Shown here: piece after piece, positions 1 through 64,000 of the stretch
How positions within the stretch are numbered: position 1 is the stretch's first letter
Layout of the letters: every line of letters starts with the position of its first letter
From: Rhodospira trueperi
GTDB lineage: Bacteria > Pseudomonadota > Alphaproteobacteria > Rhodospirillales > Rhodospirillaceae
DNA length: 64,000 bases
NCBI RefSeq assembly: GCF_900101965.1
Contig: NZ_FNAP01000008.1
Span: forward strand, 1 to 64,000
Direction of reading: 5' to 3'
Notes under the pieces: generated by a model
Seen by the model: only the letters and a program-made list of their open reading frames with translations
What the model was told of the DNA's origin: nothing
Database searches by the model: none
Position numbers and translations under genes: made by a program

Positions 1-50
1 GTCAGACCATCAACCTCCGAAAGCCAAACCAAAAACGTGTCCCGATCCAT
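1..50 (-). CDS. 5' end of a gene, possibly an IS1595-like transposase (partial)
   Basis: Only the first 16 codons lie in the window, reading MDRDTFLVWLSEVDGLT from an ATG at 48-50. A GGGAGG ribosome binding site sits seven bases upstream, so the start is well supported. The short hydrophobic-acidic beginning resembles the N-terminus of IS1595/ISXO2-type transposases, but 16 residues cannot prove this. The AT-richer sequence just upstream (about 86-130) could be the end of an insertion sequence; no matching inverted repeat can be tested because the other end is outside the window. Confidence 0.4.
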   Translation of the reverse strand, partial: MDRDTFLVWLSEVDGL

Positions 51-367
51 ACCCGCCTCCCGCGTTCAGCATCCTTTATGATACCAAAAACGGGATCGCA
101 TACCTAACGCTAATTGAGCCTTAAATAATTAGAGCGCGTTGGGTGAGTCGGAACGCATGCAACGCGTCCTGGGCCCGTCAATCGTTCTTGGGATTTTGAT
201 GCCGAAACCTGAAACGGGCGTCAGTTGTTACGTCTTGGCTTCATGTTTTCAGCCCAGAATCACACGGCCCTCTTCCGCATCCCGGATCATCCGGTGAGCT
301 TCGGAGGGCCGCGCGTCCCGAACCCCGCCGAGAGGTGACCGGGACCGGCCACCTCCGCAGCAAGGGC
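51..367. other. intergenic stretch without a recognised gene
   Basis: This stretch separates the start of the leftmost gene from the stop codon of the binding-protein gene. It includes an AT-rich patch at about 80-135 in otherwise GC-rich DNA, possibly an insertion-sequence end or promoter for the leftmost gene. No tRNA, terminator or conserved coding frame was found. Confidence 0.4.
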
Positions 368-1573
368 TTACATGACGTCGGGCTCGAACACCTTGACGGA
401 GACGAACTTGCCGTCCTGGATTTCCCACAGTTCGAAAGTGCCGGCGACGTCGCCGTTGGAATTGAAGTTCTGCGAACCGGCCGCGCCCTCGTAATCAATG
501 TCGGTGCCGGCGGCGATCAGCTCCATGGCCTTGGCGAACTCGCCGGGGTTCACCGTCTCGCCGGGCGGGTTGGCGACATCGCGCAGCGCATCGCGCACGG
601 CCGCCGGATCGGTCGAGTCGGCCGCCAGCGCCGCCAGCGCCAGCAGATAAACGGCGTCATAGGCGGTGTCGTGATAGGGCTTGTCGGACTCGGCGCCGTA
701 TTCGGCCGCCCAGGCCTCGGCGAAGTGCTTGCTGCCCTCGCTTTCCAGGGACTTGGCGGTGGTGCCGAAGGTGCCGTTCAGATATTCGGCCCCCAGCGCC
801 TCCACCAGTTCCGGGGCCTTCAGGCCGTCGGTGAAAATGAACTGGCTGAAAGTGCCGCCCTCCAGCGCCTGACGCAGAATGGTCTGGCCACTTTCCGGAT
901 AGGCGATCAGCACCAGATGACCGGCGTCGTCCTCGGCGGCGTTCTGCAACTCACCGCGGTAGGAGGACTGGTTCTTTTCGAAGCCGACCGACTGCGTGAC
1001 CGTGCCGCCCATGGCCTCGAACGCGGCCTGGAAGGAATCGGCCAGTCCCTTACCGTAGTCGTTGTTGACGTACATGATCGCGACGGTGTCGATCTCGCGC
1101 TCCTTGGTGACCTGGGCCAGCGCCACGCCCTGTCCGGCGTCGGAGGGCACGGTGCGGAACAGGAAGTCGTTGTCCTCCAGGTCGGTGATGACCGGCGAGG
1201 TGGAGGCGCCCGAGATCTGCGGCACGCCGACCACGGCGGAGACGGACTGGGCGATGGGAATGGTCACGCCGGAGGACAGCGCGCCGACCAGACCGCTGAC
1301 CTGCTCGACCGAGACCAGCTTCTGGGCCGCGTCCACACCGGCCTGCGGGGCGGTCTGGGTGTCGCCGACCACGACCTCAATGCTGCCGCCGGCCGCGTTG
1401 ATCTCCTTTTCCGCCAGACGGATGCCGTTCAGCGAGGTTTCGCCGTAGGCCTGGAGGTCACCGGTCATCGGCACGATGGCGCCGATCTTCATGTCCTGCG
1501 CGTGGGCGGCGGTGCCCAGGGCGACGGCCGTGGCGGTCGCGAGGCCCGCGATCTTCAGGATGCGCGTCGTCAT
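368..1573 (-). CDS. ABC transporter substrate-binding protein, branched-chain amino acid (LivK) type
   Basis: The 401-residue product is a periplasmic binding protein of the Leu/Ile/Val-binding family (Peripla_BP_6), which delivers amino acids or related molecules to a LivHMGF-type importer. Residues 1-24 form a Sec signal peptide ending AHA-Q, followed by the typical start of the mature domain, [17 protein letters not shown]. Length is normal for the family. The ATG is preceded by GGGGAAG. The gene stands alone, divergent from ssb and without permease or ATPase genes in view, so its partner transporter must be elsewhere. The ligand cannot be told from the sequence. Confidence 0.9.
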
Positions 1574-1852
1574 GATGGTCTTCCCCGTGAAGTGGTGATG
1601 GTGCGTTTCGTTGTGTCGGCGCCGCGTGCGTTTCGGACGCGCGCCTCGCCCCATATGGTGAGCCCGGGGAGGATAGGAAAGCTTCATGTGTGCGGGCAAT
1701 GCCGCAATGACGTGTCGCGCGGTGTCATTGGATCTGTTCGCCGGGGGTTCCCCAGAGGCGGGTCGGCGGATAAAGTGCGGATCAAACGCGTCTCGCGCGG
1801 CCTTGCCGGGTCCCCCGCGCGCTTTCGTGACAGCCAGACTCCGGAGTTTTCC

Positions 1853-2383
1853 ATGGCAGGCAGCGTCAACAAGGTCATCCTCATCGGCAACCTGGGTCGC
1901 GATCCCGAATGCCGCTCGTTCCAAAACGGGGGCAAGGTCGCCAATCTGAACATCGCCACCACCGACACCTGGAAGGACCGCCAGACCGGGGAGAAGCGGG
2001 AACGCACGGAGTGGCACCGGGTGGCCGTGTTCGGCCCGCTGGCGGACATCTGCGAGCGCTATCTGCGCAAGGGCTCCAAGGTATACCTTTGCGGGTCGTT
2101 GCAGACCCGCAAGTGGCAGGACCAGTCCGGCCAAGACCGCTATTCGACCGAGGTCGTGCTGCAGGGGCCCGGCGCCGAAATGACCATGCTGGATCCGCCG
2201 CGCGGTGGCGGCGGAGGCGGCGGCATGAGTAACGGCGGCGGCGGGGGCTACGATGCCGGCCCGCCCGATGGCGGCTATGGCGGGGGCTATGGCGGTGGCG
2301 GCGGCGGCTGGGACTCCAGCCCGCCGCCCGGCCCGGGGCGCGGTCCCGGTGGCGGCGATCCGGAGGACGACATTCCGTTCTGA
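1853..2383 (+). CDS. ssb: single-stranded DNA-binding protein
   Basis: The 176-residue protein binds single-stranded DNA during replication, repair and recombination. Residues 1-112 form the OB fold, beginning [19 protein letters not shown] and including [11 protein letters not shown] glycine-rich, disordered linker (about 120-165) leads to the acidic tip DDIPF, which docks partner proteins. The ATG follows CGGAG by eight bases. In many alphaproteobacteria ssb lies directly before gyrA; here about 3 kb of other genes separate them. Confidence 0.97.
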
Positions 2384-2413
2384 GCCGGCGGCAAGGGGGG
2401 CTGTTGAAGGCCG

Positions 2414-2458
2414 TTGACAGGGAACCGAACCTCATTAAATTAACGGCATTCGGTTTCC
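2414..2458 (+). promoter_or_regulatory. promoter with overlapping inverted repeat, probable TetR operator
   Basis: A consensus TTGACA (2414-2419) and TAAATT (2436-2441) are spaced 16 bases apart, 36 bases before the tetR start. The promoter overlaps an inverted repeat with arms GGAACCGAA (2421-2429) and TTCGGTTTCC (2449-2458), which differ by one base. TetR-family repressors commonly bind such repeats at their own promoter, so self-repression of the tetR-lysE pair is inferred. Confidence 0.6.
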
Positions 2459-2477
2459 TGGAGTCCCTTAGCCCATC

Positions 2478-3122
2478 ATGGCCCGTCCGCGCAAGGATCA
2501 GGCGCTCGACATTCGTGCCCGCGCCATCACCGAAACCATTCGCCTGCTGTCCGAAACGGACGCGCGGGATCTTACGCTGGCCCGGGTGGCGGCGGCGGTG
2601 GGCTGCCGCCCCCCGGCGCTGTACGGGCACTTCCGCGACAAGAACGACCTGCTCCGCGCCGTCCACGACGCCGGCTTCGCGTGGCTGTACGTCGAAAAGC
2701 TGGACGTCTGCGCGGACACGCAAGGCGATGCGCTGGCCCGTCTGCGGGAGGGCGGGCGGGCGTATGTGCGCTTCGCCCTGGAGAACCCGGCCCTGTACCG
2801 TCTGATGTTCGATCCGCCGCCGGACAGCGGTTTGGACGTCGGGCCCTTCGACAGCGATAGCGATGCGGCTCTGAAGTCCCTGGGGTTCCTGCGCGCCGGG
2901 ATCGTGGCCGCGCAACGGGAGGGATGCCTGCCCGGCGCCGATCCGGACGACATCGCGTTCACCCTGTGGTCCGCCGTGCATGGCGCGGTCTCCTTGCTGC
3001 TTCAGGGCCGGGCCCCCGCCACCGAGACCGATCCCGTGGTCGCCGCCGAAGCGGTCGTGGATCAGGTCATGGCATTCATTGCCGCCACCCGCGCCACGAC
3101 TCCCGGAGGCTCCGATGCTTGA
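2478..3122 (+). CDS. TetR/AcrR family transcriptional regulator
   Basis: The 214-residue protein has an N-terminal TetR helix-turn-helix (residues 10-56, with LTLARVAAAVGCRPPALYGHFRDKNDLL) followed by an all-helical ligand-binding domain of the WHG type (about 80-200). It probably represses itself and the downstream exporter, whose start codon lies inside its last codons (8-base overlap). The ligand is unknown; an amino acid or amphiphilic compound exported by the LysE-like partner is plausible. Confidence 0.92.
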   Translation: MARPRKDQALDIRARAITETIRLLSETDARDLTLARVAAAVGCRPPALYGHFRDKNDLLRAVHDAGFAWLYVEKLDVCADTQGDALARLREGGRAYVRFALENPALYRLMFDPPPDSGLDVGPFDSDSDAALKSLGFLRAGIVAAQREGCLPGADPDDIAFTLWSAVHGAVSLLLQGRAPATETDPVVAAEAVVDQVMAFIAATRATTPGGSDA

Positions 3123-3732
3123 TCTGCCCGACCTGCTGATGATCGGCGCTCTTCTGGCCGCCGCCCAGGCCACGCCCGGGCCGACCATCGCCACCCTGCT
3201 GGCGCGCACCGTGGCGCAAGGCCATGACGGCGCGGCGCCGTTCATTGTCGGATTGATCGTCGCCGACCTCGTGTGGCTGTCGGCCGCCGTGTTCGGGCTT
3301 GCCCTGCTGGCCGCGACGGCGCAACCCGTGCTGTTGGTGCTCAAGTACGCGGGCGTGGCTTATCTGGTGTATCTGGCGTGGCGCCTGTGGACCGCGCCGG
3401 TCCATGCGGTTGAGGGCGGCGCGCCGGCACGGGACAGCCGCCTCGGTCTGCTGGGGGGCGGCCTGTCGCTGGGCCTCGGCAATGCCAAGACGGGGGCGTT
3501 CTATCTGGCCCTGCTGCCCGCCGTGTTGCCGGTGGCGGAGGTGTCCGTCGCCGGGTACCTGGAGATCAGCGCCGTCTTGGTCGTGGTCTATGCCGGGGTG
3601 CTGACCGGCTACGTCGCGTTGGCGGCGCGCGCCCGGCGCCTGCTGATGGCCCCCCGGCGCCTGAAGGCCGTGAACAGGCTTGCCGGGGGCGTGATCGCCG
3701 GCACGGCCGTCCTTGTCGCCGCCCGGGCCTGA
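3115..3732 (+). CDS. LysE/RhtB family amino-acid exporter
   Basis: The 205-residue protein has the six-helix plan and length of the LysE/RhtB family, which exports amino acids or homoserine-lactone-like compounds. The N-terminal helix carries ATPGPT, the family's conserved PGP motif, and GLGNAKTGAFYLALLP matches the second signature region. The ATG, preceded by CGGAGG, overlaps the end of the tetR gene, implying translational coupling and local control. The transported substrate cannot be predicted. Confidence 0.9.
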   Translation: MLDLPDLLMIGALLAAAQATPGPTIATLLARTVAQGHDGAAPFIVGLIVADLVWLSAAVFGLALLAATAQPVLLVLKYAGVAYLVYLAWRLWTAPVHAVEGGAPARDSRLGLLGGGLSLGLGNAKTGAFYLALLPAVLPVAEVSVAGYLEISAVLVVVYAGVLTGYVALAARARRLLMAPRRLKAVNRLAGGVIAGTAVLVAARA

Positions 3733-3767
3733 GGCCCGCTTCATCCAGACCATTTCGGAGGAACGCG

Positions 3768-4610
3768 ATGTCCCGTTTTGTCCGGATGATCGGCCTGCTG
3801 CTGGCGACGCTTGTGCTGGCCATGGCCGTGGTTGCCGTATGGAGCCATGCCAACATGGAGGCGGCCATCACCGCGTGGCGTGATCGGGTGACCGACATCG
3901 CCGCGATCATGCCGTCGTCTCGTCCGGATCCGGGTGCCCTGGCGGCCTTGCCAGACTCGGTGCGGCGGTACATCGCGTTCACGTTCCCCGATGGCCTGCC
4001 GGACCCGACAACAACCGTCACCGTGGCGATGGAGGGAGACTTCCGCCGTCCCGGGGTCACGGCCTTCGAGCCCACCACGGCCCATCAGGTCACCGCTGCC
4101 GGCACGCCGGCGTTTGTGTTCGATGCCACGACCCCCATTGTCGCGGGGGTCTGGGCGCGGGTGTATGACGCCTTTGTGGATGGGGAGATGGACATGAAGG
4201 CGCGCATTCTCTCCACCCTGACGGTGGTCGACTACTCAGGGTCGCCGACGTTGAACCAGATTTCGCTGCGCCGCTGGCTGATCGAGAGTCCGCTGTACCC
4301 CATGGCGTTGCTGCCCGGCGGCCCGGTGACCTGGGAGCCCATCGACGACCGCCATGCCCGCGCCGTGGTGTCGTGGGGCGGGATGGAGGCGGACTTGATC
4401 GCCACGTTCCGCGACGATGGGGCGCTGGTCGAGTTCCGGACCGAGGAAGATGGCGACCTGTCGACGCCCTACCATGGCTCCGGGGAGGTGGCGACGCGCG
4501 ATGACTTCCGCATGGTGGAGGGAGTGCGTCTGCCGCACGCCTTCTCCATCGCCCGGGCGGCCAACGGCGAAACGTATCCGTTCTGGGTGGGCCGGGTGAC
4601 TAATTTTTAA
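3768..4610 (+). CDS. exported or membrane-anchored DUF6544-like protein
   Basis: The 280-residue product starts with one hydrophobic segment (residues 6-26), a signal peptide or anchor. The rest is soluble and beta-rich. The LPDSVRRYI stretch after the anchor and the C-terminal half resemble the DUF6544/DUF6920 families, whose function is unknown. A GGAGG site precedes the ATG. It sits 35 bases after lysE and may be transcribed with it. The family assignment is from recall of motifs, not a search. Confidence 0.7.
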   Translation: MSRFVRMIGLLLATLVLAMAVVAVWSHANMEAAITAWRDRVTDIAAIMPSSRPDPGALAALPDSVRRYIAFTFPDGLPDPTTTVTVAMEGDFRRPGVTAFEPTTAHQVTAAGTPAFVFDATTPIVAGVWARVYDAFVDGEMDMKARILSTLTVVDYSGSPTLNQISLRRWLIESPLYPMALLPGGPVTWEPIDDRHARAVVSWGGMEADLIATFRDDGALVEFRTEEDGDLSTPYHGSGEVATRDDFRMVEGVRLPHAFSIARAANGETYPFWVGRVTNF

Positions 4611-4772
4611 CACCTTTCTCCTATAAACTCGCTTGTCCCCCAAGCACACTGAATCGTGTTGCAGAATCATACAAATTATGCGACCTAACGTGCTTGTGTT
4701 TGTCGGCTTCGATCATTAGCCCACTAATGTGTTGGGAAATTTTATTATCACTTTTGTCCAATGGAGGCGCCG

Positions 4773-5234
4773 GTGAATAGCATTTTTCTCAATTTTTCTA
4801 TCGGTGTTATTGGCTCTTTAATCGCCACAGCCTTGGCGGCGTTAGCGATTGTTTTTTTTAGAAAAACTTTTTCTGCAGAACAATACATACTAAAACAAAA
4901 GGGGAAAATTGAAGAAATTCAAATGTACTCTTCCGATATTAATTTATTATATGCTGCGACCTTACGGGATTTAGTCATAATGAATGTTTTGTTTTTTGCC
5001 GATTCTGCCCTATGGAATATCGGTGAAGTTCTAATGTTTTCAAGCGATTTGCAGCGCTATGTCATGCTGATCGACAACTTAGGCATGTTTTCAATTCGCC
5101 TTACAACAGTCGTCATTCTTATTGTTGGACTCTTCATTAGCGTAGCCGCAATAAACCGAATAAACAGAGTTCTAGCGTACAGAGCATACATAAAAGGCGA
5201 AGCCCCCCCGGCGTCGCCGCCGACCTCTTCGTGA
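4773..5234 (+). CDS. AT-rich orphan membrane protein of unknown function
   Basis: The predicted product (153 residues) has a hydrophobic helix at about 4-25, a middle amphipathic region, and two hydrophobic stretches at about 70-90 and 108-132. GTG 4773 is preferred because GGAGG ends five bases before it; the in-frame ATG at 4761 has no ribosome binding site. Base composition is strikingly AT-rich for this chromosome until the last 15 codons, which are GC-rich (PPASPPTSS). This suggests recent acquisition, with the 3' end fused into native sequence. No family was recognised. Confidence 0.65.
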   Translation: MNSIFLNFSIGVIGSLIATALAALAIVFFRKTFSAEQYILKQKGKIEEIQMYSSDINLLYAATLRDLVIMNVLFFADSALWNIGEVLMFSSDLQRYVMLIDNLGMFSIRLTTVVILIVGLFISVAAINRINRVLAYRAYIKGEAPPASPPTSS

Positions 5235-5308
5235 AGCGCACCACCCCCACATTGCTCCGACCAGCCGCGTTTGATAAGGTCCTGACCCTTTCCCCTGTCC
5301 GCACTGGC

Positions 5309-5340
5309 GTCCCAACGGCCGCCGGGCGTTGGGGCTTTTC
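5309..5340 (+). terminator. Rho-independent terminator
   Basis: Arms CCCAACG (5311-5317) and CGTTGGG (5327-5333) enclose a GC-rich loop and are followed by GCTTTT. It closes the transcript of the AT-rich membrane-protein gene just before gyrA. Confidence 0.75.
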
Positions 5341-5412
5341 GTGTCACACGCCGCCGAATCGACGGCCGACGGACCGGGGACAGGCCCAGACACCTTCAGG
5401 TGATATCCGCCC

Positions 5413-8181
<2,769 letters not shown>

Positions 8182-8209
8182 TCCCGGCGAAGCGGGGGGG
8201 TAGGCTGAT

Positions 8210-8728
8210 ATGACAGCGCGCAAACACGTCGGCATCTATCCGGGGACGTTCGACCCGGTGACCGTCGGGCATCTGGACATCATCAACCGGGCTACGCGAT
8301 TGGTGGACCATCTGATCGTGGCGGTTGCGGTGAATGCGGGCAAGGGCCCCATGTTCTCGCTCGATGAGCGGGTCGCCATGGTGCGCGAATCGGTGGCGGA
8401 GTTCGGGACCGAAGCCAATGGCTCTGCCCGGATCGAGGTGCGGCCGTTCGAAACCCTGCTCATCAATTTCGCCGTCGAAATGGAGGCGTCCGTGATCATT
8501 CGCGGGTTGCGGGCTGTCTCCGACTTCGAATACGAGTTTCAGATGGCCGGTATGAACGCGCGGCTGAATAACTCTGTGGAGACCGTCTTTCTCATGGCCT
8601 CCGAACGCTCGCACTTCATCTCGTCGCGATTCGTCAAGGAGATCGGGCGTCTGGGGGGCGATATTGGCGCGTTCGTGACACCGACCGTCCACCAACGTCT
8701 GATGACCCGGTTCGGAGAGACACAATGA
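8210..8728 (+). CDS. coaD: phosphopantetheine adenylyltransferase
   Basis: The 172-residue enzyme transfers AMP from ATP to 4'-phosphopantetheine, the penultimate step of coenzyme A synthesis. It carries the nucleotidyltransferase signature GIYPGTFDPVTVGHLDII with the HxGH-like motif, and the C-terminal ISSRFVKEI stretch that contacts ATP. Length is typical. The stop codon overlaps the start of the cyclophilin gene (ATGA). gyrA-coaD-cyclophilin is a common alphaproteobacterial order. Confidence 0.97.
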   Translation: MTARKHVGIYPGTFDPVTVGHLDIINRATRLVDHLIVAVAVNAGKGPMFSLDERVAMVRESVAEFGTEANGSARIEVRPFETLLINFAVEMEASVIIRGLRAVSDFEYEFQMAGMNARLNNSVETVFLMASERSHFISSRFVKEIGRLGGDIGAFVTPTVHQRLMTRFGETQ

Positions 8729-9357
8729 TGGACACTCGAATGACGGATACCCGAGAACCGCGCCGACCCGGGTCCCTGACGCTGTCGCGGCGGGGCCTGT
8801 TTGCCGCGGTCGCAGCGCTTATCACCCTCACTGGAAAGGCAAGACCCATGGCCGCCGATACCGGACGGGATCTGGATTCCGAAAACACCCTGTTTATGGA
8901 CCTGCCCGCCGGCCGGGTCACCATTGCCCTGCGACCCGATCTGGCTCCGAATCATGTGGAGCGCATCAAGACCCTGACCCGACAGGGCTTCTACGATGGC
9001 GTGGTGTTTCACAGGGTCATCGAGGATTTCATGGCCCAGACCGGTGATCCCACGGGGACCGGTATGGGGGGATCGGATCTGCCCGACCTGAAGGCGGAAT
9101 TCTCCGATCCGGGTGAGGCCCAGCATGTGCGCGGCACCTGCTCGATGGCCCGCACCCAGAACCCGAACTCTGCCAACAGCCAGTTCTTCATCTGTCTGGC
9201 GGACGTGCCTCATCTGGACGGCCAGTACACGATCTGGGGTCAGGTGACCGACGGCATGGATGCCGTGGACAAGATCAAGACCGGGTCATCGGCCCGCAAC
9301 GGCAAGGTGGATGATCCGGACAGCATCATCCGGATGTGGGTTGCCGCCGACGGGTGA
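8725..9357 (+). CDS. exported cyclophilin-type peptidyl-prolyl cis-trans isomerase
   Basis: The 210-residue protein catalyses isomerisation of proline peptide bonds during folding. The cyclophilin domain spans about 50-207 with VVFHRVIEDFMAQTGDPTG and NPNSANSQFFI, including the catalytic Arg. An N-terminal extension contains LSRRGLFAAVAAL followed by a short hydrophobic stretch, a twin-arginine signal, suggesting transport of the folded enzyme to the periplasm. No clear AxA cleavage site follows, and KARPMAA is only a weak candidate. The gene overlaps coaD by four bases. Confidence 0.92.
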   Translation: MMDTRMTDTREPRRPGSLTLSRRGLFAAVAALITLTGKARPMAADTGRDLDSENTLFMDLPAGRVTIALRPDLAPNHVERIKTLTRQGFYDGVVFHRVIEDFMAQTGDPTGTGMGGSDLPDLKAEFSDPGEAQHVRGTCSMARTQNPNSANSQFFICLADVPHLDGQYTIWGQVTDGMDAVDKIKTGSSARNGKVDDPDSIIRMWVAADG

Positions 9358-9387
9358 TCGGGCACGATCGGGGACGGGCGATGCCGC

Positions 9388-9870
9388 ATGCCGGCTCATG
9401 ATACGGGCTACAAGCTGCTGTTCTCCCACCCGGAGATGGTGCGCGATCTGATCACGGGCTTTGTTCCAGGCGATTGGGTGAGGGAGGCGGACTTCTCGAC
9501 CCTGACGCCGGAGAAGGCCAGCTTCGTCAGCGACGACGAAAAGGAGCGGCACGACGATCTGGTCTGGCGCGTGCGTCTGCGGGATCGGTGGCTCTGGGTT
9601 TACCGTCTGCTGGAATTCCAGAGCACGCCGGACCCGTGGATGGCCGTACGCCTGATGGTGTCCGTGGGGTTGTTGGCCCAGGATCTGATCCGGCGCGGCG
9701 AGGTGCGGGCGGGCCGTCTTCCGCCGGTTCTCCCCATTGTGCTGTATGACGGTGGTCCCGCGTGGACGCCGCCCATGGACGTGGTGGACTGTTTCGAGGC
9801 GCCGCCGCCCCCCCCGGTCTGCATCCCTTCCAACCCCGCCTCAGGTACAGCAGTTCTCATTTTGGCCGCG
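9388..9870 (+). pseudogene. decayed Rpn/YhgA-type recombination-promoting nuclease gene
   Basis: The reading frame begins MPAHDTGYKLLFSHPEMVRDLI and continues through DDLVWRVRLRDRWLWVYRLLEFQS, matching the N-terminal PD-(D/E)XK-like half of the Rpn/YhgA family (PF04754), whose members have about 300 residues. Around 9804-9818 a run of C residues shifts the frame: the family-like text PPGLHPFQPRLRY continues in the next frame for only a few residues. After about 9870 the coding signal is lost in dispersed repeats. It is therefore both frameshifted and truncated. Confidence 0.75.
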
Positions 9871-9910
9871 CGGCTTCCGAAGGGAACGGCTGTGAGCCCC
9901 AGGCGCGAAT

Positions 9911-10090
9911 CGGACTCCCTCCCCTGGATAGGGGAGGGCTGGGGTGGGGGTGATATCGGAAACACGCGGGGTTGGAATTGCAAGCGCCGCTGGCGCGAAA
10001 AGCCAACGCGCCCCCCTCCCAACGTCCCCCCGACGGGGGGAGGAGAACAGGCCGGCGCCGGCCGCAACGGGTGTTCTCCCCCCATCCTGA
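9911..10090. repeat. dispersed GC-rich repeats (two hairpin units)
   Basis: The first unit has arms CCCTCCCCT (9917-9925) and AGGGGAGGG (9930-9938) followed by CTGGGGTGGGGGTG, a sequence style widespread in intergenic DNA of GC-rich proteobacteria. A second, related unit in roughly inverted orientation lies at 10008-10047 (CCCCCCTCCC ... GGGGGGAGGAGAA). They fill the gap between the broken Rpn gene and nadD, which shares an open frame with the Rpn remnant only by chance. Confidence 0.65.
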
Positions 10091-10176
10091 GAATTGCCAA
10101 CCAATCCCCCTTGCCCCGCGCCGTCCGGGCGTGCTTCGATCCTCCTCCCGCGTTTCCTTCCCGACCGTCCCGGATC

Positions 10177-10794
10177 ATGTCGCCTCTGTTTGCTCCGCCC
10201 CCCTATGGTGACCGTCGCCGCGTTCGCATCGGCCTGCTGGGCGGATCGTTCAACCCGGCGCACGAGGGCCACCGCCACATCAGCCTGATGGCGTTGCGCC
10301 GCCTGCGGCTCGATCAGGTGTGGTGGCTGGTCTCGCCCGGCAACCCGCTGAAGACGGGCCAGCCGATGGCGCCGTCGGCCGAGCGTCTGGCCAGCGCCCG
10401 CCGGCAGACCCGCCATCCGCGCATGGTGCCCACCGCCCTGGAGGCGGCGCTCGGCACCCGCTACACCTACGACACCGTTCGCGTCCTGCAACGCCGGTTC
10501 CCCCGCGTTCGCTTCGTCTGGCTGATGGGCGCGGACAACCTGATCCAGTTGCCGCGCTGGGAGGCGTGGACCGACCTGATGGCCTCCGTTCCGGTTGCGG
10601 TTTTCGACCGGCCGCAGTATTCTGTGGTGACGGTTCGGGCGCGGGCCGCGCGGCGGTTCGCGGCGCATCGCCTTCCCGCTCGGGCCGCGTGCCGGCTGGC
10701 GGATGCGCCGCCGCCGGCGTGGGTGTTCCTGCCCATACGGCGGCACGGGGCGTCGGCCACGGCCATCCGGGAAGGGCAGGGGTGGCCCGCGTGA
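10177..10794 (+). CDS. nadD: nicotinate-nucleotide adenylyltransferase
   Basis: The 205-residue enzyme joins nicotinate mononucleotide and ATP to form deamido-NAD in NAD synthesis. It has the signature GLLGGSFNPAHEGHRHIS near the N-terminus, WLMGADNL, and the C-terminal SATAIR motif. The ATG at 10177 lacks a strong ribosome binding site, so the exact start is uncertain, but the domain cannot begin much later. The frame stays open upstream into unrelated repeats. It heads the nadD-rsfS-rlmH group; proA, often upstream, is absent. Confidence 0.93.
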   Translation: MSPLFAPPPYGDRRRVRIGLLGGSFNPAHEGHRHISLMALRRLRLDQVWWLVSPGNPLKTGQPMAPSAERLASARRQTRHPRMVPTALEAALGTRYTYDTVRVLQRRFPRVRFVWLMGADNLIQLPRWEAWTDLMASVPVAVFDRPQYSVVTVRARAARRFAAHRLPARAACRLADAPPPAWVFLPIRRHGASATAIREGQGWPA

Positions 10795-10889
10795 GGGGCG
10801 TTCGGCGGCATGGACGCGAGCGGTCGCCGAAGGTCCCGGTTCTGTCAGGAAAGGACCGACCCATCTCGACCGCGAGAGACGATTCGACG

Positions 10890-11303
10890 ATGCCGGACCC
10901 CATCGTCGAGACCATCGACACCACTCTGGCCAACCACAAGGCCGAGGACGTGGTCCACATCGACCTGGCGGGCAAGAGCGATTACGCCGACGCCATGGTC
11001 ATCGCCTCCGGCCAGTCGGCCCGCCACGTCGGCGCCCTGGCAGACCACCTCGTCGAAGCCTTGAAGGCGGAGGGCCTGCGCCCCACCGTCGAGGGCGCGG
11101 CCCAGTGCGACTGGGTGCTGATCGATGCCGGCGACGTGGTGGTTCATGTGTTCCGGCCGGAGGTTCGGGCCTTCTACAATCTGGAAAAGATGTGGGGCGC
11201 GCCGGTGCCGGCCATGCGGAGGTCCGGCATGACCGGAGCGCCGGAGATGATGGCCGGGGTCATGGCCGTCCGGTCCCCGGTGGCCATGGCGGCCAGCCGG
11301 TAA
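10890..11303 (+). CDS. rsfS: ribosome silencing factor RsfS
   Basis: The 137-residue protein belongs to the Iojap/RsfS family, which binds ribosomal protein L14 and blocks subunit joining when nutrients are short. Conserved stretches are DVVHIDLAGKSDYADAMVIASG, the CDWVLIDAGDVVVHVF core and the FYNLEKMWG end. The tail after residue 110 is longer than usual and low in complexity. It follows nadD by 95 bases and precedes rlmH by seven, a widely conserved order. Confidence 0.95.
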   Translation: MPDPIVETIDTTLANHKAEDVVHIDLAGKSDYADAMVIASGQSARHVGALADHLVEALKAEGLRPTVEGAAQCDWVLIDAGDVVVHVFRPEVRAFYNLEKMWGAPVPAMRRSGMTGAPEMMAGVMAVRSPVAMAASR

Positions 11304-11310
11304 GATCAGG

Positions 11311-11778
11311 GTGTCGACTCTGAAACTCCTTGTGGTCGCCGTCGGAAAGGCGCGCGGCGGCCCTGAGGCGCGGCTGGTCCAGGACTATGCCGGCCGTCTG
11401 CGCTGGCCCCTGGAGGTGCGCGAGGTGGAGGAGCGCCGGCCGCTGCCGTCGGCCGACCGCACGGCGCGGGAGGGGCGGCTTCTGCTCGACGCGGTGCCGG
11501 CGGGCGCCCATGTGGTGGCGCTCGACGGGGGCGGGCGAACGCTGTCGAGCGAGGCGTTCGCGGCCCATCTCGGTCGGGTGCGCGACGGCGGCGCGCGCAG
11601 CGTCGCCTTTCTCATCGGCGGGGCGGACGGACACGACGCGGCGGTGCTGGAGCGCGCGGACCTGACGCTGTCGCTGGGGGCGATGACGTGGCCGCACATG
11701 CTGGTCCGGCCTATGCTGGCGGAGCAGCTTTACCGTGCCCAGTCCATTCTGGACGGCCACCCCTATCACCGGGGATAG
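11311..11778 (+). CDS. rlmH: 23S rRNA pseudouridine-1915 N3-methyltransferase RlmH
   Basis: The 155-residue SPOUT methyltransferase methylates pseudouridine 1915 in helix 69 of 23S rRNA using S-adenosylmethionine. The trefoil-knot motifs FLIGGADGH and LSLGAMTWPHMLVRPMLAEQ, and the C-terminal GHPYHRG, are diagnostic. The likely start is GTG at 11311, seven bases after rsfS, which fits translational coupling. Length agrees with the family. Confidence 0.96.
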   Translation: MSTLKLLVVAVGKARGGPEARLVQDYAGRLRWPLEVREVEERRPLPSADRTAREGRLLLDAVPAGAHVVALDGGGRTLSSEAFAAHLGRVRDGGARSVAFLIGGADGHDAAVLERADLTLSLGAMTWPHMLVRPMLAEQLYRAQSILDGHPYHRG

Positions 11779-11797
11779 GGGCCACCGGGGAGCGGGG

Positions 11798-11820
11798 GAC
11801 CGATCCAGGACGGATCGGTC
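11798..11820. terminator. hairpin between convergent genes
   Basis: Perfect arms GACCGATCC (11798-11806) and GGATCGGTC (11812-11820) lie between rlmH and the convergent glutathione peroxidase gene. There is no T-run, so it may stop transcription weakly in either direction or only protect RNA ends. Confidence 0.45.
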
Positions 11821-11824
11821 GGAC

Positions 11825-12442
11825 CTATTGGGCGTCGGCGCGTGCGGGCAGAACCCGTTCGATGGCGGCGGTCAGGCGTCTGGCGCCCGGTCCCGTCACC
11901 GACGAAAACGACCCCGCGAACGTGCCGTCGGGCGCGATCAGGTACTTGTGGAAGTTCCACTTCGGCCCGCCCAGAAGGCCCGCGCGCTGGCGCGCCCAGC
12001 GGTAGAACGGGTGGGCATCGGAGCCCGTCACCTTCGCCTTCGCGGTCATCGGGAACGTGATGTTGAAGTTCAGGGTGCAGAAGTCCTGGATCTCGCTGTT
12101 CGATCCCGGCTCCTGCGCGCCGAAGTCATTGGACGGCACGCCCAGAACGACAAGACCCCGGTCGCGGTAGCGCTCCCACAACGCCTGAAGGCCGTCGTAC
12201 TGCGGCGTGAAGCCGCAGCGTGAGGCGGTGTTGACCACCAGGACCGCCTTGCCGGCGAACTGGTCCAGGGGCAGGGGGCCGCCGTCGATGCGCTCGAATG
12301 CGAAGGCGTGGGCGTGGCGCGCGGCCGGTGCCGGTGCGTCTGCACCCGACGCGGTGCCCGCCGCCAGCCCGGCCGCCGTCATCATCACGGCCAGACCGCC
12401 ACCCGCCCTCAAGGTCCGCTGGATGTGTCCGGGGTTCGCCAT
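11825..12442 (-). CDS. exported glutathione peroxidase (cysteine type)
   Basis: The 205-residue protein reduces peroxides with thiols. After a probable signal peptide (residues 1-33, with a hydrophobic run and AGTASGADA), the GPx fold begins. The active-site motif is NTASRCGFTPQY, with cysteine in place of selenocysteine; the conserved VPSNDFGAQEPG and WNFHKYLI (Trp-Asn of the catalytic site) are present. GGAGACGG precedes the ATG. The signal suggests action in the periplasm. Such enzymes often prefer thioredoxin over glutathione. Confidence 0.92.
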   Translation of the reverse strand: MANPGHIQRTLRAGGGLAVMMTAAGLAAGTASGADAPAPAARHAHAFAFERIDGGPLPLDQFAGKAVLVVNTASRCGFTPQYDGLQALWERYRDRGLVVLGVPSNDFGAQEPGSNSEIQDFCTLNFNITFPMTAKAKVTGSDAHPFYRWARQRAGLLGGPKWNFHKYLIAPDGTFAGSFSSVTGPGARRLTAAIERVLPARADAQ

Positions 12443-12543
12443 CGTTCCGTCTCCGTTCGTCCGTCGTGTGTCACGATCAACCGGCCGGTCGCCGGTGTTG
12501 AAACGGAATACGGCATGCGGGCCGTTCTGGATCGCTGGAGGCC

Positions 12544-12897
12544 TCAATAGGTCCGCGTGCAGCGCACCTCCTCGTCCTTGAGCAGGTCGTTGAGCGCGTT
12601 CTGCAGGGTCACCCCCCGGCCGCGCGGATCGTCGGCCATGCAGGTGATGCCGCCGGTGGACAGGCTGGAGCAGTCCACGCCGCGATCCAGGCTGCTGTAC
12701 GCCCAGACCTGACCGGCCATGCGGCGCAGAACCATATCGAGCCGCATCGGCGGGGCGGTCGGATGGGTGCATTCGAACACCACGCGCGGCGGATTGCCGT
12801 CAACGCCGATCTCGCGGATCGGGTCCGGTGTTTGCGCGGCGGCCGGCCCGGCCAGCACAAGGCCGGCAAGGGCGGCGATCAAGGAAACGCGGATCAT
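12544..12897 (-). CDS. small secreted protein of unknown function
   Basis: The 117-residue product starts with a clear signal peptide (residues 1-21, ending PAAAQ) after a strong AGGAGG site. The mature part of about 96 residues holds four cysteines (in FECTH, VDCSS, ITCMA and VRCTR), compatible with two disulfides. No family was recognised. The gene lies 101 bases upstream of the peroxidase gene on the same strand and may share its transcript. Confidence 0.75.
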   Translation of the reverse strand: MIRVSLIAALAGLVLAGPAAAQTPDPIREIGVDGNPPRVVFECTHPTAPPMRLDMVLRRMAGQVWAYSSLDRGVDCSSLSTGGITCMADDPRGRGVTLQNALNDLLKDEEVRCTRTY

Positions 12898-13011
12898 GGT
12901 CGGGGCTCCCTCCTGAATGATGGGGCTTCGGATGGGGATGGGGACGTCAAAGGGCTCAGGCAATGGTGCCGGGGCGTCGGGAGTTCATCTGGCCAGCGGA
13001 ACACGGCCGAA

Positions 13012-13698
13012 TCATGACGCGGTGCGGACGGCCTGGATACGTCGTGCGGTCGGCGGGTCGATCCGGCCGTCGAACCACGACGGGCGATAGCGGCGCTGGA
13101 ACGCGACCACGGCCGCGCGCGGATCGGCGGTGTCATATCCGATCGCGGTCAGGGCCGCCAGGGACTCGGCCTCCGGGGGCGGCGGTGCTGTCTCGTCGAT
13201 GTCGGGCCACAGGCCGACCCCGGCGCGGGCCAGACGCGGCCAGTCGAACATCTCGCCCGGGTCCGTCTTGCGGGTCGGAGCCACGTCGGAATGCCCGAGC
13301 ACGGCGGCCGGTCCCAGGCCGTGGCGGTCCATGATGGCGCGGCACAGGGTCTCGACGGCGGCCATCTGCTCGTTGGGGAACGGCCGATAGCCGAATTCGT
13401 GCCCCGGGTTGACGACCTCCACGCCGACGGAGCGGCCATTCACGTCGCCGCGCCCTTGCCACTGCGACACGCCCGCGTGCCAAGCTCGGCGGTCCTCCGG
13501 CACCAGGCGGAAAACGCGGCCGTCCTCCTCAACCAGCCAGTGGGCGCTGACGCCCGCCGACGGGTCGCGCAGGCGGTCCAGGGCCGCCGCGCCCGTCGGC
13601 ATGCCGGTGTAGTGCAGCACCAACAGTTCGATCCGCTGGCCGGGAGGCCGGGCGTCGTGATTGGGTGAGGGGGCGTCGATGGCGGCGTCAACGGTCAT
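13012..13698 (-). CDS. ampD: 1,6-anhydro-N-acetylmuramyl-L-alanine amidase AmpD-like
   Basis: The 228-residue Amidase_2 family enzyme cleaves the amide bond between muramic acid and the stem peptide, recycling peptidoglycan. The zinc ligands appear in LLVLHYTGM and LGHSDVAPTRKTDPG, and VGVEVVNPGHEFGY forms the core. The C-terminal part (about 175-225, LTAIGYDTADPRAAVVAFQRRYRP) resembles a peptidoglycan-binding repeat, as in related alphaproteobacterial AmpD proteins. No signal peptide is seen, agreeing with a cytoplasmic recycling role. It overlaps the transporter gene upstream by four bases. Confidence 0.9.
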   Translation of the reverse strand: MTVDAAIDAPSPNHDARPPGQRIELLVLHYTGMPTGAAALDRLRDPSAGVSAHWLVEEDGRVFRLVPEDRRAWHAGVSQWQGRGDVNGRSVGVEVVNPGHEFGYRPFPNEQMAAVETLCRAIMDRHGLGPAAVLGHSDVAPTRKTDPGEMFDWPRLARAGVGLWPDIDETAPPPPEAESLAALTAIGYDTADPRAAVVAFQRRYRPSWFDGRIDPPTARRIQAVRTAS

Positions 13699-14597
13699 CG
13701 TCGCGTGGCTCCGGAATGGTCGATCCGGGTTGAGCGTCGACGGCGCGCGCGGGCCGCTCCCCGGATCTGGATGATGGCGACGCCGGTGATGGTCAGGGCG
13801 CCGCCCACGAACTTCTGCCATGTGGCCGGCTCGCCCAGCAGCAGCATGCCGGCGGCCATGCCGATGATCGGCGCCATCAGGCCCCACGGCGTGATGACGC
13901 CGAGCGGATGACGCCGCACCAACGTATACCACAGCGAATGGGCGATCAGCGAGGCACCGATGGCGGTATAGACGACACCCACCCAGGCCTGCCACGGCGC
14001 TGCCCGCAGGGCCTCCAGGTGGCCGTCCTCCAGCCACCATGACAACAGCCCCAGTTGCGGGATCGCCAGCAGGCACAGCCAGCCGGTGACGGCGATGGCC
14101 GGCAGGTCGTGGGTCGATTTGACGATCACGTTGCTGACCGCCCAGAAGAATGCGGCGAACAGCATCATCAGCACGGGGGTCACGGCCGGCAGGTGCGGCT
14201 CGCCGGCGATGACGACGATTCCGGAAAAGGCCAGCAGGAGCCCCAGGATCCGTCGCCAGCCGATGGTCTCGCGAAAGATCAGCACCCCGAGTAGAGTGCT
14301 GAAGGGCGGGCCGGTCTGGATAATGACCGCTGCCGTCGCCGCGTCCAGGTGCTGAAGCGCCGTGAACAGAACGCCGAAGTGCAGCGTGCCGAAGGTTACC
14401 GAGAGGGCGATGACGCCCCGCCACGCGCGACCCCGGGGACGCGGCACGAAGGGCACCACCAGGGCGGCGGCGATGGCGAAGCGGATGGCCGTGAACAGCA
14501 GCGGCGGTAGCGACTCGACGCCCAGCTTGGCGGCTACGAAGTTCAGGCCCCACAGGGCCTGGACCAGCAGGGCCAGCAGCATATCGGACAATGGCAT
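13695..14597 (-). CDS. EamA/DMT family transporter
   Basis: The 300-residue protein has about ten transmembrane helices in two EamA repeats (about 5-135 and 145-280), as in drug/metabolite transporters. WGLNFVAAKLG and PWGLMAPIIGM are typical repeat ends. The ATG at 14597 is chosen; a GTG ten codons upstream is an alternative, and neither has a strong ribosome binding site. The stop overlaps the ampD start, so the two are probably cotranscribed; whether it exports cell-wall fragments is speculation. Confidence 0.88.
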   Translation of the reverse strand: MPLSDMLLALLVQALWGLNFVAAKLGVESLPPLLFTAIRFAIAAALVVPFVPRPRGRAWRGVIALSVTFGTLHFGVLFTALQHLDAATAAVIIQTGPPFSTLLGVLIFRETIGWRRILGLLLAFSGIVVIAGEPHLPAVTPVLMMLFAAFFWAVSNVIVKSTHDLPAIAVTGWLCLLAIPQLGLLSWWLEDGHLEALRAAPWQAWVGVVYTAIGASLIAHSLWYTLVRRHPLGVITPWGLMAPIIGMAAGMLLLGEPATWQKFVGGALTITGVAIIQIRGAARARRRRSTRIDHSGATRR

Positions 14598-14717
14598 CGG
14601 GTACGGCCCTGACTGCGGCGGCGGCACGGATCGGTCGCCAACGGGCCGTCAGCATGACCCCGCGCACCCGTCCGCGCAAGCCGGTCGGTGCCCGTGTCAT
14701 CCGCGACCATGTCCCGC

Positions 14718-15506
14718 TCAGCGCTGGGGGCGGCGGTGCCTGGTCAGGTCGACCACCCGCCGTTCTGCCGCCACCGCGCCGGGGCGCAGGCCGGGCAGCG
14801 CCACGGAGGCGGGGGACAGGCGGGCGCGGCGGGCCTCCCGCGTTAGCGGCAGGGCGTGGATCTGCTTGCTGGCCTCGACCAGCAGCACGCCCGAGACCCC
14901 GGGGAACCATCGCGCGCCCATGCGCTCAAGCACCGAGCCGGCCGATTTGACCATCGCCGACCGGGTGGGCGGCGTGAACAGCGCCGTGGTCCGTGCGCCC
15001 GGAGCGAACAGATTGGCGCGCAGCAGGGCGTCGAGCTGTCCGCTGGAATAGGGCCGACCGCTGGCGAACGGGCTGCGCTCCAATTGCGCCCACAGGCCGC
15101 GCCGGTTCGGTACCACGATGAGCAGCCGGCCGGCATCGGTGAGCACGCGCCAGAGTTCCCGCAGCGCGGCGTTGGTGTGATCGAGCCCCTCCAGCCCATG
15201 GACCAGAAGAACGCGGTCGATGGACTGGTCCGGCAGCGGCAGTTCCGTTTCCTCCGCCAGCATGGCGAGGTTGCGTCCGTCGGACGGCCAGCGCATCACG
15301 CCCTGGGACGGCGGCATGGCGGCGATCACCCGTTCCGACTCGTCGAGAAAGGGATCGAGGTAGGGGACCGCGTAGCCGAGCCCCAGGATCCGCTCGCCCC
15401 GGGTGTTTGGCCACATCTCCCGCACCCGCCGGCTGATCTGGAGGCGGGCGGCCTCCCCTAGGGGACTGTCATAGAAGTCGCGCAGGTCGATGACGTCGGC
15501 TCGCAT
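14718..15506 (-). CDS. class I SAM-dependent methyltransferase
   Basis: The 262-residue protein has a Rossmann methyltransferase core: RILGLGYAVPYLDPFL replaces the usual glycine-rich motif I, and DQSIDRVLLVHGLEGL with LRELWRVLTDAGRLLIVVPN gives motifs IV-V of the Methyltransf_11 group. The C-terminal region is basic. It is divergent from gloB with overlap of the presumed promoter region, an arrangement commonly seen in alphaproteobacteria. Its substrate is unknown. The degenerate SAM motif means catalysis is not certain. Confidence 0.85.
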   Translation of the reverse strand: MRADVIDLRDFYDSPLGEAARLQISRRVREMWPNTRGERILGLGYAVPYLDPFLDESERVIAAMPPSQGVMRWPSDGRNLAMLAEETELPLPDQSIDRVLLVHGLEGLDHTNAALRELWRVLTDAGRLLIVVPNRRGLWAQLERSPFASGRPYSSGQLDALLRANLFAPGARTTALFTPPTRSAMVKSAGSVLERMGARWFPGVSGVLLVEASKQIHALPLTREARRARLSPASVALPGLRPGAVAAERRVVDLTRHRRPQR

Positions 15507-15621
15507 GGCACGGCCCCTCCATGGGTGGCGGCTCGTGGTTCAGGAGTTTATATGGAGAGCATCCCGTTCGTCACCAGGGAACCCCACGCAACACATTGCA
15601 CGACGCACCGGAGGACCCGCC

Positions 15622-16392
15622 ATGGCCGCCCTGATCATTGATCTGGTTCCCGTTCTGGGCGACAACTACGTGCATCTGGTGCATGAGCCGAACAGCGGTG
15701 AGACGGCGGCGGTTGATCCGGCCGTGGCCGGGCCGGTGTTCGATGCGCTGCGGGATCGCGGTTGGCGCCTGACCCACATTCTTGTGACCCATCACCACAA
15801 CGACCACACGGGCGGCATTTCGGAGATCAAGCGGGCCACCGGCTGCACCGTGATCGGGAACCGCAACGATGCCCGGCGCATTCCGGGGTTGGACGTCGGC
15901 GTGGTCGACGGCGACACGGTGCGGCTCGGCGACCAGGAGGCCCGGGTGTTCGAGGTGCCGGGGCACACGGTCGGGCATGTCGCCTATTGGTTCGCGGCCT
16001 CGCGGGCCCTGTTCTGCGGCGACACTCTGTTCTCCATCGGTTGCGGTCGCCTGTTCGAGGGCACGCCGCATCAGATGTGGGAGTCGCTTTCGGCGCTGAG
16101 GGCACTGCCGCCGGAGACGCGAGTCTACTGCGCCCACGAGTATACGCAATCGAATGTCCGCTTCGCGCTGTCGGTTGATCCGGACAACGCGGCCCTGAGG
16201 GACCGGGCCGACGAGGTGGCCCGCCTGCGCGAGGCCGGCCGACCCACGGTGCCGTCCGTCCTGGGCGACGAGGCGGCGGCCAACCCCTTCCTGCGCGCCG
16301 ACGACCCGGATCTGGCCTTCCGGCTGGGGCTCGCCGGCGCCGATCCGGTGACCGTTCTGGCCGATATCAGGGCGCGCAAGGACCGGTTCTGA
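15622..16392 (+). CDS. gloB: hydroxyacylglutathione hydrolase (glyoxalase II)
   Basis: The 256-residue metallo-beta-lactamase-fold enzyme hydrolyses S-D-lactoylglutathione, the second step of methylglyoxal detoxification. The binuclear metal motif THHHNDHTGG, the GHTVGH, GDTLF and CAHEYTQSN motifs are all intact, and the C-terminal HAGH-type domain (about 170-256) is present. GGAGG precedes the ATG by seven bases. Length is standard. Confidence 0.96.
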   Translation: MAALIIDLVPVLGDNYVHLVHEPNSGETAAVDPAVAGPVFDALRDRGWRLTHILVTHHHNDHTGGISEIKRATGCTVIGNRNDARRIPGLDVGVVDGDTVRLGDQEARVFEVPGHTVGHVAYWFAASRALFCGDTLFSIGCGRLFEGTPHQMWESLSALRALPPETRVYCAHEYTQSNVRFALSVDPDNAALRDRADEVARLREAGRPTVPSVLGDEAAANPFLRADDPDLAFRLGLAGADPVTVLADIRARKDRF

Positions 16393-16497
16393 CGGCAGCG
16401 CGGGCGATCCCTGCGCCTTGATCCCGGCCCACCGGGGCGTTACGTCAGGGGAACGGTCGCCAGTTCTGCCCGCGCATTTCCCAAAGGGCTCTGCTCC

Positions 16498-17490
16498 ATG
16501 GACATCCGAGACGGCTTTCTGTCCACCATCGGCGAGACGCCTCTGATCCGCCTGTCCTGGCCGTCGACGCGGACGGGCTGCACCATCCTGGGCAAGGCCG
16601 AGTTCCTCAATCCGGGCGGATCGGTCAAGGACCGCGCCGCCCTTGCCCTGGTGCGCGATGGCGAGGCGCGGGGCCTGCTCAAGCCCGGCGGCACCATCGT
16701 CGAGGGCACGGCCGGGAACACCGGCATCGGTCTGACCCTGGTGGGCAACGCGCTCGGCTACCGGACGGTCATCGTCATGCCGGAGACACAGAGTCAGGAG
16801 AAGAAGGACACGCTGCGTCTGTGCGGCGCCGACCTCAGGCTGGTGCCGGCGAAGCCCTACAAGGATCCGGGCCACTACATCCACGTCTCGCGCCGGCTGG
16901 CGGAGGAAACCGGGGGCCTCTGGGCCAATCAGTTCGACAATACTGCCAACCGAGACGCGCACCGGCGCTCCACCGGGCCGGAAATCCTCCACCAGACCGG
17001 CGGCCGGGTCGATGCCTTCACCTGCGCCGTCGGGACCGGGGGCACCCTGGCCGGGGTGGCGCTGGCCCTGAAGGCGCACGATCCGGCGATTCGGGTGGTG
17101 CTGGCCGATCCGCACGGCTCCGGCCTGCACGCCTGGATCACCGAGGGCGCGCCGCGCGCGGAGGGAAGCTCGATCACCGAGGGCATCGGCCAGGGCCGGG
17201 TGACCGCCAACCTGGACGGCGCGCCCATCGACGACGCGGTGCGCGTCTCCGATGCCGAGGCGCTGGAGGTGCTGTTCAGCCTGGTTCGGCATGACGGACT
17301 GGTGCTGGGCGGCTCATCCGGCGTGAACGTGGCCGCCGCCATGCGGGTGGCCGAGTCCCTGGGGCCCGGGCATACCGTGGTCACAGTGCTGTGTGACGCC
17401 GGGGCACGCTATCAGTCGAAGCTCTACAATCCCGCGTTTCTGCGCGACAAGGGCCTGCCCGTCCCGCCGTGGCTGGAGCCCGCCGGCTGA
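16498..17490 (+). CDS. cysK: cysteine synthase A (O-acetylserine sulfhydrylase)
   Basis: The 330-residue pyridoxal-phosphate enzyme makes cysteine from O-acetylserine and sulfide. The cofactor lysine lies in NPGGSVKDRAA, the substrate loop in EGTAGNTGIGL, and the phosphate-binding loop in AVGTGGTLAG. GGSSGVN near the C-terminus contacts the pyridine nitrogen. The protein lacks the heme domain of cystathionine beta-synthases. A sulfurtransferase gene follows 52 bases downstream, forming a small sulfur-metabolism group. Confidence 0.93.
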   Translation: MDIRDGFLSTIGETPLIRLSWPSTRTGCTILGKAEFLNPGGSVKDRAALALVRDGEARGLLKPGGTIVEGTAGNTGIGLTLVGNALGYRTVIVMPETQSQEKKDTLRLCGADLRLVPAKPYKDPGHYIHVSRRLAEETGGLWANQFDNTANRDAHRRSTGPEILHQTGGRVDAFTCAVGTGGTLAGVALALKAHDPAIRVVLADPHGSGLHAWITEGAPRAEGSSITEGIGQGRVTANLDGAPIDDAVRVSDAEALEVLFSLVRHDGLVLGGSSGVNVAAAMRVAESLGPGHTVVTVLCDAGARYQSKLYNPAFLRDKGLPVPPWLEPAG

Positions 17491-17542
17491 GGTCGCTCGT
17501 CCCGTTCCGTCCCGCCCAAGATCAAGATAGAGAGGTTTTCAG

Positions 17543-18397
17543 ATGCCGCCGTTTCCGACCGGAGCCCTCGTCACCACCGACTGGCTGGCCGATCACCGAG
17601 ACGCTCCGGATGTTCGCGTGGTCGACGCCCGTCACTTCATGCCGAACGATCCACGCGATCCCGCTGAGGAGTATGCCCGCGCCCACATCCCCGGGGCGGT
17701 GTTCTTCGATATCGATCACATCGCTGATCCGGAGGCGTCCCTGCCGCACATGATGCCGTTGCCGGAGGTGTTCGCGGCGCGGGTGGGGGACCTGGGGCTC
17801 GGCGACGGACACAGGATCGTCGTCTACGATCACGTCGGCGGCGCGTGCGCGGCGGCGCGGGTGTGGTGGATGTTTCGGGTGTTCGGGCATGCCGACGTTT
17901 CGGTTCTCGACGGCGGGCTTCCCAAGTGGCTGGCGGAGGGCCGACCCATTGAGGATCGGCCGCGCCCGATCACGCCCCGATCCTTCACGGCCCGGGCGGA
18001 CCGGCGCCTGATCGTGGATGCGGAGGCGGTGCGGGCCGTCCTGGAGAGCGGTTCCGCGCAGGTCGTGGATGTTCGCGCGGCCGAGCGGTTCCGGGGCGAG
18101 CAGCCGGAGCCGCGTCCGGTGGCCAACCTGGGGCACATGCCGGGGGCCCTTAGCGCGCCGTTCGGGGACCTGCAGCAGGGGCCGCATAACGAAATGGCGC
18201 CGCCGGAAGCGATCCGGGCGCATTTCACGGCGGCCGGCGTTGACCTGTCCCGTCCGGTGATCACGTCTTGTGGCTCCGGCGTGACGGCGTGCTACTCGGC
18301 CCTGGCCCTGCACCTGATCGGGCACGAGTCGGTGGCCGTGTATGACGGCTCGTGGGCCGAATGGGGCGACAGGACGGATCTGCCGGTGGTGACATAG
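17543..18397 (+). CDS. sseA: 3-mercaptopyruvate/thiosulfate sulfurtransferase
   Basis: The 284-residue protein has two rhodanese domains (about 8-130 and 155-280). The second holds the catalytic loop SCGSGVTAC; the CGSGVTA form matches 3-mercaptopyruvate sulfurtransferases rather than thiosulfate rhodaneses. It transfers sulfur from mercaptopyruvate, a cysteine breakdown product, to thiols or cyanide. It follows cysK closely in the same orientation and is probably cotranscribed with it. Confidence 0.92.
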   Translation: MPPFPTGALVTTDWLADHRDAPDVRVVDARHFMPNDPRDPAEEYARAHIPGAVFFDIDHIADPEASLPHMMPLPEVFAARVGDLGLGDGHRIVVYDHVGGACAAARVWWMFRVFGHADVSVLDGGLPKWLAEGRPIEDRPRPITPRSFTARADRRLIVDAEAVRAVLESGSAQVVDVRAAERFRGEQPEPRPVANLGHMPGALSAPFGDLQQGPHNEMAPPEAIRAHFTAAGVDLSRPVITSCGSGVTACYSALALHLIGHESVAVYDGSWAEWGDRTDLPVVT

Positions 18398-18421
18398 CCT
18401 CGCGCGGTTCCGGAGTCATGG

Positions 18422-19339
18422 TCAGCCGTTGCGCGACTCCTCGAACGTCATCGTCAGGGGATCGACCCGGCGCAGGTCGCCGGGGGAGCGGCGGCGCGTG
18501 CGGCGCACCGTGCGCCAGTCCCGATAGCCGCTGACCACGCCGCGCGGCAGCACATCGAACACCCGCCGCTTGAGCGGCGGGACGGTTCTCTCCTGTTCGG
18601 CCTGCGGGCCGACGGCGGCGGGCGATCCGGCGGCGGCATCCCAGGCGGTGGTGTATTTGCTTTGGGTCGGGATCTCCCGCAGGTGGCCGTCGGGGTCATC
18701 CTTGCGCGCCACACAGAGGATGCGCGTTTCTCCCGACGCCCGGAAAAAACTGGGCCGGCCGCTTTCAGCGGGGTCTCTGACCTGCCACCAGTGGGTCTGC
18801 CCGGCCGCTGCTAGGTAGAGGCCAAGCACGCGGAAGCCGTTCGGCGGGGAAAATGTCCGGAAATACAGTTCGGGTGAGAACTGGAAGAACCCGGCCCCGA
18901 TCTGATTGTTGCCGGGACCGCAGGCCATGAAAACGCCGTTCGGGCGCAGCAGTTTCATGACGTTGTCCAGGGCCACAGGGATGTTGAAAACGTGCTCCAG
19001 GGTCCCCCCGTCAATCACGACAGAGAAGCGTTCGCAGAGGTCGGTCGGGAGCGGCTCGTTCAGCGAATGCACGATGTCCGCTCCCTCATAGGGGCTCGCA
19101 TCCAGGGTGTGCACGGCCTCTGCCCCGAGCAGTTCAAGAAACGGGTCTGCCCAGGACGAGGCAAGGGCGCGGGCACGCACCCCGGGGTCCGCGTTCGGCG
19201 CCAGTCTGTCCAGAAGGGCGGCCAGTTCGTAAGGACGGATGCTCATGCGCAACCGGCCCAGACAAAGCGGCCGCGACAGGTCGGCTCCGGCCCGGCTTGC
19301 TTGCAGGAGGAGGACCGCCATTTCGTAAGGGATACCCAT
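18422..19339 (-). CDS. class I SAM-dependent methyltransferase-like protein
   Basis: The 305-residue protein has a methyltransferase-like core at about 60-200, with FSVVIDGGTLEHVFNIPVAL and MKLLRPNGVFMACGPGNN corresponding to motifs IV-V. A recognisable GxGxG loop is missing. The C-terminal third is basic and rich in proline, perhaps a membrane or surface contact. Related proteins in polysaccharide loci modify sugars, but no such genes are adjacent here. It converges with the sulfurtransferase gene. Function unresolved. Confidence 0.75.
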   Translation of the reverse strand: MGIPYEMAVLLLQASRAGADLSRPLCLGRLRMSIRPYELAALLDRLAPNADPGVRARALASSWADPFLELLGAEAVHTLDASPYEGADIVHSLNEPLPTDLCERFSVVIDGGTLEHVFNIPVALDNVMKLLRPNGVFMACGPGNNQIGAGFFQFSPELYFRTFSPPNGFRVLGLYLAAAGQTHWWQVRDPAESGRPSFFRASGETRILCVARKDDPDGHLREIPTQSKYTTAWDAAAGSPAAVGPQAEQERTVPPLKRRVFDVLPRGVVSGYRDWRTVRRTRRRSPGDLRRVDPLTMTFEESRNG

Positions 19340-19474
19340 CGCAGAATCCTGACGCTGACGATTTAGGGGCGCGGGCCACGCCTATTCCGGACCAGGAGCC
19401 ACGTCAAGCGGGGACGATACCGGCCAGCTACAGCAGGAGCCCCGCTTACCGGCCGTCGAACCCAACAGGGGTCC

Positions 19475-19520
19475 CAAAAAAAGACGACCGCCCCGGTTCC
19501 AAATTCCGGGGCGGTCGTCT
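19475..19520 (-). terminator. strong Rho-independent terminator
   Basis: Perfect 15-base arms, AGACGACCGCCCCGG (19482-19496) and its complement (19506-19520), enclose a nine-base loop. On the minus strand the hairpin is followed by seven T residues (19475-19481). It ends the transcript of the small gene at 19579-19863. Confidence 0.9.
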
Positions 19521-19578
19521 GGTCCTTGGGCGCCTGGGCGGTGGGCGCAGTGAGGGAGGTTACGGGGTCACCGACGGC

Positions 19579-19863
19579 TCAACCGGCGGCGAGGTGCCCC
19601 TCGTCCTCGAGTTCCATCTTCAGGCCGAACCGGCCGGTGCGCACGCGCGAACCATCGGGCAAGCGCCAGACGGTCGGGGCACCGCCGCCGGAACTGGTGC
19701 TGGTCGGGGTTTCGGCCTGGCCGCCGAAGCCCAAAGCGATCTCATCGGCCATCACGGCGATGGTTTCGGGCGCCACCGAATCACGCCAACGGCCGCCGTA
19801 TCGGCTTTCCATCGTCAGCGTGAACAGGTTGAAGGCGTGATAGGACGTCGGTGTCTGGTTCAT
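19579..19863 (-). CDS. small hypothetical protein with its own terminator
   Basis: The 94-residue product begins MNQTPTSYHAFNLFTLTMESRYGGRWRDS. GGAGC lies ten bases before the ATG; an in-frame TTG at 19870-19872 is less likely. It has no signal peptide or membrane segment. A serine-glycine stretch (about 58-64) divides it. The C-terminus, VRTGRFGLKMELEDEGHLAAG, alternates charged and hydrophobic residues. No family was recognised. A strong terminator and isolated position support a genuine monocistronic gene. Confidence 0.6.
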   Translation of the reverse strand: MNQTPTSYHAFNLFTLTMESRYGGRWRDSVAPETIAVMADEIALGFGGQAETPTSTSSGGGAPTVWRLPDGSRVRTGRFGLKMELEDEGHLAAG

Positions 19864-20181
19864 CGTTTTCAAGCTCCACCCTTGGGTTTTCTATCCAAGG
19901 ACGTTTGACCTCAGTTGAAGCCGCCGTTTCGGCACGTGCCCCCTCTGAGTAACCCCCAGGCTCATGGCTTCTTGCTTTGTTGCAATGCAATATTAGGTCG
20001 CCGCGAAGCAGTTGTCCAGGATAATGTGATGGTTCAAACGATATATACCAGATGGTGCGCATAAGCTGCGGTGTCGCGGAAGTAGTGCCGAGGGCTTCCG
20101 GTGACCCGGATGCCCGTCAACCCTATGGAAATTCCGGATTCGTTACGGATTCGCCGAGGTCGGCCGAACGATCAGTTGGCA
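19864..20181. other. intergenic region between divergent genes
   Basis: This region is AT-richer than its surroundings at about 19975-20055 and should hold the promoter of the minus-strand small gene. No tRNA, riboswitch or conserved coding frame is evident. Confidence 0.4.
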
Positions 20182-20232
20182 TTACACATCGGAAGGTATA
20201 TGACCAAAGTAAATCATTCCAAAGATGTGTGA
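20182..20232 (+). promoter_or_regulatory. imperfect inverted repeat in the metC leader
   Basis: TTACACATC (20182-20190) and GATGTGTGA (20224-20232) form an 8-of-9 inverted repeat 33 bases apart. Between them lies an ATG (20200) preceded closely by GGAAGG, opening a ten-codon frame that ends inside the second arm. It may be a protein-binding site or part of an RNA leader; neither is demonstrated. Confidence 0.35.
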
Positions 20233-20247
20233 TATATCGAAAGGATC

Positions 20248-20331
20248 ATGAGGGCGTGCGCCTTTTGTGTGCGCTGCGTCAAAAGGGCGCGCCGCGTCGC
20301 TTGCGTCCGAAGGGTCGATCCCGGATGGTGA
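20248..20331 (+). CDS. possible cysteine-rich leader peptide upstream of metC
   Basis: A 27-codon frame begins MRACAFCVRCVKRARR and has Cys at positions 4, 7, 10 and 19. GAAAGGA ends only two bases before its ATG, closer than ideal. It stops 41 bases before the metC start. Metabolic relevance is suggestive, since the downstream enzyme consumes cystathionine, which is made from cysteine; a cysteine-sensing attenuator is one explanation. Chance is possible in GC-rich sequence, where TGC is frequent. Confidence 0.3.
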   Translation: MRACAFCVRCVKRARRVACVRRVDPGW

Positions 20332-20372
20332 GCGGCCACCAATCACCTCTGACGCGGAGTCGAGACCCTTCC

Positions 20373-21557
20373 ATGACAGACACGTCTTACCGCACGCAGA
20401 CCCGGATCGTCCATGCCGGATACGACCCGACGTCCCATCACGGCGCCGTCAATCCGCCCGTGTATCACGCCTCGACCATCGCCTTTCCGACCGTGGCGGA
20501 TCTGAAGGCCGGACAGGCGCGCCGCCTGGACGGGGTCTATTACGGCCGCTACGGCACGCCCACGACCCAGGCCCTGGACGCTGCCGTGGCCGATCTGGAG
20601 GGCGGGCGCTGGTGTGTCTCGGTCGGCTCAGGCATGGCCGCCGTCTCGTGCGCCCTGATGGCCTTGCTCAAGGCCGGCGACCACCTGCTGATGGTGGATT
20701 CGGTCTACTGGCCGACCCGCAGTCTCTGTGACACGCTGCTCCGTGATATGGGCGTCAGAACGACCTATTACGACCCCCAAATCGGCGATGACATAGCGGA
20801 TCTGATCGAACCGCAAACCCGTGTCGTCTTCACGGAATCGCCGGGGTCGCTGACGTTCGAGATGCAGGATATCCCGGCCATCACGGCCGCCGCGCACACA
20901 GCGGGGGCGCTGGTGGTGCTGGACAACACCTGGGCGTCGCCGCTGTTGTTCCGGCCGTTCGATCACGGCGTCGATCTTTCGGTGCAGGCGGCCACCAAGT
21001 ACATCGTCGGCCACTCCGACGCCATGCTGGGCACCATCACCATGACCGACCGGGCGTTGTTCGAGCGGGTCAAGGCCATGGCCGGTCAGATCGGCCACGC
21101 GGTCGGCGCGGACGAGGCGTATCTGGGCCTGCGCGGACTGCGCACCCTGGGGGCGCGCCTGCGCCAGCACGAGGCGCATGCGCTGACCGTGGCCCGCTGG
21201 CTCCAGGACCGATCGGAGGTGGCCCGGGTGCTGCATCCGGCCCTGCCCGAGGATCCGGGCCATGCCCTGTGGAAACGCGACTTCTCCGGGGCCAGCGGCC
21301 TGTTCGGCGTGCTGCTGAAGCCCGGGCCGACGCCCGAGGCCATGGCCGCGATGCTGGACGGCCTGCGCCTGTTCCACATGGGCTTCAGTTGGGGCGGCTA
21401 TGAAAGCCTGATCCTGGACACCACGGCCTCCATCACCCGCACCGTCAGCCCGTGGACCCACGACGGCCCGTCGCTGCGCCTGCACATCGGCCTGGAGGAC
21501 CCGACCGACCTGATCGCCGACCTGGAAGCCGGGTTCGGGAGGATGGGAGGGCGTTAA
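20373..21557 (+). CDS. metC: cystathionine beta-lyase
   Basis: The 394-residue PLP enzyme of the Cys/Met metabolism family cleaves cystathionine to homocysteine, ammonia and pyruvate for methionine synthesis. The start MTDTSYRTQTRIVHAGYDP and the YYGRYGTPT segment, VLDNTWASPLLFRP, the cofactor lysine in QAATKYIVGHSD, and GFSWGGYESL near the C-terminus fit the alphaproteobacterial MetC group. The ATG was chosen by family alignment; the upstream frame is open but not family-like. Its last four bases overlap the convergent GNAT gene. Confidence 0.93.
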   Translation: MTDTSYRTQTRIVHAGYDPTSHHGAVNPPVYHASTIAFPTVADLKAGQARRLDGVYYGRYGTPTTQALDAAVADLEGGRWCVSVGSGMAAVSCALMALLKAGDHLLMVDSVYWPTRSLCDTLLRDMGVRTTYYDPQIGDDIADLIEPQTRVVFTESPGSLTFEMQDIPAITAAAHTAGALVVLDNTWASPLLFRPFDHGVDLSVQAATKYIVGHSDAMLGTITMTDRALFERVKAMAGQIGHAVGADEAYLGLRGLRTLGARLRQHEAHALTVARWLQDRSEVARVLHPALPEDPGHALWKRDFSGASGLFGVLLKPGPTPEAMAAMLDGLRLFHMGFSWGGYESLILDTTASITRTVSPWTHDGPSLRLHIGLEDPTDLIADLEAGFGRMGGR

Positions 21558-22063
21558 AGCCGCATTTTCATGCCGATGTGGCTGGCCTCGAAGCCCAGGC
21601 GTTCATAGAAGCGCCGGGCGTCCTCGCGGGTGCGGTCGCTGGTCAGTTGGAGCATGCCGCAGCCCGACGACCGCGCCAACGCGATGACGTGGGTCATCAG
21701 GGCGGCGCCGATGCCCTGTCCGCGCATGTCGCTGCGCACATGCACGCTTTCCACCTCGGCCCGGGGCGCGCCGCGACGGCTGAGGTAGGGAATAACGATG
21801 AACTGACAGAAGGCCACCACGGCGCTGCGGTGTTCGGCCACGATCAGGCGGTTGTCCGGCGCCGCCGCGATGGTGTCGAACGCCGCCCCATAGTCCGGGT
21901 GCAGCGGCAGGTCCGCGTTTTCCCGGGCGCGGCCCAGCCGGTCGTCGGCCAACAGCGCCACCAGATACGGCAGGTCGGCGCGGCGGGCCTCGCGGAACAG
22001 CAGCGTGGTGAGGATGTGGTCCTTGTGCGCGGTGAGGTGCGGCGGTGGGGTCGGCTGGTCCAT
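21554..22063 (-). CDS. GNAT family N-acetyltransferase
   Basis: The 169-residue protein has the GNAT fold with the acetyl-CoA loop VRSDMRGQGIGAALM (RxxGxG) and the conserved C-terminal DARRFYERLGF. It transfers acetyl groups to an unknown amine. A start at 22063 is used; a longer form starting ten codons upstream is possible. It converges on metC with a four-base overlap. Confidence 0.88.
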   Translation of the reverse strand: MDQPTPPPHLTAHKDHILTTLLFREARRADLPYLVALLADDRLGRARENADLPLHPDYGAAFDTIAAAPDNRLIVAEHRSAVVAFCQFIVIPYLSRRGAPRAEVESVHVRSDMRGQGIGAALMTHVIALARSSGCGMLQLTSDRTREDARRFYERLGFEASHIGMKMRL

Positions 22064-22234
22064 GGTCGGTCTCACGGGCGGTGACGGCGCCACGACCCAT
22101 CCCGCGCCAGCGACGCTGTCGCCGTCGGCCTGGACGGTCCCCCCTTCGTGGCGCCCTCTTGACGGGACGATCGTCTCATGCAGGGTACACTTGCCGCGTT
22201 ACGTCCTCAATGTCTCCCGCCAAGGTCTTCCGTC

Positions 22235-22648
22235 ATGTCCGCCATGTCCGATGAGACACCCGTGCTTGATGCCATTCGTTTCACACCCGACGGTCTGGTT
22301 CCCGCCATCGCCCAGCAGCACGACACCGGCGAGGTGCTGATGATGGCCTGGATGACCCGCGAGACCATCGCCGAGACCCTTCAGACGGGCCATGTGTGCT
22401 ACTGGTCGCGCTCGCGCGGCAAGCCCTGGCGCAAGGGCGAGACCTCCGGTCAGGTGCAGACGCTGAAGGCTTTGCGGGTGGACTGCGACGGCGACACGCT
22501 TTTGTTGCTGGTGAATCAGGTCGGGGTCGCGTGCCATACCGGGCGGCGCACCTGTTTCTACCGCGAGGCCGGCGACGGTGGCGCGCTGACGGAGATCCTG
22601 GCGCCGGAGGCCGATCCGGAGGCGCTGTACGGACACAAGGCCCCATGA
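22235..22648 (+). CDS. hisI: phosphoribosyl-AMP cyclohydrolase
   Basis: The 137-residue enzyme opens the purine ring of phosphoribosyl-AMP, the third step of histidine synthesis. The magnesium motif DCDGD and the zinc-ligand cysteines in VDCDGD, ACHTG and TCFYRE are intact, so this is a zinc-dependent His[15 protein letters not shown] and [17 protein letters not shown] are typical. The HisE domain is absent. No other his gene is nearby. Its stop overlaps the cobW start (ATGA), linking it to a metal chaperone. Confidence 0.95.
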
Positions 22649-23718
22649 GCACGCTGCCCGTCACGGTCCTGACCGGTTTTCTGGGCAGCGGCAAGACCAC
22701 CCTTCTCAATCACCTGCTGTCGCATCCGAACATGGCGCGGACGGCCGTGTTGGTGAACGAGTTCGGCGAGGTCGGGCTGGACCACCTGCTGGTCCGTCAT
22801 GTCGATGAGGACATTGTGCTGCTCAACGCCGGGTGCCTGTGCTGCTCGGTGCGCGGTGATATGGTCACGGCCCTGCGCGACCTGTTCCTGAAGCGGGTGC
22901 GTCAGGAGATTGATGAGTTCGAGCGCGTGCTGATCGAAACCACCGGACTGGCCGATCCGGCGCCCATCCTGCACACGTTGATGAGCGATCCCCTGATCGC
23001 CAACCACTTCCGGCTCGACGGCGTGGTGACGCTGGTGGACGCCGTCAACGGCCTGGACAGCCTGAACCGCCATCCCGAATCGGTCAAACAGGCGGCGGTG
23101 GCGGATCGCCTGGTTCTCAGCAAGGCCGATCTGGCATCCGCCGAAACGGTGACGGCGCTGGAACAGCGTCTGGACGCCCTGAACCCGGGGGCGCCGCGAC
23201 TCCAGGCGGCCTGGGGGCGGGTCGACCCGTCGGGCATTCTGGACTGCGGCCTGTTCCGGGCCGAGGGCAAGCACCCGGACGTGGCGGGCTGGCTGAGGGA
23301 CGAGGCCGTGACCGATCACGATCATGGGCATGATCATGATCACGATCATGGACACGACCATCACCATCATGACGTCAACCGCCACGATGACCGCATCGCC
23401 GCGTTCTGCCTGACGTTCGAGGAACCGCTGAACTGGAATGCCCTGATCACGGGTCTCGAACTGCTGGCGGCCAGCCGTGGCGCCGATCTGCTGCGCATGA
23501 AGGGCATCGTCAACGCCCGCGACAGCGACGCCCCGCTGGCCCTGCACGGCGTGCAGCACATGTTTCATCCGCCGTCGCGGCTGCCGGCTTGGCCGCGCGA
23601 CCCGGAGACCGGTGAGGAAGACCGCCGCACCCGGCTGGTCTTCATCACCCGTGATGTCGGCCGCGAGGCGGTGCGGCGCGTGCTGACGGCGGTTCTGGAG
23701 ACCGAACCGGACCCATGA
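22645..23718 (+). CDS. CobW/COG0523 family GTPase, probable metal chaperone
   Basis: The 357-residue protein has Walker [13 protein letters not shown] (about 10-20), the family metal-binding NAGCLCCSV (CxCC), and the C-terminal CobW_C domain. A histidine-rich loop at about 224-250 alternates His and Asp and ends in a run of four His, suiting zinc or cobalt binding. Zinc-chaperone members of this family (ZNG1-like) load zinc into client enzymes. Its four-base overlap with hisI, a zinc enzyme, makes HisI a reasonable client. Corrin-related genes are absent nearby. Confidence 0.9.
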
Positions 23719-23798
23719 TGGGTTCGGTGGCGGTTGCGCCCGCAGTCCACTTGTGGCCATGGTGACCCACCGTCCGGTTGGGGTGCAGGGGCTTTTGC

Positions 23799-25259
23799 GT
23801 GCTCGATCACCGTCCCATTCTGTTGTTCATCGGCTCTCTGGTGTCCATCCTGGCGTTGGGAATGATCATTCCGGCGCTGGTGGATTTCGCCCACGGCAAT
23901 CCCGACTGGATCGTGTTTGTCGTCTCGGCGGCGCTCACGCTGTTCGTCGGCGTGCTGCTGATCCTGGCCAGCCGCAGCGGCCCGTTGCGCCTGAGCATCC
24001 GGCAGGCCTTCCTGATGACGACCGTCAGTTGGATCGTGCTGCCCGGTTTCGCGGCGCTGCCGTTCGTGCTCGCGGATCCGGACATCGGTTATACCGACGC
24101 CTATTTCGAGGCCATGTCCGGCATCACCACCACGGGCTCGACCGTGATGACCGGCCTGGACCTGATGCCGCCGGGCCTGTTGTTGTGGCGGGGGGTTCTG
24201 CAATGGTTGGGCGGGATCGGGATCGTCATCATGGCGCTGACGGTGCTGCCCATGCTGCGCGTCGGCGGTATGCAGATGTTCCGGGTCGAGGCCTTCGAGA
24301 CCCAGGAAAAGGTGCTGCCGCGCGCGGCCGGCTTGGCCAGCGCGTTGGTGCTGATCTACGTGTCGCTGACCCTTGCGTGGGGCCTGATGCTGTACGGCGT
24401 CGGCATGCCCGCGTTGGACGCGACGGTGCACGCCATGACGACCATCGCGACGGGCGGTTACTCCACCCGCGACGCGTCCGTCGGCCATTTCCGATCCCTT
24501 GAGGTGGATTGGATCGTGACCGCCGGGATGATCGTCGGCTCCATCCCGTTCCTGCTCTACTTACAGGTCGTGCGCGGTCGGCCGGGTCTGCTGTTCCGCG
24601 ATACCCAGGTGCAGTGGTTCCTGGGGACGGCGCTGGCGGGCGTGGTGGCCGTGGCGTGGTGGCTGTGGCGCGACGCCGGCATGGCGGTGCCCGACGCCTT
24701 GCGTTATGCGGCGTTCAACACGGTGTCGGTGATGACCGGCACCGGCTATGCCACGGCCGATTACTGGCAGTGGGGCGGGCTGGTCGGCGGCGCGCCCGTC
24801 GCGGTGCTGTTCTGTCTGATGTTCGTGGGCGGGTGCGCCGGGTCCACGTCGTGCGGGATCAAGGTCTTCCGATTCCAGATTCTGGCGGCCATGGCCTCGA
24901 TCCAGTTGCGGCGCCTGTTGCAGCCGAACGGGGTGTTCATCGCGACCTACAACAAAAAGCCCATCCAGGAGGGTGTGGCCGAAGCCGTCATGGCGTTCTT
25001 CTTCATGTACGCGCTGTCGGTGGCGTTTCTGGCCATGTTGCTGGGGGTGACGGGCCTGGACTACGTCACCGCGCTGTCCGGGGCGGCGACGGCGATCTCC
25101 AACGTTGGTCCGGGCCTGGGCGACATCATCGGCCCGGCCGGGAACTTTTCCACATTGCCGGATGTCTCGAAGTGGCTGCTGTCCGCCGGCATGCTGCTGG
25201 GGCGTCTGGAACTGTTCACGGTTCTGGTGCTGTTCCTGCCTCGATTCTGGCGGGATTAG
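23799..25259 (+). CDS. trkH: TrkH-family potassium uptake channel subunit
   Basis: The 486-residue membrane protein has about ten helices with four pore loops whose glycines line the filter: TTTGST, TIATGGYST, TGTGYAT and SNVGPGL. Together with the TrkA NAD-binding ring it imports potassium. GTG at 23799 follows a CAGGGG-like site; a TTG seven codons upstream is an alternative. Length fits E. coli TrkH (483). trkA is not adjacent. Confidence 0.93.
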   Translation: MLDHRPILLFIGSLVSILALGMIIPALVDFAHGNPDWIVFVVSAALTLFVGVLLILASRSGPLRLSIRQAFLMTTVSWIVLPGFAALPFVLADPDIGYTDAYFEAMSGITTTGSTVMTGLDLMPPGLLLWRGVLQWLGGIGIVIMALTVLPMLRVGGMQMFRVEAFETQEKVLPRAAGLASALVLIYVSLTLAWGLMLYGVGMPALDATVHAMTTIATGGYSTRDASVGHFRSLEVDWIVTAGMIVGSIPFLLYLQVVRGRPGLLFRDTQVQWFLGTALAGVVAVAWWLWRDAGMAVPDALRYAAFNTVSVMTGTGYATADYWQWGGLVGGAPVAVLFCLMFVGGCAGSTSCGIKVFRFQILAAMASIQLRRLLQPNGVFIATYNKKPIQEGVAEAVMAFFFMYALSVAFLAMLLGVTGLDYVTALSGAATAISNVGPGLGDIIGPAGNFSTLPDVSKWLLSAGMLLGRLELFTVLVLFLPRFWRD

Positions 25260-25299
25260 CAATCATTGATGATCTTTCCTCGCAGCGGTGGCCAACGTC

Positions 25300-25333
25300 T
25301 ATGAGTCAGGGCCTTGTATGAGTCAGGGCCTTG
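25300..25333. repeat. 17-base tandem duplication
   Basis: TATGAGTCAGGGCCTTG occurs twice without a gap (25300-25316 and 25317-25333), just after trkH. It carries no coding frame. Each copy includes GAGTC, a GANTC methylation target. Probably recent slippage. Confidence 0.9.
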
Positions 25334-25494
25334 GGTGAACCTGCTGAAATGAAACAAGAAGCGCCGGACTGGCGGGCGTGGGCAAAGCCCGCGCAAAAAT
25401 CATGAAATCGGTGTCATGCGGTGCGGTTTGCCGTTGATTTCCAGGCCGGTTCATCCATATTGCCTGTATTCTGTTCATCTTCAGAGGTGCAACC

Positions 25495-26238
25495 ATGGCT
25501 CTCAACACCGACCGTCGTTACATGGGCTCCGGCGTGGCCGATGCGGCGCAGATCGACGCTGGCCTCCGCGCTCATATGCTGCGGGTTTACAACCTGATGG
25601 CGTCCGGCCTGGTGCTGTCTGGCATTGTCGCGCTGCTCATCGACAATGTGCCCGCGATCCAGTCCCTGTTCTATGTCACCGTGGGCGGGCAGGTCGCCGG
25701 CCTGACCCTGATGGGGACCATCGGCATGTGGTCGCCGTTGATCGTTCTGTTCGCGGCGATGTTCATGGTGCGCTCGGCCAGCGCCAGCGTGGTGCAGGGG
25801 ATGTACTGGCTGTTCGTGGCCCTGCAGGGCATCGGCCTGTCGATCCTGCTGCAGGTCTACACCGATGCCAGCATCGTGCGCGTGTTCTTCATCACGGCGG
25901 CCGCTTTCGCCGCGTTGAGCCTGTACGGGTATACGACCAAGAAGAGCCTGTCCGGCATGGGCAGCTTCCTGATCATGGGCGTGTTCGGACTGGTCATCGC
26001 GTCGATCGTGAACATCTTCCTGGCCAGCACGATGATGCAGTTCGTCATCAGCGGCATTGGCGTGCTGGTGTTCTCGGGCCTGATCGCCTATGACACCCAG
26101 CGCATCAAGGAAGAGTACAGCGCCTCGCTGGACAGCGAGACCCTGTCCAAGTCGGCCACGCTGGCGGCGCTGTCCCTGTACATCAACTTCATCAACCTGC
26201 TGCAGTTCCTGCTCTACTTCCTGGGGAACCGCGAATAG
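25495..26238 (+). CDS. Bax inhibitor-1/YccA family membrane protein
   Basis: The 247-residue protein has seven predicted transmembrane helices, as in the BI-1/YccA/TMBIM family of proton-regulated calcium leak channels and FtsH modulators. The N-terminal RAHMLRVYNLMASGL, the IAYDTQRIKEEY loop and LSLYINFINLLQFLLYFLGNRE end are characteristic. An AGAGGTG site precedes the ATG. It stands alone with its own terminator. Confidence 0.94.
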   Translation: MALNTDRRYMGSGVADAAQIDAGLRAHMLRVYNLMASGLVLSGIVALLIDNVPAIQSLFYVTVGGQVAGLTLMGTIGMWSPLIVLFAAMFMVRSASASVVQGMYWLFVALQGIGLSILLQVYTDASIVRVFFITAAAFAALSLYGYTTKKSLSGMGSFLIMGVFGLVIASIVNIFLASTMMQFVISGIGVLVFSGLIAYDTQRIKEEYSASLDSETLSKSATLAALSLYINFINLLQFLLYFLGNRE

Positions 26239-26276
26239 GAGACGTCCCGGTTTAAACCCCGGATGACGACATGACA

Positions 26277-26312
26277 AACGCCCCGGACCTCGCGGTTCGG
26301 GGCGTTCTGTTT
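26277..26312 (+). terminator. Rho-independent terminator
   Basis: Arms AACGCCCCGGACC (26277-26289) and GGTTCGGGGCGTT (26294-26306) form a stem with one G-T pair, followed by CTGTTT. It ends the Bax-inhibitor-like transcript and faces the convergent ptsN gene. Confidence 0.8.
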
Positions 26313-26333
26313 GGTTCGGTCGGGCGCCGTCGG

Positions 26334-26798
26334 TCAGGCGGCCTGGCTGGCACGATTGGAGATGAGCAGGCCGTACAGCGCCTCCGGCGTGTCGGTGCCG
26401 CGCAGCTTCTCGCACATCGCGCGGTCGCGCAGCAGACGCGAGACCCGGGCCAGCGCCTTGAGATGGTCGGCCCCCGCCGATTCCGGGGCCAGCAGCAGGA
26501 AGATCAGGTCCACCGGCTGCTCGTCGATGGCGTCGAAGTTGATTGGACGGGCCAGACGCGCGAACACCCCGTGCATGCCGGTCAGGGCAGGCAGGCGGCC
26601 ATGGGGAATGGCAATGCCGTTGCCAACGCCCGTGGTGCCCAGGCGCTCGCGCTCCAGCAGGATATCGAAAATGGTGCGTTCGTTCTCTCCGGTCACATGA
26701 GCGGCGCAGCGGGCCATGGCCTGGAGCGCCTGCTTCTTGCTGGTGACTTTCAGGGGAACCATCACGCCCTCCGGCGTGATCAGATCGCTGATGTCCAT
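26334..26798 (-). CDS. ptsN: nitrogen-related PTS enzyme IIA
   Basis: The 154-residue EIIA-Ntr protein accepts phosphate from the PTS-Ntr chain and regulates potassium, nitrogen and stress responses. The active-site His66 lies in GNGIAIPHGRL. The ATG at 26798 follows AGGACAGGG and gives the family's usual beginning, MDISDLITPEG; a longer form from 26819 is less likely. rpoN and hpf, usual neighbours, are absent. trkH lies about 1 kb away, interesting because EIIA-Ntr controls potassium systems in other bacteria. Confidence 0.94.
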   Translation of the reverse strand: MDISDLITPEGVMVPLKVTSKKQALQAMARCAAHVTGENERTIFDILLERERLGTTGVGNGIAIPHGRLPALTGMHGVFARLARPINFDAIDEQPVDLIFLLLAPESAGADHLKALARVSRLLRDRAMCEKLRGTDTPEALYGLLISNRASQAA

Positions 26799-27312
26799 CC
26801 CTGTCCTTTCGGAAACCATGGCGTATCAGGTTCTTCGTGGTGTTCCGCCCCGCTGTTCGGGCGACCCGACACCGATCGTGTCCCCGCCGAACTGCGGGGT
26901 GGGGTGAGCCTCCGCCCGTGCTCAGGGAGCAGAACGGTCTGACGATGGTCAAGGTATGTTGCGGATGGATCCCGACACGAACCTTGGCCGAACGTGATTG
27001 CGCGTGCGATTCAAGTCAAGGGTTGCAATGGGACGGTGCGTTCACGCCCCAACCGCGGCTCTTCACCGGGCGGGCGAAGACACCGAGCGGACCGCCGATT
27101 CGAGCCTCCGATGTCCTGTCTGTCTTGGCTCCGGCCGTGGTCCGACTGGCGGACCTCACGCCATGCCCAACATGTTCTGCCCATTCTCGGCCACGGTGCC
27201 GTGAAGGCGCCACCGAACGGGGGTCAAACCTGCGTCCGGAACGATCCGAAGGCAAGTGAAAATGTGCTTATTTATTGCGGTCACGAACGGCCGGATCGAC
27301 ACTTCACCCGGG
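26799..27312. other. 514-base region without a recognised gene
   Basis: It separates ptsN from the OmpA-like gene, both on the minus strand. Open frames here have no family character or plausible starts. No tRNA, hpf gene or rpoN gene is present. The ptsN promoter should lie near 26800-26900. Confidence 0.45.
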
Positions 27313-27339
27313 CGGGACGCGCCTTTCCCGCGCGTCCCG
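27313..27339 (-). terminator. hairpin downstream of the OmpA-like gene
   Basis: Perfect arms CGGGACGCGC (27313-27322) and GCGCGTCCCG (27330-27339) surround seven bases, 24 bases past the stop codon. No T-run follows on the minus strand, so it is a hairpin rather than a classic terminator. Confidence 0.5.
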
Positions 27340-27362
27340 GAGTGATACCGTGACCGGCCTGC

Positions 27363-28010
27363 TCAGGCGGTGTGCGGAATGATGTGCAGTTCAACCCGGC
27401 GATTCATCTGGCGGCCTTGCGGGGTGGCGTTCGTGGCCACCGGGCGCCGTTCCCCGTGCCCCTGCCAGTAAAGCCGTTCGGGCATGATGCCCTGGGACTT
27501 GAAGAACTCAACCACAGAGCGGGCGCGTCGCTCCGACAGACCCTGGTTGTAGTCGGACGTGCCGGTCGCGTCGGTATGGCCGTGGACCTGAATGGTGCTT
27601 TGCGGGTTTTCGCGCAGCGTCCGGGCGACATCCGCGAGGGTGGGGCGGAACGCCGGCGAAATGTTGGACGAATCGACGGCAAACGTGACATTCGACGGCA
27701 TTGTCACAAGCAGGTTGTTACCTTGCCTTTGAATCTGGACATCGGTTCCGGCAAGGTCCTGGCGCAGGGCCTGTTCCTGCGAATCCATGTAGGCGCCGAC
27801 CGCTCCGCCGGCCAGAACACCGACTCCGGCGCCGATCAGCGCGGCGTTGCGGACGTTGCCGCCCACGGCGGCGCCAATGGCGGCCCCGGTCGCGGCGCCG
27901 CCCAGCGCCCCCAAGCCGGCGCCCTGAGCGGTGTGGTAGTTACCCTGAGTCACGCAACCGGACAGCATCAGGCCTCCGGCCGTGGTGACGGCAATGACGG
28001 AACGACGCAT
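27363..28010 (-). CDS. outer-membrane lipoprotein with glycine zipper and OmpA domain
   Basis: The 215-residue protein has a lipobox LMLSGC, placing lipidated Cys19 after a short signal. Residues 30-75 form a glycine-zipper segment (GAGLGALGGAATGAAIGAAVGG), then residues 100-210 form an OmpA C-terminal domain with VHGHTDATGTSDYNQGLSERRA, which binds peptidoglycan. Proteins of this plan (YiaD-like) tie the outer membrane to the wall. AAGGAG precedes the ATG. Confidence 0.92.
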   Translation of the reverse strand: MRRSVIAVTTAGGLMLSGCVTQGNYHTAQGAGLGALGGAATGAAIGAAVGGNVRNAALIGAGVGVLAGGAVGAYMDSQEQALRQDLAGTDVQIQRQGNNLLVTMPSNVTFAVDSSNISPAFRPTLADVARTLRENPQSTIQVHGHTDATGTSDYNQGLSERRARSVVEFFKSQGIMPERLYWQGHGERRPVATNATPQGRQMNRRVELHIIPHTA

Positions 28011-28185
28011 GGGGATGTCTCCTTGTCGTGAAGCGACCGCGACGACCGGCACACACGGCGTCACTGTGCATTGATGCTTGATGGTGCCGCGAACGGCGCA
28101 TTGACGCAATGTGTCGATCCATCGATAGAAACACAACCGGTCGGAGCCTGCCTCAGGCCCTGCCCAAATTGGAGAGTCCCGGTTC

Positions 28186-29745
28186 ATGGCGCGCCGTTCC
28201 GTCGTCAAGAGTTTGGTGGCCCTTGCGGCCCTGGCAACCATCGTTGTTGCGCTGTGGCAGTTGCTGTCGCCAATGGCCGCACTGACGATCACGAGCACAA
28301 CGGTCGGACGCACGCCCGTGACCGTGTCTCGTCTGACCGCCGCGCCGGACGGCCCGGTTGTTGTGGTCGCCCACGGGTTCGCGGGGTCGCGTCAGTTGAT
28401 GCAGGCCCAGGCGGTGGCCTTGGCCCGGAACGGGTTTGTCGCCGTGACCTATGACGCCCTTGGGCACGGGCGCCAGCCCGATCCTCTGGGCGGGGAACTG
28501 ACTCTGGAGACCGGCGCAACGGTTCATCTTGTTCACCAACTCGATTCCATCGTGGAGTACGCGCGGACCCTCACCCCGGCGGACGACGACCGGGTGGCCT
28601 TGCTGGGGCACTCTATGGCCGCCGACATCATCGTTCGTCAGGCGGTGAGCGACCCGGACGCATACGCCGCCACGGTGGCCATCTCCATGTACTCGCCGGC
28701 GGTCACACCGGACGCGCCGCGCAACATGCTGGTGATCGTGGGCGGGCTTGAGCCCTGGGTGCACCACAACGAGGCCCGGCGGGCGGCCAGTCTGCCCTTG
28801 GACGGTGTTCAGGCCGAGCCGGGCGTGACGTACGGGGATTTCGCCGACGGGTCGGCTCGGCAGTGGCGCATCGCGCCCGGGGTCGAGCACATCGGCGTCC
28901 TGTACAGCAAGGACGCCATCATGGCGTCGGTGGACTGGCTGAACCATGCCTTCGGGCGCACCGATGCGACCGTCGATCCGCCGTCGGCCCGGGGCTCGTG
29001 GATCCTCATCCTGCTGCTGGCGGTGGTGGTGCTGGCGTGGCCGGCCTCGGCCTTGTTGCCGCGCGTGGCCGACGAACCGGTCGGCGCCGCGCTGTCCTGG
29101 CGGCGGCTGCGGCCGCTGGTGATCTGGCCGGCGGTGCTGACGCCGCTGATCCTGGCGCCGCTGCCGACGGACTGGCTGCCGGTTCTGGTTGGAGACTACC
29201 TTTTGCTGCATTTTGGCCTGTACGGACTGTTGACGGGCCTGGGGTTGTGGTGGTGGCGTCGACGCTGGCCGTCGGAGCGGCCGAGCGCGCCTGTGGTGGC
29301 GCGTCCGGGCGCCTTGGTGTTGGCGACCGCGATGCTCCTTGCCTACGTCATGGTCGGCTTGGGTGTGCCCATCGAACTGTTCGTGTCATCCTTCATCCCA
29401 ACCTGGGAGCGGCTGATTCTGGTGCCGGTCATGATGCTGGGCACGCTGCCCTTTTTCATGATGGACGAATGGATCACGCGCGGTTCGACCCGGCCACGCG
29501 GGGGGTATGTGGCCACGTCGGTGGCGTTCATGCTGTCCCTGGTCCCGGCCATCATCCTGAAGCTTCACGACCTGTTCTTCCTCATCATCCTGTACCCGAT
29601 CATCGCCCTGTATTTCGTGCTGTTCGGGCTGTTCAGCGCCTGGAGCTGGCGGCGCACCCATCATCCGTGGGTCGCGGCCATCACAAGCGCGTTCGTTTTC
29701 GCGTGGTGCGTGGCGGTGACGTTCCCGATCACGACGGGGGAGTAA
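28186..29745 (+). CDS. alpha/beta hydrolase fused to a C-terminal membrane domain
   Basis: The 519-residue protein has an N-terminal membrane anchor (about 8-28), a periplasm-facing alpha/beta hydrolase core (about 45-260), and about six transmembrane helices in the rest. The oxyanion HGFAGSRQ and nucleophile Ser143 in GHSMAA are present, with Asp and His candidates in the core (VEHIGVL for the His). Substrate is unknown; lipid or peptide-like substrates at the membrane are possible. It lies between two minus-strand genes and is not clearly in an operon. Confidence 0.85.
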   Translation: MARRSVVKSLVALAALATIVVALWQLLSPMAALTITSTTVGRTPVTVSRLTAAPDGPVVVVAHGFAGSRQLMQAQAVALARNGFVAVTYDALGHGRQPDPLGGELTLETGATVHLVHQLDSIVEYARTLTPADDDRVALLGHSMAADIIVRQAVSDPDAYAATVAISMYSPAVTPDAPRNMLVIVGGLEPWVHHNEARRAASLPLDGVQAEPGVTYGDFADGSARQWRIAPGVEHIGVLYSKDAIMASVDWLNHAFGRTDATVDPPSARGSWILILLLAVVVLAWPASALLPRVADEPVGAALSWRRLRPLVIWPAVLTPLILAPLPTDWLPVLVGDYLLLHFGLYGLLTGLGLWWWRRRWPSERPSAPVVARPGALVLATAMLLAYVMVGLGVPIELFVSSFIPTWERLILVPVMMLGTLPFFMMDEWITRGSTRPRGGYVATSVAFMLSLVPAIILKLHDLFFLIILYPIIALYFVLFGLFSAWSWRRTHHPWVAAITSAFVFAWCVAVTFPITTGE

Positions 29746-29778
29746 GCCCGGCCGGAAAAAGGGTGATCGTTTCGGAGG

Positions 29779-31773
29779 TCAGCCGGCGCAGGGCGCGTCG
29801 GCACTGGCGCAGCAGGCCCGGGCGATTCGCTGCGTCGAATGCTTGGCCTCTTTCTTGAGGCGGGCGATCAGGCCGGAGATGTCGTCAACGCTTCTGATCG
29901 TATGGGCGCGCGGCAACTCGACGATGGCCGCCGAGGCGGTCAGCAGGTGCAGGCGGCGTTCGACGCCGTCGCGGTCTTTTGCCACGATGTACCGGTTCCG
30001 ACGGGCCTCCTCGTCATAGAAGCTTTCGACCTCGACACCGAACCTGTCCACCAGGTCCCGGATGCGCGCGACGGCGTGGTCGGCCTGGAATTCCTTGAAG
30101 CCCACAAAGAAATCGTCACCGCCGACGTGGCCGATGAAGATGTCCGCTGTGTTCAGCTTCTTGCGCATCAGTTCGGCGAACAGAGTGATGGCCCGGTCGC
30201 CTTGCCGGTATCCGTAGGTGTCGTTGAATGGTTTGAAGTGGTCGAAGTCCAGGTAGACCATGATGTGGGAATTTTCGGTGTCAGTCAGGGCTTCTGAAAT
30301 GAACTCGTTGATCATGGTGTTGCCGGGTAGGCGGCTGAGCGGGTTCTGGTCCCGGGCCAGGGCGAGGTTCTTCTCGTTGACGACTTTCAGCAACGCAGCC
30401 GCCGACATGAATCCGATATACTGGCGGTCGCGGGTGATCAGGATGCACTCGGCGCCGCTGGAGGCGGAAAAGATCTCCAGGATCTTCTCCGCCTTGGTGT
30501 TGACGTCGGCCACCGGACAGCGGGCGACGAAGGCGTCGAGGGTGCGGCCCAGGGCCCGATTGCTGAGCAGATCCTTGCCGTACAGGCTGTACGTGTACTC
30601 CTTCAGGTCCAGTTCGCGGATGATGCCAATCGGTTCGCCCGAGCCATCCACCACCGGAAAGAAATTCCGGTCCTTGTCGTGCCGGAAGCGCTCGAACACG
30701 GCGCCCATGTGCGTTCCCAGGGTGATCGGCGTCAGGGCCTGGGTTTCGGCCGAAATAAGGGCCGAGTCGGTGCCGATCCGCCGGTGGTCGGAGTCGTTCA
30801 ACGCGAGGATCTCGGCATGATCCCGTTGCAGCGCGTCGGGTTCGAATATCCGGGTACCAGCCAGCCGGCCTTGGATGTAATCGCACCCGGCCTGCCGGCA
30901 GATCTGGTACTCCTCAATCGAATGGACCCCTTCGGCCACGACCTGACTGCCCAGCAGATGGGCGAGGTTCGTTACCGTGTTCAGGATGAGACGCTTGCCG
31001 CGCTCCTGCGCCGCCATTTCGATGAAGAACCGGTCCAGCTTGACCAGATCCGGGCGCGCGAGCGTGAGCAGCGGGAGGCTGGCGTAGCCGGCGCCGAAAT
31101 CGCCCAACGCCAAGCGGCTTGAGAGGGACCGCAACGTGCCCAGCAGCATCGTCAGGTCGCGGTTCGCGTCGCCCGGGGCCGGGGCGCTGTCGCACAGGGC
31201 TTCGGTGCTGAAGAACGGCAGCCGTTCCGAAACCTCCAGGATCACGTTGGCGGTTGAGACGGCGTGCCGTTCCAGGTGTCGGCGCAGGGTCGCGACAATG
31301 GTTTCTGCTCGTGCCGCCAGCCGCAGATCGAGGTTGAGAAACAGTTTCAGGCCGGTGCGGTCGGGCACCCGAGCGAACAGGGCGATGGCGCCGATGTGCG
31401 CGGCGGCCTCGACATCCGCCAGCCGATCATCTCGACGCAGGGGATCTTCGGGATTGCCGGTGTCGTGGGCGCAGTCGAGCAGGTCGTGGACGGAGGCGAA
31501 CCCCAACTCCCGGGCGTTGCCGATGACGGCCTCGACGCCCAGGGTACGGCCGGAGTGGGTGCCGACCACGGGCTCCAGCGCCATGCGCAACCGGGGAATG
31601 ATCGCGTCCCATCCAAGCGCACGGGCCACGGTGCCCCCCTGAACGGAGTCCGGGCCGTCGCGGCCGAACGTGAAGCGGGGCCGATACCAGAGGGCGTCGC
31701 TGGCAACTGGCAGCGTCCGCGCATCTTCGGTCCCGTGTTCTTTGGCCTCCCAGACCACGTTGTCCTCGACCAT
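29779..31773 (-). CDS. EAL-CBS-GGDEF cyclic-di-GMP signalling protein
   Basis: The 664-residue protein is in the less common order EAL (about 55-320), two CBS repeats (about 340-470), GGDEF (about 490-640). The EAL part keeps catalytic residues in KLFLNLDL, ILEVSER, ALGDFGAGYAS, VVAEGVHS, but the signature is EAV rather than EAL. The cyclase motif reads GGDDF, and no RxxD inhibitory site precedes it. Both domains may be active or regulatory. CBS pairs often sense adenine nucleotides. No membrane segment is seen. Confidence 0.9.
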   Translation of the reverse strand: MVEDNVVWEAKEHGTEDARTLPVASDALWYRPRFTFGRDGPDSVQGGTVARALGWDAIIPRLRMALEPVVGTHSGRTLGVEAVIGNARELGFASVHDLLDCAHDTGNPEDPLRRDDRLADVEAAAHIGAIALFARVPDRTGLKLFLNLDLRLAARAETIVATLRRHLERHAVSTANVILEVSERLPFFSTEALCDSAPAPGDANRDLTMLLGTLRSLSSRLALGDFGAGYASLPLLTLARPDLVKLDRFFIEMAAQERGKRLILNTVTNLAHLLGSQVVAEGVHSIEEYQICRQAGCDYIQGRLAGTRIFEPDALQRDHAEILALNDSDHRRIGTDSALISAETQALTPITLGTHMGAVFERFRHDKDRNFFPVVDGSGEPIGIIRELDLKEYTYSLYGKDLLSNRALGRTLDAFVARCPVADVNTKAEKILEIFSASSGAECILITRDRQYIGFMSAAALLKVVNEKNLALARDQNPLSRLPGNTMINEFISEALTDTENSHIMVYLDFDHFKPFNDTYGYRQGDRAITLFAELMRKKLNTADIFIGHVGGDDFFVGFKEFQADHAVARIRDLVDRFGVEVESFYDEEARRNRYIVAKDRDGVERRLHLLTASAAIVELPRAHTIRSVDDISGLIARLKKEAKHSTQRIARACCASADAPCAG

Positions 31774-32098
31774 GAAACCCTCGTCTGACCGGAGCCGCGC
31801 TTACCGTGCGACCCGACAGGATGGTGATATGTTAAAAAGGCCCTGCCATTGACGGGAACGGGCAAGGGGACAATGACAATGAGCCGGACCCAAAGTCCGG
31901 TCAATCGCCTCCACCACCAAGCATGGGCAAGAATTTGGCCATCTTCCGCCAATAACCCAGCGATTGATGGACATGATTGCGGCGGTTGGAAAAACGAAAG
32001 TTTCATGACGTCGGGGATGAGGCGCGCGTTTAGAATCGAAGGCTCGCTGATACCGGGCTTGTCTTTCAAATCGACAACCGCGAAAAACTAACCTTTTC
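31774..32098. other. intergenic region upstream of the EAL-GGDEF gene
   Basis: It holds the promoter region of the EAL-GGDEF gene and the sequence past the ABC exporter stop. A frame at 31849-32091 lacks any family character or ribosome binding site. No hairpin terminator was found. Confidence 0.4.
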
Positions 32099-33975
<1,877 letters not shown>

Positions 33976-33979
<4 letters not shown>

Positions 33980-35136
33980 CGGCCGGCCGGCCCGGCGATG
34001 GACGGAGCCAGGCGTTCCCTTGGGCCGGGTTGCGGGTAGCGCGTCAGCCACCAAACGCCGAGGGCGGCCGTTCCGAGGGGACCCACATACAGAAGCGGCA
34101 GATAGAGCAGGTCGGCCTTAGCCAGGTTCGCGGCACCCAGCATGGAGGCCTGAGCCAGGACGACCGCGACGACCGCGACGATGATGCGTCGGTTGCGTCC
34201 GCGTCGGTTGAATTCCCCAGACAACAGCGCGCCGAGCGCAGCCAGGGCAAAGGCGACGTTCGCCAAGGGTCTGGCCAGCCGTTGGTGGGCTTCCATGCGC
34301 ATGCTGCGGACCATGCTTTCGGTGAAGCGGTTCGGGAACGTCGGCGCCACGTTGTCCCGCGTGGTCAAGGTGAACAGGTCGATGATGCCGCGTTCCCGCC
34401 TTTCGGGAACCCGCACCATGGACGATGTGCGCTTTTCTCCCAAGGCTATGGCATGGCTGTCGAAATACAGGAATGTGACCTCGCCGGTCTGGCGGTCGCG
34501 TTCCTGACGCACACCGTTGACCATCAGTACGGAAGGCCGGCCGCCGTCCTCCACCATCATGCCGCGCGCCGCGGTGATGGTGATGTCCAAACCGGGATCG
34601 CTGCGGTCATGGATGATGAGACCTTTCAGCTCGCCATTTTCGGATCTGGCCCGCACATAGACCGTCAGGCGGTCGTTGACTTCCGTTAGGGTTCCTTCCG
34701 TCAGGGCAATGCGTGTGATCTCATGGCGAATCTGGAAATTCAGTTGATTGAAGGCGCGCTCCAGACGGGGCACCGCGTCGAGCGTCAGGTAGTACCCGAA
34801 GGCGCACAAAACGACCGCCAGCATCAGGGCCGGCTTGGAGAGGCTCCAACGGCTGACACCGGCTGCCTGCAATACAACCAGTTCGCGATCCAAGATCATG
34901 CGGTGGTAGACGAAAAGGATGACGGCGCATAGGGCCAGGGGCAGGAAGACCGACAGGAACCCCGGCATCAGTAGCACGGTCAGTTTCAGGAAGGTGCTGA
35001 CCGGCAGTCCCTTGTTGATGAAGGCGTCGAAAAAGCGCAGGGAGTTGATGAGCCACAACAGCACCACCAGGGCCGACGTGCCGAGCACGAGGGCCACAAA
35101 GAGCTGTCGCAGGAGGTATCGGGTCATCAGGCGCAT
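33976..35136 (-). CDS. lptF: LptF/LptG family LPS-export permease
   Basis: The 386-residue protein has the LptF/G plan: helices near the N-terminus (RYLLRQLFVALVLGT), a periplasmic beta-jellyroll (about 135-275), and three C-terminal helices. The start MRLMTRYLL is usual. It forms part of the LptBFG extractor that moves LPS to the outer membrane. It overlaps the MsbA-like exporter gene downstream. A second family member, lptG, is not seen here and may be elsewhere; LptF versus LptG is inferred from weak motifs. Confidence 0.85.
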
Positions 35137-35169
35137 GGCGGGCCGGAGTATAGGCGGGCTGGCCCCACC

Positions 35170-35197
35170 CTTGAAAGGGAAAGCAAGGACGTGCATG
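35170..35197 (+). promoter_or_regulatory. possible sigma-32 heat-shock promoter for hsp20
   Basis: CTTGAAA (35170-35176) matches the sigma-32 minus-35 consensus; a CAT-containing segment (35191-35197) 14 bases later is a weak minus-10. It lies 178 bases before hsp20, implying a long untranslated leader if real. Confidence 0.35.
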
Positions 35198-35374
35198 CGC
35201 GTCGACGCTTGACGATCCGGGAGTCCGACCTGAAATTGGGGCTTAAGGTGTTCGATCCGACTCTCGTGGTGCCGTTGCCGGACCGCATATGTCGCGACCG
35301 AACCGACACCGGGCGAATGCCGCAGGCGCGGGTTCGCCGATCCACTCGCTCGACATCGGGGAGGAGGAGCATTC

Positions 35375-35860
35375 ATGACCCGTGTATCGGGGTTCAACAG
35401 TCCGCTGTTGGTGGGCTTCGAGCATGTCGAGCGCCTGCTCGACCGGGTGCAGAAGTCCCAGGCGGAGGGGTATCCGCCCTACAACATCGAGCAGCTTGGC
35501 GAGACGCGGTTGCGCATCACGCTGGCCGTGGCCGGCTTCGCGGAGGAAGACCTGTCGGTCTCGGTCGAGGAAAACCAGCTTGTCATCCGGGGTCGGCAGC
35601 AGACCGACGACGGAGAGCGCCTATTCCTGCATCGCGGCATCGCGGCGCGCCAGTTCCAGCGCGCCTTCGTTCTGGCCGAGGGGATGGAGATCCTGGGGGC
35701 CAGCCTGGAGAACGGCCTGTTGCACGTCGATCTCGACCGGCCGGTTCCGGAGCCGCGCGTGCGTCAGATCCGGATCACCAGCCAAGACGGACAGGCCCGT
35801 GTCGACGCCGGTGTGCGGCGGGCCATTGACGTGGCGGATCGGGAAGGAGACCCAGTATGA
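35375..35860 (+). CDS. small heat-shock protein (Hsp20 family)
   Basis: The 161-residue ATP-independent chaperone holds unfolding proteins. The alpha-crystallin domain spans about 32-135 (YNIEQLGETRLRITLAVAGF through ENGLLHVDLDRPVP). An ending such as IxI appears as IRIT. It resembles IbpA-type proteins of alphaproteobacteria. GGAGGAGGAG precedes the ATG. It overlaps the DUF1150 gene by four bases. Confidence 0.94.
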   Translation: MTRVSGFNSPLLVGFEHVERLLDRVQKSQAEGYPPYNIEQLGETRLRITLAVAGFAEEDLSVSVEENQLVIRGRQQTDDGERLFLHRGIAARQFQRAFVLAEGMEILGASLENGLLHVDLDRPVPEPRVRQIRITSQDGQARVDAGVRRAIDVADREGDPV

Positions 35861-36132
35861 CCGACGATCACGACCTTTTTCACAGCGGCGTCTATGTGGA
35901 CGACGATGACGATAGCGAGACCGATGGCGCCGTGGGTGACATGACGCCGCGTGACTTCGCCCGGTTGGGGCTCAACCACATTGCCTATGTCCGGGCCGTG
36001 GAGAGCGACGACGACGGCAGCGGTTGGGGCATCTTCGCCGCCAACGGCCGGCGCATCGGCATGGCCTCGACGTGCGAACTGGCGTTCGCGGCCACCCGCC
36101 AGCATGACATGGTGCCGTTCAGCGTCCATTGA
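35857..36132 (+). CDS. DUF1150 family protein
   Basis: The 91-residue acidic protein (run of Asp at about 15-20, then DFARLGLNHIAYVRAV) belongs to DUF1150, a family of unknown function found mainly in alphaproteobacteria, frequently beside hsp20 genes. The overlap with hsp20 (ATGA) suggests matched expression and a role in the heat-shock response. No signal or membrane segment. Confidence 0.88.
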   Translation: MTDDHDLFHSGVYVDDDDDSETDGAVGDMTPRDFARLGLNHIAYVRAVESDDDGSGWGIFAANGRRIGMASTCELAFAATRQHDMVPFSVH

Positions 36133-36153
36133 TTCAGGCACGGCGGCGGCCGT

Positions 36154-37473
36154 TCAGGTGAGGGCGGGCGCCGCGCGCTCCAGCACGGCGACGAAGAACC
36201 CGTCGGTGTCGTGCCGATCCGGCGACAGACGCAGGGCCGTGGCGCTCTCCGGGACCGGGCAAGGGGCCGTGAGGCCGGCGTCGGTCCAGGCCCGGGCGAT
36301 GGGCACGGGCGTGAAGGCAGTGCCGGCCTCCCCTCCCAGGAAGGCCGCGACGCGGTCCTCGTTTTCCGTCGGCAGCAGGGAACAGGTCACGTAGACCAGC
36401 CGTCCGCCAGGCTTCACCAGCCGCGCGGCGCGGGCCAGGATGGCGTCCTGTTCAACCGCCAGCCGGGACAGATCGTCGGCCGACAGGCGCCAGCGGGCAT
36501 CCGGGTTGCGCCGCCACGCCCCTGTGCCGGTGCAGGGCGCATCCACCAGGACGCGGTCGAAGCCGCCGGCCTGCCGCTTCAGCCATTTCCGCGAGGCCTC
36601 GTCGAGCGCGCGCAGCGTGGCGTTGTGCGCTCCGGCGCGGCGCAGGCGCACCCGCGCCCGCTCCAGGCGCGCGGCCGAAACGTCCAGCGCCAGCAGGCGA
36701 CCGCCGTTGCCCATGGCGCCGGCCAGCGCCAGTGTCTTGCCGCCCGCCCCGGCGCAGAAATCGCACACCGCCATGCCGGGCGCGGCGCAGACCAGCGCGG
36801 CCGCCACCTGGGAGGCGGCGTCCTGCACCTCCACCAGTCCGTCGCGGAAGGCCGGCGTGGCTGCCAAGTTGACCCGCTCCCAGACGCGCAGGGCGAGCGG
36901 CGCCAACGGCCCGTCCACGGCGTCGATCCCGGCGTCGGCCAGCGCGGCGCGGGCGCCCTCTCGGTCTGTCTTCAGGGCGTTGGCGCGCAGATCGAGGGGG
37001 GCCTCGCCGTTCAACGCGGCGACCACGTCCCGCCAGTCCTTGCCGAGGCTGCCCTCAAACAGCGGTTCGAGCCACGCGGGCAGTTCCAGCCGCGCGGCCT
37101 CCGGCATTTCGGGCGGCTCCAGCGGTTGGCCCCGCAACCGCGCGGCCAGCGCGCGTTCGTCGGCCGACAGCGGCGCCGGGTCGTGGCCCTTGCCGGTGAA
37201 CAGCGTCTTCAGCGCCGCGCCGTCAAGGCCGTCGGTGAGCACCAGATCGGCGAGCAGGCGTTCGCGCGCGCTGCCGTCGCCGGTCCACCAGCCCAGGCGG
37301 GCGTGCCGGCGCAGCAGGCCATAGACCCGCGATGTGACCGCCCGCCGGTCGCCGCCCCCCATGTAACGTCGGGCGCGCAGGAACCCTTGGACCACCGCGT
37401 CGGCGGGGCGGGGCGATTCCGCGATCTCGACCAGCAGGTCGAGGGCGGCGGACAGACGGGATCCTGGTGTCAT
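36154..37473 (-). CDS. rsmB: 16S rRNA cytosine-C5 methyltransferase, RsmB/NOP2/Sun family
   Basis: The 439-residue enzyme methylates C967-type cytosines in 16S rRNA. An N-terminal NusB-like domain (about 5-140) precedes the catalytic domain with SAM loop VCDFCAGAGGKTLALAG, catalytic DAPCTGTGAWRRNPD and TCSLLPTEN. The two cysteines of the mechanism are present. The RsmB assignment rests on the NusB-like part. It lies 37 bases downstream of the binding-protein gene and may be cotranscribed with it. Confidence 0.93.
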   Translation of the reverse strand: MTPGSRLSAALDLLVEIAESPRPADAVVQGFLRARRYMGGGDRRAVTSRVYGLLRRHARLGWWTGDGSARERLLADLVLTDGLDGAALKTLFTGKGHDPAPLSADERALAARLRGQPLEPPEMPEAARLELPAWLEPLFEGSLGKDWRDVVAALNGEAPLDLRANALKTDREGARAALADAGIDAVDGPLAPLALRVWERVNLAATPAFRDGLVEVQDAASQVAAALVCAAPGMAVCDFCAGAGGKTLALAGAMGNGGRLLALDVSAARLERARVRLRRAGAHNATLRALDEASRKWLKRQAGGFDRVLVDAPCTGTGAWRRNPDARWRLSADDLSRLAVEQDAILARAARLVKPGGRLVYVTCSLLPTENEDRVAAFLGGEAGTAFTPVPIARAWTDAGLTAPCPVPESATALRLSPDRHDTDGFFVAVLERAAPALT

Positions 37474-37510
37474 GATGGACGGCCTGATCGGGAACGATGG
37501 GCCGTCCGGT

Positions 37511-38476
37511 CTACTCCACCCGCACGTCCACCGCCAGCCGTTCCGGTGGCTGCGGCGCCTCGATCAGGCCGCGTTCGGCCAGGAAGGCGCTGAAGCGGGC
37601 GTACCGCGGCCCGTCCACGGCGGCCGGCCGCAGGGCGAACCGGGGCAGGGTGTCGGCCCAGGCGCGGTGGTTGAGGTCGTCGTCGAGGTCCGGATAGGCC
37701 TTGATGAACAGCGCCCAGGACTCGTCCGGGTGGTTGATCAGATACTGGGTGGCCTGCTCCAGGGCCTCCATGAAACGGGCCAGGCGAGGATCGCCCACGC
37801 TGTCCCGATGCGCGACCAGGATCAACTGGTCGTAGAGCGGGACCCCGTGCTCCTCGGGATAGAAGGCGCGCCCGGGCCGGCCCACCAGATCCATCTGGTT
37901 GAGTTCGAAGTTGCGGTACGCGCCCACCACGGCGTCGACCTGTCCGGACAGGATCGACGGCGACAGGCTGAAGTTGACGTTGACCAGCGTGATGGTGTCG
38001 GCCTCCACGCCCACGCTCTCCAGCATGGTGCCCAGCACCGCGTCCTCGAATCCGCCGACGGAATACCCCACCGTGCGTCCCTGAAGGTCGGCCAGGGTCT
38101 GGATCGGGCCGTCGGCGAGGACGACGACGGAATTGAGCGGCGTGGCCACCAGCGTGCCGACGCGCACAAGGGGCAGGCCCTGGTCCACCTGAAGATGCAA
38201 GTTCGGCTGATAGGAGACCGCCAACTCGGCCTGTCCGGCGGCCACCAGCTTGGGCGGATCGTTCGGATCGGCCGGGGCGATCAGCGAGACCTCCAGCCCC
38301 TGTTCGGCGAAGAACCCGTGTTCCTTGGCCACCACCAGCGGCGCATGATCGGGGTTGACGAACCAGTCGAGAAGCACAGTGAGGGGCTCGGCGCGGGCCG
38401 GTTGGGCGGCGGCGGTGAGTCCGGCCAAGATCAGGGCGGGCACGATGGTCCGCAGGTGGGCGGGAAAGAGCGTCAT
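37511..38476 (-). CDS. NMT1/THI5-like substrate-binding protein
   Basis: The 321-residue periplasmic protein has a signal peptide (about 1-26, ending ARA-E) and the SsuA/THI5-like fold, beginning LTVLLDWFVNPDHAPLVVAKEHGFF. The DWFVNPDH start matches ThiY-type proteins that bind the thiamine precursor N-formyl-4-amino-5-aminomethyl-2-methylpyrimidine. Usually it goes with thiX and thiZ; neither permease nor ATPase gene is in this window, nor is a TPP riboswitch apparent upstream. GAGGAT precedes the ATG. Confidence 0.88.
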   Translation of the reverse strand: MTLFPAHLRTIVPALILAGLTAAAQPARAEPLTVLLDWFVNPDHAPLVVAKEHGFFAEQGLEVSLIAPADPNDPPKLVAAGQAELAVSYQPNLHLQVDQGLPLVRVGTLVATPLNSVVVLADGPIQTLADLQGRTVGYSVGGFEDAVLGTMLESVGVEADTITLVNVNFSLSPSILSGQVDAVVGAYRNFELNQMDLVGRPGRAFYPEEHGVPLYDQLILVAHRDSVGDPRLARFMEALEQATQYLINHPDESWALFIKAYPDLDDDLNHRAWADTLPRFALRPAAVDGPRYARFSAFLAERGLIEAPQPPERLAVDVRVE

Positions 38477-38621
38477 GAGGATCCTCGCGTCAGGGGATGA
38501 TGCCGGCCGACGGTGACCGTGGCGGCTTCGCCATCTGATGTCATATCTAGGAGAGCTGAACCTAACGGTCATTGAGCCTGATCAGTGATGCGTTCGGAGG
38601 GGCGGTGTTGAGGCATCCGGG

Positions 38622-41228
38622 CTAGAAGCGGTCCATCAGGCGATCAAGATAATGGCGTTCCGGTACCGGCCGGTCGGACTGATTCGCACGGCGGCGCAGT
38701 TCGCGGAGGATCTCGTGGGCGCGCCGCGTTTCCGGCTCATCCGGAACCGTCACGCTGCCATCGTCCGCCCTGCCCCCCGGCCGGTTGAAGGGGTCGCGCC
38801 CCCCCAGGGGACGGGGGAACCCGGGCACGAGGCCCGGGCGCCCGGGCCTCATGCCCGGCATCGGCAACAGCGTGCCACCGCCCAACATCTGTCCCATCGC
38901 CTGCCCCTGTCCGTCGGTCAGCGCCTCCAGCGCCCGGCCCTGGGCCAGCGCCGCCGCATCCGTGTCGCCGGCCGACAGCGCCTGTTCGGCCTCGCGCATG
39001 GCCATGTCGGCCTCGCCGAGCGCCTCGGGAATCCGGTCCAGCATGTCGCCGACATCGGCCATGAGGTCTTCCAGGCTCCGGCGGATGTCCCGCTGCAGGA
39101 CCTGAAGCCGGCGGGTCTCCGCCGTTGGGGTGGGGGGGCTCTGATTGGACAGGGGCGCCTGTTCGCGGAACCACCGCTCCAGGGATTCCGCGTCCGGCGG
39201 CAGCCCTTCCGGCGGCCACGGGGCGGAGGGCCGGGGCTCGGCTCTCCGGGCCCCCTGTCGGAAGGTCTCGTCGAGCAGGCTGCCCTGGCGGGCCACGATC
39301 TCCCGCAGACGGGCCATCAGGTCGGCGGCCTGGGCCATCGCCCGCTGTTCCGCCGCCGTCGGCGGACGCGCCGATTCGAGGCGGCGCAGCATGTCCTCAA
39401 GCCGATCCAGCATGGCTCGCGCGGCCTCGTCGGCGCCCAGGTCGCTCAACTCCTCCATGCGATCCATCAAGGCCTCGATGTCTTGCGGGCTCATGAGGTC
39501 GGCGCCGTCGGGGATGGGCATCATCGGCAGGTCCGTGAGCGGCATCGAGTCGGCCATGGACTCCATCAGGCGGGCCATGGCCTCGCGGACGCGGTCGAGC
39601 GCCTGACGGATCTCCTCGGGGGGCGCGCCCCGGTCCAGGGCCTCGCGCAGGGCTCCGCGGGCGGCCTGGAGGTCCTGTCGGGTCAGGGCCAGCGTTCCGT
39701 CCTCTATGGCCAGGGCGAGCGACCACAGCAGGTCGAGGTCGGGCTCAAGCGCGATCCCCTCGTCGCGCAACGCCAGACGGGTCGAGGCGGCCTGGAGGGT
39801 CAGGTAAACGGCCAGGGACACATCATCGCCGGTTGCGTAATCCTTGGCCAACAGGGCCAGATCGACGGCGGTCTGAAACGCCTGATCGGGTCGGGTGACC
39901 AGCCCCCGACGCGCATCAAGAACCGCGCGCGCCAGCGGCTGCGTGAAGCGGCGGGACGGCAGGACGATGGAAACCGACTCGCTGATGCCCTCCTGACCGG
40001 CCGCGTCGGTGGCCCGCAGCTGCGCTGACACGGCGGTGCCGGCCCAGGGATGGCTGCTCAGATCGTGGGTCTCGAGTCGCGCCGTTCCGTCCCCGCCCGG
40101 TCTCAGGTTCACCACCGGGGCCGCGCCCAGGCGCTGGCCGCCGTCGGGGTGGACCTCCAGCACCGCCGTTTCGATCCCGTGATCGTCGGCCGCGCGATAT
40201 CCAATGGTCAGGCGGCCGCGCCCATCGCTGCGCGGAGCCTCCGTCCAGGCGATTCGGGGCGGGCTGTCGGCGAGGACTTGAACCGGCCGATCCAGCACGA
40301 TCCGGCCGCGCTGGGTCAGGCGGACGCGGGAGGTCTCGGCGGCCAGCGGGAGTTCGAGGCGTTGTCCGCCGTCTCCGGCGGTCTGAAGGGCGCGCGGGGC
40401 AGCGCCGTCCTCCAGATCCAACCGGGCCTGCCCGTGACCGCCGCGTAGCAGGGCCAACACGTTGGAGCCCGCTGGGACGGTCACCGGGTCCGCCTCGCGC
40501 GGCGCCGACCCCAATGGGGACGCGCCGGCTTCCATCATCAGCGGTGGCCGGCCGGTGTACTCGGGCGGTGTGATCCAGACCTGCGCCAGCACCGGCGCGG
40601 CCGGCGGCCCAAACTGAGGGACAAGGGCCCGCGCGACCCGTTGTGGGGCGTTGGGCCCGGCGGCGGCGGTGGCGGCGGCCAGCAGCAGAAGGGCGAGGAC
40701 GCGGGTGGCGCGGCGGTCTCGCGCCGCCAGTCCTGGGCGCGGCGGCGACACGCGCAAGGCGCGGGCACGGGCGCGCATGACCGCCTGGTGACGGCGCCAC
40801 AGGGCGCGGGAGGTCGGATTGTCAAGACCGAAGGCAAGGCGGTCGCGGCCGGATGTCAGGGGCCGGTGTCCCTCCGGTGTCGTCGATTCCAGGCGCGCCA
40901 CGGCCTCGGCGGTCGTCGGCGTGGCCCAGGTTCGGAGTCCCGCGCCTAGCGCCGCCAACACCGCCAGCCCCATCAGGGCCAGGGCTGCCAGATGGGGCCA
41001 GCCGGGGAGCAGCGGAAGCAGGCCGGACAGCAACAGCGCCAGGGCACCGCCGCACAGGGACGCGGCCGGCCAGAACTGGCGGCAGACGCGTTCCCAGGCC
41101 AGCGCGAGCCAGGACAGGACGACCCGGCTGTCGGCCGTCAGGCCGGGCATCGGTGCGCCTCCGCCATCCTCTCGAATGCGGGGCAGGGAGGCGCGGCGAT
41201 CCGCCTTGGGCTGCGGGGTCGGGTCCAT
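38622..41228 (-). CDS. TIGR02302/DUF4175 family membrane protein
   Basis: The 868-residue protein has two N-terminal membrane segments (about 50-90), a third near residue 185, a beta-rich middle, and a long helical C-terminal half rich in Met, Gln and Leu (about 450-720). The ending, RANQSDRPVPERHYLDRLMDRF, is the family's usual tail. TIGR02302 proteins are found in alphaproteobacteria; function is unknown. ATG 41228 is used. The long coiled-coil tail suggests a periplasmic or scaffold role, as inference only. Confidence 0.9.
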   Translation of the reverse strand: MDPTPQPKADRRASLPRIREDGGGAPMPGLTADSRVVLSWLALAWERVCRQFWPAASLCGGALALLLSGLLPLLPGWPHLAALALMGLAVLAALGAGLRTWATPTTAEAVARLESTTPEGHRPLTSGRDRLAFGLDNPTSRALWRRHQAVMRARARALRVSPPRPGLAARDRRATRVLALLLLAAATAAAGPNAPQRVARALVPQFGPPAAPVLAQVWITPPEYTGRPPLMMEAGASPLGSAPREADPVTVPAGSNVLALLRGGHGQARLDLEDGAAPRALQTAGDGGQRLELPLAAETSRVRLTQRGRIVLDRPVQVLADSPPRIAWTEAPRSDGRGRLTIGYRAADDHGIETAVLEVHPDGGQRLGAAPVVNLRPGGDGTARLETHDLSSHPWAGTAVSAQLRATDAAGQEGISESVSIVLPSRRFTQPLARAVLDARRGLVTRPDQAFQTAVDLALLAKDYATGDDVSLAVYLTLQAASTRLALRDEGIALEPDLDLLWSLALAIEDGTLALTRQDLQAARGALREALDRGAPPEEIRQALDRVREAMARLMESMADSMPLTDLPMMPIPDGADLMSPQDIEALMDRMEELSDLGADEAARAMLDRLEDMLRRLESARPPTAAEQRAMAQAADLMARLREIVARQGSLLDETFRQGARRAEPRPSAPWPPEGLPPDAESLERWFREQAPLSNQSPPTPTAETRRLQVLQRDIRRSLEDLMADVGDMLDRIPEALGEADMAMREAEQALSAGDTDAAALAQGRALEALTDGQGQAMGQMLGGGTLLPMPGMRPGRPGLVPGFPRPLGGRDPFNRPGGRADDGSVTVPDEPETRRAHEILRELRRRANQSDRPVPERHYLDRLMDRF

Positions 41229-42148
41229 GGGCCAGCATATGGCCACGCTTTGCCGATTCGTCCATGGTTTCGGGCATGCTTTTGGGCGGGGGCGCGAACG
41301 GTTTGTGGGTCAGTATTGTTGCGGGTGCGTATCAGACGGCGTTGGCCGGGACGCGGCGCCCTTTCCACGACGACTCCGCCCTTGGCGGCGGGGTCATCGC
41401 TGTGCAGGGAAAATCGAGCTAAATTCAATCATTCTGGGAAACTCGTTGCGCTGTGGGATCGTGTTCGCATCCGTGGGAGCCGCTTGGCAGAATCAGGTCC
41501 CAAGTGGCGGAAATAAAACAGGAACGAGGTTCACGAGTCGTCCGATCTGGGAAGTCGCGGGTTACGAATCCAACATCTTGAGGGCAGTCCGGCGCGAGAC
41601 GCTTTATATGGCGTCAATCCCCAAAGAATTCGCCATGTTCCTGTTTCGATCACGTTGCCTGAAGGGAAGGGCGGGGGTAGTCTCGCATGCATCAACTGGA
41701 GTGATCGGCAAGCGAAACAGACGCTGGGCTCATTGTTCCCTTGCGAACCACTCTGCGTTGTTGGTGAGAAGCTTGAGTGTGGCGATCGTGTTGCGGTGTT
41801 GTTGTTTCTTTTCTGGTTTTTCTCGCGGTTTTATTTGTTTGTTTCGGTTTAATTTCAAGTTTGTTTATCTGTTCAGGCTGGGTGGCGTCGCCGGTTCCGA
41901 GGTGACGGGCATCGGTTTTGTCCTTGATGGTGCGTACAGAGGCAAGGCAAGGTCTGAACGGTTCACGAATAACTGAGAGTGTATGGGGCGGGCTCGCCGG
42001 TCACGGGGCGGACCCGGGCAGGGGGTCTTTGTAACGGGTCGGTGACAACCGAGGGGCGCGCGGAATCGCTGAGTCACGGCCGAAAGACCAATGGAATCGG
42101 GATGCCGTCTGGACGTCCCGGTCAGTCAGGCGAGGGATAAACGTCACC
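41229..42148. promoter_or_regulatory. long dnaA leader region, possible replication-control site
   Basis: This 920-base region has no plausible gene. It holds at least seven GANTC sites (41372, 41490, 41535, 41566, 42063, 42071 and 42094), three within 36 bases just before dnaA, a T-rich block at 41791-41875, and an imperfect hairpin (41480-41507). No perfect DnaA box was found by eye. It may combine the dnaA promoter with an AT-rich melting region. rpsT, often upstream of dnaA in relatives, is absent. Confidence 0.5.
42063..42098. promoter_or_regulatory. cluster of three GANTC methylation sites before dnaA
   Basis: GAATC (42063), GAGTC (42071) and GAATC (42094) lie 51-86 bases before the dnaA start. 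In Caulobacter, CcrM methylation of GANTC in the dnaA promoter raises its expression. The presence of a CcrM gene later in this window makes the same control plausible. Confidence 0.6.
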
Positions 42149-43639
42149 GTGTCGGACATGGACATCAGTGAACTGTGGGAGCGTGTGCGCCGGCAATTGA
42201 GGCGCGAATTCGGTCCGGCTGCATACAATAGCTGGGTGCGGCCGATGACGGTCTCCTCCCGCGATGACAGGGAAGTGACACTCGGCCTGCCGACGCGCTT
42301 CATGCGCGACTGGGTCATGACGCATTACGCGGATCGGATTCGCGACCTGTGGTCGGGGTCCGATCCGGGCGGGCGGTCGCTGATCTTCGAAGTGAGCCCG
42401 TCCGTTCAGGACGACATCGGACTTGTCGCCGTCTCGGATCCGGACGCGGTCGCGGATGATGCGCTGGATGGCGCTGGCCGCGCCAACGGTGCCGCGCGCG
42501 GTCGCGGGAACGGGAACGGGAACGGCAACGGCGGAACCCGGTGGAGCGCCGACACCGACTCGCCGGCGCGGCCGACGCTGGGGGCCAGCGTGGTGGATCG
42601 CGGCGCGGGCGAGGTGTTTTCCGCGCCGCTGGATCCCCGTTTCACCTTTGATCGCTTCGTGACCGGCAAGCCGAACGAGTTCGCCTACGCAGCCGCCAAG
42701 CGTGTGGCCGATTCGGAACACGTCCCCTTCAACCCGCTGTTCCTGTACGGCGGGGTCGGCCTGGGCAAAACCCACCTGATGCATGCCATCGCCCACCGGA
42801 TTCGCGAGTCCCATCCGCACCGCCGCGTCGCCTACCTGTCGGCGGAAAAGTTCATGTACAGCTTCATCCGCGCGCTGCGGATGCAGGACACGATTTCGTT
42901 TAAGGAGCAGTTCCGCTCCGTCGATGTGCTGATGATCGACGATGTGCAGTTCATCAGTGGCAAGGAATCCACCCAGGAAGAGTTCTTCCACACCTTCAAT
43001 GCGCTGGTGGACCAGGGCCGGCAGATCGTGCTGTCGGCCGACAAGTCGCCCAACGATCTGGAGGAGATCGGCAACCGGCTGCGTTCTCGGCTCGCCATGG
43101 GGCTGGTGGCTGACCTGCACCCCACGACCTACGAACTGCGCCTCGCCATTCTGGCGTCGAAGACCGAGCATCTGGGCGCCGACGTGCCGCCCAAGGTGCT
43201 GGAGTTCATCGCCCACAAGATCGTTTCCAACGGTCGCGAGGTGGAGGGTGCCCTGACCCGTCTCGTCGCCCATTCCCAGCTTGTGGGGCGGCCGATCACC
43301 CTGGAGGCCACGCGGGAGGTGCTGCACGACCTGTTGCGCACCCACGACCGCCGCCTGACCATCGAGGAAATCCAGAAAAAGGTGGCGGAACATTACAACG
43401 TGCGCGTCGCCGACATGTCCTCGGCCCGGCGCAGCCGCGCCGTCGCCCGCCCCCGGCAGGTCGCCATGTACCTGTCCAAGCAGCTGACCCAGCGCTCGCT
43501 GCCCGAGATTGGGCGCAAGTTCGGCGGCCGCGACCACACCACGGTCATGCACGCGGTCAAGAAGATCGAGGAATTGAGCCAAACCGACGCCGCCTTCGCC
43601 GAGGACGTGGACCTGCTGCGCCGCATGCTGGAGAGTTGA
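42149..43639 (+). CDS. dnaA: chromosomal replication initiator protein DnaA
   Basis: The 496-residue AAA+ protein opens the replication origin. Domain I (about 1-85) interacts with helicase; domain II carries a glycine-asparagine repeat (RGNGNGNGNGG); domain III has Walker A GGVGLGKTHL and Walker B MIDDVQF; domain IV ends with GGRDHTTVMHAV, the DNA-binding signature. GTG 42149 is used; an ATG three codons later is possible. GAGGG lies 14 bases upstream. Confidence 0.98.
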   Translation: MSDMDISELWERVRRQLRREFGPAAYNSWVRPMTVSSRDDREVTLGLPTRFMRDWVMTHYADRIRDLWSGSDPGGRSLIFEVSPSVQDDIGLVAVSDPDAVADDALDGAGRANGAARGRGNGNGNGNGGTRWSADTDSPARPTLGASVVDRGAGEVFSAPLDPRFTFDRFVTGKPNEFAYAAAKRVADSEHVPFNPLFLYGGVGLGKTHLMHAIAHRIRESHPHRRVAYLSAEKFMYSFIRALRMQDTISFKEQFRSVDVLMIDDVQFISGKESTQEEFFHTFNALVDQGRQIVLSADKSPNDLEEIGNRLRSRLAMGLVADLHPTTYELRLAILASKTEHLGADVPPKVLEFIAHKIVSNGREVEGALTRLVAHSQLVGRPITLEATREVLHDLLRTHDRRLTIEEIQKKVAEHYNVRVADMSSARRSRAVARPRQVAMYLSKQLTQRSLPEIGRKFGGRDHTTVMHAVKKIEELSQTDAAFAEDVDLLRRMLES

Positions 43640-43671
43640 GGGGGGCGGGGAGCGTGAGGACCCAGGCGCGG

Positions 43672-43900
43672 TCATTGCGAGGAGCGCAGCCCGTCGGGCG
43701 GAGTCGGGACGACGCCCCAGTCCGCCGGATGTGCGTTTCGGGACGGCGGGTTGCGCCTTCGGCGCGAACCCACCCTGCGGATCGCGCGAACGTTGGGCCA
43801 TGCAAAACCTTGTAGGGCGGGTTCGCCCCGCAGAGCGGGGCAATCCGCCGCGAAGAGCGCCGCATGCGGCGGGTTGCGCCTTCGGCGCGAACCCACCCTA
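43672..43900. repeat. cluster of dispersed palindromic repeats
   Basis: Two perfect 33-base direct copies (43744-43776 and 43867-43899) each contain the hairpin GGGTTGCGCC-TTC-GGCGCGAACCC. Between them, 43812-43849 holds a related unit (TAGGGCGGGTT then CCGCAGAGCGGGG and CCGCC). CATTGCGAGGAGCGCAG at 43673-43689 matches another intergenic repeat style. Such units are dispersed in GC-rich proteobacterial chromosomes and here separate convergent dnaA and mutS. Confidence 0.8.
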
Positions 43901-43905
43901 AGTGG

Positions 43906-46590
43906 TTATGATCCGTCCGCCATCCCCTTCAACCGGTACAGCGCCTCCAGCGCCTCGCGTGGGGTGAGGTCGTCCGGATTGATCTCGGCCAGGGCGGCCT
44001 CCAGCGGAGACGGGCCGGCTGGGGCCGGGGCCTCGGCCGGCGCCGGTTGCTTCGCGGCGGCGAACAGCGGCAGGTCCTCGATCAGGCGGGCCGGGCTCGG
44101 CGCCCCCTCCATTCCGCTTTCCAGGCGTTTCAGCACCGCGTCCGCCCGCTCCAGCACTGGCCCCGGCAGCCCGGCCAGCCGCGCCACATGGATGCCGTAG
44201 GAGCGGTCGGCCACCCCTGGCGCCACCTCGTGCAGGAACACGATGCCGTCGTTCCACTCCCGCACCCGCATGGTGTGGCACGATAGCCCGTCCAGCCGCT
44301 CGGCCAGCGCCGTCAGTTCGTGATAGTGCGTGGCGAACAGCGCCCGGCAGCGGTTGGAGTCGTGCAGGTGCTCCAGCGTGGCCCAGGCGATGGCCAAGCC
44401 GTCGTAGGTCGCCGTGCCGCGCCCGATCTCGTCCAGGATCACGAGCGACCGTTCGGTCGCTTGGTTGAGGATGGCCGCCGTCTCCACCATCTCCACCATG
44501 AATGTCGAGCGCCCGCGCGCCAGATCGTCGGCGGCGCCGACGCGGCTGAACAGGCGGTCCACCACGCCCACATGGGCCGACTCCGCCGGCACGAAAGCGC
44601 CCATCTGGGCCAGGAGGACGATCAGCGCGTTCTGGCGCAGAAAGGTGGACTTGCCGGCCATGTTGGGGCCGGTCACCAGCCACAGCCGCGACCCTTCGCC
44701 CAGGTCGCAGGCGTTGCCGACGAAGCCGCCGGCCTGCTCGCCCTCCAGCGCCGCCTCGACCACCGGGTGGCGCCCCCCTGACACGGCGAACGAGCGCGAC
44801 TCGTCCACATGGGGGCGGGTGTAGCGGCGCGCCTCCGCCAAATCGGCCAGCCCGGCCAGCACGTCGAGCGTCGCCAGCGCGCGCGCGGCCTGGGCGATGG
44901 GATCGGCGCGCGCCGTCACCTCGGCCACCAGATCGGCGAACAGGTCGAGTTCCAGGGCCAGCGCCTTGTCGCCGGCGCCGCGCAGCTTGTTCTCCAGGTC
45001 GGACAGTTCCACCGTGGTGAAGCGCGCCGCGTTGGCCATGGTCTGGCGGTGGATGAACCCGGAGTCGGGCGCCATCAGCTTGTCGGCATGGCGCGACGGC
45101 ACCTCGACGAAATAGCCGATGACGTTGTTGTGCTTGACCTTCAAGGCACCGATGCCGGTCTCGTCGGACAGCCGCGCCTGAAGGGCGGCGATGTGGCGGC
45201 GGCTCTCGTCCTTCAGGGTGCGGAGTTCGTCGAGGCCGGCGTGATACCCCGGGGCGATGAAGCCGCCGTCGCGCGCCAGCAACGGCGGATCCGAGGTCAG
45301 CGCCCGCGCCAGTCGGTCCACCAACGCCGCGTGTTCGCCCAGGTCGCGCATCTGCCCGGCCAGCAGATCGGGCAGCAGGCCGCGCAGGCCTTCGTCTAGG
45401 TCGGCGCGCAGCCCGGGGATTTCGGCCAGGGCGTCCTTCAGCATGGCCAGATCGCGCGGCCCGCCACGCTCCAGCGCCAGCCGGGACAGGGCGCGCTCCA
45501 CGTCCGGTACCCGGCGCAGGCGCTCCCTCAGGGCCTCGCGCGGTCCCGGGGCGTCCACCAGGGCGGCCACCGCGTCGAGCCGCGCGCCGATGGCCGCCGG
45601 ATCGGTCAGGGGCGCGGCCAGCCAGCGTTCCAGCAGGCGCGCGCCGGCCCCGGTCAGGGTGCGGTCGATGACCGCCAGCAGCGAGCCCCGGCGCTCGCCC
45701 GCCAGGGTGCGGGTGAGTTCCAGGTTGCGCCGGGTGGCGGCGTCGATCTCCAGGTGGCTGCCCTCGGCCACGCGACGCGGCGGGTCGAGCCGGGGCAGGC
45801 GGCCCTTCTGTGTGGCCTCGACATAGTCCACCAGGGCGCCCGCCGCCGCCAGTTCGGGCCGGCCGAAGGCCCCGAAGGCGTCCAGGGCCTCGACGGCGAA
45901 GGCTGCCTTCAGGCGCCGCTCTCCGCCCTGGACGGTGAACCGCGCCGCCGGCAGCGGCGACAGCGCGCTCTTCCACTCGCCCCAGGTCTCGTACAGGTCG
46001 GGCCGCTCCAGCAGGCGGTCGGGAACCAGAATCTCGCCGGGGGTCAGTTCCGCGAGCGCGGCGCCCAGCCGGCGTGCGTCCACCGGGCGCACGGCGAAGG
46101 CGCCGGTGGAGATCTCCACCCAGGCCAGGGCCAAGGCACCGCCGGCCTCCGCCACGCAGGCCAGATAGTTGTGCCCGCGCGGGTCCAGCAGGCCGTCCTC
46201 GGTGATCGTGCCGGGCGTCACCACGCGGATGACATCGCGTTTCACGACGGCCTTGTACCCGCGCTTCTTGGCCTCGGCCGGGTCCTCCATCTGCTCGCAG
46301 ATGGCCACCTTGCGCCCCGACGCGATCAGCTTCGAAAGGTAGCTTTCATGCGAATGCACCGGCACGCCGCACATGGGGATGTCGTCGCCCTGGTGCTTGC
46401 CGCGCTTGGTCAGGGCGATGTTGAGGATCTCGGCGGCGGCGACGGCGTCGTCGAAGAACAGCTCGTAGAAATCGCCCATGCGGTAGAACAGCAGGCAGTC
46501 CGCGTGCGCCGCCTTGATCTCCAGGTATTGCGCCATCATGGGGGTGATGGTCTCGGCGTCGGGCGGCGCGGTGGACGATGGTTCGGTCAT
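43906..46590 (-). CDS. mutS: DNA mismatch repair protein MutS
   Basis: The 894-residue ATPase recognises mismatches. The mismatch-binding [15 protein letters not shown] (Phe and Glu) lies near residue 35; core and clamp domains follow, then ATPase motifs [41 protein letters not shown] and FATHYHELT. The tail (about 810-894) is Pro/Ala-rich then helical, as in normal MutS. A very long open frame on the same strand in another phase is a composition artefact. Confidence 0.98.
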
Positions 46591-46660
46591 GGCGATCAGG
46601 AATTCGGAGAAAGCAACAGGGGCAACGACAGTGAAACGGGCCCACGGTGTTCCGGGCTTT

Positions 46661-46918
46661 CTAACGGATCAGGGCTTTCAGGGTTTCATCGATGCGCTCG
46701 CGCCAGCCCGGTCCCTGGGCCTGGAAGTGCCTGACCACGTCCACGCGGAGATCAAGGGACACCGGGACCTTGTCCGCGGCGGTGTCCGCATGCGTGGCCG
46801 TGGCGCCGGTCTTCGGAAAGGCCGCGCGCACCGCCTCGGGCAACGCCGACGCCGGTTTCGAGCGCGCGAAGTCCGCTTCCGTCCATTCCGGATTGTCCGG
46901 ATCATCGATTTTTGACAT
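46661..46918 (-). CDS. brnA: BrnA-like antitoxin
   Basis: The 85-residue protein starts [24 protein letters not shown], the usual BrnA beginning, and ends with [28 protein letters not shown], a ribbon-helix-helix. It should neutralise BrnT and repress its own operon. It overlaps brnT by 17 bases. mutS begins 70 bases downstream on the same strand, so antitoxin and mismatch repair may share transcription. Confidence 0.88.
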
Positions 46919-47165
46919 GGCGCCGGATTTCCCTGTCGTGAGCGCGGCGGAGACTGATGACGCGACCCGTGTCGTTCCTGAGCGTGAAGGCAAGGGCATA
47001 CATCTCCCCGTCGATCAGACCCCAGGCCCGAAACCTTGGTTCGCCGGAATCTCGGCGGTCATCGTCAACGAACCGAAGGATCTCCATATCGGCCGCGCGC
47101 GCCAGTGAATTGCCGTGCTTGGCGTGATTGGATCGGTCCTTCCGGTCATCGAACTCAATCTCCAT
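46902..47165 (-). CDS. brnT: BrnT-like ribonuclease toxin
   Basis: The 87-residue DUF497 protein matches BrnT toxins, RNases of the RelE fold: it begins MEIEFDDRKDRSNHAKHG and ends with [15 protein letters not shown]. In known BrnTA pairs (Brucella) toxin precedes antitoxin, as here. The gene begins 55 bases after the tsaD stop on the same strand. Residues R and H of the catalytic region look intact. Confidence 0.88.
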   Translation of the reverse strand: MEIEFDDRKDRSNHAKHGNSLARAADMEILRFVDDDRRDSGEPRFRAWGLIDGEMYALAFTLRNDTGRVISLRRAHDREIRRHVKNR

Positions 47166-47220
47166 GCCCTCAAGGGTATCATACCGGCGCCCGGTTATGC
47201 GCCCGCAGTGATGCGGTCCC

Positions 47221-48285
47221 CTACGCCTTCACCCCCGCCCCCGCGCGTTTCGGCGCGTCTGGGTCGAGCGGCCAGCGCGGGCGCGGCCGGAAGTCGAGCG
47301 GGTCGCTCAGCCCCAGGCGCAGCCGTTCCAGGCCGGCCCAGGCCACCATGGCGGCATTGTCGGTGCACAGCGCCGGGGCGGGAGCGACGAAGCGCCACCC
47401 CCGTGTGTCGCACAGTCCGGTCAGGGCGGCGCGCAATGTCTGGTTCGCGGCCACGCCGCCGGCCACGACCAGGGTCGGTGCCGGTTCCGAGTCGCCCGCC
47501 TCGTCCATCATCGTCATGGCGTGTCCGGCCCTGTTCACCAGGACGTCGGTCACCGCGCCCTGCACCCCGGCGGCCAGATCGGCGAGGTCGCGGTCGGACA
47601 GCGGGCCGGGCGGCAGCGTCTCCAGCGCGTGGCGCGTGGCGGTCTTCAGACCCGAGAACGAGAAGTCGCAGCCCGGTCGTCCCACCATCGGCCGGGGCAG
47701 GGCGAAGCGCGCCGCATCGCCGCCTTGGGCCGCCCGTTCCAGCGCCGGCCCGCCGGGATGGCCCAGGCCCATCATCTTGGCGGTCTTGTCGAGGCACTCT
47801 CCCGCCGCGTCGTCCACGGTCGTCCCCAGACGCCGGTAATCGCCGACCCCGCGGACCGCCAGAAGCTGGCAATGCCCGCCCGAGACCAGCAGCAGCAGGT
47901 AGGGGAACGCCACGTCGTCCGTCAGGCGCGCGGTCAGGGCGTGCGCCTCCAGGTGATTGACCGCCAGAAACGGCCGGCCCGTGGCCAGCGCCAGTGCCTT
48001 GGCCGTCATGACGCCGACGATGACGCCGCCGATCAGGCCGGGACCGCCCGTGGCGGCCACGCCGTCCACATCGGTCAGCCCGATCCCCGCCTCTTCCAGG
48101 GCTCCGGCCACCAGCCGGTCGAGGTGGCCCAGATGGGCGCGCGCGGCGATCTCCGGCACCACACCCCCATAGGGCCGGTGGGCGTCGTGCTGGGACAGCA
48201 GCCGCTGGGCGCGCACGCGACGGGAGTCGTCCACCACGGCGGCGGCCGTCTCGTCGCAACTTGTTTCAAAGCCGAGAACGATCAT
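47221..48285 (-). CDS. tsaD: tRNA N6-adenosine threonylcarbamoyltransferase TsaD
   Basis: The 354-residue enzyme transfers the threonylcarbamoyl group to A37 of ANN-decoding tRNAs with TsaB and TsaE. It has the ASKHA phosphate loop [13 protein letters not shown], metal ligands in [17 protein letters not shown], and SFSGLKTA. Length is normal. It is divergent from hemC with 56 bases between. Confidence 0.97.
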
Positions 48286-48341
48286 GGGGGCTAGAAATAG
48301 GGCTTTGCAGAGCGAAGATCACCCCTTACAAACCTGCACCC

Positions 48342-49316
48342 ATGAATACGACACCGCTTCTCAAGATCGGCACGCGCGGCAGCCCGCTCGCGCTGGCCCA
48401 AGCCCATGCCGCCCGCGATGCTCTCGCCGCCGCCCATCCGGCGCTGGCCGAGCCCGGGGCCATGGAGATCGTCGTCATCAAGACCACCGGGGATTCGGTC
48501 CAGGACCGGCCGCTGTCGGAGATCGGCGGCAAGGGGCTGTTCACCCGCGAGATCGACGACGCCCAGTTGAACGGCGCCATCGACATCGCGGTTCATAGCA
48601 TGAAGGATGTCCCCACCGTGCTGGAGGACGGGCTTTCGCTGGGCTGCATCATGCCCCGCGAGGATGTCCGCGACGCCTTCATCTCCACCCGTTACAAGAG
48701 CTTCGCCGACCTGCCCGAGGGGGCGGTCATCGGCTCCGCGTCGCTGCGCCGGGCCGCGCAGATTCTGGGACGCTATCCGCATCTGAAGGTCATCAATTTC
48801 CGGGGCAACCTCCAGACCCGCATGCGCAAGCTGGAAGAGGGCGTGGCCGATGCCACCATGCTGGCCATGGCCGGGCTGAACCGCATGGGCATGGCCGAGG
48901 TGGCCACCGCGCCGATGTCGCCGGAAGAAATGCTGCCGGCGGTGGCGCAGGGCGCCGTGGGCATCACCCACCGTGAGGACGACGACCGCGCGCGGGAGTG
49001 GCTGACCGCGCTCGATTGCCGGGATTCGAATTTGCGGGTCGCGGCGGAGCGAGCGTTCCTGGCCCGGCTCGACGGGTCGTGCCGTACGCCCATCGCCGCG
49101 CTGGCCGAATGGACCGGCAAACACCGCATGCGCCTGCGCGGGCTGATCGTGCGTCCGGACGGTCGCGATCCACTATCGACCGAGCGCGCGTGGGACGTGC
49201 TCACCGTGGCCGACGCCGTGGCCATGGGCGATGACGCCGCGAGCGAACTGGTCGAGCGGGCCGGCGATGCCCTGCCCGTCTACCGGGGCGAGGTCATGCA
49301 CGGAGGCGGCCTTTAG
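48342..49316 (+). CDS. hemC: porphobilinogen deaminase
   Basis: The 324-residue enzyme links four porphobilinogens to hydroxymethylbilane. Key residues lie in IGTRGSPLALAQA, SMKDVPT (Asp/Lys), GSASLRRAAQI, and LDGSCRTPIAA, whose cysteine carries the dipyrromethane cofactor. The ATG is chosen from the family start, TPLLKIGTRGSP. hemD follows 95 bases downstream on the same strand. Confidence 0.97.
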   Translation: MNTTPLLKIGTRGSPLALAQAHAARDALAAAHPALAEPGAMEIVVIKTTGDSVQDRPLSEIGGKGLFTREIDDAQLNGAIDIAVHSMKDVPTVLEDGLSLGCIMPREDVRDAFISTRYKSFADLPEGAVIGSASLRRAAQILGRYPHLKVINFRGNLQTRMRKLEEGVADATMLAMAGLNRMGMAEVATAPMSPEEMLPAVAQGAVGITHREDDDRAREWLTALDCRDSNLRVAAERAFLARLDGSCRTPIAALAEWTGKHRMRLRGLIVRPDGRDPLSTERAWDVLTVADAVAMGDDAASELVERAGDALPVYRGEVMHGGGL

Positions 49317-49411
49317 GGGGAAGCCGGGTCCGTCCGTCATGGCGGGCGCGGTTGATGGCAATTGCTCATTTGCGGTACTGACACGGAATCAAGAGGGAGC
49401 TTGGGACGGCA

Positions 49412-51505
49412 ATGCGCGCCTTGGTCAGTCGACCGCGGGAAGACGCCGAGAGAATCGCGGCGCCTCTGCGCGCCATGGGCGTGGAGGTCGTTAGCGAGCC
49501 CCTGCTGGTCGTTGTGCCGGTGGCTGGCCCCAACGTCGATCTGACCGGGGTTCAGGCCGTCCTGGTGACCAGCGCCAACGGCGCTCGGGCTCTGGCCACG
49601 GCGGTGGAACGGCGCGACGTGCCGGTGTTCGCGGTCGGCGATCAGACGGCACGGGCGGCCCGGGACCTTGGGTTCGCCAGCGTCGAGAGCGCCGGGGGTG
49701 ATGTCGAGACCCTGGCGGCCCTGGTGCGCCGCCGTCTGGAGCCGTCCCGTGGCTCTCTGTTGCATGCCGCCGGGTCGACCCATGCCGGTGATCTGGCGGG
49801 GGCGTTGGGTGCCGATGGATTCGACGTGCGCGTGGCGCGGCTGTACGATGCTCGGCCGACGGCGGCGTTGTCGGCGTCTTTGCGCGCGTCCCTGGACGTG
49901 GGCGGGATTGATGCCGCGTTCTTCTTTTCCCCGCGCACCGCGCGCACGTTTGTCGAGCATATCCGCAAGGCGGGGCTTGCCGACAAGCTGGGAAGGGTGA
50001 CCGGATACGCCCTGTCGCCTGCCGTCGCGCGCGAGCTGGAGTCGATACTGCCGGGGCGCGTGCGCGTGGCCGGGCAACCCACGCAGGACGCCCTGCTGGA
50101 CGTGTTCAAAGCCGATGTGGCCGATGCAAAGGAGGCTTCCCTGAAACAGCCGCAAGATGCCGAGAACGGCACGCCGACCGACCGGACCGGCGCGGAGCGG
50201 GCGGACGGATCGATCGACGAAACCAGCGCGGCCGAAGACGCCGTGTCCTCGTCTTCGCCGAGCGAAGCCGAGGCCGGGCAGGACGCAGCGACATCCGGCG
50301 AGGACGCCGCGCGTCCGCGCGACGACGATTCGGCCGACAAGGCTCTGGACGACGGCGACGGCGTCTATGGCGGATCGGCCGGCCATCCGGGGAGCCACGA
50401 TGATGATCGCGGTGGCCTCAGCGCGCAGGAGCAGGCGGACAGTCACACGTTGCACTCCCTGGGACGTTGGATCCTCGTCCTTGTCGTGCTGGGGGCGATC
50501 GGATTCGGCGCCATGCCGTGGTGGCGGGCTTCCGTTCCCGAGCCCCTCCAGAGTTGGCTGCCGACGTTCCCGGCCGCGCCTGATCCGCCCGCCGTGGTGG
50601 ACCTGCGCGCGCGGATCGAGACCCTTTCGGCGGCCTTGGAGGAGGTGCGCGGGCAGGCCGATTCGGCCGCCGACGCCGCTGACGCCGCGCTGGACGCGGC
50701 ACGCTCTGGCACGGCTGGGGGCGCATCGGCCGCTCTTGAAGACCTGAGCGCCCGCTTGGCAGCGCTGGAGGAGCGCGCCGACGAACGGGCCGTGGCCTCC
50801 GCTGCGGACGGGACCGCGTCGGGCGAAGCCGCCCAGGCGGCCAAGGCGGTCCTTTCCAACATTGATGAGCGTCTGACGATGTTGGAGGCGGCCACCGAGG
50901 AGCAGGCCACCGGTCTTTCCGATCTGCGCTCCCGGGTTGGTGCGCTTCAGGCGGAATTCGGTTCCGATGAACCGCGCGCCGTTGGCATGGTGCTGGCCGT
51001 GGGCCAGTTGCGTGATCGCGTGGCCACCGGCAAGCCCTACGACGAGGCGCTGGAGGCTGTCCGGTCTCTCGTCAGCGGAGCCGAGTTCGAGAAAGAACTG
51101 GCGGTTCTCGCCACGCATTCCACGGCCGGCGTGTCGACCCTGCCCGAATTGCGGTGGCGGTACGCCGAGGTCTCGAAGGTGGCCGCACATCGTGTCATTG
51201 TTCCCGAGGGTGAGGGCTGGTGGTCGGATACCGTGTCTTCGCTCATGTCAGGTGTGACGGTGCGCCGCAAGGACGAGGTTGTTGCAGGGAGCGCTCTGTC
51301 GAGCTTGTCCGCCGCGGAGATGCGACTCGCCGAGAATGACCTTGAGACCGCGATCGACGTCCTGTCTTCCCTTGAGGGCGACCCTGCCGGTGCGGTCGCC
51401 GATTGGCTGGCCGATGCCCAAGCGCTGGCTTCGGTCAATGCCGCCCTTGCCTCATTGAACTCGGCCGCCCTGGAACGTGTCGGCGCGGCCCAGACGACGG
51501 AGTAA
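49412..51505 (+). CDS. hemD: uroporphyrinogen-III synthase fused to a mitofilin (Mic60)-like domain
   Basis: The 697-residue fusion has a HemD domain at about 1-230 (MRALVSRPREDAERIAAPLR, LVTSANGARAL, AFFFSPRTARTF), which closes the tetrapyrrole ring. A low-complexity acidic linker (231-345) leads to one transmembrane helix (about 352-371), then a long helical region (about 385-697) of mitofilin/Mic60 type ending in WLADAQALASVNAALASLN. The mitofilin domain, probably periplasmic, shapes membranes. Usually separate genes; both halves are continuous here with no stop or shift. HemY follows. Confidence 0.87.
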   Translation: MRALVSRPREDAERIAAPLRAMGVEVVSEPLLVVVPVAGPNVDLTGVQAVLVTSANGARALATAVERRDVPVFAVGDQTARAARDLGFASVESAGGDVETLAALVRRRLEPSRGSLLHAAGSTHAGDLAGALGADGFDVRVARLYDARPTAALSASLRASLDVGGIDAAFFFSPRTARTFVEHIRKAGLADKLGRVTGYALSPAVARELESILPGRVRVAGQPTQDALLDVFKADVADAKEASLKQPQDAENGTPTDRTGAERADGSIDETSAAEDAVSSSSPSEAEAGQDAATSGEDAARPRDDDSADKALDDGDGVYGGSAGHPGSHDDDRGGLSAQEQADSHTLHSLGRWILVLVVLGAIGFGAMPWWRASVPEPLQSWLPTFPAAPDPPAVVDLRARIETLSAALEEVRGQADSAADAADAALDAARSGTAGGASAALEDLSARLAALEERADERAVASAADGTASGEAAQAAKAVLSNIDERLTMLEAATEEQATGLSDLRSRVGALQAEFGSDEPRAVGMVLAVGQLRDRVATGKPYDEALEAVRSLVSGAEFEKELAVLATHSTAGVSTLPELRWRYAEVSKVAAHRVIVPEGEGWWSDTVSSLMSGVTVRRKDEVVAGSALSSLSAAEMRLAENDLETAIDVLSSLEGDPAGAVADWLADAQALASVNAALASLNSAALERVGAAQTTE

Positions 51506-51509
51506 CCCC

Positions 51510-52754
51510 ATGTTCGTGCTTGCCCTGATTATCATTCTGGGGGTCGCGCTGGTCGCTGGCGGCCTGTGGTTCGCGGCCAATCCAGGGAGCCTGAATGCCG
51601 AATGGCTGGGCTGGCAGATCGAAACCAACATGATCTTCGGCCTGATCGGTTTGATCGTCTTTTTCGTGGCGTTGTGGGTTGTGTGGCAGTTGGTGTTGAC
51701 CTTCGCCACCATGCTCGGCCTGCGCGGAGTCAAGACCCGCGGCAACCTTGTCGGGGCCGCCAAGGGCATGGGCGAAGCCTATGCGGCGCTCCGGGTCGGC
51801 CGTGGTGGTCAGGCCCGCGTTGAAGCCCACCGGGCCCGTCGCGCCTATCGGGACCCGGTCAAGTGCCCCGCCACGCTGATGGAAGCCGACGGTTACGCCA
51901 TGTCCGGCGAGGCCGAGGCGGCGCGCGATCTGTATAAGAAGTTGCTCGACAACCACGACACCGAAGGCGGCGCCATTCGCGGGCTGTTGGAACTGGCGGT
52001 GGCCGAGGGTAACGACGCGGAGATCCGGGAATACACGGAACGCGCCTTCTTCAAGGTGGACAACCCGGTGTGGGCGGCCCGTCCGGCCCTGGACGAGGCG
52101 TTCCGCAGCGGTCGCCTGGAGGACGTTGAAAAGCCGCTCCAGGTTCTGGAGCAGTCAGGGCAGGCCGATGCCGATGAGATGCGCCGCCTGCGCTCCGACG
52201 TCTTCCTGAAGCGCGCCGAGGCGGCCAAGGCCTCGGGCCGCAAGGGCGATGCCGTGACCCTGGCCCGGCAGGCGGTCGAGCTGGTGCCGGAATCGGAGAC
52301 GGCCGTCGATACGCTGGCGCGCATGCTGGCCGCCGACGGCAAGGCCCGCAAGGCCGAGCAGCTTGTCCAGGACACCTGGCGCAAGGCGCCGCACGCTCTG
52401 CTCGCCCGCACTTGGCGCGATCTGGCCGGCGGCAAGGACGCCAATGCGCTGGCCACCCGCATGCAGACCCTGGCCGCGCTCAACCCGGATCATCCGGAAA
52501 GCCGGCTGGCGGCCGCCGAGGGCGCGGTCGAGGCCAAGCTGTGGGGGCAGGCACGCACGCAGCTCCAGCCGCTCATCACCAACCAGCCGTGCATGCGCAC
52601 CTGCCTGCTGATGGCCCGCGTCGAGGACGGCGAGTCCGGTGACGGCGCCAAGGCGCAGGACTGGCTGCGCCGCGCCGTTGCGGCGGCTGACGGCTTGGGC
52701 GGTGTCGAGACGCCGGCCGCGCCCGGGACCGGGATTCAGGCCAACGCGGCCTGA
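51510..52754 (+). CDS. hemY: HemY-type membrane TPR protein
   Basis: The 414-residue protein has two N-terminal membrane helices (about 5-25 and 42-65) with the HemY_N motif, then TPR-like repeats. It is found beside heme genes across proteobacteria; no protoporphyrinogen-oxidase activity is expected, and the molecular function is unknown. The start is four bases past the HemD fusion's stop, implying coupling in one heme operon. Confidence 0.92.
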   Translation: MFVLALIIILGVALVAGGLWFAANPGSLNAEWLGWQIETNMIFGLIGLIVFFVALWVVWQLVLTFATMLGLRGVKTRGNLVGAAKGMGEAYAALRVGRGGQARVEAHRARRAYRDPVKCPATLMEADGYAMSGEAEAARDLYKKLLDNHDTEGGAIRGLLELAVAEGNDAEIREYTERAFFKVDNPVWAARPALDEAFRSGRLEDVEKPLQVLEQSGQADADEMRRLRSDVFLKRAEAAKASGRKGDAVTLARQAVELVPESETAVDTLARMLAADGKARKAEQLVQDTWRKAPHALLARTWRDLAGGKDANALATRMQTLAALNPDHPESRLAAAEGAVEAKLWGQARTQLQPLITNQPCMRTCLLMARVEDGESGDGAKAQDWLRRAVAAADGLGGVETPAAPGTGIQANAA

Positions 52755-52792
52755 TCTGAGCCCGGGCGTCGAAAGGCGACCGTTGAGAAACG

Positions 52793-52824
52793 CGGGGCGA
52801 TCCGGGACAACCCGGGTCGCCCCG
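52793..52824 (+). terminator. strong hairpin after hemY
   Basis: Arms CGGGGCGATCCGGG (52793-52806) and CCCGGGTCGCCCCG (52811-52824) form a 14-pair stem with one G-T, loop ACAA. The following TGTCAT is a poor T-run; it probably ends the heme operon. Confidence 0.6.
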
Positions 52825-52856
52825 TGTCATCATGGAGGCCCGCCGGCCGCTGCAGG

Positions 52857-52886
52857 CCCGCCGATATCAAACCCGCCGATATCAAA
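52857..52886. repeat. 15-base tandem repeat before the rhomboid gene
   Basis: CCCGCCGATATCAAA occurs twice head to tail (52857-52871 and 52872-52886), ending 12 bases before the rhomboid start, next to its ribosome-binding region. Each copy contains the palindrome GATATC. It may be a binding site or replication slippage. Confidence 0.85.
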
Positions 52887-52898
52887 ACGGAGTGCCGC

Positions 52899-53696
52899 AT
52901 GCTCCCTCTGCGCGACGACAACCCCACCAGCCTGACTCCGGTCGTCACTTGGTCGCTGATCGGGCTGTGCGTCGCGGTGTTTCTCTATCAGCTCGGGCTG
53001 GGCGCGATGGAGGAACGGCGGTTCATGGTGGCGCTGGGCACCATTCCGGCGGTGCTGCTGGGTGGAGAGCGCCTGCCGCCCGATCTGGCCCTGGTGCCAG
53101 CGTTGATGACGCCGCTGACGTCGATGTTCCTGCACGGCGACATCCTGCACCTAGGCGGCAACATGCTCTACCTGTGGATCTTCGGCAACAACGTCGAGGA
53201 CGCCATGGGGCACTGGCGGTTCCTGGCGTTCTATGTGGTCTGCGGGGTCGCCGCCGCGCTCTTTCACGCGGTGCAGGATCCGGGCGACGTGGTGCCCATG
53301 GTCGGGGCCAGCGGCGCGATTTCCGGCGTGCTGGGGGCCTATCTGCTCCTGTTCCCCATGGCCCGGGTGTTCGTCTGGTTCGGGTTCATCTTCATGTTCT
53401 GGGTGCCGGCGATCGTGGTTCTGGGGCTGTGGTTCGGATTCCAGGCCCTGAGCGTGCTGGGTGATCCCAGCGGCGCCCAGTCCGGGATTGCGTGGTGGGC
53501 GCACCTGGGTGGGTTCGCGGTCGGCATGGCCCTGACCCTGCTCCCGGCCATGCGACGGCGCGGCTTTCCGCTGTTCAACCGCAAACAGACGGTCACCCGC
53601 GTGACCGTGATTCCCCGCACCGGGCAACGGGCCGCCACCCGCCGGCGCGGCCCCTGGGATCCACCCAGCGGCCCGTGGGGCGCTGGGCGGCCGTGA
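52899..53696 (+). CDS. rhomboid family intramembrane serine protease
   Basis: The 265-residue protein has six to seven transmembrane helices. Catalytic Ser is in GASGAISG and His in WWAHLGGFAVG; the N-terminal HGDILHLGGNMLYLWIFG matches helix 2. It cleaves membrane substrates, unknown here. CGGAG precedes the ATG. A basic C-terminal tail (about 225-265) follows. The gene converges with the AbiE toxin gene with five bases between. Confidence 0.94.
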   Translation: MLPLRDDNPTSLTPVVTWSLIGLCVAVFLYQLGLGAMEERRFMVALGTIPAVLLGGERLPPDLALVPALMTPLTSMFLHGDILHLGGNMLYLWIFGNNVEDAMGHWRFLAFYVVCGVAAALFHAVQDPGDVVPMVGASGAISGVLGAYLLLFPMARVFVWFGFIFMFWVPAIVVLGLWFGFQALSVLGDPSGAQSGIAWWAHLGGFAVGMALTLLPAMRRRGFPLFNRKQTVTRVTVIPRTGQRAATRRRGPWDPPSGPWGAGRP

Positions 53697-53701
53697 GAGC
53701 G

Positions 53702-54571
53702 TTACCGCGTGCCGTCGGTTGACCAGGGGAGACTTTCGTAGAAAGTCCGGACAGCTTCATAGGCGACATCAAAGGGCGGCAGAGGCTCTTCGATTTCCAT
53801 GGCGATGTCGTCGTACTGTTGGGCGGATCGGGCGCGGATTTCCGGGTCGGCTATGTCACTCGGCTTGGGGTCAAGGCTCCGTGAGCGGGCCTTGTCGACC
53901 AGCACCCTGAGGATGTCGGCGCGGGTGCGCGCGTCGAAGCGTTCGGGTGCGGTGCGCAACAGGAAATGGATGTCGTAGATATCCTGGCGGCGGGTCCGGT
54001 CGCGCGCCTCGCTTTTCTGCTGCAAGGTGGCGCGGAGCTTCTCCGAGACCAGATCGACCAGTCCGTAGGTCCTTAGGTGGTCGTGTTCGTCGAGGGTGTA
54101 GATATCCTCTGTGCCGATCACCTCGTTGAGGCTGTGGTCGACGTGGATGACGGTGGTGGCCTGTCCGGCGCCGAGCCGGCGCATTTCCCTGACGTTGCCC
54201 CGGCGGGCGTAGCCGACGCTGGCCCGAATGGTCGGGTGTGTTCGATCCGCCCCGGGCGGTTGCTGTTTGCAGGTCCGGACGGCGCACAGGATCGGATAGC
54301 CAAGGCTGTCGCTGGTGCGCCTGAGGGCGGCGTCGAGGTCGGTTCGAAATCGGTCCAGGTCGAAGGCCGAAAGGCGCTGTCGGGTCGAGAAGTCGATATC
54401 CTTCGTGTAGCGCGAACTGCCGAACGCCAACGCCATGAGCATCCCGCCCTTGAGGGCCATCGTCGTCCGCAGGGACTCGGTGCCCGCGATGGCGGTCAGG
54501 ACGATATGGACAGCTTGTCGAAAGGTCGTTCGCCCGGGGTCGGCCGTGACCCACGCGTCAATGGGGATCAT
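53702..54571 (-). CDS. AbiEii-family nucleotidyltransferase toxin
   Basis: The 289-residue protein belongs to the AbiEii/AbiGii toxins (MenT-like nucleotidyltransferases). Motif I, LKGGMLMALAFG-SRYTKDIDFS (residues 40-62), carries the G-S/DxD core (Asp58, Asp60), and DLVSEKLRATLQQKSEARDRTRRQDIYD matches the family's later catalytic stretch. It should block growth by modifying tRNA or another target until neutralised. It lies six bases after the antitoxin gene. Confidence 0.9.
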   Translation of the reverse strand: MIPIDAWVTADPGRTTFRQAVHIVLTAIAGTESLRTTMALKGGMLMALAFGSSRYTKDIDFSTRQRLSAFDLDRFRTDLDAALRRTSDSLGYPILCAVRTCKQQPPGADRTHPTIRASVGYARRGNVREMRRLGAGQATTVIHVDHSLNEVIGTEDIYTLDEHDHLRTYGLVDLVSEKLRATLQQKSEARDRTRRQDIYDIHFLLRTAPERFDARTRADILRVLVDKARSRSLDPKPSDIADPEIRARSAQQYDDIAMEIEEPLPPFDVAYEAVRTFYESLPWSTDGTR

Positions 54572-54577
54572 GGCGGC

Positions 54578-55480
54578 TCACCCCTCGACATTGATGGACA
54601 GGCACCAGCGTTCGGAGTAGCGCGGCGCGTAGTCGGCGGTCGGGTCCAGTCTGCGGGACCCACCGCGCTGGACGTCTGTCAGCCAGCGGTCGAAGGCCGG
54701 ATGCGACAGCCCCAGCCGCTCCTCCAGGATATATCCCGCCCGCACGCGGTCGATCTTGCGGCCGTGGGTATCGAATTCCGCCACGATCAGGTCCAGATTG
54801 TCGGCGGCGCGGTTCTCGAAAATGTCGAGCACATGATAAATGCCGCCGCACAGATCGGGGGCGCGCAGCATGTCGAGAAACGTCCGGCCCAACGTGGCCA
54901 CGCGCAGGGGCGTTCCCTTGACCGTGATGTAGGCCCCCAGGTGGGCACTGGCGTGCCTGTGGACCGTGGTGCGGCGAATGCGGGTGAACCGATAGCGCTT
55001 CAGGGTGGGCAGGCCGGCTTGGAGGTAGTCGACGAGTCGGTCCTCGCCGATATCGCGACGCATGCGGTTCTTGGCGTGGCGCGCCCACTCGGCCGGAGGC
55101 GGCGAGGAGAGGAACAGGATCTTGGGAAGGCGGTCGGTCAGGCCGTGCCACTCCATCGCGCTCAGATGCGAGACATAGGCGAAGGGATCAATGCAGCAGG
55201 CGATGTCGGCTTCTGAAGCGTGTTCGCGGCTGAGGGTCCGATAGACGTTGACGTTGTCCACGAGTTTGCCGGTTTCGAGAACGCCGGCGTCCTCCAGGTT
55301 GGTCATGGTGGTGTCGAAGCTGGAAATATCGGCGTTCTTTTTCTGAAGGCGCTCAATGGTCTCGCCTCTATACGCCTTGTCGCGATATAATTGGTCGATC
55401 AAACAACCCAGATCGTAACGGTTCATGACCGGTTTCATTTGGTCGGCAATGGCAAGGGTCATCGCCTTCTGAAGAAACAT
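54578..55480 (-). CDS. AbiEi-family antitoxin and transcriptional repressor
   Basis: The 300-residue protein has a winged-helix N-terminal domain (about 1-80, ISSFDTTMTNLEDAGVL) and the AbiEi C-terminal domain (about 90-300). ATG 55480 follows AAGGAG. Known AbiEi proteins repress abiE by binding inverted repeats at its promoter and neutralise the toxin without direct contact (type IV). Here two large palindromes lie just upstream. Confidence 0.88.
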   Translation of the reverse strand: MFLQKAMTLAIADQMKPVMNRYDLGCLIDQLYRDKAYRGETIERLQKKNADISSFDTTMTNLEDAGVLETGKLVDNVNVYRTLSREHASEADIACCIDPFAYVSHLSAMEWHGLTDRLPKILFLSSPPPAEWARHAKNRMRRDIGEDRLVDYLQAGLPTLKRYRFTRIRRTTVHRHASAHLGAYITVKGTPLRVATLGRTFLDMLRAPDLCGGIYHVLDIFENRAADNLDLIVAEFDTHGRKIDRVRAGYILEERLGLSHPAFDRWLTDVQRGGSRRLDPTADYAPRYSERWCLSINVEG

Positions 55481-55491
55481 CGTCGGCTCCT

Positions 55492-55532
55492 TAGCCATAG
55501 GCATCCGTCCTAAGGACGGATGCCTATGGCTA
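55492..55532. repeat. 41-base perfect palindrome adjacent to abiEi
   Basis: Arms of 20 bases (55492-55511 and 55513-55532) are perfectly complementary around one base. The centre reads GTCCT-A-AGGAC. It begins 11 bases upstream of the abiEi start and covers its ribosome binding site region. Confidence 0.95.
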
Positions 55533-55597
55533 TCACGGAACGAAGGCGTTGGCAAGGTTGGTGTGCATGGGAGCGAATTGACTTGACAAGGCGGCAG

Positions 55598-55642
55598 GCT
55601 CGGCAGAACAATACGTCCTTAGGACGTATTGTTCTGCCGAGC
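55598..55642. repeat. 45-base perfect palindrome in the abiE leader
   Basis: Arms of 22 bases (55598-55619 and 55621-55642) pair perfectly around one base. The centre GTCCT-T-AGGAC equals that of the other palindrome, although the outer arms differ. It lies 65 bases from the first and just before the divergent Asp-box gene. Confidence 0.95.
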
Positions 55643-55654
55643 GAGGGGTCGTGC

Positions 55655-56572
55655 GTGCCGGTAGCTTTTCTTGAAACATGGATCGCTTCTGACCGCCGGC
55701 CGTGTGGCGCGGTCTCACGGTGTCGATCAAGCCTGACGCGCAGCACCCTGGCGGCCATCGCGATACTGGCCTGGGCTGGGGCCGGTGTCCTGGCGGCCGG
55801 CACGGTGGCGCGCGCTGCGCCGTGCGAGCCACTGCCGGACGCCTTTGATTACGCCGCCTATGATGCGCAGATCCGGCTGGACCTGACCAGGATGGTTTCG
55901 CTGCCCCCACGGACAGTGGTTGTCACGGGGTCCTATCGTGATGCCGCCAACACGGTTCATCCGGCGCTGCTGACCTCCACGGACGGCGGCGAGACGTGGT
56001 CGCGGGTGCCCGTGCGGATCCACGGCGCCGCGATCGGCCGCCTTGAGTCGGATGCGGCGGCCTCGGTCTGGGGGATCGTCAGCTTCAGGCAGGAAGGTTT
56101 GGGCACGCCCTTGGCCCTGCTGCGGACCCGCGATGGGGCAGGGTCCTGGTGCCTGGTGTCGCTTGAGGGGCTCGACACGCTGAACGGCGTCGACCTGTTC
56201 CGCATGTACGACGACCGCCATGGTCTGATCGTCTTCTCGGAGGAGCCGTTCGGCGGCGGCTTTCGCGCCTATCAGACCCGTGATGGCGGCGAAAGCTGGC
56301 ACGCCCTGTGGCGCGCGGACGGGCCGCCGCCGGACCAGATTGATACCGCCGCCGACGATCCCGACCGCGCCGCTGCGGACCCGCCCCATGCGACGCTTTG
56401 GCGGCGGGATTCGGACATGCTCGCCGCGAGCGCCGTCCTTCGCCTTCGCCGCGACGACGGCGGGTACGCGGTCGAACGCTACGATATCCTTGGCGACGGG
56501 GTCTGGCGCTTGCTCTCACGGATCCCGCCGACATACCGGGTGGATGACGGCGGGCTGATCCCGATCCCGTAG
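55655..56572 (+). CDS. exported protein with Asp-box (BNR-like) repeats
   Basis: From GTG 55655 (six bases after GAGGGG) the product has 305 residues: a basic start, a signal or anchor at about 28-50 ending AGTVARA, then repeated Asp-box motifs STDGGETW, TRDGAGSW and TRDGGESW, typical of BNR/sialidase-like and Ycf48-like propellers. Family is not determined. A frame open further upstream crosses both palindromes and is not used. It is divergent from the AbiE pair. Confidence 0.7.
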   Translation: MPVAFLETWIASDRRPCGAVSRCRSSLTRSTLAAIAILAWAGAGVLAAGTVARAAPCEPLPDAFDYAAYDAQIRLDLTRMVSLPPRTVVVTGSYRDAANTVHPALLTSTDGGETWSRVPVRIHGAAIGRLESDAAASVWGIVSFRQEGLGTPLALLRTRDGAGSWCLVSLEGLDTLNGVDLFRMYDDRHGLIVFSEEPFGGGFRAYQTRDGGESWHALWRADGPPPDQIDTAADDPDRAAADPPHATLWRRDSDMLAASAVLRLRRDDGGYAVERYDILGDGVWRLLSRIPPTYRVDDGGLIPIP

Positions 56573-56733
56573 GGTCGTGACAGGTACTCCACACGATCAA
56601 GGTCGGGCAGGGTCGGGAAATTTGCGCCATCGCAATGCGCGGGGCGGGGCCGGTATCCCACACTGTGGTCAACCATCGGGGAGCGGAGCCGGGTACCCAT
56701 CGCGGTTCACGCCCCCCTGATCAGAACCTTTGT

Positions 56734-56798
56734 CGGCCCGGCGCGCCTGTCGGCATCTCCCCTCCTCCTCGGAGCCGGCGCGCCGAGCCGCTCTTTTT

Positions 56799-56800
<2 letters not shown>
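56734..56800 (+). terminator. terminator with long loop
   Basis: Arms CGGCCCGGCGCGCC (56734-56747) and GGCGCGCCGAGCCG (56777-56790) pair with one mismatch, followed by CTCTTTTTTT. It ends the Asp-box gene transcript and abuts the stop of the convergent leuB. Confidence 0.7.
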
Positions 56801-57893
<1,093 letters not shown>

Positions 57894-58125
57894 GGTCGGT
57901 TCGCCTCCTTGTTCTGGGGAACGTCATGCATGAGCGCGCAAGATATGCGCGGTCACCGGCGGGATGTCCAGGGCCGGGACCGTGTCGCCGGCATTCGCGC
58001 GATGCGGAAGGTATGCGGTACGGCTCTTCAATAGCGGGCTTCTCCGCACAAGGTGTGCGCTTGATTGTGTTTGGGGCCGTTGTCATGCTGGCTTGACACA
58101 CGCGCACTTGCTCTGGAAGGCGGAC

Positions 58126-59067
58126 ATGACACCCGCATATTTGTCCCTGCATTACAGTGGAGACTTGGCCCGACGCGCGGCCGAGGCGCAGGAGCGGCTG
58201 TCGTCCTGCAGCCTGTGTCCGCAGGCGTGCGAGGTGGACCGGCTTCATGCGGACCGTGGCGCCGTCATGGCCGGGGCCGTGTGCCGCACGGGTCGGCATG
58301 CCCGGGTGGCGTCCGTCGCGCCCGGCTTTTCCGAGGAACCGGAGATCGTCGGCACCAAGGGGTCGGGCGACATCGTGTTCTCCTGGTGCAACATGCGCTG
58401 CGTCTACTGCATGAACGCCGAGGCGACCATGGACGGCGCTGGCGAGGACATGGACGCCCAGGCGCTGGCCGAGGCCATGCTGGAGCTTCAGGGCCGGGGC
58501 TGCCATGCCATCAATCTCGTGGGGCCGTCCCATGTGACCGCGCAGGTTCTGGAGGCGGTGGCCGTCGCCGTCGACCGAGGCCTGACGCTGCCGCTGATCC
58601 ACAACAGCGGCGGCTATGACTCGGTGGAGGCACTGCGGCTGCTGGACGGTGTGGTGGACATCTACACGCCGGACGCCAAGTACGGCGACGACGCGGCGGC
58701 GCGGCGCTGTTCCAAGGTGCGGGACTATGTGTCCGTCAACCGCGCCGCGCTGGCGGAGATGATCCGGCAGGTCGGCCCCCTGACCCTGGATGCGGACGGG
58801 CTGGCGCGCCGGGGTGTGCTGGTCCGTCATCTCGTGCTGCCGGGAGACATGGGCAACGCGCGGCGCGTGCTGGACGATGTGCGGGCGCTGGGCGGCGTCG
58901 GCATGACGGTCAGCCTGCTGGGCGACTACCGGCCGGCGCATCAGGCCCACCGGCATCCCGGCATGGCGGACACCGTTCGCCCCGAACTGGTCGAGGCCGC
59001 CAGAATGCACGCGCGCGGCTTGGGCCTGCGGGTGTTCGAAGTGTCCGGCGACCCACTCGCGGCCTGA
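58126..59067 (+). CDS. radical SAM protein related to pyruvate formate-lyase activators
   Basis: The 313-residue protein has a cluster motif CNMRCVYC (CxxxCxxC) binding the SAM iron-sulfur cluster at about residue 88, and an N-terminal Cys group CSLCPQACEVDR. It resembles the PflA-like group of uncertain substrate (COG1313-type), not a classic PflA, and no glycyl-radical enzyme is nearby. GGAAGG precedes the ATG. VSGDPLAA ends the protein. Confidence 0.88.
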   Translation: MTPAYLSLHYSGDLARRAAEAQERLSSCSLCPQACEVDRLHADRGAVMAGAVCRTGRHARVASVAPGFSEEPEIVGTKGSGDIVFSWCNMRCVYCMNAEATMDGAGEDMDAQALAEAMLELQGRGCHAINLVGPSHVTAQVLEAVAVAVDRGLTLPLIHNSGGYDSVEALRLLDGVVDIYTPDAKYGDDAAARRCSKVRDYVSVNRAALAEMIRQVGPLTLDADGLARRGVLVRHLVLPGDMGNARRVLDDVRALGGVGMTVSLLGDYRPAHQAHRHPGMADTVRPELVEAARMHARGLGLRVFEVSGDPLAA

Positions 59068-59121
59068 TTCGGGCGGCGGATGGGGCTATAGTCCCCGCGT
59101 CCCGCGCGGAGGATCGCCGAC

Positions 59122-59767
59122 ATGCCCGACTTCACCCTGGAATGCCAACACCCCGGCCTTGTCTGCGGTGTGGACGAGGCCGGACGGGGGCCGCTGGCCG
59201 GCCCCGTGGTGGCCGCTGCCGTCGTCCTGGACCGCCACCGGCTGCCCGCCGTCCTGCGTGACGGCCTCGACGATTCCAAAGCCCTGAAGCCGGCGCGGCG
59301 CGAGGTTCTGTTCGCCTCTCTTCAGGACACCCCCGCCGCGCGCCTGGGGATCGCGGTCGTTGAGGCCGCCGAGATCGACCGCCTGAACGTGCTGGGCGCC
59401 ACCCTCTTGGCCATGGCCCGGGCGGTCGGCGCCCTGGGCGACCCGGCTCCGACGCTGGCCCTAGTGGACGGCAACCGGCCCCCCGCGCTCGCCTGTCCGG
59501 TTCGGTGCGTGATCAAGGGCGATGCGAAAAGCCTGTCCATCGCCGCCGCCTCCATCGCCGCCAAGGTTACCCGGGACCGCCTGATGGTTGACCTGGACGC
59601 CCGCTATCCAGGCTTTGGCTGGGCGCGCAACATGGGCTACGGCACCGCCGAGCATCTGGCGGCGCTTCAGACCCTGGGGCCGACGCCGCAGCATCGGCGG
59701 TCGTTCGCGCCGGTGCGGGCGGCGCTGGGGCGGTCGGAGTCCGATGTTGGGGTCGGGACTGTGGCGT

Positions 59768-59769
<2 letters not shown>
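59122..59769 (+). CDS. rnhB: ribonuclease HII
   Basis: The 215-residue enzyme cleaves RNA in DNA-RNA hybrids, including single ribonucleotides. [19 protein letters not shown] supplies Asp-Glu of the catalytic set, DDSKALKP and [24 protein letters not shown] follow. GAGGAT lies before the ATG. It precedes ccrM, a pairing frequent in alphaproteobacteria. Confidence 0.97.
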
Positions 59770-61067
<1,298 letters not shown>

Positions 61068-61078
61068 CGAGCCTCGCG

Positions 61079-62242
61079 TCATCCGTCGTCATATGCGCCG
61101 CGCCGGCCGATCTGCACGTCCCGATGCACCCACACGCTCATCAACAGGCCGAAGGCCAGCATCAGCGTCATCATGGCGGTGCCGCCGTAGCTGACCAACG
61201 GCAACGGCACGCCGACCACCGGGATCAGCCCCATCACCATGGCGATGTTGATGAACACGTAGAGGAAAAAGGTCACCGTCACCCCGACGGCCACCAGACG
61301 GCCGAAGTGGTTGCGTGCCCGCAGCGCGATGGCCAGACCGTAGATCAGGGCGATCACATAGAGGAACAGCAGGGCCATGCCGGCCAGCATGCCAAATTCC
61401 TCCGCCAGCATGACGAAGATGAAGTCGGTCTGCTTTTCCGGCAGGAAGTTCAGGTGGCTTTGGGTGCCCTGAAGAAAGCCTTTGCCGGTCAGGCCGCCCG
61501 AGCCCAGCGCGATCTTGGACTGAAGAATGTGATACCCGGCGCCTAGGGGGTCGCGCTCGGGGTTGATGAACGTCAAAACGCGCTGCTTTTGATAGTCGTG
61601 CAGGAACTGCCACGCCACCGGAATCGCCCCCAGTCCGGCGACGATGACCAGAACGAACTTCCACAGCCGCACCCCGGCGACGAAGAACAGCACGCCGGCC
61701 CCGGCCATCAGCATCAGCGCCGTGCCCAGGTCCGGCTGCTTCAGCACCAGGGCGACCGGCACCAGCACCATCATGAGCGGGACGATCAGGAACAGCGGGC
61801 GTCCCACGTCGGACAGATCGGCGCCGTGGAAGAACCGGGCCAGGGCCAGCACCAGCGTGACCTTCATCAACTCCGACGGCTGAAGCTGGAAGAACCCCAG
61901 GTCGATCCAGCGTTGCGCGCCCATGCCGATGGTCCCCCGCACCTCCACCCCGACCAGAAGGACGAGCGCCAGAGCGTACAGCCAGTAAGCATAGCGCATC
62001 CATTGGCGGATATCGATCAGAGCGGCGACCAAGAGCACGGCCAACCCGATTCCGAAGCGGCTGATGTGTCGCGAGGCCCACGGGTCCATACTCCCGTTGG
62101 CCGCCGAATAAAGCATGACGGCGCCGATGGCGGCCAGAATGGCGATGAGCAGGATGAAGGACCAACTGACCTGCCAGAGCTTTTCGCCAAGGGTCATCTC
62201 GCCGCGCCGCATGCGCGCGGTCATCAGCTCATACCCCATCAT
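61079..62242 (-). CDS. rodA: peptidoglycan glycosyltransferase RodA
   Basis: The 387-residue SEDS-family membrane enzyme polymerises glycan in the elongasome. Signatures include WIDLGFFQLQPSE, KQPDLGTALM, GSGGLTGKGFLQGTQS (Gly-rich loop), FPEKQTDF-like LPEKQTDFIF, and VVGVPLPLVSYGG. It overlaps mrdA by four bases (ATGA). An in-frame ATG one codon later is an equally good start. Confidence 0.96.
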   Translation of the reverse strand: MMGYELMTARMRRGEMTLGEKLWQVSWSFILLIAILAAIGAVMLYSAANGSMDPWASRHISRFGIGLAVLLVAALIDIRQWMRYAYWLYALALVLLVGVEVRGTIGMGAQRWIDLGFFQLQPSELMKVTLVLALARFFHGADLSDVGRPLFLIVPLMMVLVPVALVLKQPDLGTALMLMAGAGVLFFVAGVRLWKFVLVIVAGLGAIPVAWQFLHDYQKQRVLTFINPERDPLGAGYHILQSKIALGSGGLTGKGFLQGTQSHLNFLPEKQTDFIFVMLAEEFGMLAGMALLFLYVIALIYGLAIALRARNHFGRLVAVGVTVTFFLYVFINIAMVMGLIPVVGVPLPLVSYGGTAMMTLMLAFGLLMSVWVHRDVQIGRRGAYDDG

Positions 62243-64000
62243 TGCAAAGGTCCTCCGGCGGGAGGTGAGCCGTCATTGGTTCCGGTGGCCGGGCCGGCCG
62301 CCATCTCGGCGCCGCCGTTTTGAGTCCGCGGCGCATCGGGCGGTGCGTCCCTGGGGATGGCGGCGGTCTGCCCGGGCACACGGTTTCGAGAGGGATCCAA
62401 CCGCAGGGTCTCCAACATCACGTCATGGGCGATGGGTGCGGCGTGGCGCGATCCGCCGCCGGCGTGCTCGACGATGACCGAAACGGCGTAGCGCGGCGCC
62501 TCCGCCGGGGCGAAGCAGACGAACAGGGCGTGGTCGCGGAACTCCCACGGCAGGTCCTCGTTGCTGCGCACGCCGGATTGACGCTCCTGCATGGTGATGC
62601 GTCGGACCTGCGAGGTGCCGGTCTTGCCGGCCATGGTCTGACCGTCGACGTCAATAGCCGAGCGGCGCGCCGTGCCCCTGTTGCCGTTGACGACCCGCCA
62701 CATGGCGTTCTTGACGACGGCCATGGATTGCCTGCTGACGCCGATGGAGTCGAACGAGGGCGGCGACTGCGGGACGAGGCCGCCGTCCACCACCGCCTGA
62801 CGGCACAGGGTCGGCCGCACCGCCAGACCGTCGTTGGCGATGCGCGCGGTCATCACGGCCAGTTGCATCGGTGTCGCGAGGACGTAGCCCTGACCGATAC
62901 TGGCCACCAACGTTTCGCCCTGCACCCAGGGCTGGCCGAGTGTGGCGGTCTTCCAGGCCTTGCTGGGGATCAGGCCCGAGGCCTCGCCGGGCAGTTCGAT
63001 GTCCAGGGGGGAGCCCAGGCCAAGACGGTGGGCCATGTCGGCGATACGTTCGATCCCGATGCGGCGCGCGACTTCGTAGAAGTAGACGTCGCACGATTGC
63101 TCGATGGCCGACGTCATGTTCATGTGACCGTGACCGCCGCGCTTCCAACAGTGGAACAGGTGGTTGCCCAGTCGCAGATGCCCGGGGCAGAACACGGTCT
63201 GTTCGGCGTTCATGATGCCGCTTTCCAGGGCCGCCAGCGCCACCACCATCTTGAACGTCGAGCCGGGGGCATACTGTCCGGCCAGCGCCTTGTTGCGCAG
63301 CGGTGCCCGGGGATCGCTGGCCAGCGTCTTCCATTCCTGGTTGGTCAGGCCGCGTGCGAAGGCATTGGGATCGTAGGCGGGCATGGAGGCCATGGCCAGA
63401 AGCTCGCCCGTATGCACGTCCATCACCACGCAGGCCGCACTCTGCTCACCCAGGCGGCGGGAGGCGAAGTCCTGAAGCCGAATGTCGATCGTCAACTGCA
63501 CTTCGTGACCCGGTTCGCCCTCCTCGCGGCGCAACTCCCGGATGATGCGGCCGACCGCGTTGACCTCCACCTGACTGGCCCCGGACTTGCCGCGCAGGGG
63601 GAGGTCGTAGACCTTCTCGATGCCGGCCTTGCCGATGCGGAAGTCGGGCAATTCAAGCAGGGGATCGTCACCGGTGATGTCCTCCTCGGCGACGGCGGCG
63701 ACATAGCCCAGAATGTGCGAGGCCAGATCGGCGTATGGGTAATCGCGGGTCAGGCCCTCGTCGATGATGACACCGGGCAGATCCGGGGCGTGGACCTGGA
63801 TCACCGCCATCTGTTCCCAGGTCAGGTTCTCGCGGACGGTGATCGGGACGAAGCTGCGCCGCCGGCTGCTTTCCTTCAGCACGCGCTGATAGTCGTAGTC
63901 GGTCAACGGCGTGAGCGAGCGGAAGGCGCGAAGGGTCTGCTCCAGGTCGCGGGTGCGTTCGGCGATGACCAACGCTCGGAAGTTCTGGCGGTTGACGGCG
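62239..64000 (-). CDS. mrdA: penicillin-binding protein 2 (3' part)
   Basis: The visible 586 codons continue to the window edge, so the N-terminal anchor is missing. The transpeptidase has active-site STFK in APGSTFKMVVAL, SCD in EQSCDVYFYE, and KTGT in MAGKTGTSQVR. It is the elongation-specific PBP2 partner of RodA, encoded immediately downstream. The Pro/Ala-rich C-terminal tail (last about 50 residues) is longer than in E. coli. Mecillinam target by family. Confidence 0.96.
   Translation of the reverse strand, partial: AVNRQNFRALVIAERTRDLEQTLRAFRSLTPLTDYDYQRVLKESSRRRSFVPITVRENLTWEQMAVIQVHAPDLPGVIIDEGLTRDYPYADLASHILGYVAAVAEEDITGDDPLLELPDFRIGKAGIEKVYDLPLRGKSGASQVEVNAVGRIIRELRREEGEPGHEVQLTIDIRLQDFASRRLGEQSAACVVMDVHTGELLAMASMPAYDPNAFARGLTNQEWKTLASDPRAPLRNKALAGQYAPGSTFKMVVALAALESGIMNAEQTVFCPGHLRLGNHLFHCWKRGGHGHMNMTSAIEQSCDVYFYEVARRIGIERIADMAHRLGLGSPLDIELPGEASGLIPSKAWKTATLGQPWVQGETLVASIGQGYVLATPMQLAVMTARIANDGLAVRPTLCRQAVVDGGLVPQSPPSFDSIGVSRQSMAVVKNAMWRVVNGNRGTARRSAIDVDGQTMAGKTGTSQVRRITMQERQSGVRSNEDLPWEFRDHALFVCFAPAEAPRYAVSVIVEHAGGGSRHAAPIAHDVMLETLRLDPSRNRVPGQTAAIPRDAPPDAPRTQNGGAEMAAGPATGTNDGSPPAGGPLQ

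Follow-up and report, generated by a model that had tools for sequence, protein, structure and literature searches.

Two long palindromes in front of a putative abiE operon in Rhodospira trueperi raise the question of what they are for and of what keeps their arms perfect. Within the window, that is the whole stretch of 64,000 nucleotides that was analysed, the pair noticed in the preliminary description was confirmed from the sequence: a palindrome of 41 nt with 20-bp arms around a single A, and another of 45 nt with 22-bp arms around a single T, lying 65 nt apart and built on a common centre (Table 1). We posit that they are two operators of the antitoxin AbiEi belonging to divergent promoters, and that the symmetry of their arms is upheld by template switching. 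To this reading, which derives from sequence comparison, we assign a probability of about 0.64.

Table 1. Position of the features of the abiE locus in the window.
Feature	Position	Strand	Remarks
Palindrome 1	55492..55532	.	Putative proximal operator; centre base 55512; same-genus locus L002 has the identical arm plus one pair
Palindrome 2	55598..55642	.	Putative distal operator; centre base 55620; in the L002 counterpart the arms differ and the centre is the same
Spacer	55533..55597	.	65 nt; location of a weak -35-like TTGCCA facing abiE and of the divergent promoter's -35 box
Divergent promoter-like TTGACA-18-AACAAT	55583..55612	+	Reads away from abiE; predicted start near the centre of palindrome 2
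abiEi	54578..55480	-	Start ATG at 55480; predicted antitoxin, likely repressor; PADLOC AbiEi E 1.2e-108
abiEii	53702..54571	-	Predicted nucleotidyltransferase-type toxin; Pfam AbiEii E 1.4e-28; PADLOC AbiEii E 3.7e-100
Divergent gene	55520 to 56572 (longest open frame)	+	Preceded by palindrome 2

Both genes of an AbiE type IV toxin-antitoxin system were found, with abiEii directly downstream of abiEi. The abiEii product scored 100.8 bits against Pfam AbiEii (cut-off 22.5) and the abiEi product 20.1 bits against AbiEi_1, slightly under the cut-off of 22.2. The predicted structure of AbiEi (mean pLDDT 91.3) had the solved AbiEi 6y8q and Rv2827c (1zel) as top-ranked matches, at modest fold similarity (TM by query length 0.40 and 0.51, respectively); a sequence search against PDB chains found none. 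Palindrome 1 lies directly upstream of abiEi, and a Shine-Dalgarno-like AAGGAG (55492-55487) abuts its end. The longest open frame of the divergent gene begins within palindrome 1, so that its true start is uncertain. Its earlier assignment as an Asp-box gene is plausible from matches to the Ycf48-like and F510_1955 families, which were the only ones and far below cut-off, while neither Pfam nor PADLOC gave a match. According to the annotated plasmid records, the genes divergent from abiE vary among loci, and on a Nitrosococcus plasmid (L012, 936-1898) they include a TIR-domain gene. In the same-genus locus L138, the ~990 bp that carry the Ycf48-like gene and adjoin palindrome 2 in the window (55633-56621) are missing, and abiE adjoins the same leuB-like gene as in the window.

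Within their inner 19 nt (ATCCGTCCTAAGGACGGAT in palindrome 1 and ATACGTCCTTAGGACGTAT in palindrome 2) the palindromes are alike except for one arm pair and the centre base; farther out, their arms are unrelated. The window contains two copies of the core GTCCTNAGGAC, against a shuffle mean of 0.06, and none lies outside the two palindromes in the whole genome (4,209,928 bases in 50 contigs). Copies scattered through the genome without abiE would have spoken against operators, and the operator idea thus passed this check. In the remaining window the longest perfect arm was 11, mononucleotide shuffles (n = 20) reached at most 12, and the chance expectation for arms of at least 20 in the window is 5.5e-7. 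A terminator reading was rejected, as a scan of the window for intrinsic terminators, which have a GC-rich stem and then a T run, listed neither palindrome among the terminator-like sites. The search for known RNA families returned two mir-55 matches only, far below the gathering score, which were dismissed as hairpin artefacts.

The palindromes are not peculiar to this genome. In a same-genus relative with an 83% identical AbiEi, both palindromes recur and share the centre of those in the window, while the distal arms differ; in a same-order relative (AbiEi 38% identical) the twin palindromes and their centre recur with all four arms differing from the window. The order (10 of its 317 genomes), plasmids (154 matching records, from which 15 loci were taken) and a genome collection (best 80 of 222 relatives) supplied the AbiEi loci; flanks were obtained for 26 of the 154 matching plasmid records or near copies. 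After removal of five duplicates (L026, L027, L036, L052, L080) and exclusion of two weak partial AbiEi matches without such palindromes (L004, L010), 95 of 98 distinct loci carried one to three perfect odd palindromes with the centre TCCTNAGGA upstream of abiEi, as the preliminary description had proposed to check in relatives. One palindrome was found in 29 loci, two in 63 and three in 3, giving 164 in total, of which 155 have arms of 18-25 bp and 134 have A or T as the centre base. The arm lengths of the two palindromes in one locus correlate (r 0.53). Judging by record titles, the matches listed come from Alpha-, Beta-, Gamma- and delta-type Proteobacteria, Verrucomicrobia, Cyanobacteria, Nitrospira and Omnitrophota, although many records are metagenome bins, so single taxon names may be wrong. 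The three palindrome-free loci are L048, L061 and L103, the latter two having only 15 and 90 upstream bases, respectively. L048, which shares 85% DNA identity with L043, has kept a TTGACT box and is missing both palindromes, either by true loss or by assembly collapse.

A search that began with the DNA pattern gave the same association. A degenerate form of the core was present in 6 of 385 and 3 of 398 genomes; the class and phylum draws overlap, and 8 distinct genomes were matched. Long palindrome pairs occur in six of them, next to the same AbiEi in five and at the end of a contig in one; the remaining two have arms of 8-9 bp only and no AbiEi in the stretch examined. Other perfect inverted repeats (arms of at least 14, loop of at most 8) numbered 18 in 558,630 bases of the same loci, and three of these (L038, L074, L105) are the same palindrome type carrying a mismatch. 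As a control, seven loci of the AbiEi family PF09407 from 5 of 115 genomes were inspected; none has a TCCTNAGGA palindrome with arms of at least 9, and L131 has an imperfect 23-bp repeat with 19 of 23 positions matched. In another control locus, L135, two perfect 14-bp palindromes (2189-2216 and 2238-2265) share the centre TATAGTATATATACTATA and have unlike outer arms; this may be an equivalent arrangement built on a different core. Two scans of viral contigs for AbiEi gave no relative, and a limited literature search returned no report of these abiE palindromes.

The anatomy of the palindromes points to a protein-binding site overlapping a promoter. Arm positions 1-4 each hold 2 bits of information and position 5 holds 1.65; the value falls to 0.02-0.04 at positions 16-18 and rises slightly (0.12-0.17) at positions 19-21 and 23, so good conservation is confined to the inner ~10 bp per half. 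For the within-locus arm and promoter-layout counts, as for the mismatch counts below, L013 and L078 were removed besides the five duplicates. In 65 two-palindrome loci, the distal and proximal arms of one locus are more alike than in shuffled loci at positions 6, 7 and 10-16, with no such sharing at positions 8, 9 and 17-20; this is most simply explained by one reader that recognises the inner part of both. The palindrome ends are sharp (pairing immediately outside, 0.314). On the spacer side, 30-40 nt away from the palindrome centre, there is often a TTGACA-like box, which is directed towards abiE at 67 of 93 proximal or single sites and outward at 33 of 65 distal ones, compared with 9/65 and 9/93 on the non-spacer sides. 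The TATAAT-like hexamer then sits within the arm, and the predicted start is at most 5 nt from the palindrome centre. The divergent promoter of the window agrees with the consensus at 10 of 12 positions, and shuffled sequences gave 0.4 sites on average. In the abiE direction, a consensus promoter scan of the window listed no promoter; a weak TTGCCA-17-TAGCCA, with TTGCCA at 55555-55550 on the minus strand, is present, and both of its hexamers are retained in L002. An inverted repeat over the predicted abiE promoter is thus found at most of the sites, and in the window this promoter is weak.

Studied AbiEi proteins are described as binding 23-bp inverted repeats over the promoter and repressing their own operon (PMC3985639, PMC7319586). 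In Streptococcus agalactiae, AbiEi is reported to bind an inverted repeat over the abiE operon promoter, leading to autorepression, and the present palindromes resemble this operator in their position over the abiE promoter, its arms being up to 23 bp long (PMC3985639). As described there, however, S. agalactiae has one repeat pair that is perfect in the outer 11 bp only and shows 4 mismatches over 23 bp, with a gap of 3 bp, whereas the window has two perfect palindromes with a conserved centre, free outer arms and a divergent promoter (PMC3985639). The Rv2827c promoter of Mycobacterium tuberculosis, with two pairs of 23-bp inverted repeats and the AbiEi-type antitoxin gene downstream, likewise has two inverted-repeat elements, but these are described as having a shared consensus, 13-bp gaps within pairs and 4 bp between pairs, and the description consulted mentions neither perfect repeats nor covariation of the arms (PMC7319586). 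Streptococcus suis AbiEi is reported to bind two palindromes in its own promoter (PMC11062541). The abiE-linked conservation, the promoter boxes at fixed distance and the arms close in length to the 23-bp AbiEi repeats support the earlier operator reading; from arm length, position and promoter overlap, the palindromes are likely operators, one per divergent promoter.

The outer arms pose a puzzle of their own: hardly any of their sequence is conserved, and still they remain complementary. Of the near-palindromes (at least 13 of 18 pairs, at most two core mismatches, thresholds by which strongly decayed palindromes would be missed), 158/166 are perfect over 18 pairs, and mismatches occupy 12 of 2988 pair cells. 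In 20 close locus pairs, a hand-chosen sample in which some loci were used repeatedly, outer arm pairs from position 11 on differed at 89/398, or 0.22 per pair, compared with 630/2422 four-fold sites (0.26) and 272/918 spacer sites (0.30). Both arms thus change together, at a pace close to that of weakly constrained DNA; the paired-change rate is 0.70-0.83 of neutral (Jukes-Cantor-corrected, versus spacer and four-fold sites). Transitions made up 44 of 100 paired changes and 113 of 272 spacer changes (p = 0.72); judged from these alignments, the paired-change spectrum matches that of the spacer, unlike change via G-U intermediates. A separate comparison restricted to perfect arms gave 176 changes, which are paired by construction. 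Unpaired single arm changes were seen in two young alleles of enterobacterial plasmids (L117 and L118), and in L112, which is 89% identical, the L117 change is found in each arm. The preliminary description had taken perfect arms as a sign of selection or recent origin; so stated, this is probably wrong, as the feature is widespread and its outer arms change in pairs near-neutrally. In a side observation, L108 differs from L106 and L107 by a 38-nt deletion that removed the distal palindrome and left the flanks in place.

The centre base changed in 11 of 26 comparisons (14 close pairs, not all independent), namely by 8 complement swaps and 3 transitions, and 258 of 10,535 downstream sites differ in the same close pairs. 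A wider set of 35 centre comparisons comprised 17 without change, 9 complements, 7 transitions and 2 others. Complement swaps therefore amount to 8/11 changes in the close set and 9/18 in the wider one, although inversion of a 1-base spacer is indistinguishable from an A-T transversion and the preference for A or T at the centre could inflate these counts. Among near-identical enterobacterial plasmids, either palindrome has centre A or T; since palindromes assemble poorly, individual centre bases may have been miscalled in draft genomes, though these plasmids were deposited as complete. Arm homogenisation and spacer inversion are the described footprint of template switching (PMC8604942), whose part in shaping inverted repeats is also treated in PMC8794818 and whose quasipalindrome hot spots are treated in PMC7202029. 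Like the repeats described there, the abiE palindromes have homogenised arms with changes on both of them and stems that stay perfect over evolution, and their centre swaps are an ambiguous counterpart of the spacer inversion (PMC8604942, PMC8794818, PMC7202029). The described cases concern yeast coding genes, RNA genes and an E. coli lacZ reporter (PMC8604942, PMC8794818, PMC7202029), whereas here template switching would shape an operator, and in many lineages.

Taken together, free yet perfect outer arms and paired near-neutral change make template switching the best explanation. We propose two back-to-back promoters with their -35 boxes in the spacer and their -10 boxes inside the palindrome arms, from which transcription would begin near each palindrome centre, one towards abiEi-abiEii and the other away. 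AbiEi may bind each palindrome with about one protein per 20-25-bp arm, recognising chiefly the inner ~10-16 bp per half, and would thereby shut both promoters. At the replication fork the palindrome would fold and DNA polymerase switch template between arms or strands, so that a new one-arm mutation would be copied to the other arm or erased, the arms staying complementary, and the central base would occasionally be inverted. If copying and erasing were equally probable for each arm mutation, the paired rate would equal the single-site rate, and 0.70-0.83 of it was seen. The uniform arm length and the within-locus length correlation are unexplained by template switching alone; the former suggests that a length constraint remains, perhaps the AbiEi footprint.

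Alternatively, arm pairing itself could be selected, the operator being an extruded cruciform or hairpin read by AbiEi or another factor, with repression depending on supercoiling or fork state and selection purging or compensating mismatches. Near-perfect complementarity without conserved sequence, the sharp ends, the similar arm lengths within a locus and the strong predicted DNA hairpins (-23 and -26.2 kcal/mol for the two palindromes) agree with this, and it retains some probability because weak selection in very large populations can also yield paired change at a near-neutral rate. On the other hand, the observed paired changes are close to neutral in rate and spectrum, unpaired alleles occur in sequenced plasmids, and complement swaps at the centre require copying and not selection for pairing; spectrum and swaps would argue against cruciform selection as the main cause, which we consider unlikely. 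Less likely still is that the AbiEi operators of this clade are DNA-structure switches, in which the antitoxin would read the hairpin or cruciform once extruded, the core forming its tip and the arms being free in sequence; if true, phage infection and other events that alter supercoiling or the state of the fork would relieve repression of the toxin operon. An RNA role, also raised earlier, would have the abiEi leader fold into a translation-blocking stem in transcripts that come in from outside, and centre-started transcripts lack this stem. It fits the palindrome abutting the abiEi ribosome site and the starts predicted at the palindrome centre. Those same central starts, together with the lack of a transition excess among paired changes, make a hairpin role less likely; moreover, G-T types are not in excess among the arm mismatches (3/12 in one strand sense, 3/12 in the other) and the distal palindrome is left unexplained, so we regard it as quite improbable.

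An insertion target had been suggested as well, and the palindromes could delimit a mobile unit that carries abiE or serve as its targets. In 10 of 26 pairs the main homology block stops within ~25 nt of the outer palindrome edge, and the segment absent from L138 adjoins palindrome 2, but such edges are also expected from a unit inherited or transferred whole. Homology extends far past the palindromes in L050/L052, L106/L107 and L013/L076, and the genome holds no further core copy; the suggestion thus found no support, and we judge a mobile unit very improbable. No clean empty insertion site was found in the same genus (G001, G003, G004), leuB and the rhomboid-like gene being far apart on one contig in G003 and on separate contigs in G001 and G004. 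Dispersed repeats unrelated to abiE have a negligible probability, and nothing was found in their favour. REP- or MITE-type elements would have many genomic copies; the two core copies refute this reading for the present genome, and the long palindromes found by DNA pattern sit beside AbiEi or at a contig end, so it was rejected.

If template switching is indeed responsible, the palindromes would be regulatory elements of wide occurrence that owe most of their symmetry to errors of replication, and perfect symmetry need not imply selection. The loci would then offer many natural replicates for estimating template-switch rates and for distinguishing one-step from two-step paired changes in stems. 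The known AbiEi operators would likewise be extended by a twin layout with divergent promoters.

Some loci depart from the common pattern. The longest arms seen, 32-34 bp, belong to single palindromes of Pseudanabaena (L044, L049, L055), and L071, L087 and L098 have triple palindromes upstream of abiEi instead of two. On a Xanthomonas plasmid (L116, 806-1716), abiEi is annotated in separate pieces, and both palindromes are perfect over 19-20 bp.
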